Shown here in pieces: positions 1-64,000 of a stretch of 64,000 bases of DNA. The stretch's first letter is position 1, and the number at the start of each line of letters is the position of its first letter. Location: the NCBI RefSeq assembly GCF_010119195.1, contig NZ_WRXL01000001.1, forward strand, positions 372,001 through 436,000, read 5' to 3'. The stretch comes from Haloarcula salina (GTDB taxonomy: Archaea > Halobacteriota > Halobacteria > Halobacteriales > Haloarculaceae). Position numbers and translations under genes: made by a program. A model generated the notes under the pieces. The model was not told where the DNA came from and searched no databases. It was given only the letters and a program-made list of their open reading frames with translations.

Positions 1-2
1 GC

Positions 3-821
3 GACGTGGCGGAGGTCTTGCGGGCGTACGAGAAGGCGTGGGGCCACCGCATGAAGGGGTTCCAGCTCCAGCGGAAGGTCGAGGGAGTCGAGATCGCGAT
101 CTGCGGGTTCTTCGACGGCGAGCGGTTCATCGACCGGGTCAATTTCAACTTCGAGCACAAGAAGCTGTTCCCGGGGAACATCGGCCCCTCGACCGGCGAG
201 ATGGGGACCTCGATGTTCTGGGGCGGGCACAATCGGCTGTTCGAGGAGACGCTCGGACGGCTGGAAGGGTGGCTCGCCGAGGAGGGCTACGTCGGGAGCA
301 TCGACCTGAACTGCATCGTCAACGACAGCGGCATATATCCCCTCGAATTCACGCCGCGCTTCGGCTATCCGACCATCGCGCTCCAGGAGGAGTCCTTCGA
401 GTCCGAGACCGGGCAGTTCTTCTTCGACCTCGCCCGCGGGAACGACCCCGACCTCGACGTGCACGGCGGCTACCAGATCGGCGTCCGCGTCGTCCTGCCG
501 CCGTTCCCCTTCGACGACGAGAAAACCTACGACGAGAGTTCGCGCAACGCGGCGGTCGTCTTCGAGACCGAGAGCCGGGCCGGGATCCACCTCGAAGACG
601 CGAAGCACGTCGACGGCCAGTGGCGCGTCGCGGGCGACAACGGGATGCCCCTCGTCGTCACCGGGACCGGCGAGACGATGCAGGCCGCCCGCGAGCAGGC
701 CTACGACCGCATCGACGACATCGTGATTCCGAACATGTACTACCGGGACGACATCGGGGAGCGCTGGATCGACGGCGACGGGGACCGCCTGCAAGCGTGG
801 GGCTATCTCGGCCCGGCCTGA
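3..821 (+). CDS. PurD-like ATP-grasp ligase, 5' truncated by window edge
   Basis: C-terminal part (about 272 residues) of an ATP-grasp carboxylate-amine ligase resembling phosphoribosylamine-glycine ligase. The reading frame is open to the window edge, so the GTG at position 6 is probably an internal codon and not the start. Seen in the sequence: the segment GPSTGEMGTSMFWGG followed by PLEFTPRFGYPTIALQEE, which matches the Mg/ATP-binding E-x-N/T-x-R-FG-x-P signature of PurD-type enzymes, then a C-terminal beta-rich domain. Canonical PurD has EVNAR-FGDPE here; the T and Y substitutions suggest a paralogue and not the housekeeping GAR synthetase. The family assignment is fairly safe, but the substrate cannot be told without the N-terminal half. 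Confidence 0.7.
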   Translation, partial: DVAEVLRAYEKAWGHRMKGFQLQRKVEGVEIAICGFFDGERFIDRVNFNFEHKKLFPGNIGPSTGEMGTSMFWGGHNRLFEETLGRLEGWLAEEGYVGSIDLNCIVNDSGIYPLEFTPRFGYPTIALQEESFESETGQFFFDLARGNDPDLDVHGGYQIGVRVVLPPFPFDDEKTYDESSRNAAVVFETESRAGIHLEDAKHVDGQWRVAGDNGMPLVVTGTGETMQAAREQAYDRIDDIVIPNMYYRDDIGERWIDGDGDRLQAWGYLGPA

Positions 822-878
822 CAGGGCATGGCACATGCCTGTTTCGGTTCCGGCGATTGGCACGTGCCAAACCCCCAC

Positions 879-885
879 CTATATG
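879..885 (+). promoter_or_regulatory. TATA-like box of the small crystallin-like gene
   Basis: CTATATG is centred about 31 nt before the ATG at 913, the spacing expected for a leaderless haloarchaeal transcript. Confidence 0.45.
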
Positions 886-912
886 TGTGCGAGTCGTACC
901 CACAGCCGTCGA

Positions 913-1164
913 ATGGACGCACTAACCGAACGGTCACCGCTTCACGTCTCACGTACTGAACAGGACGACGACTGGACGGTCGTCGTCGACTTCAGCTCGC
1001 TGCCGGCCACAGCCGACCACGTGACAGTCGAACTCGTCGGGTCGGAGGCCGTCGTCGCCGTCGACGCCCCCGGCCGGCAGACGGAGTTCGACGTCGACCT
1101 CCCGAGTCCCGGCGCGGTCGAGACGCGTCGGAACGGTGTCGTCACGATCACGGGCGGGAACTGA
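913..1164 (+). CDS. Small Hsp20/alpha-crystallin-like protein (DUF7127 type)
   Basis: 83-residue acidic protein. It reads like a minimal alpha-crystallin sandwich: alternating hydrophobic strands (WTVVVDF, HVTVELVG, AVVAVDA), then FDVDLPSPGAV and the closing NGVVTITGG, which corresponds to the NGVLTI motif at the end of small heat-shock proteins. It is shorter than real Hsp20 proteins and lacks their N-terminal arm and IXI tail, so oligomeric chaperone activity is doubtful. The ATG at 913 is preferred over an upstream ATG because a TATA-like box lies 31 nt before it. It stands alone on the plus strand between the PurD-like gene and the DUF368 gene. Haloarchaea carry such proteins as conserved hypotheticals; the function is unknown. 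Confidence 0.7.
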   Translation: MDALTERSPLHVSRTEQDDDWTVVVDFSSLPATADHVTVELVGSEAVVAVDAPGRQTEFDVDLPSPGAVETRRNGVVTITGGN

Positions 1165-1273
1165 GCGAGCGGTCGCCTTCCGGGTCGGACCGCGCTCGCC
1201 GTCGGACATATCAAGCGTCCGAGGCGACGCCACTCCACAAGGGATTTCAGCGTGATACTGGAATCGTCCAGTG

Positions 1274-2287
1274 ATGACCACCCTTTCCGACCGGGACCAG
1301 CGCGACCTGCCGACGCTCCGCGGTTCGATACCGCCGCTGCGCGCGTGGCTCAAGACCTTTCTCATCGGCCTCTGCATGGGGAGCGCGGACGGCGTCCCCG
1401 GCGTCTCCGGCGGTACCATCGCCCTCATCGCCGGCGTCTACGAGCGCCTCATCGCCGCCATCACGGCGGTCACGCCAGCCCGAATCGTCCGGCTCCTCCG
1501 GGCGCTGACGCCCCTCGACGGCGGGTTCGCGCCGCGGCGCGCGCTCGCCGAACTGCTCGAAATCGACGTGTGGTTCCTGCTCTCGTTGGTCGCCGGCGTG
1601 GGCGTGGCGGTCGTCGTCGTGACGCGCATCGTCCACGTCGCCAGCCAGGAGACCCCCGCGCTGCTCTTTGGCTTCTTCTTCGGTCTCATCGCCGCCTCCG
1701 CGCTCGTCCTGCTACGCGGCCTCTCGGTCGAGACGCCGTTTCAGGCCGCGGCCGGCGTCGTCGGCTTCCTCGTCGCCTTCCTGGTGTCGGGCGTCTCGAC
1801 GGGCGGGGACGGCACCGGCGGGAGCCTGCTCGTCGTCTTCGTCGCCGGGATGATCGGCGTCAGCGCGATGATCCTCCCCGGCATCTCCGGGTCGCTGCTG
1901 CTCATCATCCTCGGCCAGTACACCCGGATGTCGACGGCCCTGAGCGAGTTCGTCGACGCGCTCATCGCGCTCGCGACCGGCGGGTCGGTCGACGACGTGA
2001 CCGCGACGGGCGTCCCCGTCGTGACCTTCATCGTGGGCGGCCTTGTCGGCCTGTTCACCATCGCCCGCGTGGTCCGCCGCGCGCTCGACTACAACCGCCG
2101 GGCGACGCTCGCCTTCCTCGTCGCGCTGGTCGTCGGCGCGCTGCGCGCGCCGGTCGTCGAAGTCCGGAGAGAGGTCGGCTTCTCGACCGACGTGGTCGTC
2201 GCGTTCGCCGCCGCCGCCGTGGTCGGCGCGGCCATCCTGCTCGCGCTGGACTGGTACGCCGTCGACCTCGACCTTGACAAGGTCTGA
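1274..2287 (+). CDS. DUF368 polyprenyl-phosphate translocase-like membrane protein
   Basis: 337-residue polytopic membrane protein with about nine hydrophobic segments. The DUF368 signature is clear near the N-terminus: CMGSADGVPGVSGGTIALI, with a second inverted copy LPGISGSLLLIILGQY around residues 203-218. DUF368 proteins in bacteria (PopT) recycle undecaprenyl phosphate across the membrane. Archaea use dolichol-type carriers for S-layer glycoprotein glycosylation, so I infer that this protein may return dolichyl phosphate to the cytoplasmic face. An in-frame GTG lies immediately before the chosen ATG. It is convergent with the Old Yellow Enzyme gene, whose stop lies 4 nt further on. Confidence 0.85.
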   Translation: MTTLSDRDQRDLPTLRGSIPPLRAWLKTFLIGLCMGSADGVPGVSGGTIALIAGVYERLIAAITAVTPARIVRLLRALTPLDGGFAPRRALAELLEIDVWFLLSLVAGVGVAVVVVTRIVHVASQETPALLFGFFFGLIAASALVLLRGLSVETPFQAAAGVVGFLVAFLVSGVSTGGDGTGGSLLVVFVAGMIGVSAMILPGISGSLLLIILGQYTRMSTALSEFVDALIALATGGSVDDVTATGVPVVTFIVGGLVGLFTIARVVRRALDYNRRATLAFLVALVVGALRAPVVEVRREVGFSTDVVVAFAAAAVVGAAILLALDWYAVDLDLDKV

Positions 2288-2291
2288 TCTC

Positions 2292-3395
2292 TCAGAAGCC
2301 CCAGGCGCGGCGGTACTGCGGCGGCCCCTCGATCTGCTCGGTCGCACCGAGTTCTTTCGCCGCAGTCAGCGCGAAGTACGGGTCACGGAGGTGTTCGCGG
2401 CCGACGATGGCCAGGTCGGCGCGGTCGTTGGCGACGACGGCCTCGGCCTGCTGGGGCGTCGTGATACCGCCGACCGCACCGACGGCGATGTCCGACGCAG
2501 TCTCCTCGCGGATTCGCTCGGCGTAGCGGAGCTGGTAGTTCGGCCCGGCGTAGTCCGGCCGCGACTCGGGGTGGATGCCGCCGCCGCTCACGTCGATCAG
2601 GTCCGCGCCGACCTCGGCCAGCCGGTCGGCCAGTCGAACGGAGTCGTCGACGGTCCAGGACTCGCGGTCGGGGAGCCAGTCCGTCGCGGAGATGCGGATG
2701 AACACCGGTTTCTCGTCGGGCCAGACCTCGCGGACGGCGGCCGTCACCTCGCGGACCAGCCGCGTCCGGCCCTCGAAGTCGCCGCCGTAGTCGTCCTCCC
2801 GGCTGTTCGTCACGGGCGAGAGGAACTCGTGGAGGAGGTAGCCGTGGGCGGCGTGGACCTCGGCGACCTCGAAGCCGGCGTCGAGCGCGCGCTCGGCGGC
2901 CGCGCGGAAGGCGTCGATGACGCCCTCGATGCCGTCCTGGTTGAGGCGCTCCGTCGGCGGGGCGTCGCCCTCCTCGTACGGCCAGGGGTCGCCGGTCGGT
3001 GCGGCGACCGCCCAGCCGCCCTCGTCGGGCTGGAGCGGGTCGTGGCCCTCCCAGGGGCGCGACGTGGCGGCCTTCCGACCGGCGTGGGCCAGCTGGATTG
3101 CCGGCACGCTCCCCTGTGCCCGGACGAACTCGGTGATCGGTTCGAGCGCCGCCGCGTGCTCGTCGCTCCAGATACCGAGGTCCTCCGGCGAGATTCGCCC
3201 GCGAGGTTCGACGGCCGTCGCCTCGCTCATCACCAGCCCCGCGCCGCCGACGGCCCGCGAGCCGAGGTGGACGCGGTGCCAGTCGGTCGCGAGGCCGTCG
3301 CGGTCCTCACAGGAGTACTGGCACATCGGGGAGACCATCACGCGGTTCGGAATCGTCGTGTCGCGGAGTTCGAGCGGCGAGAACAGTTCCGTCAT
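2292..3395 (-). CDS. NADH:flavin oxidoreductase, Old Yellow Enzyme (YqjM class)
   Basis: 367-residue FMN-dependent TIM-barrel ene-reductase. The N-terminal segment RVMVSPMCQYS places Cys25 and Tyr27 where the bacterial YqjM subclass has its flavin-tuning Cys and substrate Tyr. LAHAGRKA and VHAAHGYLLHEFLSP supply the His residues that bind the phenolic or enone substrate; NSREDDYGG and the late GGITTPQQAE and VGREHLRDP are the phosphate-binding end of the barrel. The length is normal for the subclass. It reduces activated C=C bonds with NAD(P)H in the cytoplasm; the natural substrate is unknown. It sits 96 bp downstream of the carotenoid genes on the same strand, so read-through is possible, but I see no reason to assign it a carotenoid role. 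Confidence 0.92.
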   Translation of the reverse strand: MTELFSPLELRDTTIPNRVMVSPMCQYSCEDRDGLATDWHRVHLGSRAVGGAGLVMSEATAVEPRGRISPEDLGIWSDEHAAALEPITEFVRAQGSVPAIQLAHAGRKAATSRPWEGHDPLQPDEGGWAVAAPTGDPWPYEEGDAPPTERLNQDGIEGVIDAFRAAAERALDAGFEVAEVHAAHGYLLHEFLSPVTNSREDDYGGDFEGRTRLVREVTAAVREVWPDEKPVFIRISATDWLPDRESWTVDDSVRLADRLAEVGADLIDVSGGGIHPESRPDYAGPNYQLRYAERIREETASDIAVGAVGGITTPQQAEAVVANDRADLAIVGREHLRDPYFALTAAKELGATEQIEGPPQYRRAWGF

Positions 3396-3491
3396 CGGCG
3401 AGGGTTCGCCGGGGACACTGAAAACCGCAGTGGCGACTGCAGACCGCGCCGGAATCGAAGGCCGATTCGGCGTCGCCCCGACCGCGGTCCG

Positions 3492-4373
3492 TCAGCGCCA
3501 GACGGCGCTCCCGAACCGGGTCTCCGAGAGGTCGAAGTCGAAGCGGTCGGTCCAGAGGAGGCCCGCGCCCAGCAGCGCGGCCAGCCCCACCGGGACCCAG
3601 TTCGCGTAGAACAGATTGACGCCGCCCCACAGCAGGACGAAGCTCACGAGGTCGTCGAGCATGAACTCACAGGAGTCGAGGCGGCGGCGCAGGCCGGCGC
3701 GGTCGAACCCCCGGTCGAACACCAGGACGGCGACCGACCCGGACAGCAGCCAGCCCGCGTAGTTCGTCCACGGGACGCCGTAGAACTGCGCGTCCTGGTA
3801 CGCCCAGAAGCCGATGGCGACCGCACCCGGATCCAGCACGAGGTCGACGAGCACGACCGTCGCGAGCGTCGCCAGCAGGCGCAGCGGCGTCGACTCGGCC
3901 CGGCGACCGAGCAATAACAGGACGAGCAGGTAGGCGTTGAGCACCAGCGGGAAGAAAAAGGCCGGCAGCCCGAGCGGGACCTCCCCGAACAGCATCGGCC
4001 CGAGGTCGACGCCGTAGGCGAACTCGCCGTAGGGCCACCCGGTTCGGACGCCGAGCAGTTCGATACCGTAGGAGTAGGCCGCGAGCGCTATGAGCGCCAG
4101 ACCCGCCCGGCGGTCGACGAGCGGGAAGACCCCGGCGACCAGCGGCAGCCGCATCACGAGCGTCCCGAACAGGACGAAGTAGGGGTTGAACGCGAGCGGG
4201 TCGGGCAACAGCCCCTCGGCGCTGGCCAGCAGCGTGACCGCGCCGACCAGCGGGAAGACGACGGCGATGGTGAAGCGGTTCTCGGTGACGAACCGGTCGA
4301 GCCGAGCGGTCGCCGCTCGGCGGGACTCGGGGACCGCCAAGTCCATCGAGGTGCCGTCGGATTCGCTACCCAT
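3492..4373 (-). CDS. cruF: Bisanhydrobacterioruberin hydratase CruF
   Basis: 293-residue membrane protein with about seven helices, the C50 carotenoid 2'',3''-hydratase that adds water to bisanhydrobacterioruberin to finish bacterioruberin. Family features seen: YSYGIELLGVRTGWPYGEF and LVLDPGAVAIGFWAYQD, both typical of the CruF/DUF422 family with acidic residues inside membrane segments. The start ATG overlaps the end of lyeJ by 8 nt, which argues for translational coupling, and the order crtD-lyeJ-cruF is the one characterised in Haloarcula japonica. Bacterioruberin is the red membrane pigment of these cells. Confidence 0.93.
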   Translation of the reverse strand: MGSESDGTSMDLAVPESRRAATARLDRFVTENRFTIAVVFPLVGAVTLLASAEGLLPDPLAFNPYFVLFGTLVMRLPLVAGVFPLVDRRAGLALIALAAYSYGIELLGVRTGWPYGEFAYGVDLGPMLFGEVPLGLPAFFFPLVLNAYLLVLLLLGRRAESTPLRLLATLATVVLVDLVLDPGAVAIGFWAYQDAQFYGVPWTNYAGWLLSGSVAVLVFDRGFDRAGLRRRLDSCEFMLDDLVSFVLLWGGVNLFYANWVPVGLAALLGAGLLWTDRFDFDLSETRFGSAVWR

Positions 4374-5250
4374 ACAGCATCACCCACAGCGCGATGAGCG
4401 TGAACGCGGTCCCGACGACCGTGTTGATGGCCGGGTACCACCAGTACGCCTCGTCGATGTCGACGCCGACGGCGAGGATACCGAAGACGAGCACGGGGTA
4501 GACGAGCAGGAGCGCGCCGAACACCCAGTGCGTGAGCGTGAACACGAACGCGGCCAGCAGCCAGCACGCCACGCAGTAGTAGTAGGTATTGGACTCGCCG
4601 AGGAACGTCGCCGTCGTCCGGATACCGGCCTCGCGGTCGGGTTCGATGTCGGGGATGGCCGAGAAGGTGTGCATCCCCATCGCCCAGAGCCACGCGCCGG
4701 CGACGGCCGAGGCCGGCGGAGCGACGCCCTCGACAGCGGCGTAGGCGACGACCCCCGGCAGGACGTACAGCCCGTTCGAGAGCGAGTCGAGGAACGGCGT
4801 CGTCTTGAACCGCAGCGGCGGCGCGGAGTACTCGACCGAGAGCGCGAGCCACGCGAGCAGGGCCGCCACGCCCAGCGCGGGGAGGGCGAGGGCGAAGGGG
4901 AGCGCGGCGAGCGCGCAGGCGGCGACGACCCACGCGACGGCGCCGTCGCCGCGGTAGCTGACCTCGCGTCCCTCGTCTTTCTTCGGGTTGTGCGCGTCCA
5001 CGTCGGCATCGAAGATGTCGTTGACGCCGTAGAGGAAGACGTTCGCGGGCAGCGTGAAGTACAGGAACAGCGCGACGGCGAGCGGCGAGAACAGCTCGCC
5101 GGGGCCGTCGGCCGCGTAGCTGACGCCGACGATGACCGGCCCGCCGAGGTAGAGCCAGAAGCGCGGGCGCGAGAGCCGCAGGAGGTACCCGACCAGCGAC
5201 TCCTCCGGCGGGACGACGGCCGCGAGCCGGTCGGTCGGGAGTTCGGGCAT
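4366..5250 (-). CDS. lyeJ: Lycopene elongase/1,2-hydratase LyeJ (UbiA prenyltransferase)
   Basis: 294-residue UbiA-family membrane prenyltransferase. It adds C5 units from dimethylallyl diphosphate to lycopene ends and hydrates them on the way to C50 carotenoids. Seen: the first Asp-rich motif NDIFDADVDAHNPKKDEGR (NDxxDxxxD) near residues 75-95 and the second, PDIEPDREAG, near 200; about eight or nine hydrophobic helices. The frame is open far upstream, but the start at 5250 (MPELPTDRL) is right because it follows the crtD stop by one nucleotide and gives the normal family length. It is the middle gene of the bacterioruberin operon. Confidence 0.93.
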   Translation of the reverse strand: MPELPTDRLAAVVPPEESLVGYLLRLSRPRFWLYLGGPVIVGVSYAADGPGELFSPLAVALFLYFTLPANVFLYGVNDIFDADVDAHNPKKDEGREVSYRGDGAVAWVVAACALAALPFALALPALGVAALLAWLALSVEYSAPPLRFKTTPFLDSLSNGLYVLPGVVAYAAVEGVAPPASAVAGAWLWAMGMHTFSAIPDIEPDREAGIRTTATFLGESNTYYYCVACWLLAAFVFTLTHWVFGALLLVYPVLVFGILAVGVDIDEAYWWYPAINTVVGTAFTLIALWVMLYG

Positions 5251-5251
5251 C

Positions 5252-6739
5252 TCAGACGAAGTCCTCGATGAGCGCTTTGGCGGTGTGCTCGCCGCTGATG
5301 AGACACATCGGGACGCCGATGCCGGGCGTCGTGAACGAGCCCGTGAAGTAGAGCCCGTCGACGGCGGACGAGCGGTTGTTCGGGCGCAGCAGCGCGGTCT
5401 GACGGAGCGTGTGAGCCAGCCCGAGCGCGGTCCCCTCGGTCGCGTTGTACCGCTCGCCGAAGTCCGAGACGGCGAACTGCTTCTCGTAGACGATGCGGTC
5501 GCGCAGGTCGACGCCGGTGTGCTCGGCGATGTCGGCGAGGATCTTCTCGCGGTACTCCTCGCGGATCGCGTCCTCGTCGTGCAGGCCCGGCGCGATGGGC
5601 ACGAGGGCGAACAGATTCGAGTGGCCCTCCGGGGCGACGCTCTCGTCGGTCTTCGAGGGGACACAGAGGTAGTACGCCGGGTCGTCGGGCCACTCGGGGT
5701 CCTCGAAGATGTCGTCGAAGTGCGGTTCCCAGTCGGTGGGCAGGACGAGCGTGTGGTGTTCCAGCGGCTCCACGTCGCCCTCGACGCCCAGGTACATGAG
5801 GAACGCCGAGGGCGCGTAGGTGCGCTCGTCCCAGTACTCGTCGTCGTACTGGCGCTCGTGCTCGGGCAGGAGCTCCCGCTCGGCGTGGGCGTAGTCGGCG
5901 TTGACGACGACGGCGTCGGGGTGGGACACGTCGCCGTGGACCGTCTCGACGAGGAACCCCTCCTTCCGGCGGGCGATCTCCTCGACCTCGGCGTCGGTCT
6001 CGTAGGTGACGCCCAGTTCCTCGCCGAGTTCGACGAGGCCGTCGACGACCGCGCCGAGGCCGCCGTCGGGGTAGTAGACGCCGAGGTTGAAGTCGACGTG
6101 GCTCATCATGTTGTAGAGCGCGGGCGTCGTCTTCGGCGAGCCGCCGAGGAAGACCAGCGTGTACTGCATGATCTGCTGGAGCTTCGGGTGCTCGAAGTAC
6201 TCCTCGACGTGGCCCTGCATCGAGCCGATCAGCTGGAGGCCGACGGGCGTGGCCGTCAGCACGTCGAGGTCGACCCAGTCCCGCGGCCGCGAGCGGTCCT
6301 CGTAGACGAACTTCTCCATCGCCGTCTCGTAGTGGCGCTCGCTCGTCGCGAGGTACTCCTCGAAGGCCTCGCCCGCGCCCGGCTCGTAGTCCTCGAATTT
6401 CTCGCGCATCTCGTCGTTGTTCCCCGTCACGTCGAGGCGGTCCCCGTCCTTGAAGAAGACGCGGTAGTGGGGGTCCAGGCGCTGGAGGTCGTAGTAGTCG
6501 CTCGGCTCGCGGCCGAAGTACGCGAAGAAGCGCTCGAAGACGTCGGGCATCAGGTACCACGACGGCCCCATGTCGAACCGGAACCCCTCGGCCTCCAGGC
6601 GCGAGGCGCGGCCGCCGAGCTGGTCGTTCTTCTCCAGCAGCGAGACGTCGGCGTCCGCGTCCGCGAGGTAGCACGCGGCGGAGAGCCCGCCGATGCCGCC
6701 GCCGACGACAGTCACGTCTTCACCGGACAAGTCGCTCAT
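5252..6739 (-). CDS. crtD: Carotenoid 3,4-desaturase CrtD (CrtI family)
   Basis: 495-residue FAD-dependent desaturase. The Rossmann dinucleotide site VVGGGIGGLSAACYLA followed by LLEKNDQLGGRAS opens the protein; the C-terminal LYFTGSFTTPGIGVPMCL is the second FAD-contact motif of the CrtI family. CrtI-type desaturases are very alike, so phytoene desaturation cannot be excluded from the sequence alone. The assignment as CrtD rests on its place directly before lyeJ and cruF, the arrangement known from Haloarcula japonica. It is the first gene of the operon, with a TATA-like box 29 nt before its ATG. Confidence 0.9.
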   Translation of the reverse strand: MSDLSGEDVTVVGGGIGGLSAACYLADADADVSLLEKNDQLGGRASRLEAEGFRFDMGPSWYLMPDVFERFFAYFGREPSDYYDLQRLDPHYRVFFKDGDRLDVTGNNDEMREKFEDYEPGAGEAFEEYLATSERHYETAMEKFVYEDRSRPRDWVDLDVLTATPVGLQLIGSMQGHVEEYFEHPKLQQIMQYTLVFLGGSPKTTPALYNMMSHVDFNLGVYYPDGGLGAVVDGLVELGEELGVTYETDAEVEEIARRKEGFLVETVHGDVSHPDAVVVNADYAHAERELLPEHERQYDDEYWDERTYAPSAFLMYLGVEGDVEPLEHHTLVLPTDWEPHFDDIFEDPEWPDDPAYYLCVPSKTDESVAPEGHSNLFALVPIAPGLHDEDAIREEYREKILADIAEHTGVDLRDRIVYEKQFAVSDFGERYNATEGTALGLAHTLRQTALLRPNNRSSAVDGLYFTGSFTTPGIGVPMCLISGEHTAKALIEDFV

Positions 6740-6764
6740 TACCAGTGAAAAAGGGCCGGACCGT

Positions 6765-6772
6765 CAATAAAT
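6765..6772 (-). promoter_or_regulatory. TATA box of the crtD-lyeJ-cruF operon
   Basis: ATTTATTG on the minus strand, centred about 29 nt before the crtD ATG, so the pigment operon is probably read as a leaderless transcript. The divergent dehydrogenase gene starts 94 nt away. Confidence 0.6.
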
Positions 6773-6865
6773 GGGCGGCCAAACTGAATCGGTGTGCGCC
6801 GGGCCAGCACGAGACTGGGAGACAAGCGGGGTAATCGCCTTGTTCCTGGCCCGAGAAGCCCCCGC

Positions 6866-7567
6866 ATGGCCGACACGATGGACGGCGCGACGGTCGTCGT
6901 CACCGGGGCGAGCAGGGGTATCGGCGAGCAGATCGCACGCGCGGTGGCCGGCGCCGGCGCGCACGCAGTCATCTGCGCACGCGACGCCGGCGACCTCGAC
7001 GCGGTCGCGACCGACATCCGCGAGGCGGGCGGCTCCGTGACCGCCGTGCGGACGGACGTTCGCGACGAGTTCGACGTGGAGCGACTGGTCGAGGTCGCGA
7101 CGCGAGAGGGCGGCGGCGCTATCGACTACGTCGTCGCCAACGCCGGCGTCTACCACGGCGAACCGGGCGAGACACCGCTCTCGGAGGAGTCCTACGCCGC
7201 CTTCGACGACCACCTCCGGACGAACGCCCGCGGCGTGTTCGCGACGGTTCGCGAGGCACTCCCGCACCTCGCAGGGGACGCGCGCATCGTCGTCCCGACC
7301 GGAGCGGTGGCGCGCGAGGGCTATCCGGGCTACGGGTCCTACGCCGTCTCGAAGGCCGCCGCCGAGGCCGTCGCCCGCGGGTTCGCGGCGGAACTGGACG
7401 TGCCCGTCGGTGCCGTCGATCCCGGCCAGGTCGAGACCGGCCTCTCGGGCGACGGCGGCCGCGACCCCGAAGAAGTGGCCGAGATGGTGCTCTGGGCGCT
7501 GCGGGACGCCGATTCCTCGGCGCTCGACGGCGGCGTCCTCGACTGGGCAGACTACCGACAGCGGTGA
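6866..7567 (+). CDS. Short-chain dehydrogenase/reductase (SDR)
   Basis: 233-residue classical SDR. Seen: the nucleotide-binding TGASRGIG near residue 12, VANAGVYHGE (NAG motif) near 90, and the catalytic YGSYAVSKAA (YxxxK) near 157, with an upstream Thr/Ser region PTGAVAREG. The CARDAGD segment after the second strand, with Arg, favours NADP(H). The C-terminus is short (LDWADYRQR), so the substrate lid is small. The chosen ATG gives a normal SDR N-terminus; an upstream in-frame GTG would add 24 residues with no family counterpart. It is divergent from crtD, but a role in carotenoid or lipid oxidation is only a guess. Confidence 0.88.
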   Translation: MADTMDGATVVVTGASRGIGEQIARAVAGAGAHAVICARDAGDLDAVATDIREAGGSVTAVRTDVRDEFDVERLVEVATREGGGAIDYVVANAGVYHGEPGETPLSEESYAAFDDHLRTNARGVFATVREALPHLAGDARIVVPTGAVAREGYPGYGSYAVSKAAAEAVARGFAAELDVPVGAVDPGQVETGLSGDGGRDPEEVAEMVLWALRDADSSALDGGVLDWADYRQR

Positions 7568-7605
7568 GCGAGCGCCAACGGGTCCCGACAGCGCCAGCGG
7601 GTCCC

Positions 7606-7905
7606 CTACGTCCCGAAGACAGCGTCCGGAGCGACGACGGTGAGGGCGAGGAGTACGAGCAAGAGGACGATGGCAGTGACGCGCAACGCCCCGGCGGTCC
7701 GTCGGCGGTCGGCGGGGAGTGACTCTGCAACCCCGGACAGTGCGAACCCGGCCGCCATCACGATGAGGTGGGGTGGCGCGGTGTCGGATAGGAGGGCGTA
7801 GTAGAGGTACCCGCTGGCCTGAACGAGTGCACCACCGAGCATCACGACCGTAATCGGCCTGCCTGACGGCTCACTGAACACGCTATCGCTGAGTCTGGAG
7901 GGCAT
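7606..7905 (-). CDS. Small membrane protein of unknown function
   Basis: 99-residue protein with three hydrophobic segments (about residues 18-40, 46-60 and 72-93) separated by ADRRRTAG. I do not recognise a family. The minus-strand sequence GTTATTTCC about 27 nt before the ATG could be a TATA box for a leaderless start, which supports it as a real gene. It is convergent with the SDR gene. Confidence 0.6.
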   Translation of the reverse strand: MPSRLSDSVFSEPSGRPITVVMLGGALVQASGYLYYALLSDTAPPHLIVMAAGFALSGVAESLPADRRRTAGALRVTAIVLLLVLLALTVVAPDAVFGT

Positions 7906-8076
7906 CGCCTCGACGTGCCGCTCGGAGCGGGAAATAACTCCGGCAAAGCGGCGACAGGAACCGGCCGGGTTCGGCGGGCCCCGAGGGCTGCCGTCGCTGT
8001 CTCACCAGATCGCATCGCGCGTGGACTCGCCTCGTGCGTTCGCGCTACCGAAACGGGCCGGTGTCACCATCGACGG

Positions 8077-8083
8077 GTTTATG
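8077..8083 (+). promoter_or_regulatory. TATA box before the ZIP-like transporter
   Basis: GTTTATG centred 29 nt before the ATG at 8109, consistent with a leaderless start. Confidence 0.5.
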
Positions 8084-8108
8084 AACAACTATGCGCTGGT
8101 AATAGCCA

Positions 8109-8975
8109 ATGACTATTAACTCAGAATCAGTATTTAATAACTCTGGGCGGGCGTCGCTCGTCGGCGTCGCGAGCGTCGTCGGCCTGCTCGTGCTGTCCGG
8201 CGTCGCCGTCACCGGAGGTGCGTCCAAAGTGCTGGTCATCTCCTGGGTCGCCTTCGCCGCGATGGCGCTCGGGGCGTGGCTCGGTGCGCGCGCCGACGAG
8301 ACGAACCCGTACCGGCTGGTCTGGGGGTACGGGCTGGCGAGCGGCGCGATGGTGACCTCGGCGGCGATGTTCCTCGTCCCGCAGGCGATGGGACTGGGCG
8401 GACAGGCCGGCGCGGCCCGGATCGGCGGCGTCGGCATCGCGGCGGGCATCGTCGTCGGCTACGGGACCCACACCATCGGCCACCGGCTGACCCACCTCGA
8501 CACCTCCTTCGACATGACGACGACCGCCATCGCCGCCCACGCGCTCTCGGCGGGGCTGGTCATCGGCCTCGTCTACGCCTCGATGCCCGAACTCGGCATC
8601 CTGCTCGGACTCGCAATCGTCTCGCACAAGGGCCCCGCCGGCTACGCCGCCGCCCGACGCCTGGGCCGCAGCGGCAAGTCCGCAACCGCCCTCCTGCTCC
8701 CCGCGACCGGCGTCGGCCTGACGGCCATCCCGTCCGCCCTCCTCCCGGCCCCCGAGTCCGCGGTCGTCAACGCCGTCATCTTCGGCTTCGCCGCCGGCAT
8801 CTTCCTCCACGTCGCGATGGACTTCCTGCCGAACTGCGAGGCCGGCAGCGAGATCGACGAGGTCTGCTCGCTCCACGAGCACTCCCACGACCTGCTCGAC
8901 GAACTGCGGACCCACGCGGTCGGCTCGACCGTCCTCGGCGCGGCCGCCGTCGTCCTCGCCTGGGTCGCTATCTGA
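8109..8975 (+). CDS. ZIP-family divalent metal transporter
   Basis: 288-residue membrane protein with about eight helices. The metal-path helices carry the His-rich motifs typical of ZIP transporters: GTHTIGHRLTH near residue 120, AHALSAGLVIG near 143 and VSHKGPAGYA near 170, then a His-containing FLHVAMDFLPNCE near 240. ZIP proteins move Zn2+, Fe2+ or Mn2+ into the cytoplasm. The C-terminal loop SLHEHSHDLLDE is a possible extra metal-binding stretch. The first codons are AT-rich (MTINSESVFNNS). No metalloregulator lies beside it, so regulation is unknown. Confidence 0.85.
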   Translation: MTINSESVFNNSGRASLVGVASVVGLLVLSGVAVTGGASKVLVISWVAFAAMALGAWLGARADETNPYRLVWGYGLASGAMVTSAAMFLVPQAMGLGGQAGAARIGGVGIAAGIVVGYGTHTIGHRLTHLDTSFDMTTTAIAAHALSAGLVIGLVYASMPELGILLGLAIVSHKGPAGYAAARRLGRSGKSATALLLPATGVGLTAIPSALLPAPESAVVNAVIFGFAAGIFLHVAMDFLPNCEAGSEIDEVCSLHEHSHDLLDELRTHAVGSTVLGAAAVVLAWVAI

Positions 8976-9125
8976 CCCCCTTCGCAAGCCCGCGCGACCA
9001 GTGCGGCGACTTCGACGCGTACGCGAACCAGCACCACTACCGCTCGAATCGACGACTCCGCCGCTCGAGGGACGTGCGAACTGAACGGCGAAGGACCTAT
9101 TACGAAAAAGTGAAATAAATGTATC

Positions 9126-9335
9126 ATGAGCGCAGACAAGCAGGACTCGAGAAGGGAACTCGGGTTTTCGGTTCGTCGCTTCGTACTGCTCGTAGTCCTC
9201 CTGATAGCTTCGAGAGGCGCTGTTGCGTTTGTTTTTAATGGGAACCGGCTGGCTGGCGTTCTGGTTGTCATACTCGTGAGTATACTCGTCGGTTGGCTCT
9301 TTCTCCGGTACGAGGATTCTCGTAGTGGGGAGTAA
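9126..9335 (+). CDS. Small two-helix membrane protein
   Basis: 69-residue protein with hydrophilic ends and two hydrophobic segments (about residues 18-38 and 43-60) ending in RYEDSRSGE. Its base composition is visibly poorer in GC than its neighbours (runs such as tgtttttaatg), which may point to relaxed selection or a transferred gene. No family recognised. It is preceded by a 150-nt gap with AT-rich ATAAATGTATC just before the start. Confidence 0.6.
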   Translation: MSADKQDSRRELGFSVRRFVLLVVLLIASRGAVAFVFNGNRLAGVLVVILVSILVGWLFLRYEDSRSGE

Positions 9336-9413
9336 CGTCCCTGTGGTCACCACGGCAGGCTCGTCTATTGTAAGCGGGAGTCAGCGTAGGGCGTCTCACT
9401 GAGCGCCCCAGCG

Positions 9414-9785
9414 TCACTTTTCGAGGCGTTCCCGCCGCTCGTCGGGCGGTTCGAACGGGCGGTCCTGTCCGTCGAAGTCATAGACGGTCTCCGGAACGTC
9501 ACTGGCGTCAGATGGACGCGCGCCGTCTGCGGTGCCTGACTGTCTGGCCCGGTCCCCAGACTCCGACCGCACCGGCACGTGCCACTCCGCCGCGTCGTCT
9601 TCGTCGACGATGACGTAGTACTTGCTCGCCTCCCAGCAGAGGAACAGGACGAAGGTCGCGGGCGTGAGAAAGAACGCCCCCTCGAAGGCCGACAGGTGCG
9701 AGCGGAGCACGACGAAGGCGGTGGTGGCGACGAGTCCACCGGCACAGACCCCGAAGACGAGCGTCCGGACGCGGGCTCGCCTCAT
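9414..9785 (-). CDS. Membrane partner of the 7TM-ATP-grasp protein
   Basis: 123-residue protein with two N-terminal membrane helices (about residues 7-28 and 33-53) followed by an acidic, charged cytoplasmic tail containing WHVPVRSE and FDGQDRPFEPPDERRE. Its ATG overlaps the stop of the upstream gene (ATGA), so the two are translationally coupled and very likely act together. A longer in-frame start exists seven codons upstream, but the overlap decides for MRRARV. No known family recognised; I infer an accessory or assembly subunit of the ligase. Confidence 0.75.
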   Translation of the reverse strand: MRRARVRTLVFGVCAGGLVATTAFVVLRSHLSAFEGAFFLTPATFVLFLCWEASKYYVIVDEDDAAEWHVPVRSESGDRARQSGTADGARPSDASDVPETVYDFDGQDRPFEPPDERRERLEK

Positions 9786-11533
9786 CGGTACCCCGCCTGT
9801 TCCCACCGGCGAGCGAGTTCGACCTTCCGCTCGGGCGGGTAAAACTCGTGCTCGGGCGAGAGCGATTCGACGTACTGCAGCCGTCCGAGGAGCCCCGTAC
9901 GGGTCGTGTTCTGAATGCCGAGTCCCGGCGAGGCATTGACTTCGAACACCTGCGGCACGCCGTCGCTGTCGACCGCGATGTCGACGCCGGCGTAGCCCAG
10001 TCCCGACGCGCCCGCCGCCCGGACGGCGACGTCGAGCACGTCGGTCCAGTTCGGCACCTGAAACGTCGTGAGGTCGGTTCCGGTGTCGGGATGCGTCGTC
10101 AGCCAGCGGTGGTGGCTCTGCTGGTACGCGCCCAGCGACGTCCCGTCCGCGATCGACAGTCCGACGCCGACCGCGCCCTTGTGCAGATTGGCCTGGTCAC
10201 CGGACTCGGCGGTGGGGAGACGCACCATCGACATCAGCGGATACCCCTCGAACACGAGGACGCGGATGTCGGCCACACCGCCCGAACTCCGCGCCTCGAA
10301 GAACGGGTGCTGCTCGATGCGCTCCTCGACGATCACCTTCCCGTCGCCACCGAGCCCCGAATACTGCCCCTGGAGGATCCGGCGGGCGTGCCGGAGCAGT
10401 TCGGTCGCGGTCCGGGCCCCCTTGCCGGTCCGGTACGTCTCTCCGTCGCGGCCGCGCACGACGACGATCCCCTCCCCGCCGGAGGCGCCGTCCGGTTTGA
10501 GCACGAACTGGTCGTGGGTCTCGATCGCGTGGCGAACGTCGTCGAGGTCCGCCTCCTCCTCGGCGATCGCGAAGGCGACCGGCGTCGGGATACCGATGGC
10601 GAGGAATCGGCGTTTCGCCTCCACCTTGTTCGCGCTGTGTCTGAGATGTCCGGGGTTGTACTTCCTGATGTAGCGGTTCCTGACGTTCATCGTGAGGGCC
10701 GTGCCGACGTGGAGGCGCTGGGTCTCGCCGCGGAGCCGGGCTCGGAGGTTCGTGCCGGCGACCTGGAGCCGTCGCCAGATCCCGTTGAGCGCACCGCCGT
10801 AGTGGACGCTGAACCGGTAGTACTCCTTGAGTCGGATGCGGGTCGTCGCGCCCAACACGATGCTCAGCGCCACCATCGCGACCCACGCTTCCGGGGTGTC
10901 GAGGAACCACTCGATGAAGGCGGTCGCCGAGATGACCGCGTACGCGACGGTGATCGTCACCAGCGTCCAGAGCAACTGAATCGACGGGACCGACCAGCCG
11001 CGTTCGTCGACGTCGCTCGCGAACCGCTCGGCGTACCACGCCGTGAGGATCGCCGGGAAGAATACCCGAATCGTCCCGGAGAGCCGCGGGAGGAGCCCGA
11101 TGTCTCCGAGCACGAGAGCCGAGGCGACGGCGATTGAGACCACCGCCATGATCGTTCCCACCCGGTGTGCCGTCCCGATGCCGAACGGCTCCAGGATGTA
11201 GTAGACGCCAAGCGAGATGACGAAGATGTTGAGAAACAGCGCCATTCCCCAGAGAAGCCCGGTCGAGACGAGGACGAACGAGATGACGGCGGGTGCGAAC
11301 AGGCCGTAGGTCTTGATACCGAACTCGTTGCGGAACGTCGCGATGAGAATCCCCGCGATGGCGAGCTGAAAGAACGTCTCGTACCGGGAGAGTGCGGCCG
11401 AGAGCGACCCGGTCAACACCCGGAGAACCCAGCCGAGTAACAGCAACGTGAGCAACAGACTGAGCAGCAAGTAATAGCGACGAAACGCGTCGTCGAAGAT
11501 CGTCGTTATCGGTCGTAGCGTCCGTACACCCAT
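9782..11533 (-). CDS. 7TM (UUP1-like) membrane domain fused to a RimK-type ATP-grasp ligase
   Basis: 583-residue fusion. Residues about 20-245 hold seven or so membrane helices, including FGIKTYGLFAPAVISFVL, which resembles the 7TM_transglut/UUP1 membrane family. Residues about 285-575 are an ATP-grasp ligase: KVEAKRRFLAIGIPTP, the ATP-lysine strand FVLKPDGASGGEGIVVV, and the metal-binding end VFEVNASPGLGIQN. In bacteria a UUP1-type protein and a RimK-related ligase are usually separate neighbouring genes; here they are one chain. ATP-grasp ligases of this class join an amine to a carboxylate through an acyl phosphate, so I infer a peptide or amino-acid ligation at the cytoplasmic membrane face. 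The substrate is unknown. First gene of a two-gene operon, divergent from an E2-like acyltransferase. Confidence 0.85.
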   Translation of the reverse strand: MGVRTLRPITTIFDDAFRRYYLLLSLLLTLLLLGWVLRVLTGSLSAALSRYETFFQLAIAGILIATFRNEFGIKTYGLFAPAVISFVLVSTGLLWGMALFLNIFVISLGVYYILEPFGIGTAHRVGTIMAVVSIAVASALVLGDIGLLPRLSGTIRVFFPAILTAWYAERFASDVDERGWSVPSIQLLWTLVTITVAYAVISATAFIEWFLDTPEAWVAMVALSIVLGATTRIRLKEYYRFSVHYGGALNGIWRRLQVAGTNLRARLRGETQRLHVGTALTMNVRNRYIRKYNPGHLRHSANKVEAKRRFLAIGIPTPVAFAIAEEEADLDDVRHAIETHDQFVLKPDGASGGEGIVVVRGRDGETYRTGKGARTATELLRHARRILQGQYSGLGGDGKVIVEERIEQHPFFEARSSGGVADIRVLVFEGYPLMSMVRLPTAESGDQANLHKGAVGVGLSIADGTSLGAYQQSHHRWLTTHPDTGTDLTTFQVPNWTDVLDVAVRAAGASGLGYAGVDIAVDSDGVPQVFEVNASPGLGIQNTTRTGLLGRLQYVESLSPEHEFYPPERKVELARRWEQAGYR

Positions 11534-11735
11534 CAGTACTGCCAGTTTGGGTACCGATGAGCATTAGGTATTCGGTGTCGATGATCGAGATTGATACTTT
11601 CTGCATCCGGATAATCACGATTGAACAGTTGTACTATTTGCTTACTCACCAGACACGGTCGTTTGCGCCTATCGATCAGCGGTGATCGCCCCGGTCGGTG
11701 CGTACGGATTTAGGCTGCGCCGTCCACCTGAGTCT

Positions 11736-12527
11736 ATGAGCGGCCGAGAGCCCGAGACCGAGCGCGTATCTCCGCAAAAGCAGCTGACCGGCGAGTACAT
11801 GCAGATGGCGGGGCGTCGGAGCAACGTCCACGGACTGGTCGAAATCGACGTCACCGACGCCAGAGAGCGGATCCAAGCCATCGAGGAAGAGACCGGCATA
11901 GCGCTCTCGTTCACGGCTTTCGTCGTCTCCTGTCTGGCGGCTGCCGTGGCGGAACAGCCGGAAGTCGACCGCTATCACGACTGGCGGGGACGGGTCCACG
12001 AGTTCGAGGACGTGGACGTGAACGTCCTCGTCGAACGGGAGGTCGACGGCGAGCGGATCGGCGTCCCCCACGTCGTCCGCGCGGCGAACCGGCGGACGGT
12101 TCGGTCGATTCACGACGAGATTCGACGCGTCCAGACGGAGCCGTCATCCGGTACGGAGGCCGGGTTCGACGCGCTCGTCCGCCGCCTTCCCGGATTCGTC
12201 CGCAGGCAGCTCTGGCGACTCCCGCAGTGGTTCCCGTCGCGGTGGAAGGGCCTGGCCGGCACCGTCGCCGTCACGTCGGTCGGGATGTTCGGTTCCGGAA
12301 ACGGGTGGGCGATCAGTCCCACGAACTACACCCTCCAGCTCACCGTCGGCGGCATCGGAACCAAACCACGCCTGATCGACGGAGACCTCCGGTCACGCGA
12401 GTTCCTGAGCGTGACCGTCACCTTCGACCACGACGTGGTGGACGGGGCGTCGGCCGCGCGGTTCGTCCAGCGTCTCCGCACACACCTGGAAGACGGGTCC
12501 GGGCTGGACGCCGTCTCCGGCGAGTGA
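11736..12527 (+). CDS. Lipoyl-less E2-type (CAT-fold) acyltransferase
   Basis: 263-residue protein matching only the catalytic domain of 2-oxo acid dehydrogenase E2 subunits. Seen: SFTAFVVSCLAAAVAEQPEV, the mid-protein GTVAVTSVGMFG, and the active-site FDHDVVDGASAARF with the catalytic HxxxDG. A normal E2 is 400-550 residues with an N-terminal lipoyl and subunit-binding domain; both are missing and no in-frame sequence upstream encodes them. It therefore probably transfers acyl groups from CoA directly and not from a lipoyl arm. The insertion RLPGFVRRQLWRLPQWFPS is amphipathic and may contact the membrane. It is divergent from the 7TM-ATP-grasp operon across 202 bp. Confidence 0.82.
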   Translation: MSGREPETERVSPQKQLTGEYMQMAGRRSNVHGLVEIDVTDARERIQAIEEETGIALSFTAFVVSCLAAAVAEQPEVDRYHDWRGRVHEFEDVDVNVLVEREVDGERIGVPHVVRAANRRTVRSIHDEIRRVQTEPSSGTEAGFDALVRRLPGFVRRQLWRLPQWFPSRWKGLAGTVAVTSVGMFGSGNGWAISPTNYTLQLTVGGIGTKPRLIDGDLRSREFLSVTVTFDHDVVDGASAARFVQRLRTHLEDGSGLDAVSGE

Positions 12528-12584
12528 GCGACCGCTCGGCTTCGATCCGAGACCCAGCGTCTCGCGAGACCGACCGTTCTCGCC

Positions 12585-12791
12585 CTACCGATTCGCCAGC
12601 GACGAGAGCGCCCGATACCCGCCGCCGTAGCTGAGCGCGTAGGCGAGCACCGTCCCCGCCACGGCCAGCGCTCCGGCCGCGAGTAACTGCGTGAACGGGT
12701 CCGGCGGCGTGAGCAACGCTGTGAGAGGAACGACGAGTCCGAGCGCGACCAGCGCCGTGACCGCGAACTGCGTTCGAGTCGAGAGGGCCAT
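12585..12791 (-). CDS. Small two-helix membrane protein (DUF7534-like)
   Basis: 68 residues with two hydrophobic helices (about 8-28 and 36-56) joined by TPPDPFTQ and a short Gly/Tyr-rich end. GATATTTG on the minus strand about 30 nt before the ATG at 12791 is a plausible TATA box. Similar short membrane proteins are widespread in haloarchaea; no function known. An in-frame ATG nine codons upstream is less likely given the promoter spacing. Confidence 0.6.
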
Positions 12792-12893
12792 GGTGTCGCG
12801 ATGACGGCGCAGGGTCAAATATCGTCGCCCCTGCTTTCCAGCGTGAGTCGCCAGCAGGCAAACACCTACAGGCCGCCTCTCTCAAGTGACGAT

Positions 12894-14315
12894 ATGCCCA
12901 CTGGGGACGCGCCGCCGCTGGGGACCAACATCGAGGGCGAGGAGCCGGACGTCGAACCGACCGTCGAGACCGACGAGGCGACCTACACCGACGACGCCGA
13001 ACTGGAGCGGACCATCGGGCTGTCCGGCGGGCTGGCCATCGGCATCGGGACGATGATCGGCGCGGGGATCTTCGTCTTCCCCGGCCTGGCGGCGGGACAG
13101 GCGGGTCCGGCCGCCGCGGGGTCGTTCGCCCTCGGCGGCGTCGTCGCGCTGCTGGTCGCCCTGCCGACCTCGGAGCTGGCGACGGCCATGCCGAAAAGCG
13201 GCGGCGGCTACTACTTCATCTCGCGGGGGCTGGGCACGCTTCCGGGGGCCGTCGTCGGCCTGTCGCTGTGGTTCGGCCTGGTGTTCGCGACGGCGTTTTA
13301 CCTCGTGGGGTTCGGCTACTACGCCATCGACACGCTCGCCGTGCTCGGAATCGCGCTCGGCGGACAGTACGTCGTGCCCATCGCGCTGGTCTTCGGGGCG
13401 GGCTTCACGCTGCTGAACGTGACCGGGACCGAGAACGCCGCAAAGCTCCAGAACGGCGTCGTCGCGCTCCTGCTGTCCATCCTCGCGGTCGTGTTGCTCT
13501 GGGGGGTGCTGAACGCCGTCGGGCTGGTCGGTCAGCCGAGCACGCCGGAGCGGTTCATGCCGTTCGGCCCGTTCCCGGTGCTGACGACGGCGGCGCTCGT
13601 GTTCACGTCCTATCTCGGGTTCGCCCAGGTCGCGACGGTCGCGGGGGAGATGAAGCGCCCGGGGCGGAACCTCCCGCTGGCGATGACGGGGTCGGTGCTC
13701 GTCGTCGGGACGCTGTACGTCGTTACCATTTTCGTCGCCACGAGCGCCTTCGAGAGCGCCACGCTCGCGAGCCTCGGCGAGACCGCGATGGTCGACGTGG
13801 GCCGCCACTACCTCGGCGGGGCCGGCGCGGTCGCCATCGTCGTCGGCGGCCTGCTGGCGACCATGTCGAGCGCGAACGCGTCGATACTGAGTACGTCGCG
13901 CGCCATCTACGCGGTCTCGAAGGACGCGCTGTTGCCGCGGTGGGCGAGCCGCATCAATCTGAAGTACGGGACGCCACACGTGGCGCTCGGGCTGGCGGGC
14001 GGGCCGGTGCTCGTCCTCGTCGCGACCGGGCGGGTCGAGGTGCTGGCGGAGGTGGCGTCGTTCCTCCACCTCGTCCTCTACGGCCTCATGTGCGTCGCGC
14101 TCGTCGTGCTCCGCCGCGACGAACCCGACTGGTACGACCCCGACTTCCGGACGCCGGGCTACCCGGTCGTCCCGGTGCTCGGCGCGATTGCGAGCTTCGC
14201 GCTCATCGGCTTCATGCGACCGCTCTCGCAGGCCATCGGCCTCGGAATCATGCTCGTGACGGCCGGCTGGTACGCTTATTACGCGCGGGACGTTAGTCTC
14301 AGGGGGGCTCTCTAG
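12894..14315 (+). CDS. APC-superfamily amino acid permease
   Basis: 473-residue permease with about 12 helices after a 40-residue acidic cytoplasmic N-terminus. TM1 carries [15 protein letters not shown], the substrate and backbone-binding unwound helix of APC transporters; TM2-3 give [20 protein letters not shown], typical for amino acid permeases; [16 protein letters not shown] marks TM8. The transported amino acid cannot be read from the sequence. Its stop overlaps the GTG of the next gene (TAGTG), so it is co-translated with a universal stress protein, a pairing often seen in haloarchaea, where Usp domains probably gate or tune the permease. Confidence 0.9.
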
Positions 14316-15007
14316 TGACTCGCGTCGTCGTCCCGGTCGCGGTGCTCGAGAACGAGGCGGTCTCGTTCGGGCTGATGAACCTCCTCGGAACGATGGACGT
14401 GACGGTGCTCGGCTACCACGTCCTGCCCGAGCAGACGCCGCCCGATCAGGCGCGACTCCAGTACGAGGAGCGTGCGAACGAGGCGCTCGCCGACATCACG
14501 GAGGAGTTCCGCGAGGCCGGCGGCGCGGCCGACTACCGACTCGTCTTCACGGGCGACCGGGCGAAGACCGTCCGGCGGGTCGCCGACGAGGTCGACGCGC
14601 GGGCCTTCGCCATCACCGGCGCGACAGGCACGGTCGACCGCCTGCTCGTCTCGCTCTCCGGCGACGTCGCGGCGGACCGAATTCTCGAATTCGTGATCGA
14701 ACTCGTCGGCGACCGCGAGATCGGCGTGACGCTGCTGCGGGTCGCCGACGACGAGGAGACGACGACGCTCGCGGACGCGCAGGCGCGACTGGCCGACGCC
14801 GGAATCGACGCGCGGACGGTGCTGGCGGAGGAAGCAAGCCCGCTCGACGCGCTGCTCGCCGCCGTCCCGGACCACGACGCCATCGTGATGGGTGAGCAGG
14901 CGCCCTCGCTCCAGTCGTTTCTGCTCGGCGACGTCACCGACCGCGTCGCGGCGGGCTCGGTCGGACCGGTGCTCGTCGTGCGACAACCACCGTCGGAGCA
15001 AGGATAA
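14315..15007 (+). CDS. Tandem universal stress protein (UspA) partner of the permease
   Basis: 230 residues with two Usp-like halves: MTRVVVPVAVLENEAVSFG opens the first and IGVTLLRVADDEETTTLAD the second, which ends in SVGPVLVVRQPP. The ATP-loop GxxGxxxxxxxxGS of classic Usp proteins is only loosely kept (VMGEQAPSLQSFLLG), so nucleotide binding is uncertain. GTG start, overlapping the permease stop by one base. Inferred role: cytoplasmic regulator of the permease. Confidence 0.85.
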   Translation: MTRVVVPVAVLENEAVSFGLMNLLGTMDVTVLGYHVLPEQTPPDQARLQYEERANEALADITEEFREAGGAADYRLVFTGDRAKTVRRVADEVDARAFAITGATGTVDRLLVSLSGDVAADRILEFVIELVGDREIGVTLLRVADDEETTTLADAQARLADAGIDARTVLAEEASPLDALLAAVPDHDAIVMGEQAPSLQSFLLGDVTDRVAAGSVGPVLVVRQPPSEQG

Positions 15008-15092
15008 CTCGGACTCTCGAGGGAGCGCGTCGGCGGCCATCCCGCGGACTCGCTGAACCGAAAAGCGCTCGCTCGCTTCGCTCCCGGCCGTC

Positions 15093-16334
15093 TCACTCTT
15101 CCAGCAACTGCTCAGCCAGAATCGGGACGAACGTGCCGATGTCCGTCACCATCCCGACGGCCTGGGCGGACCCGCGGTCGAGCAGTTGCGTGACGGTCGC
15201 GGGGTTGATGTCGACGCAGACGACCCGCGTCGTCGACGGGAGGCAGTTCCCGACGGCGACCGAGTGCAGCAGCGTCGAGAGCATCAGCACCATGTCGGCC
15301 TCGTGGGCCTGCTCGCGGATGGCGTTCTGGGCCTCGACGGCGTCGGTGATGGTGTCGGGCAGCGGACCGTCGTCGCGGATCGAGCCGGCGAGGACGAACG
15401 GGCGGTCGTTGTCGACGCACTCGTACATGACGCCGGACTCGATGGTTCCGGATTCGACGGCCTCGGCGATGCCGCCCTCGCGGATGACCTCGCTGATGGT
15501 GTAGATGTGGTGCTTGTGGCCGTGGCGGGGGTGGTCCAGGCTCTCGGTGTCCATCCCGAGCGACGTGCCGTAGATGTCGCGCTCGATGTCGTGGACGGCG
15601 AAGCCGTTGCCGGCGGACAGCATGTCGACGTAGCCCTCGCGGACGAGGCGCGCGAGGTCCTCTCGCGCACCGGAGTGGATGAGCGCCGGGCCGCAGACGG
15701 CCAGCACCTTCCCGCCCTCTTTTTTCGTCTCGCGGATGGCGTTGGCGATCTTGCGGATGGTCGACTCCGACGGGCGCTCGGAGGAGACGCCGCCCTGCAT
15801 GAAGCCGAACGCGCCGCCGGAGTCGCGCGGGCGCTCCGGGGGCTGGACCTTGATCCCGGTCTCGTCGGTGACGACCATGTCGCCCGCTTCGATGGCGTTC
15901 AGAACTTTGGTGTAGGCGCGCGGGGCGTCTCCCCCCTCGTCGTCTTCGTCCTCCACGACGACCGCGCAGTCCATCTCCATGTCCTCGACCTCGATCCACT
16001 CGCCCTCGTAGCGGATGTACGTCGGGTGATTCGTCGTCGAGTAGAAGCCGTGCGGGACGACCTGGTCGTCGGGCGCGGGGACGAGCGTGGCGTCTTTCGG
16101 GTCCGAGGGGTTGACGCCGTGCTGGTGCAGTTCGTGGATGATCGACTGGAGCTGGTCCTCGTCGTCGGCCTCGACGAGCATCCGTGCGTAGGACTCCTCG
16201 TCCTTGTGGCGGCCGATGTCGAACTCCTGGACGGAGAAGGAGCCGCCCATGTCCATGATGATGCCGAAACAGGACTGCATCATCCCGGAGTCGATGATGT
16301 GGCCCTCCAGTTCGACCTCGCGAGAGACGGTCAT
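15093..16334 (-). CDS. Archaeal-type ornithine cyclodeaminase (TIGR00300/LOR-SDH domain)
   Basis: 413-residue cytoplasmic enzyme of the family represented by the archaeal ornithine cyclodeaminase and the C-terminal domain of cyanobacterial ArgZ/AgrE. It converts ornithine to proline and ammonia. Seen: the N-terminal SREVELEGHIIDSGMM typical of the family, the NAD-binding half with VLAVCGPALIHSGAREDLA, SAGNGFAVHDIERDIYGTSLG and VCVDINPATVTQLLDRGS. It is unrelated to the bacterial mu-crystallin-like ornithine cyclodeaminase. The frame stays open upstream past the next gene, but the ATG at 16334 begins the conserved domain. It stands alone and could feed proline and osmolyte pools. Confidence 0.87.
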   Translation of the reverse strand: MTVSREVELEGHIIDSGMMQSCFGIIMDMGGSFSVQEFDIGRHKDEESYARMLVEADDEDQLQSIIHELHQHGVNPSDPKDATLVPAPDDQVVPHGFYSTTNHPTYIRYEGEWIEVEDMEMDCAVVVEDEDDEGGDAPRAYTKVLNAIEAGDMVVTDETGIKVQPPERPRDSGGAFGFMQGGVSSERPSESTIRKIANAIRETKKEGGKVLAVCGPALIHSGAREDLARLVREGYVDMLSAGNGFAVHDIERDIYGTSLGMDTESLDHPRHGHKHHIYTISEVIREGGIAEAVESGTIESGVMYECVDNDRPFVLAGSIRDDGPLPDTITDAVEAQNAIREQAHEADMVLMLSTLLHSVAVGNCLPSTTRVVCVDINPATVTQLLDRGSAQAVGMVTDIGTFVPILAEQLLEE

Positions 16335-16411
16335 GGCGGAGACATGGAGGCAGGTGTGTAAGACGGTTTTGGGTCCCCGATGGGTGTGTCGGCCCGCCGA
16401 GCCCCGGCGGG

Positions 16412-16798
16412 CTACCGACCGTCGACGTGGCGCTGGACCGACCACGACAGGGCCGCGTCGCTGGCGCGGAGGCGCTCGAAGAACCGACGGAGCCCGTCCG
16501 GCTCGGTCGTCGGGAGGACGTGCAGGCGGACCGTGCCGTCCCTGACGGCGACGCGGAACACGTCGGCCGTCTCCTCGTCGCGGACCAGCCACAGCGGCAT
16601 CGGCAGGTCGTGGAAGTCGCCGTAGCGGTACGGTCCGTCCGCGAGGATGTCGACGACGGTGTCGGCCAGCTCCGGGGTCGCCCGCTCCGCGTCGGGCGTG
16701 AGTCGGAACTCCGTCCCGCCCTCGTACTCGACCCCGCTCCCGTGCGGGAAGCGCCGCTGTGGATGGGCGGGAATGGTGAACGAGGGGTCCGTCGTCAT
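16412..16798 (-). CDS. Haloarchaeal conserved hypothetical protein
   Basis: 128-residue soluble acidic protein without signal or membrane segment. Strand-rich pattern: RRFPHGSGVEYEGGTEFRL, PMPLWLVRDEETADVFRVAVRDGTV and RLHVLPTTEPDG, then a helix FFERLRASDAALSW. Not recognised. ATTTATC on the minus strand about 27 nt before the ATG fits a leaderless start. It lies between the ornithine cyclodeaminase and the YedK-like gene. Confidence 0.7.
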   Translation of the reverse strand: MTTDPSFTIPAHPQRRFPHGSGVEYEGGTEFRLTPDAERATPELADTVVDILADGPYRYGDFHDLPMPLWLVRDEETADVFRVAVRDGTVRLHVLPTTEPDGLRRFFERLRASDAALSWSVQRHVDGR

Positions 16799-16890
16799 CT
16801 GTGAAGTGGTTGGGCGTGATACAAGATAAATTCGCGGGCGAGTCTGGACCGGGAGTGGCGTTTATCCGCGAGCGACCCGTCTCCTCGGGC

Positions 16891-17592
16891 ATGTGTGGCC
16901 GCTACAGCCTGTTCGCCCCGCCGGCCGACATCGAGGAGCGCTTCGACGCCGCCTTCGACTTCGAGTTCGCGCCGCGGTACAACGCCGCCCCGAGTCAGGC
17001 GCTCCCGGTGATCGCGAGCGAGGAGCCCGAGACGCTCCAGCGGATGCAGTGGGGCCTGATCCCGTCGTGGGCCGAGTCCCGATCGGACCACGGCTACATC
17101 AACGCCCGCGCCGAGACGCTGGCCGAGAAGCGCTCGTTCGCCGAGGCCTACGAGTCGCGGCGCTGTCTCGTCCCGGCCGACGGCTTCTACGAGTGGGTCG
17201 AAGAAGACGGTGGGAAACAGCCCTATCGGGTGGCGCTGCCCGACGACGACCTGTTCGCGATGGCGGGCCTGTACGAGCGGTGGGAACCGCCACAGCGCCA
17301 GACCGGGCTCGGCGAGTTCGGCGCGAGCGGGGTCGGTGACGGCCAGGACGACGTGATCGAATCGTTCACTATCGTCACCACGGAGCCGAACGAGACCGTT
17401 TCCGCCCTCCACCACCGGATGGCCGTCGTCCTCGCGCCGGAGGAGGAGGCGCTGTGGCTCCGCGGGAGCGTCGCGGAGGCGAAGTCGCTGCTCGATCCCT
17501 ACGACGGTCCGATGCGGACCTATCCGGTGTCGACGGCGGTCAACGACCCCGGCAACGACTCGCCGGCACTGATCGAAGAAGTCGGAACGTGA
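16891..17592 (+). CDS. SOS response-associated peptidase YedK/HMCES
   Basis: 233-residue SRAP protein that crosslinks to abasic sites in single-stranded DNA through its N-terminal cysteine and shields them from cleavage. After Met removal Cys2 is the nucleophile (MCGRYSLF). Also seen: PRYNAAPSQ with the conserved Asn, WGLIPSWA, INARAETL, PADGFYEW with the catalytic Glu, and ALHHRM with the active-site His. The family usually has a Pro after HxRM; here it is Ala. The start is fixed by the need for Met-Cys; an earlier in-frame start would bury the nucleophile and is rejected. A TATA-like GTTTATC lies about 30 nt upstream. Confidence 0.93.
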   Translation: MCGRYSLFAPPADIEERFDAAFDFEFAPRYNAAPSQALPVIASEEPETLQRMQWGLIPSWAESRSDHGYINARAETLAEKRSFAEAYESRRCLVPADGFYEWVEEDGGKQPYRVALPDDDLFAMAGLYERWEPPQRQTGLGEFGASGVGDGQDDVIESFTIVTTEPNETVSALHHRMAVVLAPEEEALWLRGSVAEAKSLLDPYDGPMRTYPVSTAVNDPGNDSPALIEEVGT

Positions 17593-17607
17593 GCGGTCGC
17601 GGTCGGC

Positions 17608-17736
17608 TCACTCGCTCGCGGCGTGCTGGCGCTTGAAGTGGTACACCATCTGCCAGAGCGCGTCCTCGTCGGCCTTGCTTCCGGCGGCGGCTCGAAGTTG
17701 GCGGTACAGCCCCTCGGAGACGTCGATCTCGGGCAT
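17608..17736 (-). CDS. 42-residue antitoxin-like small protein
   Basis: Very short gene: it starts MPEIDVSEGLYRQLRAA and ends MVYHFKRQHAASE. A short beta strand with alternating residues followed by two helices looks like the ribbon-helix-helix antitoxin type that is common as single small proteins in haloarchaea. No toxin gene is adjacent: one side has the YedK-like gene, the other cysteine synthase. TTTATC on the minus strand about 25 nt before the ATG fits a leaderless start. Confidence 0.6.
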   Translation of the reverse strand: MPEIDVSEGLYRQLRAAAGSKADEDALWQMVYHFKRQHAASE

Positions 17737-17855
17737 CACCGGAGAAGTGGCACTCAGAATAGATAAAGTTCCGGAGACTCGGAACCGAGTGAACAGTTCG
17801 ACCCGCAGTTTTCGGGGTGTGGAGTTACGGCGGCCACTCCGCTACACCCGGGCGT

Positions 17856-18785
17856 ATGCAGACTCTCGCAGAGCGAGACGGTGCTGTGGCGTCCAGTGTG
17901 ACGGATCTCATCGGCGACACGCCGCTGGTCTGTCTCGACGCCTTCGCCGACACTCTCTTTGGAAAGGTCGAGGCCGCGAACCCCTACTCGGTCAAGGACC
18001 GCATCGCGCTGTACATGGTCGAGGCGGCCGCCGAGTCGGGCGAACTCCCCGACGGCGGGACCGTGGTCGAGGCGACCAGCGGCAACACCGGCATCGGCCT
18101 CGCCGCCGTCAGCGCCGCCCGGGGGTACGACTGCGTGCTGACGATGCCAGAGTCGATGAGCGAGGAGCGCCGCCGTCTGCTCGCGGCGCTCGGCGCGGAC
18201 CTCGAACTCACGCCGGCCGACGACGGCATGAGCGGTGCCATCGAACGCGCGGACGAACTGGCGAGCGCCCCCGACGCGGTTCGCGCGCGGCAGTTCGAGA
18301 ACGAGGCCAATCCGCGTGCCCACCGCGAGACGACCGGGCCGGAGATCTGGCGGGACACCGACGGCGACGTGGACGCGGTCGTCGCCGGCGTCGGGACCGG
18401 CGGCACGATCACCGGCATCTCCGAGTACGTCGAGGAGGAGGTCGGGGCCGACCTCACCTCGGTCGCAGTCGAACCCGAGTCCTCGAAGCTCCTCTCCGCC
18501 GACGACCCGGACAGCCACGAGATACAGGGCATCGGCCCGGGGTTCGTCCCCGACATTCTCCGGACGGACCTCCTCGACGAGGTGCGCACGGCGAGCAAGG
18601 ACGAGGCCGTCGCGGCGGCCCGGCGGCTCGCGAGCGAGGCGGGGCTCATGGTCGGCATCTCGTCGGGCGCGGCGCTGCACGCGGCCGCCGACTACGCCCG
18701 CGACAATCCCGACGAGACGGTGGTCGTCGTCCTCCCGGACACCGGCGAGCGCTACCTCTCGACCGACCTCTGGGGCGGCGACTGA
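17856..18785 (+). CDS. cysK: Cysteine synthase, PLP-dependent
   Basis: 309-residue fold-type II PLP enzyme, normal CysK length. It replaces the acetyl group of O-acetylserine (or a related activated serine) with sulfide. Seen: NPYSVKDRIAL with the Schiff-base Lys near residue 45, TSGNTGIGLA that holds substrate near 75, GVGTGGTITGIS that binds the PLP phosphate near 180, and GISSGAAL with the Ser that contacts the pyridine nitrogen near 265. Bacterial enzymes have KPR or similar after the Lys region; the RPETTGPEIW loop is represented by HRETTGPEIW. No cysE-like acetyltransferase is in the window, so the donor is not known. Confidence 0.92.
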   Translation: MQTLAERDGAVASSVTDLIGDTPLVCLDAFADTLFGKVEAANPYSVKDRIALYMVEAAAESGELPDGGTVVEATSGNTGIGLAAVSAARGYDCVLTMPESMSEERRRLLAALGADLELTPADDGMSGAIERADELASAPDAVRARQFENEANPRAHRETTGPEIWRDTDGDVDAVVAGVGTGGTITGISEYVEEEVGADLTSVAVEPESSKLLSADDPDSHEIQGIGPGFVPDILRTDLLDEVRTASKDEAVAAARRLASEAGLMVGISSGAALHAAADYARDNPDETVVVVLPDTGERYLSTDLWGGD

Positions 18786-18792
18786 GCGCGAC

Positions 18793-19209
18793 TCACCGGA
18801 CGAACTCGTGCGGGTCCGTGTCCTCGGTCAGCACCCGCCCGTCGTCCCCGCTCTCGAACGCCTCGCCGGCCAGCATGAGGTACAGGGAAGACCCGGTAGC
18901 GAGGAGGACGCCGGCGAGCGGGACCGCGACCGTCGAGCCCGTCAACAGGGGGAGCAACTGGACGACGGCGAGACCGCCGAACGCGACGACGCCGACCCAG
19001 CGGCTCCACGGTTTCCTGAGCGCGAGCCCGACACCGGCGGGAACGAGGAGGAGGCCCAGCACGGCCTGGCTGACTGCGAGAACGAGCGCGCCCGGCGACC
19101 CGAGTGACGAGACGAGTCCCAGGACCCCCGACAGCGTGTGGACGGCACCGAGTCCGAGCGCCAGCGCCGCGACGGCGTAGAGGCCCGCCTCGCCGTGATC
19201 GTCGACCAT
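18793..19209 (-). CDS. Four-helix membrane protein of unknown function
   Basis: 138 residues with four hydrophobic helices and charged ends (MVDDHGEAG and ESGDDGRVLTEDTDPHEF). The pattern GLGAVHTLSGVLGL... VPAGVGLALRKPWSRWVG resembles the small DoxX/DUF2127-like haloarchaeal membrane families but I cannot name one. GCATTTATTTC on the minus strand about 25 nt before the ATG is a good TATA candidate. A longer open frame exists upstream but runs into the aIF2-beta gene. Confidence 0.72.
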   Translation of the reverse strand: MVDDHGEAGLYAVAALALGLGAVHTLSGVLGLVSSLGSPGALVLAVSQAVLGLLLVPAGVGLALRKPWSRWVGVVAFGGLAVVQLLPLLTGSTVAVPLAGVLLATGSSLYLMLAGEAFESGDDGRVLTEDTDPHEFVR

Positions 19210-19270
19210 AGTCCAAAACTGAGCAGCTGAAATAAATGCTTTCTGTGGCGACCGCCGCCCGGAGAGCGGC

Positions 19271-19882
19271 CTACTGGACGCGGCCGAACGCCAGCGTCCC
19301 GCTGATGCTCTCGATGTAGGCGGTGACGACCTGGCCCTCGCGCGCGCCGGAGACGAAGATGGTGTACTTGCCCTTCTCGGCGACGCCGTCGCCCTCGCGG
19401 CCGGTGCCGGTGATCTTGACCTCGTAGGTCTCGCCCTCTTCGAGCGTCGGGCGGTTCTGCTGGGTGTTCGAGCGCGCGCCCTTCTCGACCGGGCGGAACG
19501 CACCACAGGCCTGACAGCGGAGCATGTCGACGCCGTCCTCGGTCTTGAGGACGGTGTCGGGCAGGCCACACTCCGAACAGGTGACGTACTCGGCGACGTA
19601 GGCGTCGATGGCCGCCTGGAAGTCGGCGGTGTCGAACGACCCGTTGTAGCGGGCCTCGCCGCCGTCGAACTGGCCGTTGGTCCCGAACTCGCGCTGGATG
19701 GCGCGGTGGAGGTGCTGGGCGTCGCGGGAGACGGCGTCCGCGATGGCCCCGAGGTTCGTCAGCCGCGTGAACGCCCCGTCGGTCTGGCCCTCGGGGTCCG
19801 GAATCGACAGCCGGTCACCGGATTCCCTGGGCTGGTCTGGCAACACGTCGTACGCTCGCTGGAGCGCTGCGTCGTAGTTCAT
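19271..19882 (-). CDS. Translation initiation factor aIF2 subunit beta with C-terminal TRAM domain
   Basis: 203 residues. The first 140 are aIF2-beta: NLGAIADAVSRDAQHLHRAIQREF and the zinc-binding CSECGLPDTVL with RCQACGAFRPV (CxxC...CxxC), which sits in the ternary complex with GTP and initiator tRNA. The last 55 residues (EEGETYEVKITGTGREGDGVAEK to SISGTLAFGRVQ) form a TRAM domain, a small RNA-binding barrel. Non-halophilic aIF2-beta ends after the zinc domain at about 140 residues, so this is a fusion. Zinc-Cys spacing is intact. A TATA-like TTTACG lies about 28 nt before the ATG. Confidence 0.93.
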   Translation of the reverse strand: MNYDAALQRAYDVLPDQPRESGDRLSIPDPEGQTDGAFTRLTNLGAIADAVSRDAQHLHRAIQREFGTNGQFDGGEARYNGSFDTADFQAAIDAYVAEYVTCSECGLPDTVLKTEDGVDMLRCQACGAFRPVEKGARSNTQQNRPTLEEGETYEVKITGTGREGDGVAEKGKYTIFVSGAREGQVVTAYIESISGTLAFGRVQ

Positions 19883-19979
19883 ACGTATTCGACGGCGCTG
19901 GCACGTAAATGGATTCCGTCACGACCGCACGATATTCACTGCCAGTGACATTATTAGGCTGACGAACGAACGGAGGCGC

Positions 19980-20372
19980 ATGGAGCCTACAGAGGACCCC
20001 GGCGAGACGAGCGAGGGAGCGCCGCTCTCGGCGGACCGCCTCGACGGACTGCTGCGGGCGTTCTCGGCCGAACACCGCCGGATGGTCGTCACCTACCTCG
20101 CCCAGCACGACTCGGCGTCGGTCGAGGAGCTCACCGACGTCGTCGTCGGCTGGTCGCAGACCAGCGACGGGTCTGCCGACGCCGATGAGAGCTGGCTCCA
20201 GACCTACTCGGACCTCTATCACCACCACCTCCCGGCGCTCGCCGACGCGGGACTGGTCGAGTACGACCCGGACACCGAGACGGCGACACTGGAGTCGCTC
20301 TCGGACCCGGCGTCGGATCTCCACTCGACGATAACCGAGCTGGCCCGCGTCGGCCGTAGCGAGGACGAGTGA
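19980..20372 (+). CDS. Winged-helix DNA-binding protein (DUF7344 type)
   Basis: 130-residue acidic protein. The pattern LSADRLDGLLRAFSAEHRRMVVTYLAQ, then SVEELTDVVVGW and HHHLPALADAGLVEYD is a haloarchaeal winged helix of the DUF7344 kind, in which HHHLPxLxxAGLVEYD forms the recognition helix and wing. ATTATTAG lies about 25 nt before the ATG. The next gene, a DICT sensor, follows after 6 nt on the same strand, so the two probably form a sensor-regulator pair. DNA target unknown. Confidence 0.83.
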   Translation: MEPTEDPGETSEGAPLSADRLDGLLRAFSAEHRRMVVTYLAQHDSASVEELTDVVVGWSQTSDGSADADESWLQTYSDLYHHHLPALADAGLVEYDPDTETATLESLSDPASDLHSTITELARVGRSEDE

Positions 20373-20378
20373 TCGACG

Positions 20379-21128
20379 ATGACGGTGCGAGAGCTGCTCG
20401 ACCGGTTCGAGCGGACCGGGCTGCGGCTGACGGTGTACGGCCCGGAGCCCGACGCGGCGATCACCGAACGGCTCTCGTCACAGCACGTCGCGGTCGACTG
20501 GCAAGTGCTGCCGACAGCGCCGTCCGAAGCCTTCGTCGTCATTCGAGATCAGAGCGGGTTCGCCGGTGTAGTCCGCCTCGACGACTTGCGGGCGTTCCTG
20601 TCGGATCCGCCGCCGATCGAGAGCGAACTGGGTCCGACGAACACCGGCGAGTGCGGAGCGGACGAGACGGCGTCCGACGAGCCCGTCCAGCGGGTCCTCG
20701 AAACGCTCACGAACGTCCCCATATCCACGCTGCGGCGGCCGCAGTTGCTCGCCACGGCACACGAGTTCGAGGACCGGGCCTACCGCGTCGGACGCGGAAC
20801 GCTCCGGGTGAGCTTCCAGTCGCTGTCGCGGTTTCGCGCCCAGTTCGAGCGCTATCGGCACCTCGCCGACGACACGGCGCTCGACATCCACGTCTACGGA
20901 CGGAGGGACTGGTATCCGCCGTCGATACCCGGCGTGACGGTTCACGCGGTCTCCGACGACGAGATCGAGCGCCTGTGGCTGCTCGCCTTCGACGGGGGCG
21001 GCGACGACGACCGCAAGTGCGCGCTCGTCGCCGAAGATCTCGGTGACGATCGATTCCGCGGGTTCTGGACGTACGACGCTGCAGTGGTCGACGAGGTCAT
21101 GGCCGAACTGGCCGCCGTCGACGGCTGA
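20379..21128 (+). CDS. DICT sensory domain protein
   Basis: 249 residues. The N-terminal half (RELLDRFERTGLRLTVYGP ... AFVVIRDQSGFAGVVRL) and the C-terminal half (RVGRGTLRVSFQSLSRF ... LDIHVYGRRDW) match the DICT domain found next to GGDEF, EAL and two-component proteins in bacteria and common as stand-alone proteins in haloarchaea. No output domain is fused, so signalling would go through a partner, most simply the winged-helix protein encoded 6 nt upstream. The sensed signal is unknown; light or redox roles have been proposed for DICT proteins from context only. Confidence 0.8.
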   Translation: MTVRELLDRFERTGLRLTVYGPEPDAAITERLSSQHVAVDWQVLPTAPSEAFVVIRDQSGFAGVVRLDDLRAFLSDPPPIESELGPTNTGECGADETASDEPVQRVLETLTNVPISTLRRPQLLATAHEFEDRAYRVGRGTLRVSFQSLSRFRAQFERYRHLADDTALDIHVYGRRDWYPPSIPGVTVHAVSDDEIERLWLLAFDGGGDDDRKCALVAEDLGDDRFRGFWTYDAAVVDEVMAELAAVDG

Positions 21129-21157
21129 GCGCCGTTCTCGCGACGAGGCGTCCCCGC

Positions 21158-22285
21158 TCACTCCTCACACGAGAGGGGGACCCGGAGCCCCGCGCCGGCG
21201 CGCTCGACGGGCGTATCGAAGGGGTCCGAGCGCGCTCGCATCGTCGCCCGGAGCCACGCCGCGGCGTCCGGTCCCGCCTCGACCACCTGCGCGTACTCGT
21301 TCTCGACCGGGACGAGTCGGAGCGCAGCGAGCGTCCCGTCCGCGACGCGGAGTTCGAACAGGAAGCTCCGATCGTTGCGGTAGCCGTCCTTGATCGCGTA
21401 GTCGTCGACGAAGTTGCCGGTGTCGTACATGATCGGCCGGCCGCGGTACACCTCGACGCCCTGGAGGACGTGGGCGCTGTGGCCGTGGACCACGTCGGCT
21501 CCGCGGTCGACGAGCCAGCGGGCGAACGACCGCCGGGTCTCCGTGGGCTCGGTCACCCAGTTCGGGCCCCAGTGGGCGGTGACGACGAGCAGGTCCGGGT
21601 CGGCGTCGCGGGCCGCCGCGAGCGCGCCGCCGACGCGCCGCCGGGTGAGCGGATGGGACGGGTCGAGCGGCGCGTAAGCCGTTCCGGGGCCGTCCCGTCC
21701 GGCCGCGTAGCTCGGCGACTGGTCGGTGACGGCGACGACGGCGACCGAGAGCCCGCCGATCTCGACCACCGCGGGCTCGAACGCGGCCGCTCTGTCGGCC
21801 CCCGCACCGGTCGCGGCGACGCCGCCGTCCGCGAGGTGCGCCGGCGTGTCGGTCAGCGCTCCGGGACCGAAATCGAGCAGGTGGTTGTTCGCCAGTCCCG
21901 CGCACGTCACGCCGGCGCGGGCGAGCGCCGGGACGGCCCAGTCGGGGGTCGCCCGGAAGTGGAAGGTCCGGCCCGGCCGCGGGTCGCCCCGCGTCGAGAC
22001 GCAGCACTCGAGGTTCGCAACGAGGCCGTCGAGCGAGCGCAGTCGGTCGAGCGTCGACCCCCAGACGGCGGTCGGCCCGTCGGGGTCGTCGCGCCAGCGC
22101 TGGTCGACGCTCCGGCCGAGCATCACGTCGCCGACGAAGCCGATGCGGAGCGCGTCGTCGGTGGGAACCGACGGCGGGCACGTCACGCCGACCTCGCTCG
22201 AACCGCCGAGACAGCCGGCGAGACCGCCGACTCCGGCGAGAGCGAGTCCGGCCCGCGAGGCGTCCGCGAGAACGCGCCGTCGCAT
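21158..22285 (-). CDS. CapA/PgsA-like metallophosphatase lipoprotein
   Basis: 375-residue CapA-family protein, the calcineurin-like fold used in poly-gamma-glutamate export and in other surface roles. Signal: MRRRVLADASRAGL... GGLAGCLGG, a twin-arginine region with a lipobox (LAGC). Metal-site motifs: RIGFVGDVMLGRSVD near residue 40, GLVANLECCV near 80, LANNHLLDFGPGAL near 125, HWGPNW near 220 and GHSAHVLQGVEVYRG near 255. No capB or capC genes are near, so a free-standing outer-surface hydrolase is more likely than polyglutamate synthesis. The start at MRRR is preferred over an in-frame GTG six codons upstream. Confidence 0.82.
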   Translation of the reverse strand: MRRRVLADASRAGLALAGVGGLAGCLGGSSEVGVTCPPSVPTDDALRIGFVGDVMLGRSVDQRWRDDPDGPTAVWGSTLDRLRSLDGLVANLECCVSTRGDPRPGRTFHFRATPDWAVPALARAGVTCAGLANNHLLDFGPGALTDTPAHLADGGVAATGAGADRAAAFEPAVVEIGGLSVAVVAVTDQSPSYAAGRDGPGTAYAPLDPSHPLTRRRVGGALAAARDADPDLLVVTAHWGPNWVTEPTETRRSFARWLVDRGADVVHGHSAHVLQGVEVYRGRPIMYDTGNFVDDYAIKDGYRNDRSFLFELRVADGTLAALRLVPVENEYAQVVEAGPDAAAWLRATMRARSDPFDTPVERAGAGLRVPLSCEE

Positions 22286-22339
22286 CGGAGACACGTAGAC
22301 CACTGAGGGTCTGACGGCTCTTGAATCTCTGGCCGTCGG

Positions 22340-23461
22340 TCAGTGCCCGTCGACGACGTGCGCGTCGCCCGGGTCGAAGCCGACGGTCACCGTCCCCTCG
22401 GGCGGGTCTTCGGCCCGAAGCAGAATCTCGCGGCCGACCCAGTCGAGGTGGACGCGCGTGGTCTCGCCGAGGAACTCCGCGCTCGTCACGTCCGCCGTCA
22501 GTTCGTTCCGGCCGGCGTCGACGGCGAGGCGCTCCGGGCGGACGCAGACGGTGAGTCGGTCTCGAACGGTGACCGACGCGGCGTCCGCGTCGGCGTCGAG
22601 CGCGACGGTGAACGTCGCGTCGCCGACGGCCACGTCCGCAAGCCGCCGCCCGTCGTCGGTCCGCACCGCCGTCACGTCGCCAGTGAAGACGTTGTTGTCG
22701 CCGACGAACGTCGCCACGAACTCGGTCGCCGGCCGGCGGTAGACGGTCCGCGGCGGGGCGACCTGCTCGGCGCGCCCGTCGTTCAGCACCGCCACCCGGT
22801 CGGACACGGCCAGCGCCTCCTCCTGGTCGTGGGTGACGTAGACGGTCGTGATGCCGAGTTCCTGCTGGATCTCGCGGACCTGCACGCGGAGGCGCTCGCG
22901 GAGTTTGGCGTCGAGGGCGCTCATCGGTTCGTCGAGCAGGAGCACGTCCGGGCCGGGGGCGAGCGCGCGGGCCATCGCCACCCGCTGCTGCTGGCCGCCC
23001 GAGAGCGTGTCGGGGTCGCGGTCCGCCATCCCGCCGAGGTCCACCAGGTCGAGCAGGTCGGCCACGCGCTCCTCGGCGCTGCCACCGCCGGGCGGGTCGG
23101 TGAATCGGAGCCCGTACGCGACGTTCTCGCCGACGGCCATGTGCGGAAACAGCGCGTAGTTCTGGAACACGACGCCCACGTCGCGGTCCTCCGGCGGGAC
23201 GCCGGCGACGGACTCGCCGCCGAATCGGACCGTCCCCGCCGTCGGTTCCTCGAAGCCGGCGATCAGCCGGAGCGTCGTCGTCTTGCCACAGCCCGACGGG
23301 CCGACGAGCGTGAAGAACTCCCCCTCTCGCACCGACAGTGAGAGGTCCGAGACGGCGGTCGTCTCGCCGTAGCGCCGCGTGACGCCGTCGAGGGAGACGG
23401 CGGGCGGTCCATCGTCCCCGCCGTCCTCGCCCGGCGGGCGCTCAGAAGCCAACGTCCTCAC
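22340..23461 (-). CDS. Thiamine-type ABC transporter ATPase
   Basis: 373-residue ATPase with GPSGCGKTTTLR (Walker A), LSGGQQQRVAMARAL (signature), VLLLDEPMSALD (Walker B), and THDQEEAL (switch His), followed by a C-terminal TOBE-type domain. It energises import of the substrate delivered by the lipoprotein encoded upstream. GTG start at 23461 overlaps the permease end; a TTG three codons later is an alternative. It is the third gene of the minus-strand operon binding protein-permease-ATPase. The substrate is inferred from the binding protein; Fe3+ and sulfate importers share the same ATPase architecture. Confidence 0.88.
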   Translation of the reverse strand: MRTLASERPPGEDGGDDGPPAVSLDGVTRRYGETTAVSDLSLSVREGEFFTLVGPSGCGKTTTLRLIAGFEEPTAGTVRFGGESVAGVPPEDRDVGVVFQNYALFPHMAVGENVAYGLRFTDPPGGGSAEERVADLLDLVDLGGMADRDPDTLSGGQQQRVAMARALAPGPDVLLLDEPMSALDAKLRERLRVQVREIQQELGITTVYVTHDQEEALAVSDRVAVLNDGRAEQVAPPRTVYRRPATEFVATFVGDNNVFTGDVTAVRTDDGRRLADVAVGDATFTVALDADADAASVTVRDRLTVCVRPERLAVDAGRNELTADVTSAEFLGETTRVHLDWVGREILLRAEDPPEGTVTVGFDPGDAHVVDGH

Positions 23462-25301
23462 CCCCCAGGCGGTCGATGAGCAGGAAGCTGACGGTGGTGA
23501 CGACCAACAGGACGACGCCCATCGCCGTCGCCGGGCCGAGCCGGCGGCCGATGAAGCGCTCGATAGCGACGGGCATCGTGAACTGGCTCGTCCCGGAGGC
23601 GAGGACGACCGTCGCCGAGAACTCCCCGATTGAGATGGCGAAGGCGAACGCCGCGCCGGCGACGACGGCGGGCCACACCAGCGGGAGTTCCACGTCCACG
23701 AGCGCCCGAACGCGGGGCGCACCCAGTGCGCGGGCGGACTCGACGAGCGTGCGGTCGACGCCGTCGAGGCCCGGCGCGACGGTGCGGACGACAAAGGGGT
23801 AGCCCGCGACGGCGTGGGCGGCGACGATGGCGACCGCGCCGCCGACGGCCAGTCGCGTCCCGCCGACCTCGACGCCGAAGACGAGGCCGCGGAGGAGTCC
23901 GAGGCCGACGACGATGCCCGACACCGCGAGCGGGGCCATCGCCGCCGCGTCGACCAGTTTTCGCCCGCGGTAGTCCCGCGTCGTGAGGACGGCGACGACG
24001 ACGCCCATCGGGAGCGCGACGGCGAGCGACGCGACGCCGAACAGCAGCGAGTTCCGGACGGCGTCCCACGGCCGGACCTGGAACGAGGCCCCCGTCGTCT
24101 GTCGCTCGACGAGGAACCGGTAGTGCGCGAGCGTCGCCCCCTCCGGCCCGGAGACGCTGGCGAGTATCATGCTCGCGATGGGCGCGACGAAGACGGCCAG
24201 CGCGACGACGGCGTAGCCCGCGAGGCCGACGCGGAGGAGCAGGGCGCGAAGCGACGGCGACGACGGGACGAGCGGCCGGCGCGGGAGCGGCCGAATCCCG
24301 CGCGACCGGACGGTGTGGCGCGCCTCGTAGCGGAGGTAGGCGTACAGCAGCCCGAGCGAGATGCCGAGTTCGATGAGCGCCAGCGCGGCCGCCTCGGCGT
24401 ACTCCAGATCGCGGATGAGGCGGTAGACGAACACCTCGACGGTCGCCAGCTGGAAGCCCCCGAGCGCGAGGACGATCGGGAACGTCGAGAACGTGAACAC
24501 GAACGTCAGCGCCGCGCCCATCAGCACCGACGGGACGAGCTGGGGGGCGACCACGTCGCGGAACGCCCGGAGCGGGCTCGCACCGAGGCTGCGGGCCGTC
24601 TCGACCGCGCTGGCGTCGACGGACTCCCAGGCGGCCGTCGTCACCCGCGCCACCAGCGGCGCGTTGTAGAACGCGTGGGCGACGACGACCGCTTCGAGCG
24701 TGAACAGGAGGTCCACCGGGCCGAGACCGAACGCGCCGAGGACGGCGTTCAGCGTCCCGCGCTGGCCGAAGGTCGCGACGAAGCCGACGGCGACCATGAT
24801 CGACGGCAGGACGAACGGGAGGATGGTCAGCGACCGGAGCGTCCGCCGGCCGGGGAACTCGAAGCGAGCCAGCAGGTACGCCGCGGGCAGCCCGAGCGCC
24901 ACGCTGGCGACCGTCGACAGCGCGGCCTGGTACGCGGTGAAGCCGACGATGCCGAGCCGCCGGTCCGGCGACAGCAGGCCCTCGACGACCGACGCGAGCG
25001 AGTCGCCCGCGAGCAGGCGGGCCGGCTCGCCGAAGTAGAACGGGTCGCTGAGGATATCGAAGAAGACCCGCGCCGTCAGGCGGCCCTCGACGAGGACGCT
25101 GTCGACGAACACCGTCGCCACCGGGTAGTAGAAGACGACGAGCAGCAGGCCGACGGTGGCCGCGGCGAGGGCGACGAGCGCGCGGCGTTCGAGGCGGCCG
25201 CGGAGCGAGCGGCTGTCGCGGTGTTCCCGGTCCCCGCTGGTGGTCGCGTCGGCTGGCGCGCCGTCGTCGCCCTCGGTTCCACCCTCGATAGCGTCGGCCA
25301 C
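23442..25301 (-). CDS. Two-domain ABC transporter permease (ThiP-like)
   Basis: 619 residues with about 12 helices: two permease domains joined in one chain, as in ThiP and the FbpB-type iron permeases. Each half has its EAA-type ATPase-contact loop: VETARSLGASPLRAFRDVV near residue 205 and VESARALGAPRVRALVDVE near 510. The first 50 residues are an acidic cytoplasmic leader (VADAIEGGTEGDDGAPAD). The GTG at 25301 lies 8 nt after the stop of the binding-protein gene and gives this leader; the frame extends far upstream but over the binding-protein gene. It overlaps the ATPase gene by 20 nt. Confidence 0.87.
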   Translation of the reverse strand: MADAIEGGTEGDDGAPADATTSGDREHRDSRSLRGRLERRALVALAAATVGLLLVVFYYPVATVFVDSVLVEGRLTARVFFDILSDPFYFGEPARLLAGDSLASVVEGLLSPDRRLGIVGFTAYQAALSTVASVALGLPAAYLLARFEFPGRRTLRSLTILPFVLPSIMVAVGFVATFGQRGTLNAVLGAFGLGPVDLLFTLEAVVVAHAFYNAPLVARVTTAAWESVDASAVETARSLGASPLRAFRDVVAPQLVPSVLMGAALTFVFTFSTFPIVLALGGFQLATVEVFVYRLIRDLEYAEAAALALIELGISLGLLYAYLRYEARHTVRSRGIRPLPRRPLVPSSPSLRALLLRVGLAGYAVVALAVFVAPIASMILASVSGPEGATLAHYRFLVERQTTGASFQVRPWDAVRNSLLFGVASLAVALPMGVVVAVLTTRDYRGRKLVDAAAMAPLAVSGIVVGLGLLRGLVFGVEVGGTRLAVGGAVAIVAAHAVAGYPFVVRTVAPGLDGVDRTLVESARALGAPRVRALVDVELPLVWPAVVAGAAFAFAISIGEFSATVVLASGTSQFTMPVAIERFIGRRLGPATAMGVVLLVVTTVSFLLIDRLGGEDVGF

Positions 25302-25309
25302 GGTCGGTC

Positions 25310-26443
25310 TCAGTTCGAGGCGTACTGGCGCTCCCAGTCCTCGACCCAGCCCGAGACGGAGCCCTTCAGTTCGTCGTAGGTGAAGGTCACGGGCTCGGGC
25401 GGTTCCTGTGCCAGTTCGGCGTAGTCCCCCGGGAGCTCCGCGGTGGTGGTGGCGGGGAACTGGACGTTCCGGACGGCGATCTCGCCCTGGACCTCCGGAC
25501 GCAGGACGAAGCCCAGGAACTCGCGGGCGAGGTCGGGGTTGCTCGCGCCCTCGAAGATCGCCATGCCCTCGGGGTTGGCGTAGCCCTGGTCGTTCAGGAA
25601 GCGAATCCGGTGCTTCTGGAGGTCGGCGTCGTTGCGGTCTGCGTACACCTGGTCCGTGGAGTAGGAGACGACCATCGGGGCCTCGCCGCCGGACCACGCG
25701 CTGTAGGCGTCGCTCCACGAGCCGAGCACGCGAACGTCGTTGTCCTGCAGGTCGCTCCAGTAGTCGAGGTAGCCGTCCGCGCCGAACTGCTTGATCGTGT
25801 GCAGCAGGAACGCCCGCCCCGTGGCGGTACCGGCGGGATTCGGCGTGATGAGGTCGCCGGCGAACTCCTCGTTCAGGAGGCCGTCGAACGTCTCGGGGGC
25901 CGTCACCGAGGTGCCGTCGAACACGAGGCTGATGTAGCCGGTGTCGTAGGGGATGGCCCGCCCCCGCGGGTCGAACTGCAGGCCCGGTTTCACGTCGTCG
26001 CGGCCGGCCACGTCGCCCGCCTCGGCGAACAGCGGCTCGTCGAGGTTCTGGTCGACGCGGACGAGATCGTCGGTGTTCAGCCCGACGTACGCGTCGGCCT
26101 CGATGTCGACGCCGGCGGTCCGGCGCTCGACGTAGTGGTTGAGTTCGTTGCTGGGCGTCTGCCAGACGAGGCGCGCGTCGAACTCCGCCTCGAAGCGCTC
26201 TTTCAGCCACGCGCCGGGACTCGTCGACGGCGAGTCGACGAGGGAGCTGTACGTGCCGACGACGAGCGTCGGGTCGCCGCCCGCATCGCCGGTCGTCGTC
26301 CCGGTCGGGGTCTCGCCGGTGCCCGTCTCGCCAGTGCCCGGTTCGCCGGTGCTCGTCTCGCCGCTCCCGCCCAGTCCCGCACAGCCCGCGAACGACGCGG
26401 CGACCGTCGCACCGGCCGCTGAGAGGAATCTCCGTCTATCCAT
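25310..26443 (-). CDS. Thiamine ABC transporter substrate-binding lipoprotein (ThiB-like)
   Basis: 377 residues. Tat lipoprotein signal MDRRRFLSAAGATVAASFAGC, then a Thr/Gly/Glu-rich linker (GETSTGEPGTGETGTGETP) and a periplasmic-binding fold. ThiB signature: LVVGTYSSLV near residue 65, IEADAYVGLN, and MVVSYSTDQVYADRN near 205, the counterpart of the LSYTTSPAYH loop that binds thiamine in E. coli ThiB. Iron-binding relatives would carry paired Tyr for Fe3+; I do not see that pair, which favours thiamine. The linker tethers the protein to the outer face of the membrane. First gene of the operon, with a TATA-like GTTAAG about 27 nt upstream. Confidence 0.85.
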   Translation of the reverse strand: MDRRRFLSAAGATVAASFAGCAGLGGSGETSTGEPGTGETGTGETPTGTTTGDAGGDPTLVVGTYSSLVDSPSTSPGAWLKERFEAEFDARLVWQTPSNELNHYVERRTAGVDIEADAYVGLNTDDLVRVDQNLDEPLFAEAGDVAGRDDVKPGLQFDPRGRAIPYDTGYISLVFDGTSVTAPETFDGLLNEEFAGDLITPNPAGTATGRAFLLHTIKQFGADGYLDYWSDLQDNDVRVLGSWSDAYSAWSGGEAPMVVSYSTDQVYADRNDADLQKHRIRFLNDQGYANPEGMAIFEGASNPDLAREFLGFVLRPEVQGEIAVRNVQFPATTTAELPGDYAELAQEPPEPVTFTYDELKGSVSGWVEDWERQYASN

Positions 26444-26506
26444 TACTCCGTGGTCACACCCAGTGGTACTTAACGTACCTGTTCCCGTCCCAAACGGCGA
26501 TTCGCC

Positions 26507-26899
26507 TCAGAACGGCCCGGCGAGGACCAGCAGGCCGCGGTGCTGGAGAATCACCAGCGAGTTGTGCGCGACGACGGCGAGGGTGACGACGGCGAACACG
26601 GCGAGAAACGCCGTCGCCTTCCGCTCGTCGAGGGCGCGCCAGCCGGCGACCAGCCACAGCATCGCTCCGAACTTCACGAGCCAGAAGCCCGCGACGCCGA
26701 ACTCGGCGAGCATCGCCCGGACGACGACGTTCCCCTCCTGCAGCCCGGCCGTGAGGCCGGTCAGCGTCAGGAGGATATCGCCGATGGTCGCGACGAGGAC
26801 GGCCGTCCAGAGCACGACGTCCGCTTCGGACATGGCGTGACTGCCGAACCACGCGCGCCACGAGTCGTCGTCCGCCGACGGGCCGGTGTCCGGTGACAT
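26507..26899 (-). CDS. DUF5658-type four-helix membrane protein
   Basis: 130 residues. After an acidic cytoplasmic leader (MSPDTGPSADDDSWRAWFG) come four helices, including LWTAVLVATIGDILLTLTG and EFGVAGFWLVKFGAMLWL, the DUF5658 pattern in haloarchaea. Function unknown. The ATG at 26899 is preceded by in-frame TTG and GTG codons, which makes the start slightly uncertain. It sits between the thiamine importer and the E1-alpha gene, on the importer's strand. Confidence 0.7.
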   Translation of the reverse strand: MSPDTGPSADDDSWRAWFGSHAMSEADVVLWTAVLVATIGDILLTLTGLTAGLQEGNVVVRAMLAEFGVAGFWLVKFGAMLWLVAGWRALDERKATAFLAVFAVVTLAVVAHNSLVILQHRGLLVLAGPF

Positions 26900-27009
26900 C
26901 ACCAATCACACGGACTGGACCGAAAAATAGCTCCCGGTCGGCGGCCGACGCACCGAAATTGTCGCCATACGCACCTTTTTGCCGGTCTGCTCCGACGTGG
27001 TGACACGAC

Positions 27010-28122
27010 ATGGCACGCGACGTTCTCGACCGGGACCCCGACGACCAGGCCCGCGCGCTCTCCCCGGACGGCGACATCGTCGAGCCGGACCTCGTCCCGG
27101 ACGTCGGCGACGAGGCGATGGTGTCGATGTACCGCGACATGCGCTTCGCCCGCCGGTTCGACGAGCGCCTCATCAGCCTCCAGCGCCAGGGCCGTCTCGG
27201 GACCTACTCCTCGCTCGCCGGCCAGGAGGGCGCACAGGTCGGGTCGACCTACGCGCTCGCCGACGACGACACGATCTTCTATCAGTACCGCGAACACGGC
27301 GCGCTCGTCGCTCGCGGCCTCCCCTGGGAGTACGTCTGCTACTGGATGGGCCAGGAGATGGGCAACGCCGCCATCGCCGACGTGAACGTGTTCCCGCTGA
27401 ACATCTCCATCGGGAGCCACCTGCCCCACGCCGTCGGGTGGTCGTGGGCGGCCAAGCGGCGGGGCGACGAGCGCGTCGCCGTCGCGCACTTCGGCGACGG
27501 CGCGACCTCGGAGGGGGACTTCCACGAGGCGATGAACTTCGCCGGCGTCTTCGAGACGCCGACAGTGTTCTTCTGCAACAACAACCAGTGGGCCATCTCC
27601 GTCCCCCGAGAGCGCCAGACCGCAAGCGAGACGCTCGCCCAGAAGGCCGACGCCTACGGCTTCGACGGCGTCCAGGTCGACGGCATGGACCCGCTCGCGA
27701 CCTACACCGTCACGGAGGCCGCCCGCGAGCGCGCCGTCGGGGCCGACGGAAACGAGCCAGAGCCCGTCTTCGTCGAGGCGGTCCAGTACCGCTTCGGCGC
27801 GCACACCACCGCCGACGACCCCTCGGTGTACCGCGAGGACGCCGACGTGGAGCGCTGGCGCGAGCGCGACCCGCTCGACCGGATGGAGGCCTTCCTCCGG
27901 CACTGCGACCTGCTCGACGACGAGCGCGTCGAGGCGATGGACGAGCGCATCGGCGAGCGAATCGACGAGATCATCGAACAGGCAGAAGCCGAGGCCCCGG
28001 ACCCCGCCGACCTGTTCGCCGACGCGTACGCCGAGCCGACGGCGGCCGTCGAAGCCCAGCGCGAGTACTTCGAGGCGCTCCGCGAGCGCCACGGCGACGG
28101 GGCCCTGCTCGAATCGGAGTAG
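27010..28122 (+). CDS. 2-oxo acid dehydrogenase (pyruvate dehydrogenase-type) E1 alpha subunit, unpaired
   Basis: 370 residues. ThDP-binding motif GDGATSEGDFHEAMNFAGVF with CNNNQWAIS about 30 residues later (GDG...NN), YREHGALVARG and GSHLPHAVGWSWAAK, all standard for E1 alpha. The phosphorylation-loop region YRFGAHTTADDPSVYR is intact. E1 alpha works as an alpha2-beta2 tetramer with E1 beta; no E1 beta, E2 or E3 gene is next to it, which is unusual because the four genes are normally one operon. The thiamine importer on the other strand supplies the likely cofactor precursor. It could pair with a beta subunit encoded elsewhere, and branched-chain 2-oxo acids are possible substrates. Confidence 0.9.
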   Translation: MARDVLDRDPDDQARALSPDGDIVEPDLVPDVGDEAMVSMYRDMRFARRFDERLISLQRQGRLGTYSSLAGQEGAQVGSTYALADDDTIFYQYREHGALVARGLPWEYVCYWMGQEMGNAAIADVNVFPLNISIGSHLPHAVGWSWAAKRRGDERVAVAHFGDGATSEGDFHEAMNFAGVFETPTVFFCNNNQWAISVPRERQTASETLAQKADAYGFDGVQVDGMDPLATYTVTEAARERAVGADGNEPEPVFVEAVQYRFGAHTTADDPSVYREDADVERWRERDPLDRMEAFLRHCDLLDDERVEAMDERIGERIDEIIEQAEAEAPDPADLFADAYAEPTAAVEAQREYFEALRERHGDGALLESE

Positions 28123-28165
28123 CGCGACCGAGCCCGTTATCCCCCTGCCGCCACTGCGTCTCGCT

Positions 28166-28888
28166 GTGACATCCTGGCCACCAGTCGACCCCGCCGACGC
28201 GAGCGCCGTCGCCGAGCACCGCGACGACCTCCTCGCGGCGGTCCGGGACCACGCCGGACGGATCGCCTACCAGCTCGCGCGCCTCGAGGGCGGCGACTAC
28301 GGGCAGGCGACCGTCGAGACCGACCGCGCCGAGTGGACGGTGAAGTACGAGGGCGGCGACCTGGAGTACCTCCGCTTCGCTCCCGGCCGCGGGACCGAGA
28401 CGTACGTGATCTCGACGAAGCAGCCGCCGGAACCGGAGGCGCTCGCCGACGCGCTCGCCGACTACGACGCCTTCGTCGCCGGCTTCAACGACTACGTCGC
28501 GTCGCTCGACGGCGTCCTCGACGACGTGTCGACGGAGTTCCCCGAGGTCGCGACGACCGACGGCGTCGTGGCCGAACGCGACCGCGTCCTCGGACGCGTC
28601 CGGGAGGTCTGCGACCGGATCGCCCGCGAACTCCACCGCTACGAGGGCGGGGACTACGGCACCTTCACCAGCCGGGTCGACGGCACGCGCTGGGAACTGA
28701 AGTGGGACGCCGACGGCGCGTCGTACCTCCGCGTCGGCGGGACCGGCGGCCTGTACCTGCTCTCGCAGTACGAACCGCCGTCGGCCGACGACATCCGCGA
28801 GTACGCGCCGCGCTTTCGCGGCTTCGTCGACGCCTACAACGAACACGTCGGTGAACTGGAGTCCGACCTCGCGACGGTCGAGCTCTGA
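28166..28888 (+). CDS. Conserved hypothetical protein made of two tandem copies of one domain
   Basis: 240 residues, soluble and acidic. It is an internal duplication: residues about 25-115 and 137-227 share RIAYQLARLEGGDYG versus RIARELHRYEGGDYG, WTVKYEGGDLEYLRF versus WELKWDADGASYLRV, YVISTKQPPEPEALADAL versus YLLSQYEPPSADDIREYA, and FVAGFNDYV versus FVDAYNEHV. Each copy looks like helix, four or so strands, then a helix. I do not recognise the fold. GTG start; a TATA-like GTTATCC lies about 28 nt upstream. It follows the E1 alpha gene by 43 nt but need not be functionally linked. Confidence 0.78.
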   Translation: MTSWPPVDPADASAVAEHRDDLLAAVRDHAGRIAYQLARLEGGDYGQATVETDRAEWTVKYEGGDLEYLRFAPGRGTETYVISTKQPPEPEALADALADYDAFVAGFNDYVASLDGVLDDVSTEFPEVATTDGVVAERDRVLGRVREVCDRIARELHRYEGGDYGTFTSRVDGTRWELKWDADGASYLRVGGTGGLYLLSQYEPPSADDIREYAPRFRGFVDAYNEHVGELESDLATVEL

Positions 28889-29013
28889 GGTGTGCGGTCT
28901 GTCAGCTCTTCCTCACTTCCCGATAGATCGCAAGACAGCGACCGAATCACTCCAAAATACCACTCGGAGATAAGTCGGCAGAGTTTTGAGAGGCCATCAC
29001 CCACGCCGGAGCA

Positions 29014-30339
29014 ATGAGTCAGACAGAGGCAGTCAGCGAGTCCGCCGACGGTGTCGGGACCGTCGCCGAGTACGTCGACCGAATGGGGCCGTCGTGGATC
29101 GCCGGGGCCATCGCCGCCGGGCCGGCGACCATCGCCAGCCTCGTCACCGCTGGCGGCGCGTACGGCTACACGCTCCTGTGGGTGGTCGTGCTCTCCGCGG
29201 GGGCCGGCGCGCTGGCGCAGTACCTCGCGATGCGCCTCGGCCTGCTGACGGAGCGCGGCATCGTCGCCGTCGTCGAGGACCACCTCGGCGAGACGTGGGC
29301 GTGGCTGCTCGTCGGCGACGCGGTGCTGGCCGCCGGCGTCGCCCAACTGGTCATCATGAAGACCGTCGCGACGGTGTCGGCGACGGTGACGGGTATCGAC
29401 GCGCGGGTCTGGGGAGTGGCGTGGGCGCTGGTCCTGGCCGCGGGACTGGCCGGCGGCGGCTACCGCTTCCTCGAACTGGCCGCGAAGACGCTCGTCCTGC
29501 TCGTCGTCCTCGCGTTCGTCGCGAGCCTGTTCGTCGTCCCCATCGACGCCGGGGCGGCCGCGGCCGGACTCGTGCCGTCCGTTCCGAGCGGCGGCGCGCT
29601 GGTCGCGGCGGGCATCCTCGGCGGCGCGGTCCACATCACGCTCATCACGATGCACTCCTACACGATGCGGGCGCGGGGCTGGGACCGCGACGACTACGGC
29701 CTCGCCACGGTCGACGTGGGCGCGTCAATGCTGGTCGCCTTCGGCGTCTACAGCCTCGCCATCTTCCTCGTGACCGCGAGCGTCCTCACGTCCGCCGACC
29801 TCTCGACCGTCGGGGCGGCCCAGGCGCTCGGCCCGCTGGTCGGCGACAGCGCGCAGTGGCTCTTCCTGCTCGGCCTCTGGGGCGCGGCGGTGTCGACGCT
29901 GGGCGGCAACACCATCGTCCCGCCGTTCCTGCTGGCCGACAAGCTCGGCTGGGGGACCACCATCGAGGACGGCCGCTATCGCGCCCTGCTCGTTGCCGTC
30001 GCGCTGCTGTCGGCCCCCGGCGCGTTCATCGGCGGCTCCGTCCTCGGCCAGCTCGTCCTCGTCCTCGCGCTCGGGACCGTCGGGACGCCGTTCGCCATCG
30101 CGCTCGTCCTCTACCTGCTGAACTCCGAGGCGGTCCCGGAGGCGAATTCCCGGCTCGCGAACCTCGGCGGCCTGGCGCTGGTCGTCGTCTCCGGCGGGCT
30201 GGCGGGGAACTTCGTCGTCGAGCAGGTCGGCGGCGGCATCGGCCCGCTCTCCGGGTTCGTCCTCGCCTTCGCCGTCGCGCTCGGGCTGGCGACGCTCGGC
30301 CTCGGCGGGAAGTACGTCCGGGAGGAGCTGGTCGCGTGA
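29014..30339 (+). CDS. Divergent Nramp-family transporter
   Basis: 441 residues, about 11 helices, fold of the Nramp/MntH family: GPSWIAGAIAAGPATIASLVTAGG is TM1 and GGAVHITLITMHSYTMRARGW is TM6. In canonical Nramp, TM1 has DPGN and TM6 has MPHN, the residues that hold Mn2+ or Fe2+. Here they read AGPAT and VHITL, so the binding Asp, Asn and Met are all gone. It may carry Mg2+, a non-metal substrate, or something else; the family is sure, the substrate is not. It is co-translated with a small P-loop protein: the next gene starts 4 nt inside its stop. Confidence 0.85.
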   Translation: MSQTEAVSESADGVGTVAEYVDRMGPSWIAGAIAAGPATIASLVTAGGAYGYTLLWVVVLSAGAGALAQYLAMRLGLLTERGIVAVVEDHLGETWAWLLVGDAVLAAGVAQLVIMKTVATVSATVTGIDARVWGVAWALVLAAGLAGGGYRFLELAAKTLVLLVVLAFVASLFVVPIDAGAAAAGLVPSVPSGGALVAAGILGGAVHITLITMHSYTMRARGWDRDDYGLATVDVGASMLVAFGVYSLAIFLVTASVLTSADLSTVGAAQALGPLVGDSAQWLFLLGLWGAAVSTLGGNTIVPPFLLADKLGWGTTIEDGRYRALLVAVALLSAPGAFIGGSVLGQLVLVLALGTVGTPFAIALVLYLLNSEAVPEANSRLANLGGLALVVVSGGLAGNFVVEQVGGGIGPLSGFVLAFAVALGLATLGLGGKYVREELVA

Positions 30340-30890
30340 CCGAGCTCGGGTTCCCGCTGTCGGGGTCGACGCTGTTGACTGGGCCCTCGAACGTCGGGAA
30401 GACCCGGCTGACGGCGGCCGCGCTCGACGCGTGGCTCGACCGCGAGGGGACCGACGGCGTCGTCGTCCTCGACTTCGCGCCCGAACTCGAACGCGACGGG
30501 ACGGTGCTGGGCGGCCACCTCGACCGATTCACCGAGATTCCGAACCAGGTGTGGGTCGGCCGGATGGACGCCCGCGCGCCGCGGGCCGAGAGCGACACGC
30601 CCGCCCAGGCGCGGGACCTCGCCCAGGAGAACTGGCGGCGCGCGCGCACCCTCCTGGAGGCCGTCCCGAACGCGCCGCGAGCGGTGTTCGTCAACGACGT
30701 GACCATCCCGTTCCAGCACGGTCGGGCGTCGCCGGACGACCTGCTCGAGTACTGCGACGCGGCGGCGTGTTTCGTCTGTAACGCCTTCGATAGCGACGAA
30801 CTGGGGGTCGACGACCCGGTGTCCCGCGCCGAGCGCGACGCGCTCGCTCGCGTCCGAGCGTGGGCCGACCGGACCGTCGAACTGTCCTGA
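30336..30890 (+). CDS. P-loop ATPase coupled to the Nramp-like transporter
   Basis: 184-residue nucleotide-binding protein. Walker A LLTGPSNVGKTRLTAA near residue 14, a Walker-B-like VVVLDFAPELE near 42, and a strand AVFVNDVTIPF near 115. The fold looks like an adenylate-kinase or MobB-type P-loop protein and lacks the ABC signature. GTG start overlaps the transporter stop (GTGA), so translation is coupled and a role in controlling or energising the transporter is a fair inference, though no Nramp is known to need ATP. The two cysteines in AACFVCNAF could bind metal. Confidence 0.78.
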   Translation: MTELGFPLSGSTLLTGPSNVGKTRLTAAALDAWLDREGTDGVVVLDFAPELERDGTVLGGHLDRFTEIPNQVWVGRMDARAPRAESDTPAQARDLAQENWRRARTLLEAVPNAPRAVFVNDVTIPFQHGRASPDDLLEYCDAAACFVCNAFDSDELGVDDPVSRAERDALARVRAWADRTVELS

Positions 30891-31046
30891 CTACCGGTTC
30901 CACTCGTAGAACCACCACGCGCCGCCCAGGAACATCAGTCCGATCCCGAGCGTGGACGTGGCTGGCTCCGGGATGAGAAACAGCACGAGGCCGACGAGGA
31001 CCATCCCGACCGGTTCGACTTCGTCCATGTACTTCACGAAGTCCAT
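30891..31046 (-). CDS. 51-residue membrane protein
   Basis: Short gene beginning MDFVKYMDEVEPVGMV and ending FLGGAWWFYEWNR; two hydrophobic segments around a PEPATS turn. The stop directly abuts the stop of the convergent P-loop gene. The periodicity of the codons and the aromatic end are typical of small haloarchaeal membrane proteins; function unknown. Confidence 0.65.
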   Translation of the reverse strand: MDFVKYMDEVEPVGMVLVGLVLFLIPEPATSTLGIGLMFLGGAWWFYEWNR

Positions 31047-31124
31047 GGTCGACGGTTCGCCCGCCTGCGGTAAAGAGGTTCGTCCGATTGGTGAGCGGCG
31101 CTCTGCGAACTCGCGCTCGCGTGT

Positions 31125-33047
31125 TCAGCGGAAGCGGAACGTCTCTAAGTTCTGCGGGGCGAACGTCCGCAGGTTCATGTCGTGATACAGGCTCGACGAG
31201 AGGTCCTGCGTGGCCGACTCGTCGCCGTGGACGCAGAGGATCTTCTCGGGGCGGGGGTTCATCGTCCGGACGAAGTTCTCCAGGCCCTGGCGGTCGGCGT
31301 GGCCGGAGAAGCCGTCGACGGTCTCGACGTTCATGTCGAGCGAGACCGTGTCGCTGCGGCCGTTGCCGTCGCCGTTGATCGGAATCTCGTCCCGGCCGCG
31401 CTGGATGCGACGGCCGAGGGTCCCGCTCGCCTGGTAGCCCACGAAGGTGAGCGTCGAGTCCGGGTCGGGGCCGAGGTGTTCGAGCCAGGACATGATCGGA
31501 CCGCCGGTGACCATCCCGGAGGTCGAGAGGACGATACAGGAGTCGCCGTCGGCCACGTCCGCCCGCTCGTCGTCGCCGCCCTCGATGTGGTGGAACTGGT
31601 CGGCGAGGAAGGGATTGTCGTCAGCGTCGAAGATGCGGTCACGGAGGCTATCGCGGAGGTATTCGGGGTAAGTGGTGTGGATGGCCGTCGCCTCCCAGAT
31701 CATCCCGTCGAGGTAGATGGGCATCTCCGGGATGTCGCCCTCCCGCATCGCCTCCTCGAGGACGAGCATGAGTTCCTGCGAGCGACCGACCGCGAACGCC
31801 GGGATGAGGACCTTGCCGTCGCGGTCGTAGGCGTTCTGAACGATCTGCTTGAGCTTTCGCTCCGAGTCGTCCTGGTCGGTCTGGTAGTCGTTCTTGCCCC
31901 CGTAGGTCGATTCGAGGACGAGCGTCTCCACCCGCGGGAAGTCGTTGACCGCGCCGTCGAACAGCCGGGTGTCGTCGTAGTGGATGTCGCCGGAGAACGC
32001 GACGTTGTACAGGCCGTCGCCGACGTGGAAGTGACAGATCGACGACCCGAGGATGTGGCCGGCGTTGTGCAGCGTCAGCTTGATGTCCGGCGCGATGTCG
32101 GTCACGTCGCCGTACTCCAGCGGGATGGTGTGCTTGATCGCCTCGCGGACCATCTCGGACCCGTAGGGCGGGCTGCGCCCCTCCTTGGCGGCCACGTCGA
32201 GGTAGTCGAGCGTCAGCAGGCCCATCAGGTCCCGCGTGGGTTCCGTGCAGTAGATCGGGCCGTCGTACCCGTACTCGTACAGCAGCGGGACGAGCGCGGA
32301 GTGGTCGAGGTGGGCGTGGGTCAGGACCACGGCGTCGATGCCGTTCGCGCCGGCCCCGAACGCCTCCGGAATCCGGAGGTAGGGCGTCTCGCCCTCCGCG
32401 CCGGGCTTGTCGCCGCAGTCGATGAGGATGCGCGTGTCCGGCGTCGAGAGGATGAACGCGGCGCGGCCGACCTCCCGACAGCACCCGAGCGTCGTGATCC
32501 GGACGTACTCGTCGTCGGACATCGGGTCGCGGTGGATCTGCCGGCCGACGCGTTCGAGGATGTCGCGGCGGTCTTCGCGCTCCTGCTTGAGGAAGTTTCG
32601 AACGTTGTCGACGGTCGAGGACTCGATGGGCGGCGTGCGGACGACTTCGGGCGTCCAGCCGACCTCGCGGGTGACGTCGCGGAGGGTCGCGCCGTGGCGG
32701 CCGATGACGACGCCCGGCTTCTGTGCCTGGATCACGACCTCGCCGGTGTCCTCGTAGAAGTCGAGGTCAGTGACGCCGGCCTCCTCGGGGATGAGGTCCC
32801 GAATGGCCTGTTCGGCCCGCGTCGGCGGCGTCAGCACGTCCGGGTCCGGGCGGACGGTGATCCGTTTTCGGAGTTTCGATGCGAGGCGACGCACGAGGTC
32901 GCCGTCGGCGGCGAACTCCTTGGGGTCGCGGGTGTAGATGACGAGTTCCGGCCCCTCGTAGGTGACGTCCGAGACGGAGATGTGCCTCGGGACTTCGTCG
33001 TCGATCGTTGCCTTCACGTCTTCGAGTTGCTTGTCTACAGTACTCAT
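31125..33047 (-). CDS. Archaeal CPSF1/FttA: KH-MBL-beta-CASP ribonuclease and transcription terminator
   Basis: 640 residues. N-terminal KH domains (residues about 1-145, with the GxxG loop VVIGRHGATLRD), then a metallo-beta-lactamase core with VVLTHAHLDHSALVPLL near residue 243 (HxHxDH), AGHILGSSICHF, FSGDIHYDDTRLF, and the beta-CASP cap with VLIPAFAVGRSQELMLVL. The C-terminal DGFSGHADRQGL and ILCVHGDE finish the zinc site. aCPSF1 (FttA) cleaves nascent RNA and releases RNA polymerase genome-wide in archaea, so it is essential. All metal ligands I can see are intact and the length is standard. Confidence 0.96.
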   Translation of the reverse strand: MSTVDKQLEDVKATIDDEVPRHISVSDVTYEGPELVIYTRDPKEFAADGDLVRRLASKLRKRITVRPDPDVLTPPTRAEQAIRDLIPEEAGVTDLDFYEDTGEVVIQAQKPGVVIGRHGATLRDVTREVGWTPEVVRTPPIESSTVDNVRNFLKQEREDRRDILERVGRQIHRDPMSDDEYVRITTLGCCREVGRAAFILSTPDTRILIDCGDKPGAEGETPYLRIPEAFGAGANGIDAVVLTHAHLDHSALVPLLYEYGYDGPIYCTEPTRDLMGLLTLDYLDVAAKEGRSPPYGSEMVREAIKHTIPLEYGDVTDIAPDIKLTLHNAGHILGSSICHFHVGDGLYNVAFSGDIHYDDTRLFDGAVNDFPRVETLVLESTYGGKNDYQTDQDDSERKLKQIVQNAYDRDGKVLIPAFAVGRSQELMLVLEEAMREGDIPEMPIYLDGMIWEATAIHTTYPEYLRDSLRDRIFDADDNPFLADQFHHIEGGDDERADVADGDSCIVLSTSGMVTGGPIMSWLEHLGPDPDSTLTFVGYQASGTLGRRIQRGRDEIPINGDGNGRSDTVSLDMNVETVDGFSGHADRQGLENFVRTMNPRPEKILCVHGDESATQDLSSSLYHDMNLRTFAPQNLETFRFR

Positions 33048-33364
33048 TGCTCAGCAGTGGTGGGCGTCCCGGTGGCTCGGCAGTCCGCGGCCGTCGCGGG
33101 CCAGTCCGGAACCGACGGGACGAACGCGCTCTAATAAAGTCATACAGTTATCGGTGCGATGTGAGTGTCCGGACGAGGAGGCGTGTCCGGAAAACCGACC
33201 TCTAATCGTGAGTATTCCCTTCGGATTATAAAAGCCTTCGCACTACGACGGCGGCGTCACGGGCAGACGGTGGCGGGGCCCGCATCACGCCGCCGCCGAC
33301 TCGCGCTCAGCGCGTCACCGACGGGCGCGAAGGTTTACCATTCCCGGCCGAGAACCCGGCGTTC
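33048..33364. other. 317-nt divergent intergenic region
   Basis: Lies between aCPSF1 and the P-type ATPase. On the minus strand TTTATTA (near 33130) could serve aCPSF1 with a leader of about 55 nt. On the plus strand TTATAAAA at 33226-33233 is a strong TATA-like box that sits about 130 nt before the ATPase, further than its own GTTTACC box at 33333. It may drive a second start or a short unannotated transcript; I see no convincing ORF. Confidence 0.5.
33333..33339 (+). promoter_or_regulatory. TATA-like box of the P-type ATPase
   Basis: GTTTACC centred about 29 nt before the GTG at 33365; supports that start and leaderless reading. Confidence 0.5.
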
Positions 33365-36118
<2,754 letters not shown>

Positions 36119-36124
36119 CGGCGT

Positions 36125-36607
36125 ATGCGCGTGACCCAGGCGACCGTCCGCGAGGAGTACGAGTGGGTGTGCGGGCGGGCCGATACCGTCGTGCCGCTCG
36201 TCAACGACACGCGGGCGCACCTCGGCGACCTGTTCGGCGTCGACGTCGACAGCCTGGACGACGACGAGTACCGGGCGGCCGTCGACGAGGTGTTCGCGAA
36301 CGGCGACCGCGCGGTCAACGTCGCCGCGCTCGTCGGCCTCCTCCGAGACCTGGACGTGGCGGGCGATTACCCCGGCTTCGTCGTCGACGAGCTACTCGGG
36401 CGAGAGCTTGCGGCGATGATCGCCGGCGACCAGCCACTGCGACTGCTCGCCGAGGCGACGTTCCACGTCGCGGACGTGCGGACCCACGGCGGTGAGGGCG
36501 ACGCGGCAGGGGCGGACGACCTCGACGCGGCGCTGGCCGCCGGAGTCCAGACCCGCGTCCCGGGCTGGCCCTGGCAGGCGGGCGAGAGCCCGTTCGCGGT
36601 GGAGTGA
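36125..36607 (+). CDS. Conserved hypothetical protein following the P-type ATPase
   Basis: 160-residue soluble protein, mostly helical: MRVTQATVREEYEWVCGRADTV, then DDDEYRAAVDEVFANGDRAVN and GFVVDELLGRELAAMIAGDQPL, ending in WPWQAGESPFAVE. Not recognised. Only 6 nt separate it from the ATPase stop, so it is probably co-transcribed. Confidence 0.7.
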   Translation: MRVTQATVREEYEWVCGRADTVVPLVNDTRAHLGDLFGVDVDSLDDDEYRAAVDEVFANGDRAVNVAALVGLLRDLDVAGDYPGFVVDELLGRELAAMIAGDQPLRLLAEATFHVADVRTHGGEGDAAGADDLDAALAAGVQTRVPGWPWQAGESPFAVE

Positions 36608-36624
36608 GCGGACGCCGGTCGCCC

Positions 36625-37674
36625 TCAGAAGGAGAACGACGGCGTCGCGAGAAACGCGGTCTCGTAGCCCTCGTGACGCGACACCTGCGGCGGGGCGATC
36701 ACGTCCACGCCGACGGACGGCTCCGACGCGTCCGTCTCGACCACCGCGCCGTAGTGGTACCCGATGTCGGGGTGGACCGTCGCCGTCAGCGCGTCCTCGA
36801 AGACCGCCTCGCCGTCGGCCTCGACGCGGCCGTCGAGGGACATCATCGGGAGCGGCACGCGGTTGTACGGCGTCCGCACCGAGACGGCGAGGTACGACTG
36901 ACCGTCGTCGAGGAACGCGGCGTCCCGGAGCCACGAGGCGACGTAGACGGCGTCGCGTCCCTTGCTCGTCCCGAGGACGGTCCCCGGGAGCGCCGATACC
37001 TCGGGGGCCTGCGAGGTCGGAATCATGTCCATGTTCATCAGGTCGACGGCCCCGCGGTCGCCCTGGGTGTCGGGGAGCCGCTCGAAGGAGAGCTGCTCCA
37101 GCGTGCTCTGGCGGAAGTCGAAGTCGACGGTCGTCTCGCCCGCCTCGCCGAAGCGGCCCGAGAACGCGCCCAGCCGTCGCTCGCTCATCCCGTTGACGCG
37201 GACCGTGACCTGGTAGACGCCGTCGCCGTCGAGCGCGTAGTTGTCGCCGTAGTGGAAGCCCATGTTCTGTGAGACCATCGGCCACGGCGGCTTGTCGGCG
37301 ACCGGGTCGCCGTCGCGCTCGACGGTGATCGAGAGGCCGGCGGAGACGGGCAGGACCATCTCGGTCTCGGGATCCCAGACGGTCGCCATCAGGTGGAGGC
37401 TGTCCTCGCTCCGGATGTCGACCTTCTCAGCCGTCGTCCCCGTGACCGTCCAGAAGCGGTGGGGAAACGAGTACGTCAGTCCCACCATGTAGTCGCCGGC
37501 CTGGGCCATCCCGGCCATGCCCATCCCCTCCACGTGCGTCGGGCGGTAGGTGGCGTCGGGGCGGTCTTCGACTAGCGGCGGCGCGCGCGTCGACTGCGTG
37601 CTCAGCGACCCACACCCGGCCAGGGCCGTGATGCCGGCGAGGCCGGCCCCGGCGAGGAATCGTCGGCGGTTCAT
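36625..37674 (-). CDS. Tp34/P19-like iron-transport lipoprotein (DUF7350)
   Basis: 349 residues. Tat lipoprotein signal MNRRRFLAGAGLAGITALAGC. Two Tp34-like beta domains: the first has THVEGMGMAGMAQAG, SLHLMATVWDPETE and WPMVSQNMGFHYGDNYAL, which carry the Met and His ligands that bind iron or copper in the Tp34/P19 family; the second (about residues 190-349) has DLMNMDMIPTS and HPDIGYHYGAVV. Such proteins work beside EfeU/FTR1-type iron permeases; none is seen here. It follows a DyP-like peroxidase gene on the same strand, as in EfeUOB-type iron systems. Confidence 0.8.
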   Translation of the reverse strand: MNRRRFLAGAGLAGITALAGCGSLSTQSTRAPPLVEDRPDATYRPTHVEGMGMAGMAQAGDYMVGLTYSFPHRFWTVTGTTAEKVDIRSEDSLHLMATVWDPETEMVLPVSAGLSITVERDGDPVADKPPWPMVSQNMGFHYGDNYALDGDGVYQVTVRVNGMSERRLGAFSGRFGEAGETTVDFDFRQSTLEQLSFERLPDTQGDRGAVDLMNMDMIPTSQAPEVSALPGTVLGTSKGRDAVYVASWLRDAAFLDDGQSYLAVSVRTPYNRVPLPMMSLDGRVEADGEAVFEDALTATVHPDIGYHYGAVVETDASEPSVGVDVIAPPQVSRHEGYETAFLATPSFSF

Positions 37675-37756
37675 GGCCGTCCCTTACCGCGTCGCGTGAA
37701 AGACGGTTCTGGTACGGCGGACGAAAACACCGACCGCCGTCGGCGTGAGAAAGGGG

Positions 37757-39025
37757 CTACTTGCTCGGCGACGCCGGCGGCAGCGACCGCAACGAGCGCG
37801 GCGGAACGAGGTAGTTCCCGCGGCGCTCGACGTTCATGTACTGGAGGATGCCGTTGTTGACGCGCTGGCCCACGGCGGAGTTCTCGGCCACGTCGGTCCC
37901 GTTCATCGCCTCGCGCGTCGCGACGAAGTCGGCGATAGAGCCCTGCAGCGAGAGGAAGTGCAGGCCCGCCTGCCCGCCGTCGGTCGAGTCGAAGTCCCGG
38001 CGGAGGATGCGCGGCGAATCGTCCTCGCGGGCCGAGACCATCTTCTGGGAGTGGCCGACGACGCCGTTGCGTCGGCCGCTCTCGACCGCGTCCTCGGGGC
38101 ACTCGTCCATCCCGCTGTCGGTGCCGAGGTTCTCGCCGACGCCCTCGACGCGGTCCTCGGCGGCGTGGGCCGGACAGAACATCTTCGAGACGCGCTGGTC
38201 GCGGGAGTCCTGCTCGTACCACTGCTGGAGCTGCAGGCGGATCTTCGAGAGGTGCTGGGTCGTCCCGTCGGCGAAGGGCCCCGAGGCGACCGTCACGCGG
38301 TCCTCGGTGGCCTGGTTCCCCTTGAAGCCGGACTTGAATCCCATGAACAGCGGGGACTCCTCGGGAACCGGCTCGGAGTCGGGAACGCCCTCCACGTCCT
38401 GATTGTCGGCCGGCAGACCCGCGCCGATGAACCCCGTCCGACGGTCCGACTCGGTCAAAATGCCGTCGAACGAGGCGGTCATCTCGCGGTCGTTGGCCGT
38501 CTCTCGGGTCCCCTTCAGCGCCTCCTCGGCTTCGAGGACGACGCGCTCGTCGTCGCTCGCGAGGTGAAGCAGCGCGTCCGGCGTGTCGAAGGCCGGGTCT
38601 TCGAAGGGGGCGAGGGCCTCCGGCTCGGGGAGGTCGACGCCGGCCGGTCCCGACCCGAAGCGCTCGAAGTACGCCGGGCCGTAGCCGAGCGTGAACAGGA
38701 GCCCCTCGGTGCTCCACTCGTAGGCCCGTTCGAGGTCCCGGAGCGCCGTCTCGACCCGCTCGCGGTGGGCGTCGATCGGGGTCCCGTCGCCGGCGTAGTC
38801 GAGCAACAGCAGGACGTGGTGGCGCGGCATGCGGGGGTTGCCCGCGTCGTCGGTCGCCAGCGCGTCGTTCCAGGCGTGCTGGCGTTCCGGGAGCGTCGAC
38901 GGGTCGTCGGTCCCCTCGGGAACCGAGGCCGACCCGCGGTCGAGGCAGGCCGCCAGCGCCGCCGTCCCGCCGATGGCGACGGCGCTCTTGGCGAACTCGC
39001 GTCGGGAGATACCGCGTCCAGTCAT
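37757..39025 (-). CDS. DyP-type peroxidase-like Tat lipoprotein (DUF7405)
   Basis: 422 residues. Twin-arginine signal ISRREFAKSAVAIGGTAALAAC with a lipobox-like AAC. The body resembles deferrochelatase/peroxidase EfeB: MPRHHVLLLLDYAG at the start, RTGFIGAGLPADNQD in the middle, KIRLQLQQWYEQD, a candidate haem His in GVVGHSQKMV, and the closing RILRRDF plus GLHFLSLQG typical of DyP proteins. The usual GxxDG haem motif is not clear, so this is a divergent member whose peroxidase activity is unproven. The ATG at 39025 is preceded by an in-frame GTG. It is read before the Tp34-like gene, 82 nt away. Confidence 0.7.
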   Translation of the reverse strand: MTGRGISRREFAKSAVAIGGTAALAACLDRGSASVPEGTDDPSTLPERQHAWNDALATDDAGNPRMPRHHVLLLLDYAGDGTPIDAHRERVETALRDLERAYEWSTEGLLFTLGYGPAYFERFGSGPAGVDLPEPEALAPFEDPAFDTPDALLHLASDDERVVLEAEEALKGTRETANDREMTASFDGILTESDRRTGFIGAGLPADNQDVEGVPDSEPVPEESPLFMGFKSGFKGNQATEDRVTVASGPFADGTTQHLSKIRLQLQQWYEQDSRDQRVSKMFCPAHAAEDRVEGVGENLGTDSGMDECPEDAVESGRRNGVVGHSQKMVSAREDDSPRILRRDFDSTDGGQAGLHFLSLQGSIADFVATREAMNGTDVAENSAVGQRVNNGILQYMNVERRGNYLVPPRSLRSLPPASPSK

Positions 39026-39112
39026 CACCCGCCCTAGGGACTATCCCCTCTTATGCGGTTGTGGTACAGCGCTCGAAAAGCGTACTCGTGGCCCACTCGC
39101 CGATGAGCCGCG

Positions 39113-39613
39113 TTAGCTCTCTAGCAAGCCGTCGAGCAGCCGTTCGAAGCGGTCAGACAGCCGCTCGGGAGTCGAGGGTTCGACCCGCCGGAGGAGGGCG
39201 GCCGTCGCCGCTGGTCGACGGAGCGCCAGCGTCACCGCGCCGCCGTCGCGGCGCTTCTCGACGACGCCGCTGTCGACGAGGCCGTCGAGGTGATGTTCGA
39301 GCGTGCTGCGAGCGATACCGAGGCCGTCCGCGACCGCACCGGGCTGTGCCGTCTCTCGTTCGAGGAGCGCGATCAGCACGTCCCGGGCGGTCTCGCGGCG
39401 CAGGAAGGCGATGGTGCGGCGCTCCCAGGGGTCGTACGACGCGCCGTAGTAGTGCGTGCGGCCGTTGACCGCCTCGCGGCGGACGCCGTCCAGGCGGTCG
39501 AGGTGGTACTGCACCTGCCCCGTCGCGAGGTCGAGCGCGCGGGTCAGTTCTCGGAAGTGGACGCCGGGGTTGGCGTCGATGTGCTCGCGGATGCGGGCTC
39601 TGGTCTCGCTCAC
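39113..39613 (-). CDS. Double winged-helix transcriptional regulator
   Basis: 166 residues with two winged helices: ARIREHIDANPGVHFRELTRALDL... GQVQYHLDRLDGV (residues 5-45) and TARDVLIALLERETAQPGAVADGLGIARSTLEHHLDGLVDSGVVEKRRDG (about 75-125). The wings are of the ArsR/MarR-like archaeal type with a hydrophobic RTHYYGASYDPWERR linker. Its ATG overlaps the stop of a small membrane protein gene (ATGA), and that gene lies upstream in the same operon: a membrane partner plus cytoplasmic regulator is a recurrent haloarchaeal pair. Confidence 0.85.
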   Translation of the reverse strand: MSETRARIREHIDANPGVHFRELTRALDLATGQVQYHLDRLDGVRREAVNGRTHYYGASYDPWERRTIAFLRRETARDVLIALLERETAQPGAVADGLGIARSTLEHHLDGLVDSGVVEKRRDGGAVTLALRRPAATAALLRRVEPSTPERLSDRFERLLDGLLES

Positions 39614-39948
39614 AGTTCACCCTCGTCGAGCCGTTTCTCGACCGACCGCGTGTAGTACACCGCCGCGAGGACCAGCGCGACGAAGACGGTGTCGAGCGCG
39701 TGTTCGATCAGGTGGTGCGTCTCGGCGGAGACCATCGCCGCGCTCGACCCCAGGGCGACGAGCGGGCGGGCGAGCAGCGCCGCGAGCGCGACGACGACGA
39801 GCAGATACGAGCGCGATCGGCGTCGGCGATACGCGACCACCGCGAGGCCACAGAGCGCCGCCCCGGCCAGCGTCGAGACGAGGAGGACGGCGGCAATGTC
39901 GGCGTGGAACCCGCCGAGGTGTCCCCCGACGTGGGCGGGCCGGATCAT
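39610..39948 (-). CDS. Four-helix membrane partner of the regulator (DUF7521-like)
   Basis: 112 residues with four hydrophobic helices (about 10-34, 45-60, 63-80 and 85-103). ADIAAVLLVSTLAGAALCG and HLIEHALDTVFVALVLAAVYY resemble the DUF7521 family, which is nearly always encoded next to a double winged-helix protein. Overlaps the regulator start (ATGA). Inferred role: membrane sensor or anti-regulator. A longer frame exists upstream but the ATG at 39948 gives the family length. Confidence 0.75.
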   Translation of the reverse strand: MIRPAHVGGHLGGFHADIAAVLLVSTLAGAALCGLAVVAYRRRRSRSYLLVVVALAALLARPLVALGSSAAMVSAETHHLIEHALDTVFVALVLAAVYYTRSVEKRLDEGEL

Positions 39949-39998
39949 GGTCGGGCTACGACCTCGACGTGCCTCAGTCGTTCGGTCCGGCACGACTT

Positions 39999-40006
39999 TT
40001 TTATCG
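39999..40006 (+). promoter_or_regulatory. TATA box of the RimK-like gene
   Basis: TTTTATCG centred 25 nt before the ATG at 40027. Confidence 0.5.
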
Positions 40007-40026
40007 GACCGCTGAGATGTGGCGGT

Positions 40027-40749
40027 ATGGACCGCATCGGCTTCATCTGCGAGCCGGGCCATCCGGTGTTCAGCGACGTCGCGGAGCGCCTCTCCGCGCG
40101 GGGGTTCGACGTCCGATTCTTCCGCCCCGGCGACCCGATTCCCGAAGCCGACATCGACGACCTGACGGCGCTCGTCAACGAGAAAATCCGCCCCGAGTCT
40201 TTCCGGGCGCTCCACTACGCCGACCGGACCGGCGTCGAGACGTGGAACGGCTTCTTCGCGACGACGGCGCTGTCCTGCCGGCTGGTCGCCTTACACGGGC
40301 TGGAGCGCGTGGGCTGTCGGGTCCCGGCGGTCTGGTTCGAGAAGCCCGACTGCGAGTACGTCGCCAGGACCCGCTACAGCTGGGGCGGCGTGCCAACGAT
40401 GGGGGTCGAGGGCGACTTCTACCAGGAGCGGATCCGGGCAGAGCCGGTCGAGTACAAGTACTACGCGGTCAACGACGGCCGCGAAACCCACCTCCGCGCG
40501 CTCCGGGTCCGCTCGAAGCTCACCGGCCCGAAGGCGGTCGTCGCCGAGGAGACCGTCGAGGTGACGCTCGCCGCCCGCGTCCGCGAACTGCTGGACCGGT
40601 TCGACGCGCGGGCGCTCGGCGTGGACTTCATCCAGGGCGACGACGAGTACTACGCGGTCGACGCCAACCCCGCACCGACCTTCGCCGGAACCGGGATGGA
40701 GCGACGCATCGCGGATTCCGTGGCCTCGCTGACCACCATCGGGGCTTGA
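40027..40749 (+). CDS. RimK-like ATP-grasp protein
   Basis: 240 residues. The N-terminal Rossmann-like RIGFICEPGHPVFSDVA and VRFFRPGDPIPEADID are pre-ATP-grasp elements; the ligase half carries EYKYYAVNDGRETHLRALRV, the metal-binding LGVDFIQGDDEYYAVDANPAPTF (DANPAP in place of EVNxxPG), and a short tail. It is smaller than RimK (about 300) and has no obvious ATP-lysine GGKG loop, so catalysis needs checking. An upstream frame is open, but the TATA box at 39999-40006 and the ATG at 40027 fix the start. Divergent from the membrane regulator pair; substrate unknown. Confidence 0.75.
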   Translation: MDRIGFICEPGHPVFSDVAERLSARGFDVRFFRPGDPIPEADIDDLTALVNEKIRPESFRALHYADRTGVETWNGFFATTALSCRLVALHGLERVGCRVPAVWFEKPDCEYVARTRYSWGGVPTMGVEGDFYQERIRAEPVEYKYYAVNDGRETHLRALRVRSKLTGPKAVVAEETVEVTLAARVRELLDRFDARALGVDFIQGDDEYYAVDANPAPTFAGTGMERRIADSVASLTTIGA

Positions 40750-40788
40750 GACTGACCGGAGAATCAGCCGAGGAGAGTATACGTTGTT

Positions 40789-40799
40789 CTACACTGTAG
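40789..40799. repeat. Short perfect palindrome upstream of proS
   Basis: CTACACTGTAG, 5-nt arms around a single C, about 165 nt before the proS ATG and just after the RimK-like gene. It could be an operator or a small RNA hairpin; only one copy was noticed. Confidence 0.35.
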
Positions 40800-40923
40800 T
40801 ACACAGAGCCGCGCGCCTCGCTCCGTCGCGGACGCCGGTGATGGTGACGACGCCGGCGTCGCCGGCGTGCCTGCGGGACGATCGAACCGCCGACACCGGT
40901 CGCCGCGGCCACCCTTCGGGGAG

Positions 40924-40930
40924 TTTATTA
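40924..40930 (+). promoter_or_regulatory. TATA box of proS
   Basis: TTTATTA centred 28 nt before the ATG at 40955; leaderless start. Confidence 0.6.
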
Positions 40931-40954
40931 GCGCCGTGGGCCACGACTCACCTA

Positions 40955-42409
40955 ATGAGCGGCGAGCAGGAACTCGGCATCACCGAGAGCAAGGAGCATT
41001 CACCCGGCGAGTGGTACGCCGAGGTCGTCCAGAAGGCCGGCCTCGCCGACTACGCCCCGATGGGCGGGTTCATCGTCACGCGACCGCGCGGCTACGCCAT
41101 CTGGGAGCGAATCCAGGACAACCTCGACGGCTGGTTCAAGGACACCGGCGTCACGAACGCCTACTTCCCGATGTTCATCCCCGAGAGCTACCTCGAACGG
41201 GAGAAGGACATCGTCGAGGGGTTCGACCCGGAAGTCGCGTGGGTGACCAAGGGCGGCCACGAAGAACTCGAAGAGCCGCTGGCCGTCCGGCCCACAAGCG
41301 AGTCGATCATCGCGCCCTTCATGGCCGACTGGATCCGCTCGCACCGCGACCTCCCGATGCAGCTGAACCAGTGGTGTTCGGTCGTTCGGTGGGAGGCCAC
41401 CGAGACCAAGCCGTTCTTCCGCACCAAGGAGTTCCTCTGGCAGGAGGGCCACACCGCCCACGCCGACGAAGACGGTGCGTGGGAGGAGACGATGACGCGA
41501 CTGGACCAGTACGCTCGCCTCTACGAGGAAGTCATGGCGATGCCGCCGCTGAAGGGGCGCAAGCCGCCCCACGACAAGTTCCCCGGCGCGCACACGACGA
41601 CCACCGTCGAGACGCTGATGCCCGACGGTAAGACCGTGCAGGCCGCCACGTCGCACTACCTCGGGACCTCCTTCGCCGAGGCGTTCGACATCACCTACGC
41701 CGACGCCGACGAGGAGGACACGCTGGCGCACACCACGTCGTGGGGGCTGTCCTGGCGCGCGATGGGCGCGCTCATCATGACCCACTCCGACGACCAGGGC
41801 CTCGTGCTCCCGCCCGCGCTCGCGCCCGACCAGGTCGTCGTCGTCCCCATCTGGCAGGAGGACAACAAGGACGAGGTCGTCGAGTACGCCGCGGACCTCG
41901 CCGCCGAACTCGACGAGGCCGGCGTCCGCGTCGAACTGGACGACCGCGAGCACCGCAATCCCGGCTTCAAGTACAACGAACACGAGCTCCACGGCGTCCC
42001 GCTCCGCGTCGAGATCGGTCCCCACGAGGTCGACGACGGCGAGGCGACGCTCGTCCACCGCCCCGACGGCGAGAACGCGACCGTCGACCGCGAGGACATC
42101 GCCGAGACGGTCGAAGAGCACCTCGACACCGTCCACGCGAAGCTCTACGCCGAGGCCGAGGAGACGCTGGAGGGCGAGATCCGCGAGGCCGAGTCCCGCG
42201 AGGAGATCCTCGGCACCATCGGTCAGCACGGCGGCTACGTCAAGGCAGGGTGGTGCGGCGACGAGGACTGCGAGGAGCCCATCAAGGAGGCCATCGCCGC
42301 CGAGATCGTGATGGTCCCGCTCGACCGCGACGAGGAGCCGATCCACGACGACTGCGCCATCTGCGGCGAGGACGCAGAAGAGACGGCGTACTTCGCCAAG
42401 AGCTACTGA
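40955..42409 (+). CDS. proS: Prolyl-tRNA synthetase, archaeal/eukaryotic type
   Basis: 484-residue class II synthetase that attaches proline to tRNA-Pro. Motifs: PMGGFIVTRPRGYAIWERI (motif 1 region), RPTSESIIAPFMADWI and VVRWEATETKPFFRTKEFLWQEGHTAH (motif 2), GTSFAEAFDI and TSWGLSWRAMGALIMTHSDDQGLVLP (motif 3 with its Arg). Anticodon domain follows; the end has a zinc-binding CGDEDCEEPI and CAICGEDAEE and the family's C-terminal YFAKSY with a terminal Tyr. All standard for the archaeal type, which has no editing INS domain. The ATG at 40955 is set by the TATA box. The last ten codons and the terminator are repeated just downstream. Confidence 0.97.
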   Translation: MSGEQELGITESKEHSPGEWYAEVVQKAGLADYAPMGGFIVTRPRGYAIWERIQDNLDGWFKDTGVTNAYFPMFIPESYLEREKDIVEGFDPEVAWVTKGGHEELEEPLAVRPTSESIIAPFMADWIRSHRDLPMQLNQWCSVVRWEATETKPFFRTKEFLWQEGHTAHADEDGAWEETMTRLDQYARLYEEVMAMPPLKGRKPPHDKFPGAHTTTTVETLMPDGKTVQAATSHYLGTSFAEAFDITYADADEEDTLAHTTSWGLSWRAMGALIMTHSDDQGLVLPPALAPDQVVVVPIWQEDNKDEVVEYAADLAAELDEAGVRVELDDREHRNPGFKYNEHELHGVPLRVEIGPHEVDDGEATLVHRPDGENATVDREDIAETVEEHLDTVHAKLYAEAEETLEGEIREAESREEILGTIGQHGGYVKAGWCGDEDCEEPIKEAIAAEIVMVPLDRDEEPIHDDCAICGEDAEETAYFAKSY

Positions 42410-42410
42410 A

Positions 42411-42442
42411 CGGCCCCGAGCGAAGCGAGGGGCCGCAGTTTT
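42411..42442 (+). terminator. Hairpin terminator of proS (first copy)
   Basis: Perfect 7-bp stem CGGCCCC/GGGGCCG with an 11-nt loop, followed within 3 nt by TTTT, starting 2 nt after the proS stop. A second T-run follows at 42451-42454. Confidence 0.65.
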
Positions 42443-42541
42443 CGCCGACGTTTTGCGACGAGCGGTGCGCGAGTTCCGCGAGCGCACCCGAGGAAGTAAA
42501 AGGTCGGACCGAGACAGCGTACTTCGCCAAGAGCTACTGAA

Positions 42542-42573
42542 CGGCCCCGAGCGAAGCGAGGGGCCGCAGTTTT
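42542..42573 (+). terminator. Hairpin terminator (duplicate copy)
   Basis: Same stem, loop and T-run as the first copy, shifted by exactly 131 nt as part of the tandem duplication. Confidence 0.6.
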
Positions 42574-42628
42574 CGCCGACGTTTTGCGACGAGCGGTGCG
42601 CGAGTTCCGCGAGCGTAGCCAGCGGCGC

Positions 42629-43585
42629 TCAGGCAACTCGGTCCAGGAAGTCCTCGGCCGCCCGTTCGCCCCGTTCGAGCAGGTCCTCGATGAACCGCGG
42701 GTCGCGGTCCAGTTTCGAGGAGGGGGTGTCGTCTCTGGTGAGGTGGAGGCGGCGGATCTCGACGTGTTTGTACTCGTCCGGGAGATATCCCCTGTCAACC
42801 CACTCGTTGACCGTCTCGATGAAGTCGAGTTCCTGATTCAGGGAGATGTTGCCGGCCAGTTCCTGCCGGCGGTCGGTGATCTCCCCCAGCGAGGTGGGGA
42901 CGCCGTCGTAGGTCTGTGGCTCGATCTGGACGACCCAGAGTTCGTCGGGCTTGGGCCGCTCGCTGGCCAGGAACTCCTTGACCGGCGGATTCTGCGAGTA
43001 CAGGCCGTCCCAGTGCCAGTGGCCGTTCATCTCGACGGCCTCGTATAGCAGCGGGTGCGCGGCAGAGGCGAGCACCGTTTCGGGGGTGACAGCGTCGTCC
43101 GTGAAGGTCTCGAACTCGCCGCTGTTGAGGTCCACCGCGCCGACGGTCACGTGTGGCGGGGCCTCGGCCGCGAGCGCGTCGAACTCGTCGAAGTCGATGT
43201 GGCGGTCGAGCAGGTCGAGGTACCAGTCGTGGCCCGCGTTGCCCGGCACCGCGTACGGCGAGACGTCCGGGACGGGGACCATGAGCTGTCGGAGGCGCGA
43301 GCGCCAGACGAGCGACTCGTTGAGCAGGAACTCGCCTGGGTCGGTCGCGGCCACGTCGCACCAGACCTCGTCCAGCAGGGCCGCCGCGCGATCTGGGCCG
43401 TTGCTGAGCAGGCCGTACCACGCGGTGACCGCACAGAGCGCCCCGCCGGAGGTCCCGCTCAGTCCGACGAGATCGTAGTCGGCGTCGACGGCGGGGAGCA
43501 GTCGCTTCAGCGCGCCGGCCGTGAACGCGGTGTGACTCCCGCCGCCCTGACAGGCGATCGCGACACGTCGACCCAGAGCACTCAT
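42629..43585 (-). CDS. Patatin-like phospholipase/acyl hydrolase
   Basis: 318-residue patatin domain. Oxyanion glycines in ACQGGGSHTAFTAGAL near residue 13, nucleophile Ser in GLSGTSGGALCAVTAW (GxSxG) near 46, and the Asp of the dyad in HWHWDGLYSQNPPVKEF near 192 (DGL in place of DGG/DGA). Ser-Asp dyad complete. These enzymes cleave acyl esters; archaeal lipids are ethers, so the substrate may be a storage or exogenous ester or a thioester. No signal peptide. It is convergent with proS. Confidence 0.92.
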   Translation of the reverse strand: MSALGRRVAIACQGGGSHTAFTAGALKRLLPAVDADYDLVGLSGTSGGALCAVTAWYGLLSNGPDRAAALLDEVWCDVAATDPGEFLLNESLVWRSRLRQLMVPVPDVSPYAVPGNAGHDWYLDLLDRHIDFDEFDALAAEAPPHVTVGAVDLNSGEFETFTDDAVTPETVLASAAHPLLYEAVEMNGHWHWDGLYSQNPPVKEFLASERPKPDELWVVQIEPQTYDGVPTSLGEITDRRQELAGNISLNQELDFIETVNEWVDRGYLPDEYKHVEIRRLHLTRDDTPSSKLDRDPRFIEDLLERGERAAEDFLDRVA

Positions 43586-43957
43586 GGTTTAATTCAGCTA
43601 CGAGCGCCTCGTACAGATAGCTACCGTCCGCGCGAAGGAAGGATGGGGTCGGGGAGCGTGTGACGTTTTCTCCGTGCCCCCGGTGACCAGTCATGCCCCT
43701 ACGTATATAAATCGGCGTCAGACTGCAGTCATACAAACGGCAACCGGCGAACAAATGCCGTCGTGGGAACAGGTATTTCAGGGCGGTCGGTGCCCGCGCT
43801 CGAACGCCGTTTCAGTGACCCACGCCCGTACAGGCGGAGATATCGACAGGAAGTGTAAGTTTCCGATGTATTATTACCTAGTATGTTCCGTGTCGACGGC
43901 GCGGACGGTATCTCCGGGACCGGTACGACTTTATGCCGTAGTGTGTTAACTAATGGC
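43586..43957. other. 372-nt intergenic region with a regulated-looking promoter
   Basis: Between the patatin and CBS genes. On the plus strand a strong TATA-like GTATATAAAT (43703-43712) is followed 17 nt later by the perfect 10-nt palindrome GACTGCAGTC at 43721-43730, near where transcription would start. An ATG at 43755 opens a 64-codon frame (MPSWEQVFQGGRC...) with five cysteines and no recognisable family; I do not trust it as a gene. It may also be a noncoding RNA or a long leader. Confidence 0.4.
43929..43935 (+). promoter_or_regulatory. TATA box of the CBS gene
   Basis: CTTTATG centred 26 nt before the ATG at 43958. Confidence 0.5.
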
Positions 43958-44371
43958 ATGGACGACGTGTTTGTCGGACGACTCATGTCCGCCCCGGTGT
44001 CGAGTGTCGACGCGGAGACCGACGCGAACGAAGCGGCGCGCCTGATGCTTCAGGAGAACATCAGTTCGGTCGCGGTCGTCGACGACGACGGCGACCTCGA
44101 GGGGATCCTGACCTCGACTGACTTCGTGCAAATCGCGGCCCGGGACGGGGCCAGCGCGGAGGTCGCCGTCGCGACGCACATGTCGAGCGACCCCGTCACG
44201 GTGACGGTCAACGATTCGATCGTCGAGGCGGCGGACCTGATGCTCGAACACGGCGTACACCACCTCCCGGTCGTCGACGAAACCGAGGGACTCGTCGGGA
44301 TGCTGACGACCACCGATCTCACGGCCTACGTGTCGGGACTCGAGGTCAGATCCCCGCCGACGCTCGCGTGA
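43958..44371 (+). CDS. Two-CBS-domain protein
   Basis: 137 residues, a Bateman pair of CBS domains: VGRLMSAPVSSVDAETDAN... ISSVAVVDDDGDLEGILTSTDFVQIA (about 6-65) and VATHMSSDPVTVTVNDSI... VHHLPVVDETEGLVGMLTTTDLTAYV (about 72-130). Such stand-alone modules bind adenylates and signal energy state. The ATG at 43958 is set by the TATA box. It precedes gltB by 152 nt but has its own promoter; partner unknown. Confidence 0.9.
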   Translation: MDDVFVGRLMSAPVSSVDAETDANEAARLMLQENISSVAVVDDDGDLEGILTSTDFVQIAARDGASAEVAVATHMSSDPVTVTVNDSIVEAADLMLEHGVHHLPVVDETEGLVGMLTTTDLTAYVSGLEVRSPPTLA

Positions 44372-44420
44372 CCGCCCGGAATCGCTAGCCGGCGGGACCA
44401 CACGGATAAACCCCGAATCA

Positions 44421-44484
44421 CACTAAATAATCGTTAGGAATATATATGGCTTAATGTGGGGTTAAACAACACTAATACCATTAG
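44421..44484. promoter_or_regulatory. Paired CTAA-TTAG sites before gltB
   Basis: Two similar elements: CACTAAATAATCGTTAGGA (44421-44439) and CACTAATACCATTAGGA (44470-44486). The second contains the perfect palindrome CTAAT-ACC-ATTAG at 44472-44484, ending 10 nt before the TATA box. The layout suggests an operator pair for a dimeric regulator of glutamate synthase. The protein is unknown. Confidence 0.45.
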
Positions 44485-44493
44485 GAGTACCCT

Positions 44494-44500
44494 CTTATAG
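44494..44500 (+). promoter_or_regulatory. TATA box of gltB
   Basis: CTTATAG centred 27 nt before the ATG at 44524; leaderless start. Confidence 0.5.
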
Positions 44501-44523
44501 GGGCACGCCTAGTCCCCGGACAC

Positions 44524-47500
44524 ATGGTTGAGCGACAGACAGACACAGGGATGTCTGCGGGCGAGGCCGGGCTCGTAGATCCCGCCGACGAGCGGTCGAA
44601 CTGCGGCGTCGGGGTCGTCATGGACCTCGACGGCGACAGCGACCACTGGGTCGTATCGGACGGACTCGAACTCCTCGACAACCTCGAACACCGAGGGACG
44701 ACGGGAGCCGAACAGAACACGGGCGACGGCGCGGGGATCATGCTGCAGATTCCCCACGGATTCTTCGACGACGAACTGGATACCGAGCTTCCGCCCGCCG
44801 GCGAGTACGCCGTCGGAACGCTCTTTCTCCCGAAAGACGACGAGGTCGCGGCCGGGCTGAAGGACCTCGTGGAGACGGAACTCGCCGGCGAGGGTCTCGA
44901 CGTGCTCGAGTGGCGCGACGTGCCCACGGACAACAGCGACCTCGGCGAGACGGCGCTCGAGTCCGAGCCGGACATCGTCCAGTTCTTCGTCACCTCCGCC
45001 GACGGCAAGACGGGCGAAGCCTTCGAGAATCAGCTGTACATCGGCCGGCGCGTCCTCGAGAACACCGTCGAGGACGAGACGCCGGCGGGCCACGAGCGCT
45101 TCTACGTCGTCTCCCTCGCGACCGACGTCGTCGTCTACAAGGGCCTCCTCAAGGCAGAACAGCTCGAAGACTACTACCCGGATCTGACGGACGAGCGGAT
45201 GCGGTCGACGTTCGCGATGGTCCACGCCCGCTTCTCGACGAACACGCTCGGGGCGTGGCACCTCGCGCACCCGTACCGCCGCATCATCCACAACGGCGAG
45301 TTCAACACCATCCAGGGCAACATCAACTGGATGCGCGCCCGCGAGACGGACATCGACAGCGACGAGTTCGAGGGCGACTTAGAGAAGATCAAGCCGATCA
45401 TCGACGACCCGGAGCAGTCCGACACCGCGAGCGTCGACAACGCGCTCGAACTCCTGCTGCAGGGCGGTCGGGACCTCCCGCACGCGCTCCGGATGCTCAT
45501 CCCCGAGGCGTGGCGCGGCGAGATGAACGACGTGACCGGCGACCGGCGCGACTTCTACGACTACCACGCCTCGCTCGTCGAGCCGTGGGACGGGCCGGCG
45601 CTCGTCGCCGCGACCGACGGGGAGCGGATCGGCGCGGTCCTCGACCGCAACGGCCTGCGCCCCTGTCGCTACGACGTGCTCGAAAACAACACGCTCGTGA
45701 TGTCCTCGGAGGCCGGCGCGCTCGACCACGACGCCAGCGAGATCCGCGAGCGCGGCCGTCTCCAGCCGGGACAGTGCTTCCTCGCTGACCCCGAAGAGGG
45801 CCGCGTCATCCCCGATGAGGAAGTGTTCGAGGACATCGCCGACGAGAAGTACGGCGAGTGGGTCGACGAGGAACAGGTCGACATCGACGACGTGGCCGAC
45901 CGCGAGGACACCATGCCCCGCGAGGGCACGTCGGCGCTCCGCAGCCAGCAGGCGATGTACGGCTACACCTACGACGAGGTCGACCACCTCATCGAGCCGA
46001 TGGCCGAGAAGGGCAAGGACCCGGTCGGCTCCATGGGCGACGACACGCCGCTGTCGGTGCTCTCGCAGTTCAACCGCCCGCTGTTCACCTACTTCAAGCA
46101 GCTGTTCGCGCAGGTGACGAACCCGCCGCTGGACTACATCCGCGAGGAACTGGTCACCTCGCTCGAGTCGCGGCTGGGCTTCCAGCGGAACCTCCTCGAC
46201 GAGTCCCAGGACCACGCGCGCCAGCTCGTCCTCGACTCGCCGATTCTGACCGACGAGGAGACGGCGAGCATCAAGGACCTCGACGCGAACGGCATGTCCA
46301 CGAAGGTCGTCGACATCACCTACGAGAAGGGCGGCGACCTCGAAGCGGCCGTCGAGGACGTGCGCGCCGAGGCCGACGCGGCCGCGAGAGAACACGACAT
46401 CATCGTGCTCTCGGACCGCGCGGCGGGCGGCGACCGGGTCCCCATCCCGTCGCTGCTCGCGGTCGGCGGCATCCACCACCACCTCGTCCGCAACGGCCTG
46501 CGAAACCACGTCGGGCTCGTCGTCGAGTCCGGCGACCCGCGGGCCGTCCACCACTTCGCGACGCTGGTCGGCTACGGTGCGGGCGCGGTCAACCCCTACC
46601 TCGCCTACCAGACCATCGAGGACCTCGTGGCCGGGCCCGACGGCGCGGACCTCGAGGAGGCCATCGACGCCTACATCACCGCCGTCGAGGACGGCCTGCT
46701 GAAGACGATGGCCAAGATGGGCATCTCGACCGTCGAGAGCTACCAGGGCGCACAGATCTTCGAGGCCGTCGGCCTCTCCTCTGACTTCATCGCCGAGTAC
46801 TTCGAGGGCACGACCTGCCGCACCGAGGGCATCGGCATCGAGGAGATCGAGGAGGACCTCCACCAGCGCCACGACGTGGCCTGGAGCGAGGAGGAGGAGC
46901 CGGAGATGCAACGCCAGGGCGAGTTCGAGTTCCGCTCGAACGGCATCCACCACCAGTGGAACCCCAACACGGTCGGCAAGATCCAGCAGGCCGTCCGCAT
47001 GGGCGACTACGAGACCTACAAGGAGTTCGCCGAACTCATCAACGACCAGAACGAGCAGCTCCAGACGCTTCGGGGTCTGCTCGAGTTCGACTCCGACCGC
47101 GAGTCCATCCCGGTCGAGGACGTGGAGTCGGTCGAGGACATCGTCGAGCGCTTCGAGACGGCCGCGATGTCGCTCGGGTCCCTCTCGCCCGAGATGCACG
47201 AGAACAACGCCATCGCGATGAACCGTCTCGGCGCGAACGCCAACACCGGCGAGGGCGGCGAACCGCCCGAGCGCTTCGGCACGGAGAAGGAGTGTACGAC
47301 CAAGCAGGTCGCATCCGGCCGCTTCGGCGTCACGTCCGAGTACCTCTCCTCGGCCGACGAACTGCAGATCAAGATGGCCCAGGGCTCCAAGCCCGGCGAG
47401 GGCGGGCACCTTCCCGGCAAGAAGGTCAACGAGATGATCGCGCACGTCCGGTACGCGACGCCGGGCGTCGGCCTCATCTCCCCGCCGCCGCTGCACGACA

Positions 47501-49080
47501 TCTACTCCATCGAGGACCTGAAACAGCTCATTCACGACCTCAAGGCCTCGAACCCGGAGGCCGACATCAACGTCAAGCTGGTCGCCGAGGACGGCATCGG
47601 GACCATCGCGGCCGGCGTCGCCAAGGCCAACGCCGACGTGGTCCACATCTCGGGCCACGACGGCGGGACCGGCGCGTCGCCGAAGACCTCCATCAAGAAC
47701 GCCGGCCTCCCCTGGGAACTGGGCGTCTCGGAGGCCAACCAGATGCTCCGGGCCACCGGCCTGCGCTCGCGCATCAAGGTCACGACCGACGGCGGCATGA
47801 AGACCGGCCGCGACGTGGCCGTCGCCGCGCTGCTCGGTGCCGAGGGGTACACCTTCGGGACCGCCTCGATGGTCACCTCCGGCTGCGTGATGGCCCGGCA
47901 GTGTCACGAGAACACCTGCCCGGTCGGCATCGCCACCCAGAACGAGAACCTCCGCGAGCGCTTCCCCGGCGAGCCACAGCACGTCATCAACTACATGACG
48001 TTCGTGGCCCAGGAGCTCCGGGAAATCATGGCGGAGATCGGCTTCGAGACCATCGACGAGATGATCGGCCGTCCGAGCGTCCTGCGACAGCGCGACGACG
48101 TGAGCCAGCCCAAGGCCCAGAAGCTCGACCTCTCGTCGGTCATCGCGGAGCCGGCCGACAACGACGGCCGCTACAAGCAGCGCGAGCAGACCCACGAGGT
48201 CGACGAACAGCTCGACTGGGACCTCATCGACGCGGCCGAGGGCGCGATAGACGGCGGCGAACCGATCGCCATCGACGCCGAGATCGACAACGTCGACCGG
48301 GCGGTCGGGGCGACGCTCTCGAACCGCATCTCCCGCGCCCACGGCGGCGACGGCCTCGCCGACGACACCATCCGCGTCGACTTCGACGGCACGGCCGGCC
48401 AGTCCTTCGGCGCGTTCCTCGCGGAAGGCGTGACGATGGAACTGACCGGGACGGCCAACGACTACGTCGGCAAGGGCCTGTCGGGCGGGAAGCTGATCCT
48501 GAACACGCCGGACAACGCCCCGTTCGACCCGACGGAGAACATCGTCATCGGCAACGTCGCGCTGTACGGCGCGACCCAGGGCGAGGCCTACGTCAACGGC
48601 ATGGCCGGCGAGCGCTTCGCCGTCCGCAACTCCGGCGTCAAGGGCGTCGTCGAGGGCGTCGGCGACCACGGCTGTGAGTACATGACCGGCGGCGCTATCG
48701 TCGTGCTGGGCGAGACCGGCAAGAACTTCGCGGCCGGGATGTCCGGCGGCGTCGCCTACGTCTACGACCCCGACGGCGAGTTCGCGTCGAAGTGCAACAC
48801 CGGCATGGTGTCGCTCGACGACTCGCTCGAGGGCAAAGACCGCCAGATGATCACCCGCCTCGTCGAGAACCACGCCGCCTACACCGACTCCGACCGCGCG
48901 GCGGAACTCCTCGATGACTGGGACGCCGAACTGGCGAACTTCACGAAGGTGATGCCCGACGCCTACGCCGAGGTCATCGCCGACCGCGACCGCGACGACG
49001 TGCGCAACGAACCGCCGGCGAAGGCCGCGCCGAGCGCCGACGCGACCGAGGCCGACTTCGTGGCCTCCGTCGACGACTGA
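44524..49080 (+). CDS. gltB: Glutamate synthase large subunit, ferredoxin-type
   Basis: 1518 residues, the full class: N-terminal glutaminase (class II amidotransferase) with nucleophile Cys27 in ERSNCGVGVV, central domain, FMN-binding synthase domain, a [3Fe-4S] cluster motif SGCVMARQCHENTCPVG with Cys1121, Cys1127 and Cys1132, and the C-terminal GxGxG beta-helix. It makes two glutamates from glutamine and 2-oxoglutarate. Cys27 must be freed by removing a 26-residue propeptide; Met10 is an alternative start. No gltD small subunit lies next to it, so electrons probably come from reduced ferredoxin. The gene has a possible operator pair upstream. Confidence 0.97.
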   Translation: MVERQTDTGMSAGEAGLVDPADERSNCGVGVVMDLDGDSDHWVVSDGLELLDNLEHRGTTGAEQNTGDGAGIMLQIPHGFFDDELDTELPPAGEYAVGTLFLPKDDEVAAGLKDLVETELAGEGLDVLEWRDVPTDNSDLGETALESEPDIVQFFVTSADGKTGEAFENQLYIGRRVLENTVEDETPAGHERFYVVSLATDVVVYKGLLKAEQLEDYYPDLTDERMRSTFAMVHARFSTNTLGAWHLAHPYRRIIHNGEFNTIQGNINWMRARETDIDSDEFEGDLEKIKPIIDDPEQSDTASVDNALELLLQGGRDLPHALRMLIPEAWRGEMNDVTGDRRDFYDYHASLVEPWDGPALVAATDGERIGAVLDRNGLRPCRYDVLENNTLVMSSEAGALDHDASEIRERGRLQPGQCFLADPEEGRVIPDEEVFEDIADEKYGEWVDEEQVDIDDVADREDTMPREGTSALRSQQAMYGYTYDEVDHLIEPMAEKGKDPVGSMGDDTPLSVLSQFNRPLFTYFKQLFAQVTNPPLDYIREELVTSLESRLGFQRNLLDESQDHARQLVLDSPILTDEETASIKDLDANGMSTKVVDITYEKGGDLEAAVEDVRAEADAAAREHDIIVLSDRAAGGDRVPIPSLLAVGGIHHHLVRNGLRNHVGLVVESGDPRAVHHFATLVGYGAGAVNPYLAYQTIEDLVAGPDGADLEEAIDAYITAVEDGLLKTMAKMGISTVESYQGAQIFEAVGLSSDFIAEYFEGTTCRTEGIGIEEIEEDLHQRHDVAWSEEEEPEMQRQGEFEFRSNGIHHQWNPNTVGKIQQAVRMGDYETYKEFAELINDQNEQLQTLRGLLEFDSDRESIPVEDVESVEDIVERFETAAMSLGSLSPEMHENNAIAMNRLGANANTGEGGEPPERFGTEKECTTKQVASGRFGVTSEYLSSADELQIKMAQGSKPGEGGHLPGKKVNEMIAHVRYATPGVGLISPPPLHDIYSIEDLKQLIHDLKASNPEADINVKLVAEDGIGTIAAGVAKANADVVHISGHDGGTGASPKTSIKNAGLPWELGVSEANQMLRATGLRSRIKVTTDGGMKTGRDVAVAALLGAEGYTFGTASMVTSGCVMARQCHENTCPVGIATQNENLRERFPGEPQHVINYMTFVAQELREIMAEIGFETIDEMIGRPSVLRQRDDVSQPKAQKLDLSSVIAEPADNDGRYKQREQTHEVDEQLDWDLIDAAEGAIDGGEPIAIDAEIDNVDRAVGATLSNRISRAHGGDGLADDTIRVDFDGTAGQSFGAFLAEGVTMELTGTANDYVGKGLSGGKLILNTPDNAPFDPTENIVIGNVALYGATQGEAYVNGMAGERFAVRNSGVKGVVEGVGDHGCEYMTGGAIVVLGETGKNFAAGMSGGVAYVYDPDGEFASKCNTGMVSLDDSLEGKDRQMITRLVENHAAYTDSDRAAELLDDWDAELANFTKVMPDAYAEVIADRDRDDVRNEPPAKAAPSADATEADFVASVDD

Positions 49081-49100
49081 CCGGACGCGCGGTCGCCCCC

Positions 49101-49115
49101 GTCGGCCCGTTTTTT
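49101..49115 (+). terminator. T-tract terminator of gltB
   Basis: GTCGGCCCG followed by six T residues (49110-49115), 21 nt after the stop. T-rich ends after GC-rich sequence are typical archaeal terminators, consistent with the aCPSF1 pathway. Confidence 0.5.
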
Positions 49116-49139
49116 GTCGCTGCCGCTCCAGGCGTCGGT

Positions 49140-50120
49140 ATGGACAGCGCCCTCGTCATCGGCGGCACCAGATTCATCGGACGACACGCCGTCACCGAGT
49201 TCCGCGAGGCCGGCTACGACGTGGCGATGCTCAACCGCGGCCGCCGCGAGAACCCCTTCGGCGACGGGGTCGAGCACGTGACCGGCGACCGGCGCGACCG
49301 GGACGCACTCGAAACCGCCCGCGAGCGGATCGATCCCGACGCCGTCGTCGACTGCGTCGCGTACTTCCCCGAGGACGTGGCGACGGCGACGGACGTGTTC
49401 GCCGACGCGGACGCCTACGTCTACGTCTCCAGCGGCGCGGCCTACGGCGAAGAGCGGGTGCCGAAACGGGAGGGCCAGACCGCGCTGGAACCGTGCGACG
49501 ACGAGCAGGCCACAACGGACAGCGCGGCGACCTACGGCCCGCGCAAGGCCGAGGGCGACCGGGAGGTGTTCGCCGCGGCCGAGGACGGCGTCCGCGCGAT
49601 GAGCGTCCGGCCCACCGTGGTCTACGGGCCCCACGACTACACCGAGCGCTTCGCCTACTGGGTGGACCGAGTCGCCGTGCGAGACCGGATCGTCGTCCCC
49701 AGCGACGGCCTCAGCCTCTGGCAGATGGCGTACGTCGAGGACGTCGCGACCGCACTCCGGATCGTCGCCGAGCGCGGCGAGGCCGGCGAGGCGTACAACG
49801 TCGGGGACGAGCACGCGCCGATGCTCACCCAGTGGGTCGACCTGCTCGCCGAGACCTGCGAGACCGGCGTCGAGCAGATCGGCGCGACGGCGCGCGACCT
49901 CGCTCGCGAGGGACTGGAGCCCCAGGACTTCCCGATGTACCGCGCCACGCCCCACGTCCTCAGCGTCGAGAAGCTCCGGTCGCTGGGCTGGTCCTCGACG
50001 CCTCACCGGGTCGGGCTCCAGCGGACCGTCACCGAGCACCGTGAGAACGGCCGTACCGGACGGAAGTACGGCCCGGACCGCGACACCGAGACGGCGGTCA
50101 TCGAGCGCGTCACGGAGTGA
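49140..50120 (+). CDS. NAD-dependent epimerase/dehydratase (extended SDR)
   Basis: 326 residues. ALVIGGTRFIGRHAVTEF (GGTRFIG in the usual place of GxxGxxG) near residue 4, VSSGAAYGE near 100, YGPRKAEGDREVF (YxxxK) near 137, RPTVVYGPHDYTERFAYW and the C-terminal NVGDEHAPMLTQW. The GGTRFIG form belongs to the atypical extended SDRs of the NAD-epimerase/RNA-binding branch. Substrate, probably a sugar nucleotide or reduced metabolite, cannot be told. It follows gltB but after a terminator, so a separate transcript is likely. Confidence 0.88.
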   Translation: MDSALVIGGTRFIGRHAVTEFREAGYDVAMLNRGRRENPFGDGVEHVTGDRRDRDALETARERIDPDAVVDCVAYFPEDVATATDVFADADAYVYVSSGAAYGEERVPKREGQTALEPCDDEQATTDSAATYGPRKAEGDREVFAAAEDGVRAMSVRPTVVYGPHDYTERFAYWVDRVAVRDRIVVPSDGLSLWQMAYVEDVATALRIVAERGEAGEAYNVGDEHAPMLTQWVDLLAETCETGVEQIGATARDLAREGLEPQDFPMYRATPHVLSVEKLRSLGWSSTPHRVGLQRTVTEHRENGRTGRKYGPDRDTETAVIERVTE

Positions 50121-50144
50121 GACACTCCGGTCGAGGGCCCCGAG

Positions 50145-51212
50145 TCACGGCGAGCGAAGCGTCGTGTGCTTGACCTCGTAATCTTCGAGGAAGGCCCCGT
50201 ACCCGCCGACGGAGAGGCGCTCCTGGCCGGTGTCGACGACCAGCGAGTTCTCGAACCCGAAGTCGCTGTCGCCCGGTTCGACGAGGTTCTGCCGGACCGA
50301 GACCACCTCGCCGGTCAGCATCTCGAACGAGCGGTCCGAGCCCGTGGGCCGCGCGTACAGTTCGGCGACGAACCGCTCGCCGGTCCGCCCCAAGAGCGTC
50401 GCCGTGAGCACGACGTGACGGAACATGTCGTAGCTGACCGGGAGCGCCGGCGGGCGCGACACCAGGGCCTCCTCGCCGATCGGCCAGTAGTTGCCCAGGT
50501 AGGAACCCACGAGGACGGACGCGACCGCCTCCTGCGTGAAGGTGATCGCCCGCGTCTCGTCGTGGTCCCAGCCGAGCGTCGACGCCGGGGAGACGAGGCC
50601 GCGCCGCTGGTCCGTGGCGAGCATCGAAGGTGCGCCGTCGAGACCGATGCGGACGACGTTCGCGATCCCGTCGAGAGCCGGCGCGGACGCGGGGTCGTAA
50701 TCGGAGAGGGACAGCAAGACGAGGACGCCGCGCCGACGCGCGCGACGGAGGCTGTCCCGGATGTCGGGCACTCGACTGGCCGGCAGTTGGAGGACGACCT
50801 CGCTCTCGGCGGCGTCGATGTGGCGCTCCAGGCGCTTGACGATGGTCGGTCGGGACTTGACGACCTCGAACGTGTCGTCGCCCTCGTCGCCGGCGTTGTA
50901 CCGGGCTTCGACCGCGGTTTCCAGCGTGTCGAGTTCCCGTTTCAGTTCGCCGAAGGCCTCCGAGGGTGGGGCGGCGCGAACGACCGTCGGCGTCCGGTGG
51001 TCGTCGACGGTGACGAAGCCGTCGGCGGCCAGACCGTCGCAGATGTCGTAGACGTAGCTCTTGGAGACGCCGGCGGCGCGCGCGACGGTGCTCGCCGTCG
51101 CCGGCCCCCGCTCGACCACCGCGAGGTACGTCTCGGCCTCCTTCTCGGAGAGTCCGTACTGCGTGAGGGCGTCGCGAACGGGTTCCGCGGACTGCTGTGT
51201 CGTGTCGGACAT
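50145..51212 (-). CDS. TrmB-family transcriptional regulator
   Basis: 355 residues. N-terminal winged helix (QYGLSEKEAETYLAVVERG ... VSKSYVYDICDGLAADGFV, about 19-70), a coiled linker (AFGELKRELDTLETAVEARY), then a sugar-binding domain (about 110-350) with RPTIVKRLERHIDAAESEVVLQLP. TrmB proteins switch sugar uptake and use genes in response to sugars. It lies downstream of, and on the same strand as, a secreted beta-glucosidase, so control of beta-glucoside use is a good inference. It has its own promoter (TATA 51280-51287) with a palindrome ACCACAGGTGGT between box and gene. Confidence 0.9.
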   Translation of the reverse strand: MSDTTQQSAEPVRDALTQYGLSEKEAETYLAVVERGPATASTVARAAGVSKSYVYDICDGLAADGFVTVDDHRTPTVVRAAPPSEAFGELKRELDTLETAVEARYNAGDEGDDTFEVVKSRPTIVKRLERHIDAAESEVVLQLPASRVPDIRDSLRRARRRGVLVLLSLSDYDPASAPALDGIANVVRIGLDGAPSMLATDQRRGLVSPASTLGWDHDETRAITFTQEAVASVLVGSYLGNYWPIGEEALVSRPPALPVSYDMFRHVVLTATLLGRTGERFVAELYARPTGSDRSFEMLTGEVVSVRQNLVEPGDSDFGFENSLVVDTGQERLSVGGYGAFLEDYEVKHTTLRSP

Positions 51213-51256
51213 GGGTAGTCGGCCTGACGGCGGTCCAGGCCGCCGCCGGCCATGCT

Positions 51257-51268
51257 ACCACAGGTGGT
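51257..51268. promoter_or_regulatory. Palindrome in the TrmB promoter region
   Basis: ACCACAGGTGGT, ACCAC and GTGGT arms with a 2-nt centre, 12-23 nt downstream of the TATA box (51280-51287) and about 45 nt before the TrmB ATG. It sits where a repressor would block initiation, which suggests autoregulation or control by a paralogue. Confidence 0.4.
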
Positions 51269-51279
51269 GTCACCGGAAG

Positions 51280-51287
51280 TATATAAT
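51280..51287 (-). promoter_or_regulatory. TATA box of the TrmB gene
   Basis: ATTATATA on the minus strand, about 70 nt before the ATG, so TrmB has a leader of about 45 nt that contains the palindrome. Confidence 0.5.
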
Positions 51288-51316
51288 AGTTCGTCAGGGC
51301 AGACAGCGACCGCCCG

Positions 51317-53902
51317 TCAGGACGTTCGCCTGACCTCGTCCAGCAGGTCGACGACGTCGTCCATCGTCGGGTCGCGGCGCTCGTCGTTCCCGCCACCGTT
51401 GCCCTGGTTCCCATCAGCGGCTTCGTCGCTGCGGCCCGGCCCGTCGCCCGCGTCGGTCTCGCGGCCGGGGACCGGATCGGGATCGGTGATGCTGGCGGTG
51501 TTCTTGACGGTGAGCGTGGCCGTCGGGCCGTCCTGGCCGACGGTGAGTTCGTATTCAGCGGCCTCGACGGCCTTGGGTGCCAGCGCGAGGACGTTTCCGG
51601 GCACGACCTCCAGGGCGGTCAGGTCCGCGGTCACGTCGACCGTCGTCGTCTCGCCGGCGTCGAGTGCCACGCGCTCGTAGCCGAGCAGTCGCCGCCGGGG
51701 CTGGAGCACCGACCCGTAGGACTGGGTGTTGAACACCTCGACGACGTGCTCGCCCGCCCGGTCGCCGGCGTTCGTCACCTCGACGCTGACGGTCACCTCG
51801 GACTTGTTCGCCGGGTTCCCGACGGTCGGCGGGGTGACCGAGACGGAGCCGTACTCGAAGGACGTGTAGGACAGGCCGTGGCCGAACTCGAACAGCGCCG
51901 TGTTGTCGGTCCCGCCCGTGGAGGTCGGCTCGTAGCGGTTGTACTGGACCGGCGTCGTCCCGACGTTGTCCGGCCAGCTGAAGGCGAGCTTGCCCGACGG
52001 ATTGTAGTTTCCGACGAGGGTATCCGCGATGGCGACGCCGCCGTCGCTGCCGGGCTGGCCGGCGAACAGGGCGGCGTCGAGCTGGTCGAAGGTGTCGGGC
52101 GAGCCCCGCGGCGACCCGGCGAGGAACACGCCGACGATGGGCGTCGCGTCGTCGGCCGCCTCCGTGACCGTCGCGAGGAGGTCCTGCTGGGCCTCGTCCA
52201 GCACCAGTTCGTCGCGGTCGCCGAAGCCCTCGTTGTGCGTCCCTTCGCCGAGGACGACGACGACGGCGTCGGCGTCCGGGGCGGCGGACTCGACCTGCGA
52301 GCGCTGTTCGTCGGTGAAGTCGAAGTTGCCGTTCTCGTCGCTCTGCTGGTTCTCGCCGTCGCCCTGGCCGGCGTACCAGGTGGTGTTTTCGTACGTGGTC
52401 GGGACGTGCGTGAGGCTGCCGACGCGGGACTGGAGTTCGTCGACGAGCAGGTTCTGTCGCGGGTACGGCCCGCCGGCGCTCGCGCCCTGCCAGCCGAGCG
52501 TCCAGCCGCCGTGTTGCATCAGCGCCCGCGTGTTGTTGCCGTCGCCGTCGACGCCCGGCCCGGTCAGGAGGACGTTCTCGTCGCCCGAGAGCGGGAGCGT
52601 CTCCTCGGCGTTTTTCAGCAACACCAGCGACTCCTTGGCCATGGTCTCGGAGGCGTCCTGTGCGCCGCCCAGCACGTTCCCGATGCGGCCCTCGTCTACC
52701 GTCGGTGACTCGAACAGCCCCAGGTCGACCTTCAGTTCGAGCACGCGGCGGACGGCCTCGTCGATGCGTTCCATCGGGATCTCGCCGTCTTCGACGAGAC
52801 TGACTACGGTGTCGATAAACTGCACCGGCCCGGGCGCGCTGCCGCCGTTGCCGATCATGTACATGTCGACGCCGGCGTTGATCGCCAGCTTCGTCGCCGT
52901 CCGGAAGTCAGGCGCGTAGTCGTGGTTCGTGAGCATCCGGTTCAGGTCGTCCCAGTCGGAGACGACCAGTCCCTCGAAGCCGTACGTCTCCCGGAGGAGC
53001 GTCGTCAGCAGCCACTCGGAGGCGTGGGCCGGGACGCCGTTGATCGCGCCGCTGTTGACCATCACCGTACCGGGTTCGGCTTCCAGGGCCTCGCGGTACG
53101 GCGGCAGGATGTTCGTCCGGAGGTCGCGAAGCGAGGTCGAGGCCGGCGCGCGGTCGTTGCCGTTGTTCGGGATCGAGTACGCCGCGAAGTGTTTGACGCA
53201 GGCCGCCAGCCGGTCGTCGTCTTCCAGCCCTCGCGCCCGCGCTCGCGAGAAGTCGCCCTCCAGCTTGGGGTCCTCGCTGATGCCCTCGAAGAACCGCCCC
53301 CAGCGAGGGTCCCGCTGGAGGTCGGTGGTCGGCGCGAACGTCCAGTGAGCCCCCATCGACGCCGTCGCGTCGCTGGTGTGGCGCTCGGCCTCCTCGACGA
53401 GGTCCAGGTCACGCGTCGCGCCCATGTTCAGCCGCTGGGGGAACACCGTCGCGCCCTCCAGCAGGCCGTTGCCGTGCGTCGCGTCGACGCCGTACAGGAA
53501 CGGGATGGCGTGTTCGGTGTTGTCGAGGTTGTACTGCTGTAAGGCGTTGATCCCCTGGACGACACTGTCGGCGTCGAAACTGGGCGGTGCCGCGCCTCCC
53601 GAGAGAATCGAGCCGACGCCCAGTTCGCTGAAGTACTCGCCGACGGTGTCGACGCCGAAGCTGTCGGGGACGTTCGACTCCTCCGGCTCCGGTTCGAAGG
53701 AGCTGATGGCGACCTGTGTCATCTGGCCCGCCTTCTGTTCCAGCGTCAACTCCGAGAGGAGCGCGTCCACGTCGCCCTGGGCCGCGGCCGTCCCGAGACC
53801 TGCCCCGGCGGCTACCGTCGCCGTGGCCGCGCCGGTCGCTTTCAGGAACGTCCGTCGATACGTCCGCAAGCCGTCGTCGGATACCGTGTGGTCATCAGAC
53901 AT
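51317..53902 (-). CDS. Tat-secreted glycoside hydrolase family 3 beta-glucosidase
   Basis: 861 residues. Signal LRTYRRTFLKATGAATATV ending in GTAAAQ-GD, a cleaved Tat signal. GH3 N-terminal barrel: LTLEQKAGQMTQVA, GVDATHGNGLLEG, KHFAAYSIPNNGNDR, and the nucleophile Asp in GLVVSDWDDLNR near residue 315; then the GH3 C-terminal sandwich (VVVVLGEGTHNEGFGDRDELVL), an FnIII-like domain (EVTVSVEVTNAGDRAGEHVVEVF), and a 60-residue polar acidic tail. It splits terminal beta-D-glucosides outside the cell. The ATG at 53902 is favoured by a TATA box (53924-53931); an in-frame start five codons upstream is possible. Gene is followed by a TrmB regulator. Confidence 0.92.
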   Translation of the reverse strand: MSDDHTVSDDGLRTYRRTFLKATGAATATVAAGAGLGTAAAQGDVDALLSELTLEQKAGQMTQVAISSFEPEPEESNVPDSFGVDTVGEYFSELGVGSILSGGAAPPSFDADSVVQGINALQQYNLDNTEHAIPFLYGVDATHGNGLLEGATVFPQRLNMGATRDLDLVEEAERHTSDATASMGAHWTFAPTTDLQRDPRWGRFFEGISEDPKLEGDFSRARARGLEDDDRLAACVKHFAAYSIPNNGNDRAPASTSLRDLRTNILPPYREALEAEPGTVMVNSGAINGVPAHASEWLLTTLLRETYGFEGLVVSDWDDLNRMLTNHDYAPDFRTATKLAINAGVDMYMIGNGGSAPGPVQFIDTVVSLVEDGEIPMERIDEAVRRVLELKVDLGLFESPTVDEGRIGNVLGGAQDASETMAKESLVLLKNAEETLPLSGDENVLLTGPGVDGDGNNTRALMQHGGWTLGWQGASAGGPYPRQNLLVDELQSRVGSLTHVPTTYENTTWYAGQGDGENQQSDENGNFDFTDEQRSQVESAAPDADAVVVVLGEGTHNEGFGDRDELVLDEAQQDLLATVTEAADDATPIVGVFLAGSPRGSPDTFDQLDAALFAGQPGSDGGVAIADTLVGNYNPSGKLAFSWPDNVGTTPVQYNRYEPTSTGGTDNTALFEFGHGLSYTSFEYGSVSVTPPTVGNPANKSEVTVSVEVTNAGDRAGEHVVEVFNTQSYGSVLQPRRRLLGYERVALDAGETTTVDVTADLTALEVVPGNVLALAPKAVEAAEYELTVGQDGPTATLTVKNTASITDPDPVPGRETDAGDGPGRSDEAADGNQGNGGGNDERRDPTMDDVVDLLDEVRRTS

Positions 53903-53923
53903 GACAGACAGACACAAACTCGG

Positions 53924-53931
53924 TTATTAAT
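53924..53931 (-). promoter_or_regulatory. TATA box of the GH3 gene
   Basis: ATTAATAA on the minus strand, centred 26 nt before the ATG at 53902, inside the larger palindromic run TTATTAATAA. Confidence 0.5.
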
Positions 53932-54212
53932 AATTATTTGTGGAAAAGAAGTGTGGAATCGTTGCTAGCACATTTGTTCCGTCACCCGAACTGACCGGGA
54001 GTCGCTGCCAGGCAGCTGTCGCATCCCGACGTGGCGCGCGCGACGCCCTCAGAAACTATCAGTCAGAACATCATCAACGATACACCTCAGATTCATTATC
54101 TGTAAGGCTATCTATATCAGGCACCCATGACTGGCCACCATCACCTTACAGCTGAGATATTACGGCATCGAAGGTGACACAGATACCGGAAAAAGTACGA
54201 TCTGACACATAG

Positions 54213-54220
54213 ATATAAAT
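54213..54220 (+). promoter_or_regulatory. TATA box of the small secreted protein
   Basis: ATATAAAT centred about 30 nt before the ATG at 54246. It overlaps an earlier in-frame ATG at 54219, so that earlier codon cannot be the start. Confidence 0.6.
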
Positions 54221-54245
54221 GTCATCATCCAATCTTGTCGGTCGC

Positions 54246-54632
54246 ATGACGAAGGAACTCGTCATCGGAAGACGCACCGTCCTGAAGAAGGGAAGTGCCC
54301 TCTGTGCCGCCCTCGGTGGCGCGGGGGCCGTCGTCGGGTCCGCGGCGGCCCAGGACTGGGAGTACAAACTCGTCGTCGAAGCCGACGGCGGGAGCGGAAA
54401 GTACACCGCAGACTGGGAAGACCTCGATATCGTCGCGACGGAGAACATCGAACAGAACGACTGGGTCGGCGACAACAACGTCTCGCTGTGGGTCGACGAC
54501 CAGTGGAAACCGGTCAAAGACATCGTCAAGTTCAACGCCGCCGACATCTACCCCACTGACGAGACGGTCACGCGGGCGTCCAACCTCGACGTGACGGTGT
54601 CCGGCGACGGGCAGACCGTCGACTTGGTGTAG
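54246..54632 (+). CDS. Small Tat-secreted protein of unknown function
   Basis: 128 residues. Twin-arginine signal VIGRRTVLKKGSALCAALGG ending GSAAAQ-DW; mature part of about 90 acidic residues with DWEYKLVVEADGGSGKY, WEDLDIVATENIEQNDW, VSLWVDDQWKPVKD and a C-terminal strand LDVTVSGDGQTVDLV. It looks like a single beta-rich extracellular domain. No family recognised. The start is set by the TATA box. T-tract at 54663-54667 is the likely terminator. Confidence 0.75.
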   Translation: MTKELVIGRRTVLKKGSALCAALGGAGAVVGSAAAQDWEYKLVVEADGGSGKYTADWEDLDIVATENIEQNDWVGDNNVSLWVDDQWKPVKDIVKFNAADIYPTDETVTRASNLDVTVSGDGQTVDLV

Positions 54633-54662
54633 TCCGCACCCTCCGGCCCCAGCCTCTCGCCG

Positions 54663-54667
54663 TTTTT
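54663..54667 (+). terminator. T-tract terminator of the small secreted protein gene
   Basis: CGCCG followed by five T residues, about 30 nt after the stop. Confidence 0.4.
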
Positions 54668-54777
54668 CGGGTCCCCGCTGTCGCCCGTCAGTCCAGCCGA
54701 CGCCGCCGGAACACGTTACGAGGTCGCGCTGTCACCGCACCTAAACTGTTTTCACGCGCGGCCGGAGACTCACTGAT

Positions 54778-55836
54778 ATGTTCGAGAAAACAACGTGGAT
54801 CCGCCTGCCGCGCAACGTCGTGGTGGGCCACGGCGTCCTCGATCAGACCATCGAGGCCGTGAGCGAACTCCACCTCACCGGGCGGCCGCTGGTCGTCTCC
54901 AGCCCGACCCCTCACCAGGTGGCCGGCAGTCGCGTCGTCGCACAGTTCGAAGACGCCGGCTACGATCCCGACCAGATCGTCATCGAAGAGGCCAGCTTCG
55001 ACGCCGTCCAGCGGGTCATCGAGTACGCCGAGGAGAGCGACGCGGGATTCCTCCTCGGCGTCGGCGGCGGGAAGGCCATCGACATCACGAAGATGGCGGC
55101 CGACGACCTGGGACTGGGCTTCGTCTCGGTTCCGACGGCGGCCAGTCACGACGGCATCGTCTCCGGCCGCGGGTCGGTCCCGGAAGGCGACACGCGACAC
55201 AGCGTGGCCGCGGAGCCGCCGCTTGCCGTCGTCGCCGACACCGAGGTGCTCGCGGAGGCCCCCTGGCGGCTGACGACCGCGGGCTGTGCGGACATCATCT
55301 CGAACTACACCGCCGTCCGCGACTACGAACTCGCTCACCGGCTGAAGAACATCCCCTATTCCGAGTACGCCGGGGCGCTCGCGCGGATGACCGCCGAGAT
55401 GCTGGTCGACAGCGCCGACTCGATCAAGAAGGGCCTCGAGGAGTCCGCCTGGATCGTCGTGAAGGCGCTCGTCTCCTCGGGCGTCGCCATGTCCATCGCC
55501 GGGTCCTCGCGGCCCGCCAGCGGCGCGGAACACCTCTTTTCGCACCAGCTCGACCGGCTCGTCCCCGACGGCGCGCTCCACGGCCACCAGGTCGGCGTCG
55601 GCTCGATCATGACCGAGTACCTCCACAGCGGCCCGAAGGGCAAGTGGCGAGACGTGCGAGACGCCCTGTCGGCCATCGGCGCGCCGACGACGGCCGCGGG
55701 GCTCGGCATCGACGACGAGACGGTGATCGAGGCGCTGACGACGGCCCACCGGATCCGCGACCGCTACACGATTCTCGGAGACGGCGTGAGCGAGGAGGCC
55801 GCCATCGAGGCCGCGTCGGTCACCGGCGTGATCTAG
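54778..55836 (+). CDS. egsA: sn-glycerol-1-phosphate dehydrogenase EgsA
   Basis: 352 residues, standard length. It reduces dihydroxyacetone phosphate to sn-glycerol-1-phosphate, the stereo-defining backbone of archaeal ether lipids. NAD(P)-binding GVGGGKAIDITKMAA near residue 95, PTAASHDGIVSGRGSV near 120, and the metal-binding Asp and His residues in GCADIISNYTAVRDYELAH, SGAEHLFSHQLD and LHGHQVGVGS. All family residues I can judge are kept. Its stop shares the CTAG with the convergent Nudix-like gene (4-nt overlap). Confidence 0.96.
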   Translation: MFEKTTWIRLPRNVVVGHGVLDQTIEAVSELHLTGRPLVVSSPTPHQVAGSRVVAQFEDAGYDPDQIVIEEASFDAVQRVIEYAEESDAGFLLGVGGGKAIDITKMAADDLGLGFVSVPTAASHDGIVSGRGSVPEGDTRHSVAAEPPLAVVADTEVLAEAPWRLTTAGCADIISNYTAVRDYELAHRLKNIPYSEYAGALARMTAEMLVDSADSIKKGLEESAWIVVKALVSSGVAMSIAGSSRPASGAEHLFSHQLDRLVPDGALHGHQVGVGSIMTEYLHSGPKGKWRDVRDALSAIGAPTTAAGLGIDDETVIEALTTAHRIRDRYTILGDGVSEEAAIEAASVTGVI

Positions 55837-56363
55837 ACGAACTCCGCGACGGCCGCGCCCTCGGCCTCGTCCCACCGGATGGCGGCGTCGGACGCCGCGG
55901 CCGCACCCGTAGTCTCGGTGTCGGCGTCGCTCCCGTCGAGCGCGTCGCTGTCGATTTCAGCGTCGAAGACGACGCTGAGCCGATAGACCGTCTCCGCGTC
56001 GCCGTCGTCGCCGTTGCGGACGCCGCAGATCGTCGCTCGCACGGCGTCGCGGATCGTACACTCGACGCCCGCCGCGTCGCTGACGACCCGCTCTGCGGCG
56101 TGGGCCGGCCGCTCCGCGTCCTCGGTCTGGCCCTGGGGAATCGTCCACGAGCCGTCGTCCTCGCTGAGCAGTACGTCCCCCGACTCGTTGTGCACGAAAG
56201 CGTGTACATCTACCCGCCCCTCGCGCGAGTGCTCGACAGCGTTCCGATACGCCCCCTCCCCCACGGAGAAGGTCGTCTGGTCCACCGCGGTCGAGCCGAA
56301 CTCCTGTTCGAGGCGGGCGAGCCGTTCCTGTACCCGCGCCCGCGAGCGCTCGGCTACGTCCAT
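55833..56363 (-). CDS. Degenerate Nudix-domain protein
   Basis: 176 residues. After a helical N-terminus (RSRARVQERLARLEQEF) comes a Nudix fold: VDVHAFVHNESGDVLLSEDDGSWTIPQGQTEDAERPAHAAERVVSDAAGVEC. The strands and the WTIPQGQ turn are kept, but the catalytic box, normally REUXEE, reads ERVVSD, so diphosphate hydrolysis is unlikely. Residues about 140-176 have an Asp-rich stretch. It may bind a nucleotide without cutting it. The ATG at 56363 is nine codons into a longer frame; the longer N-terminus has no family support. Convergent with egsA, sharing CTAG. Confidence 0.8.
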   Translation of the reverse strand: MDVAERSRARVQERLARLEQEFGSTAVDQTTFSVGEGAYRNAVEHSREGRVDVHAFVHNESGDVLLSEDDGSWTIPQGQTEDAERPAHAAERVVSDAAGVECTIRDAVRATICGVRNGDDGDAETVYRLSVVFDAEIDSDALDGSDADTETTGAAAASDAAIRWDEAEGAAVAEFV

Positions 56364-56457
56364 GCGTCTCACCTGTGGCCCGACGGGCATAAACCCGAGC
56401 CAACGTTCTCACGCGCTGAAACCGTTTGCGGCAGAGACACCGGAACCACGAGCCCGC

Positions 56458-58254
56458 TCAGACGTGGGCGTCGAGGAAGTCGACGACGGCGGTGTAGGCT
56501 TCGATGCGGTTCTCGCGCTTGCTGATGCCGTGGCCCTCGTCGTCGAAGACGAGCTTCTCGACGGGGACGCCCTGCTCGGCGGCCCGCTCGGCGATCTGCT
56601 CGGCCTCGCCGACCGGCACGCGCGGGTCGTTCGCGCCGTGGAGGACGAACAGCGGGGCCGCGATGCGATCGACGTTGTTGATGGGAGAGATCGACTCGAG
56701 GAACTCGCGGTCCTCGGCGAGCGACCCGTACTCGGCCTCGCGCAGTTCGCGCCGCCAGTCGCCCGTGTTCTCCAGGAACGTCACGAAGTTCGCGATGCCG
56801 ACCACGTCGACGCCCGCCGCCCAGAGGTCGGGGTACTCCGTCAGCGCCGCGAGCACCATGAAGCCGCCGTAGGAGCCGCCCATCGCGACGACCCGGTCGG
56901 GGTCCACCGCGGGGTGGTCGTGGAGCCACTCGACGCCCGCGCGCACGTCTCGCACCGAGTCCATCCGCTTCTCCACGTCGTCGAGGTGAGTGTAGGCCTT
57001 GCCGTAGCCCGTCGACCCGCGGACGTTCGGCTCGAAGACCGCGTAGCCCCGCGAGAGGAAGTACTGCGTCAGTCCCGAGAAGGAGGGCCGGCGCTGGCTC
57101 TCCGGGCCGCCGTGGATGTCGACGACGACCGGCGTGTCGCCGTCGCCGGCCCCCTCGGGCAGCGAGAACAGCGCCGGAATCGATCGCCCGTCGAACGACT
57201 CGAAGCGGACGACCTCGGGTTCGACGAACGTCTCCCGCGGGATGCCGGCCGTCGACGCCTCCGTCCAGCGCTCGCTCTCGCCCGTCTCCGTCTCGACCAC
57301 GAAGGCGTTCGTGTTCTCGGTCCGGCCGGTGACGCTGACCGCGAAGCGCTCGGCGTCCGGGCCCCACGAGACGCCGCCGGCGAGGCCGCCCGGCAGGTCC
57401 GGCGTCGGGAACTCCTCGATAGTCGTCGGCCCCGTCAGTTCGCCGACGGTGAGGTCGTTGTAGCCCTCGACGTTGCGCGAGTACACCAGGCGGGCGCTGT
57501 CGCGGTCCAGCGCGACGCCGTCGATGTTCCACTCGGGGTCCGAGCGGACGATTTCGAGGTCGCCGTCGAGCGAGAGGCGCGCCAGCGAGAGCGTGTCGCT
57601 CTCGGCGTCGGTGACGCAGTAGACGCCCTCGCCGTCCGGCCCCCACGACGCGCTGGTGTAGCGGACGCGCCCCTCGTGTGGCGTGAGGTGGGTCAGCGCC
57701 TCGGTCGCCAGGTCGAGGACGTAGAGGTCCTGATCGAAACTGGAGTGGGCCTCGCTGACGAGCAGCTTCGCGCCGTCGGGCGACCAGCCGCCGACCGAGA
57801 GCCAGCCGTCGCCCTCCCAGACGAGGTCGGCTGCGTCGCCGGTCGCGTCGCGGTCTTGCACGTACACGTCGAAGACGGCCCGCTCCCGTCGGTTCGAGGC
57901 GAAGGCGAAGCGCGCTCCGTCGGGCGACCAGCCGCCCCAGCGGTGCTTGGCCTCGGGTCGGGCCGTCAGGTCGTGGATACGTCCGTCGGCGTCCAGCCGG
58001 TACAGTTGCATCCGCTCGTTGCCGCCCTCGTCCATGCCGAACACTAATTCGGCGCGCTCGGGCGAGTAGTCGACGAAGCTCACCGGCTCGTCGTAGAAGG
58101 TCCGTTGCTCCGGCCAGCCCCGCGGGTCGTCGAGCGTCCAGACCTGGGCGACGCCGGTGGTGTCCATCAGGAAGGCGAGCGTCCCGTCCGGCGCGAGCGA
58201 ACTGCCGTAGGCGCTGCGGACAGAGAGGTAGCGAGAGAGGTCGTACGCGTTCAC
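56458..58254 (-). CDS. S9-family prolyl oligopeptidase/acylaminoacyl peptidase
   Basis: 598 residues. N-terminal seven-bladed propeller with repeated WSPDGA/SWGPDGE blades; C-terminal alpha/beta hydrolase with VVDIHGGPESQRRPSF, nucleophile Ser in VAMGGSYGGFMVLAAL near residue 450, Asp in LHGANDPRVPVGEAE near 535 and His in DDEGHGISKRENR near 567. Catalytic triad complete. No signal peptide, so it is cytoplasmic, trimming peptides after proteasomal degradation. GTG start; the frame is open upstream into the glycosyltransferase promoter region but has no family match. Confidence 0.92.
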   Translation of the reverse strand: MNAYDLSRYLSVRSAYGSSLAPDGTLAFLMDTTGVAQVWTLDDPRGWPEQRTFYDEPVSFVDYSPERAELVFGMDEGGNERMQLYRLDADGRIHDLTARPEAKHRWGGWSPDGARFAFASNRRERAVFDVYVQDRDATGDAADLVWEGDGWLSVGGWSPDGAKLLVSEAHSSFDQDLYVLDLATEALTHLTPHEGRVRYTSASWGPDGEGVYCVTDAESDTLSLARLSLDGDLEIVRSDPEWNIDGVALDRDSARLVYSRNVEGYNDLTVGELTGPTTIEEFPTPDLPGGLAGGVSWGPDAERFAVSVTGRTENTNAFVVETETGESERWTEASTAGIPRETFVEPEVVRFESFDGRSIPALFSLPEGAGDGDTPVVVDIHGGPESQRRPSFSGLTQYFLSRGYAVFEPNVRGSTGYGKAYTHLDDVEKRMDSVRDVRAGVEWLHDHPAVDPDRVVAMGGSYGGFMVLAALTEYPDLWAAGVDVVGIANFVTFLENTGDWRRELREAEYGSLAEDREFLESISPINNVDRIAAPLFVLHGANDPRVPVGEAEQIAERAAEQGVPVEKLVFDDEGHGISKRENRIEAYTAVVDFLDAHV

Positions 58255-58333
58255 ACCGGAGGCAGGGCGGGAGCGGCCAAAACCCTTTGCGGCAAACGGG
58301 TGGATTTTTGAGCGGGCATACCGTCGCCCCTGT

Positions 58334-59392
58334 ATGCGTGTCGCGGTCGTCGCCATGAGGACGAGCCACTACCGGGACACCGAGGGCCGGCGGCGACTGG
58401 AACGGGTCGCGGCCGAACTCGCCGACGCCGGCCACGACGTGACCGTCTTCTGCTCGCAGTGGTGGGACGGGTTCGACGACGAGTTCGCGCCCGACGACGT
58501 CACGTACCGCGCCGTCACCGTCTCGCCGACCGTCCCCTCCTTCTGTGCGCGCCTGCCGTTCATCCTGGCGCGGTACCGGCCCGACGTGGTCCACGCCCTC
58601 CCGACGCCGCCGTCCGTCGTCCTCGCGGCCAGCGCCGGCGCGACGCTCGCCCGAGCGCCGCTGGTCACCGAGTGGTACGGCGACGACGACGTGCCCGAGA
58701 GCGTGCCGGCCTCGCTCTCGCTTCGTTCGCCCGAGCGGATCGTCACGCCGTCGGAACTCGTCCGCACGCGCGTCCGCGAGCGGGGCGCGTCGGCCGACCA
58801 GACGACAGTCCTCCCCCAGAGCGTCGACATGGACCTCGTCCGCGAGGTCGACCCCGACGACGAGATCGACGTGGCCTACGCCCACCGCCTCGACGGCAGC
58901 GCCAACGTCGAGTCGCTGCTGCTCGGCCTCGCCGAACTCCGCCAGCGCGACTGGTCGGCGACCGTCGTCGGCGACGGCCCCGAGCGCGAGTACTACGAGC
59001 AGGAGGCCGCCGACCTCCGCATCGACGACCGCGTGACCTTCGTCGGTGCCTGCGACCTCGAGCGGCGCGTCTCGATCTACAAGGGCGCGCACGTCTTCGT
59101 CCAGACGGCGTTCCGCGAGTGCTTCGCGACGGACCTCCTCTGGGCGATGGCGTGTGGCTGTATCGGCGTCGTCGAGTACCAGGCCGACTCCAGCGCCCAC
59201 GAACTCGTCGAACAGCGCGACCGCGCCTACCGCGTGACGAACCCCCAGGAGATCGCCGACAAGATCGCCGAGTCGGCGGCCTACGACCGCTGGACCGTCG
59301 ACGAGTCGGTCGCCGAGTACGACCACGAGGCCGTTCGCGGACGCTACGAGGAGCTGTACGAGACCGTTGCCGAGGAACACGGGCTGTTCTGA
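58334..59392 (+). CDS. Glycosyltransferase family 4 protein
   Basis: 352 residues, GT-B fold: RVAVVAMRTSHYRDTEGRRRLERVAAEL, RPDVVHALPTPPSVVLA, a donor half with VAYAHRLDGSANVESLLLGLAEL, SATVVGDGPEREYYEQEA and FVQTAFRECFATDLLWAMACGC. Family 4 enzymes have E-x7-E in the last motif; here the first Glu is kept but the second is Trp. The first Glu is the more important for donor-phosphate binding, so activity is still plausible. Likely role in S-layer or archaellin glycans or glycolipids, but no other glycan genes are near. Confidence 0.85.
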   Translation: MRVAVVAMRTSHYRDTEGRRRLERVAAELADAGHDVTVFCSQWWDGFDDEFAPDDVTYRAVTVSPTVPSFCARLPFILARYRPDVVHALPTPPSVVLAASAGATLARAPLVTEWYGDDDVPESVPASLSLRSPERIVTPSELVRTRVRERGASADQTTVLPQSVDMDLVREVDPDDEIDVAYAHRLDGSANVESLLLGLAELRQRDWSATVVGDGPEREYYEQEAADLRIDDRVTFVGACDLERRVSIYKGAHVFVQTAFRECFATDLLWAMACGCIGVVEYQADSSAHELVEQRDRAYRVTNPQEIADKIAESAAYDRWTVDESVAEYDHEAVRGRYEELYETVAEEHGLF

Positions 59393-59423
59393 GACGAGAT
59401 CGAGCGCGAGACGAGACCGCCCG

Positions 59424-61163
59424 TCAGTACGGGATGATCCGGAATCCCTCGGGGAGCACCAGCCCGAACACGAGGAACAGCGCGGCGGCGAGCCCCGCCG
59501 TGATGAGGGCGTAGGGGGCCTGACTCCTGACGTGGACCATGTGGTCGCTTCCGCTCGTCGAAGACGCCAACACCGTCGTGTCGCTGATGGGCGAGGTGTG
59601 GTCGCCGAAGATGCCGCCGCTGAACACCGCGCCGAGGACGAGCGGGAGGTTCGCGCCCGTCGAGAACGCCAGCGGGATGGCGATGGGGAACATGATGCCG
59701 TAGGTCGACCACGAGGAGCCGTCCGAGAAGCTGACGGCCGAGGTGACGAGGAAGACGCCGACCGGGACGACGAAGGCGGGCACGCCGCCGAAGACGTTCG
59801 TCACGAACGAGGAGATGCCCAGTATCGACACCGCGTTCTGGATGGAGCTGGCGAACATGAGGATGACGGCGGCCAGCAGGATGCCCTTGAAGCCGACCAT
59901 CATCGCGTCGGTGGCGTCGTCGTTCGACGGGATGTCGCCCTTCCAGCGGTACAACAGGAAGGCGACGGCCAGCGCCGAGAACGAGGCGAGGCCGAGCTGG
60001 ACGCCGCCGATGTTGAACGCCCACGGGCCGCTCGGCGGTGCGACGAGCTGCCAGCCGCCGACCTGAAGCAGCGTCTCACCCATCCCCTGCTTGCCCTCCA
60101 CGTAGACGACGGGGCTGGCCCGCCAGAACATCGCGCCGAGGCCGACGACGATCATCGTCAGGATGGGCCAGGCGAAGTTCCGCCAGTCCGGCGTCGCGGT
60201 CTCGGAGACCTCGTACTCGTCCATCTCTTCGGAGATCATCGGGTCGGCGTCGTCGCCGACCACCTTGCCCGTCTCGCGGGCGCGGGTCTCCTCGACGCCC
60301 ATCTCGTAGAGGTTCGGCACGACCTGCCAGGCGACGAGCCCGGCGAGCGCGAGCGCGATCCAGGAGTAGAATCCGGTGAACAGCGTGTTGAAGAACAGCG
60401 GCCAGACGGCCCCCGTCGCGGCGGTCACCTGCTCGCCGCCGGTGTTCACGAAGTTCGACATGCCCGACGGGAGCGACCCCTGTCGCTGGGCCTGGACGAG
60501 GCCGCCGCCGATGAAGCCGACCATCGCCGCGCCCCACGTGGAGTAGAAGGCGAGGCGGGCGGCCGGCGAGCCGGCGGAGTCGACGTAGTAGGCCAGCTTG
60601 GCCCGCGAGACGTCGAACCGGTCGGTCAGCGGGCGCATCATCGAGCCGACCACGAGGCAGTTGAAGTAGTCGTCGATGTGGATGGCGATGCCCGCGAGGA
60701 ACGCGGCCTTCTCGGCGTCTTCCGCCGAGTCGGCCCGCTCAGCCAGCACTTCGAGGACGCCCTGTATCGCGCCGGCGCGGATCATCAGCCCGATCATGCC
60801 GCCGATGGCGAAGATGGCCAGCAGGACGTTCTTGACGTACCACTCCCCGAACAGCGGCGCGGTGGCGATGATCTCCGGGACGACTTTCAGTCCGAACAGC
60901 GCGCCCAGCGCGACGCCGCCGACGCCGACGGTCCACGGCTCCGCGTCCTCGGCTTGCGGCTGGACGGTCGCCACCTCGCCGCCGGCAGTGACGAGGTCCG
61001 ACGGGACCCCGACGGCCTGCGGGTGCAACGCGCCGACGATGACGCCCGTGACGACGATGCCGACGAACAGCCCGATGAGGGCGTCCCGCGTGTACCAGGC
61101 GAGACTGATCGCCACCAGCGCCGGGACCACTGACCACGGCCCTGCCGCTATTCCATCGACCAT
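59424..61163 (-). CDS. NhaC-family Na+/H+ antiporter
   Basis: 579 residues, about 12 helices. Family features: PTSDTTVLASSTSGSD-like ISDTTVLASSTSGSDH near residue 525, HIDDYFNCLVVGSMMRPLTDRF near 165, and SVDSAGSPAARLAFYSTWGA-type segments. Large cytoplasmic loop (about 285-330) with GDDADPMISEEMDEYEVSE. NhaC proteins export Na+ for H+ and can also act on other amines or carboxylates. The ATG at 61163 starts at the first helix; the longer upstream frame is not supported. Strong candidate for sodium homeostasis in salt-saturated cytoplasm. Confidence 0.88.
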   Translation of the reverse strand: MVDGIAAGPWSVVPALVAISLAWYTRDALIGLFVGIVVTGVIVGALHPQAVGVPSDLVTAGGEVATVQPQAEDAEPWTVGVGGVALGALFGLKVVPEIIATAPLFGEWYVKNVLLAIFAIGGMIGLMIRAGAIQGVLEVLAERADSAEDAEKAAFLAGIAIHIDDYFNCLVVGSMMRPLTDRFDVSRAKLAYYVDSAGSPAARLAFYSTWGAAMVGFIGGGLVQAQRQGSLPSGMSNFVNTGGEQVTAATGAVWPLFFNTLFTGFYSWIALALAGLVAWQVVPNLYEMGVEETRARETGKVVGDDADPMISEEMDEYEVSETATPDWRNFAWPILTMIVVGLGAMFWRASPVVYVEGKQGMGETLLQVGGWQLVAPPSGPWAFNIGGVQLGLASFSALAVAFLLYRWKGDIPSNDDATDAMMVGFKGILLAAVILMFASSIQNAVSILGISSFVTNVFGGVPAFVVPVGVFLVTSAVSFSDGSSWSTYGIMFPIAIPLAFSTGANLPLVLGAVFSGGIFGDHTSPISDTTVLASSTSGSDHMVHVRSQAPYALITAGLAAALFLVFGLVLPEGFRIIPY

Positions 61164-61362
61164 GCCGGCAGGTCTGGGGGACGGTACATTAATGTCCTGT
61201 TCGAGGGCGTCGGACGACGGTTGGCGTGCTCCGAACCCACAGGTCGACCAACACGGCTCGGATGCCGAGTCTCCGCCCGAATCGGAGGACAGGCGGTCCG
61301 TTCGACGAGAGTTTCGAGAGCCGTACCAAACGCGATTTCGTTCGCCGAACGAGAGCTTGTTT

Positions 61363-61938
61363 GTGAACCGTCGAACCGCACTCAGAACCGCGGGGTCGTT
61401 GCTCGGCGCTGCTGGCCTGACTGGCTGTCTGGGAGCGCCCGCGGGACAGGCAGCGCAACAGCGACCGACGCCGGTGGACCTCTCCGGTAGCAAGGCCGAC
61501 GACGAAGGCGGAATGGTGATCGGGCTGCACGGCGGCCCGAACGGACAGATATTTTATCGGAACAACAGCCCCGACGGACGCGAGAACCCGGCGTGGTTCC
61601 ACACACTCGCGTTCGGACTGTTTCCCTACTATTTCGAGCACGAGCGAGAGGGGTGGGAAGCGACCGCGATCTACGTGACCGACTACTCGACCGTGGACTA
61701 CACGCTCTCGACAGAGGGGGACCCGACGCTGCCGTCCCCGACGGCCCCGGACACGTTCGGCGACGCGACACAGATGCACTACGTCATGGAAAGTCGCGTC
61801 TCGGGCGGTATGGGTCCGGCACTCGTCCCGTTCTCCGCTCGGGCCGACGCGGACTCGTTCGGTGACGAGTACGGCGGCCGGGTCGTCGTGTTCGACGAGA
61901 TAACCCCGGAACTGATCGCGACCTACACGCGAAAGTAG
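61363..61938 (+). CDS. NosL-like copper lipoprotein without a nos operon
   Basis: 191 residues. Lipoprotein signal NRRTALRTAGSLLGAAGLTGC, then a NosL domain: TQMHYVMESRVSGGMGPALVPFS and GGRVVVFDEITPEL match the NosL copper-binding signature (Met, Met and Cys-region motifs, though the usual Cys-x-Met-x-x-x-Met start is replaced by the mature N-terminus). NosL delivers copper to nitrous oxide reductase. No nosZ, nosD, nosF or nosY is seen within the window, so another copper protein may be served. GTG start; a lipobox Cys follows at about residue 23. Confidence 0.78.
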   Translation: MNRRTALRTAGSLLGAAGLTGCLGAPAGQAAQQRPTPVDLSGSKADDEGGMVIGLHGGPNGQIFYRNNSPDGRENPAWFHTLAFGLFPYYFEHEREGWEATAIYVTDYSTVDYTLSTEGDPTLPSPTAPDTFGDATQMHYVMESRVSGGMGPALVPFSARADADSFGDEYGGRVVVFDEITPELIATYTRK

Positions 61939-62098
61939 CCGCTCGACCGCGTGGCAGACATGACCGCTCGCTCTACGTTCCCTCCGGCCGGTGTGCCGTC
62001 TCACTCCGCCTGCCTCGGGGCTTGTCCGTGTCCGCGTGGACGGCAGACGTCGGGCCACAGACGAAACCCGTTTCCCCCTCGGTCGCCTCCCACCGGTA

Positions 62099-63964
62099 GT
62101 GACAGCCGAGGAGCCAGCCGACCGAACCGACGACGAAGACGCCGCGGGGGCCCTCGAACTCGACGCCGTCTACGACGCCATCGACGCCGTGGGCCGACCG
62201 CACCTGACCGCGACGGAGCTCTCGCGGAAGACCGACCTGACGCCGGACGAGGCCCGCGAAGCCCTGGCGGCGCTGGCCGAGGAGGGCGACATCGAGCGCC
62301 AGGACGTGTCCGAGGTGGAGTCGGTGTGGTATCCGGCCGATATCGCCGAGGTGACCGACCGCGAGCGCGTCGTCCTGTTCCCGGACCGCCGCGAGGTGGT
62401 CGTCGAACATCCCGAGCAGTTCACGCGGGCCCAGCTCTCGCAGTTCGCCCGCCTGCAGGACACGAACCGCTCGGGCGGCTACGTGTACGAACTCCGCGAG
62501 GAAGACGTGTGGGCCGCGCCCCACGAATCGCTGGACGACCTGCTCGCGACGATGCGGGACGTGCTGGGCGAGCGCTCGCCCCACCTCGAAGAGTGGGTCG
62601 CGAGCCAGTGGGAGCGCGCCCGGAAGTTCCGCCTGAAGACCCACGAGGACGGCTACGTCGTCCTCGAAGCCGAGAGCGACGACCTGATGGGCAACGTCGC
62701 CCGCCAGAAGCTCGACGACCACCACCTCCGCGCGCCCATCTCCGACTCGGAGGCGTGGGTCAACGAGGACGCCACCGCCGAGATCAAGCGCACGCTGTAC
62801 GAGGCGGGCTACCCCGTCCGAGACGACCGCGACCTCGAAACCGGCGACGCGCTGGAACTGGATCTCCTGCTTCGCCTACGCGATTACCAGCGCGACTGGG
62901 TGGAGCGCTTCACCGAGCAGGGATCGGGCGTGTTCGTCGGCCCGCCCGGGTCGGGCAAGACCGTCGCCGCGATGGGCGCGATGGCGGCCGTCGGCGGGGA
63001 GACGCTGATACTCGTCCCTTCGCGCGAACTCGCGACCCAGTGGCGCGACGAACTGGTCCGACACACCTCGCTCACCGACGACGACATCGGCGAGTACCAC
63101 GGCGGCGAGAAGTCCATCCGGCCGGTCACCATCGCCACCTACCGCACCGCCGGGATGGACCGCCACCGGAAGCTGTTCGACCAGCGCAAGTGGGGCCTCA
63201 TCGTCTACGACGAGGTCCATCACATTCCATCGCCAGTTCACAAACGCAGCGCGGACCTCCAGACCAAACACCGGCTCGGCCTGACCGCGACGCCGACCCG
63301 CGAGAGCGACGACGAGGAGGAGATCTTCACGCTCGTCGGCCCGCCGATCGGGACGGACTGGGGCAAGCTGTTCGACGCGGGCTACGTCGCCGAGCCGGAG
63401 GTCGAGATCCGCCTCGTCCCGTGGGGCGACGAGACCGAGGGGGCCGAGTACAGTTCCACGTCGGGCCACGACCGGCGACAGGCCGCCGCCGGCAACTCGG
63501 GGAAGATCGACGAGATCCGCTACGCGCTGGCGGAGAACCCGGCGGCGAAGGCGCTGGTCTTCGTCGAGTACCTGGACCAGGGCGAGGCCATCAGCGAAGC
63601 CATCGACGTACCCTTCATCAGCGGCGAGATGCCCCACGCCCGCCGGGGGAAGCTGTTCGACGAGTTCCGGCAGGGCGAGCGCGACACGCTCGTCGTCTCC
63701 CGCGTCGGCGACGAGGGCATCGACCTCCCCGACGCCGAACTGGCCATCGTCGCCTCGGGGCTCGGCGGCTCCCGGCGACAGGGCGCACAGCGGGCCGGAC
63801 GGACGATGCGGCCGGCCGGCGACGCGCGCATGGTCATCCTCGCGACGCGCGGGACGACCGAAGAGGACTTCGTCCGCCGGCAGATGCGCCACCTCGCCTC
63901 CAAGGGAATCCGCGTCACGGAGACCGAGGCCGAGGCGGTCGAGCCGCCCGATAATGGGGAGTGA
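62099..63964 (+). CDS. XPB/Rad25-type DNA repair helicase
   Basis: 621 residues. N-terminal winged helix (TATELSRKTDLTPDEAREALAAL, about 35-70), then an SF2 helicase: Walker A VGPPGSGKTVAAMGA near residue 283, DEVH box IVYDEVHHI near 372, motif III LGLTATPTRESDD near 397, and VSRVGDEGIDLPDAELAIVASGLGGSRRQGAQRAGR (motifs V-VI) near 538. XPB has an RED motif after motif III; here it reads RES. Archaeal XPB opens DNA for excision repair, usually beside a Bax1 nuclease; the window ends before one could be seen. GTG start chosen for family length. Confidence 0.92.
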   Translation: MTAEEPADRTDDEDAAGALELDAVYDAIDAVGRPHLTATELSRKTDLTPDEAREALAALAEEGDIERQDVSEVESVWYPADIAEVTDRERVVLFPDRREVVVEHPEQFTRAQLSQFARLQDTNRSGGYVYELREEDVWAAPHESLDDLLATMRDVLGERSPHLEEWVASQWERARKFRLKTHEDGYVVLEAESDDLMGNVARQKLDDHHLRAPISDSEAWVNEDATAEIKRTLYEAGYPVRDDRDLETGDALELDLLLRLRDYQRDWVERFTEQGSGVFVGPPGSGKTVAAMGAMAAVGGETLILVPSRELATQWRDELVRHTSLTDDDIGEYHGGEKSIRPVTIATYRTAGMDRHRKLFDQRKWGLIVYDEVHHIPSPVHKRSADLQTKHRLGLTATPTRESDDEEEIFTLVGPPIGTDWGKLFDAGYVAEPEVEIRLVPWGDETEGAEYSSTSGHDRRQAAAGNSGKIDEIRYALAENPAAKALVFVEYLDQGEAISEAIDVPFISGEMPHARRGKLFDEFRQGERDTLVVSRVGDEGIDLPDAELAIVASGLGGSRRQGAQRAGRTMRPAGDARMVILATRGTTEEDFVRRQMRHLASKGIRVTETEAEAVEPPDNGE

Positions 63965-64000
63965 AGTGCGGCGCTATCCGTCGGTGTCGAGCCGACGGGC

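Follow-up and report, generated by a model that had tools for sequence, protein, structure and literature searches.

A RimK-type ligase fused to a 7TM domain, together with a two-TM partner, is a haloarchaeal form of the RloB-RloC pair

Genes at the locus

The window is the whole stretch of 64,000 nucleotides of Haloarcula salina DNA that was analyzed. On its reverse strand, an open reading frame (9782..11533 (-)) encodes a protein of 583 residues that consists of a 7TM_transglut membrane domain and a RimK-type ATP-grasp ligase. The ATG is the only start codon in this open frame. The assignment is based on Pfam and NCBIfam profiles, an alignment of 19 orthologues and an AlphaFold2 model. The stop codon of the fusion gene overlaps the ATG of the following gene (9414..9785 (-)) within an ATGA. 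This translationally coupled gene encodes a partner of 123 residues with two transmembrane (TM) helices and an acidic tail, which is predicted to be cytosolic. No Pfam family above the cut-off was found for the partner.

On the other strand, a gene starting at the ATG at position 11736 (11736..12527 (+)) encodes an acyltransferase of 263 residues. The starts of this gene and of the fusion gene are separated by 202 bp. The acyltransferase possesses an intact HxxxDG motif (HDVVDG), and its only Pfam match is PF00198; no match to the lipoyl or the peripheral-subunit-binding domain was detected by Pfam. Thus, the original prediction of a divergent, E2-type gene without a lipoyl domain was correct, and all the coordinates stated for the locus hold.

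Ligase domain and membrane region of the fusion protein

Pfam analysis assigned fusion residues 50-242 to 7TM_transglut (PF14402; 70.6 bits against a cut-off of 25, E 1.8e-19) and residues 285-556 to ATPgrasp_ST (PF14397; 203 bits against a cut-off of 31.4, E 6e-60). These two matches confirm that a 7TM domain and a RimK-type ligase are present in one chain of 583 residues. The membrane part also matched positions 314-503 of the 508 positions in the NCBIfam RloB profile (E 6e-11), which are the C-terminal 7TM of RloB. In the profile-profile comparison with RloB-type homologues, the probability was 99.8 (E 8e-30). Kinship of the N-terminus to UUP1/7TM_transglut had been proposed, and the PF14402 and RloB matches, used here as stand-ins for the name UUP1, bear it out. 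No match to the transglutaminase ectodomain (PF14400) was detected in the window fusion by Pfam. The 19 aligned fusions come from many genera and keep about 80 invariant columns. Thus, the fusion is not a chance event.

The ligase domain (9866..10681 (-)) possesses the RimK-like motifs DxR, NLHxG, D518/E531/N533 and PGLG. In the 19 orthologues, K346, E403, D422, R424, R438, N449, H451, D518, E531 and N533 are invariant, and the metal/ATP residues of the ATP-grasp fold (K346, D518, E531 and N533) are therefore intact. When the fusion alignment was searched against the PDB sequences, RimK was the first match, with aligned DxR, NLHxG and D...ExN...PGL motifs. The AlphaFold2 model of the fusion had a pLDDT of 82.5. 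RimK structures were the best fold matches of its ligase domain, and the best ATP-grasp match in the PDB was 5zct. Fold searches with the whole fusion (PDB and viral structures) placed ATP-grasp proteins at the top among the matches listed, and no named fold relative of the membrane part appeared among those matches. The predicted RimK-type identity is therefore borne out by the Pfam, fold and motif matches. However, RimK is a soluble enzyme without a membrane domain, and its identity to the fusion is 22-25% among the structural matches listed. The TIGR02291 profile (rimK_rel_E_lig) gave 236 bits for the window ligase, under the cut-off of 314, and it scored below the cut-off for the haloarchaeal fusion proteins tested.

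The membrane region (10779..11497 (-), residues 13-251) is predicted to comprise eight helices, within residues about 13-245, and both of its ends would lie on the inner side. The topology was assigned manually from helix boundaries, hydrophobicity and charge. Helix 1 would be the counterpart of the anchor at the RloB N-terminus, and a short turn near residues 42-44 would replace the ectodomain. Six charged residues (R68, R124, R170, R234, E237 and R240) are invariant in the alignment (n=19), and they are located in or next to the stretches assigned as cytosolic in the manual topology. Four of them (R68, R124, E237 and R240) recur in all the RloB-type homologues examined, which are from Legionella, Aeromonas, CPR and an archaeal MAG.

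The two-gene cassette among haloarchaea

The fusion was detected in 22 of 391 genomes of the haloarchaeal class. A single-protein pattern scan of genome contigs gave nothing; an alignment-based scan did reveal carriers. Among the carriers with a name are Haloferax, Halorubrum, Haloarcula japonica, Natrarchaeobius, Salinigranum, Halostagnicola and a plasmid of Halobacterium sp. DL1. Of the 22 fusions, 20 form one open frame, one is split by a frameshift (G120) and one is frameshifted near the C-terminus (G332). Fragments were found in three further genomes (G013, G294 and G377). In 393 genomes sampled separately across the phylum, PF14402 was detected in five haloarchaea and in one distant, incomplete MAG. 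Frameshifted, split or remnant fusions were observed at the loci L049, L050, L054, L055 and L056, and those at L055 and L056 lie beside syntenic neighbors. The degraded copies suggest that the fusion is frequently lost.

The genes around the fusions were called by a purpose-written codon-usage script, and their boundaries are approximate. In all 19 independent neighborhoods, the fusion is accompanied by a small two-TM protein immediately downstream, either coupled or joined to it, and this partner is the sole constant companion. The partner start is offset from the fusion end by -4, -8, -11 or -1 in nearly all of them, and it is fused onto the ligase C-terminus in L036 and L060. The position is constant and the sequence is weakly conserved: M1, F38 and F45 are invariant and P42 is nearly so. 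In the structure prediction of the natural triple fusion of L036, the pLDDT was below 50 in the linker and about 40-55 in the partner helices, too low to inform on the docking of the partner. The coupled membrane partner seen in the window is a general feature of the neighborhoods. The partner was also considered as an acceptor of glutamylation. This candidate was rejected as unlikely because the partner C-termini are not conserved and mostly do not end in Glu. In Haloarcula japonica (L045:10898-11650 (+) / L066), the partner is extended at its C-terminus by a tail that contains two DUF1508 (PF07411) domains.

Two pairs of loci show how the genes travel. L033 and L034, which belong to different families, have in common a block of 2,384 bp (L033:8533-10916 and L034:8558-10941) that is 99.9% identical and contains only the two cassette genes. 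Outside the block, one 45-bp match was found elsewhere. A MITE-like inverted repeat is located at one end of the block, with its arms at 8534-8569 and 8698-8733 in L033. Similarly, L042 and L043 have 2,304 bp in common at 89% identity and nothing else. Since these blocks hold only the fusion and the partner, the cassette moves as a two-gene unit. The plasmid cassette of Halobacterium sp. DL1 lies near transposase genes. In the 19 neighborhoods, whose genes are partly annotated, no family besides the partner recurs beyond a few scattered cases. As the block common to two families holds just these two genes, the functional unit is the fusion and its two-TM partner.

The acyltransferase (ACYLTRANSFERASE) behaves differently. 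A strong homologue of it is present in 58 of the 391 genomes and in three of the 22 fusion genomes (Fisher p=1.0). The original prediction had called for a survey across Halobacteria for the three genes together. In the 19 independent neighborhoods, no acyltransferase homologue was found near any other fusion copy, whereas the partner was always kept. Among 12 other acyltransferase loci, ten have no neighbor in common with the window. In the remaining two, one or three window genes recur, all of them unrelated and distant. The fusion and the acyltransferase are about 96 kb apart in G332 and on different contigs in G312. Homologues of the acyltransferase in other haloarchaeal families are about 80% identical to it although only the 58 genomes carry the gene, and it is probably mobile itself. 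It is a lone, patchily distributed gene, which is adjacent by happenstance here and lies outside the system.

Relation to Rlo systems and proposed function

In Pseudomonas, the rloABC operon encodes a secreted retropepsin (RloA), an inactive transglutaminase-7TM protein (RloB) and an ATP-grasp protein (RloC) (PMC12239564). The haloarchaeal cassette has the same 7TM and ATP-grasp families in the same order, and these are directly adjacent genes in rloABC. It differs from rloABC in being a single chain without the transglutaminase ectodomain, in the lack of a nearby RloA and in the extra two-TM partner. As originally stated, bacteria encode the two parts separately: this holds for Pseudomonas (PMC12239564) and likewise for Legionella and Aeromonas. 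PF14400 is present in the RloB of both. In Legionella, the retropepsin, transglutaminase-7TM and ATP-grasp genes lie together. In Aeromonas, a single stop separates the 7TM gene from the ATP-grasp gene, and the frame is the same in both; thus, loss of this stop is all that a fusion needs. We conclude that the cassette is the version of the bacterial RloB-RloC pair that haloarchaea possess. The fusion with its two-TM partner is an apparently new form of a Rlo-type membrane ligase, a kind that is already known and poorly understood.

Other relatives carry other ectodomains. An operon of CPR (Candidatus Kerfeldbacteria; L071:4993-8425 (+)) has the same 7TM and ATP-grasp families in overlapping genes (ATGA): a PKD-7TM gene, a fusion of the ATP-grasp ligase with a retropepsin-like domain, and a second retropepsin. 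Here, in contrast to the haloarchaeal form, 7TM and ligase are separate and the ligase is fused to the retropepsin. A non-haloarchaeal MAG of the same phylum (L094:6404-8737 (+)) possesses an Asp/Thr/Ser-repeat ectodomain on the 7TM and a separate, adjacent ATP-grasp gene. Since the ectodomains differ among the Legionella, CPR, MAG and haloarchaeal forms, the ectodomain is exchangeable or dispensable, and the 7TM and the ligase are the constant core.

No RloA retropepsin was found near any fusion. PF05618 matches occur in all 22 fusion genomes, mostly in frames of 450-550 residues. This family was rejected as the RloA counterpart, as the matches are at other loci, away from the cassette, and the Haloferax volcanii control contains this family too. 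At two loci, a putative secreted M61/M1-like metallopeptidase follows the cassette (L036:7315-8715 (-) and L035:11208-12635 (+)), and it overlaps the cassette in L036. An HEYxH motif was seen in L036; PF05299 was below the cut-off in L035 and gave no match in L036. It is possible that this metallopeptidase stands in for the missing RloA.

Pseudomonas rloABC is linked to hypo-osmotic tolerance, biofilm and cell shape (PMC12239564). RloA cleaves polyglutamate as well as, in vitro, polyglutamylated RpsF, and its predicted glutamate-binding residues matter in vivo (PMC12239564). Deletion of rloB or rloC fully rescues the growth of an RloA-less strain in hypo-osmotic medium and partly rescues its other defects (PMC12239564). 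This places RloBC upstream of the material that RloA removes. That report names polyglutamylated proteins and free poly-alpha-glutamate as possibilities, and its discussion does not assign their synthesis to RloBC (PMC12239564). RimK makes poly-alpha-L-glutamate, and in Pseudomonas it is stimulated by the protease RimB (PMC11957791). We found no RloC product described in this Rlo and RimK literature (PMC12239564, PMC11957791). The original prediction spoke of a pathway with no described product; this still holds, but the related rloABC operon now has a phenotype and a protease that cleaves polyglutamate (PMC12239564). The simplest common reading would be that RloBC makes a polyglutamyl product, which appears outside the cytosol of Gram-negative bacteria and is trimmed off there by the secreted RloA.

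For the haloarchaeal cassette, we tentatively favor, at a probability of roughly 40%, a membrane-embedded RimK-type ligase whose product, an acidic glutamyl chain with alpha linkages, is passed on to the membrane or through it. The membrane region would have its two ends in the cytosol, and there the RimK-like domain would bind ATP together with its amino acid substrate, which is most likely L-glutamate. The ligase would activate a carboxylate as an acyl-phosphate and add residues to the chain. The conserved, arginine-rich cytosolic face of the helix bundle may receive the chain, and the bundle may anchor it or move it across the membrane; the two-TM partner may serve as an assembly or gating subunit. 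By homology with the bacterial system, the product may be a polymer. With no RloA alongside the cassette, this acidic polypeptide would stay on the surface or be released, formed by the same chemistry without a trimming protease. We hold a more far-reaching version to be doubtful, in which the cassette is a self-contained, mobile poly-alpha-glutamate synthase-translocase of an undescribed kind, with a ligase, its own exit bundle and an accessory subunit. By homology, bacterial RloBC would then be such a machine too and the source of the polymer that is removed by RloA.

Somewhat unlikely is a ligase that glutamylates a protein, possibly a membrane protein, as RimK does with ribosomal protein S6, the helix bundle being a mere anchor or sensor. 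Several points fit this idea: RimK is the nearest relative with a solved structure, polyglutamylated RpsF is a substrate of RloA in vitro (PMC12239564), and the fusion tethers the ligase domain to the membrane. However, the neighborhoods show no conserved target gene alongside the cassette, and the helix bundle has many invariant charged residues, beyond what a plain anchor needs.

We consider it unlikely that the ligase amidates a membrane-bound carboxylate, such as a glycan uronic acid or a lipid head group, with an amino acid. Acidic glycolipids and S-layer glycans with uronates occur in haloarchaea. In Pfam, the ligase is best matched by PF14397, which is named 'sugar-transfer associated ATP-grasp', and a location at the cytosolic leaflet of the membrane would suit such a substrate. 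However, apart from the partner, gene families recur around the cassette only in the handful of scattered cases among the partly annotated neighbors, and the related bacterial operon is tied to polyglutamate cleavage (PMC12239564).

PgsBCA/CapBCA is a candidate for a system that works alike, with an ATP-dependent amide ligase, a multi-helix membrane subunit and a small membrane protein, although PgsB is a Mur-type ligase and the homology of the membrane subunits is at the candidate level. That the membrane part is a distant PgsC/CapC homologue, and the cassette a PgsBCA-like exporter in which ATP-grasp replaces the Mur-type ligase, seems improbable to us. In a comparison with haloarchaeal PgsC repeats, the motifs matched collinearly along about 143 columns. 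In the global profile comparison, the score was 13.6 against a best of 11.4 in 55 control windows of other membrane proteins and 6.8-7.5 for reversed profiles, a weak, marginal difference. However, the local profile comparison gave a probability near or below 1%, no better than the reversed controls, and PF14102 matches no RloB-type protein. Thus, PgsC/CapC homology is not established by these sequence comparisons.

Finally, the joint membrane ligation or acylation pathway of fusion, partner and acyltransferase that was originally predicted is extremely improbable. In its favor is the adjacency over 202 bp in this one genome; it is contradicted by the other neighborhoods, the background-level co-occurrence (3/22 vs 58/391), the separate locations in G332 and G312, and the transfer of the cassette without the acyltransferase.

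The existence of a natural fusion is evidence for RloB and RloC working together as a single machine. Furthermore, the absence of the transglutaminase domain and the protease defines the minimal core of this machine, and the haloarchaeal cassette offers a simple test case for the activity of RloBC.
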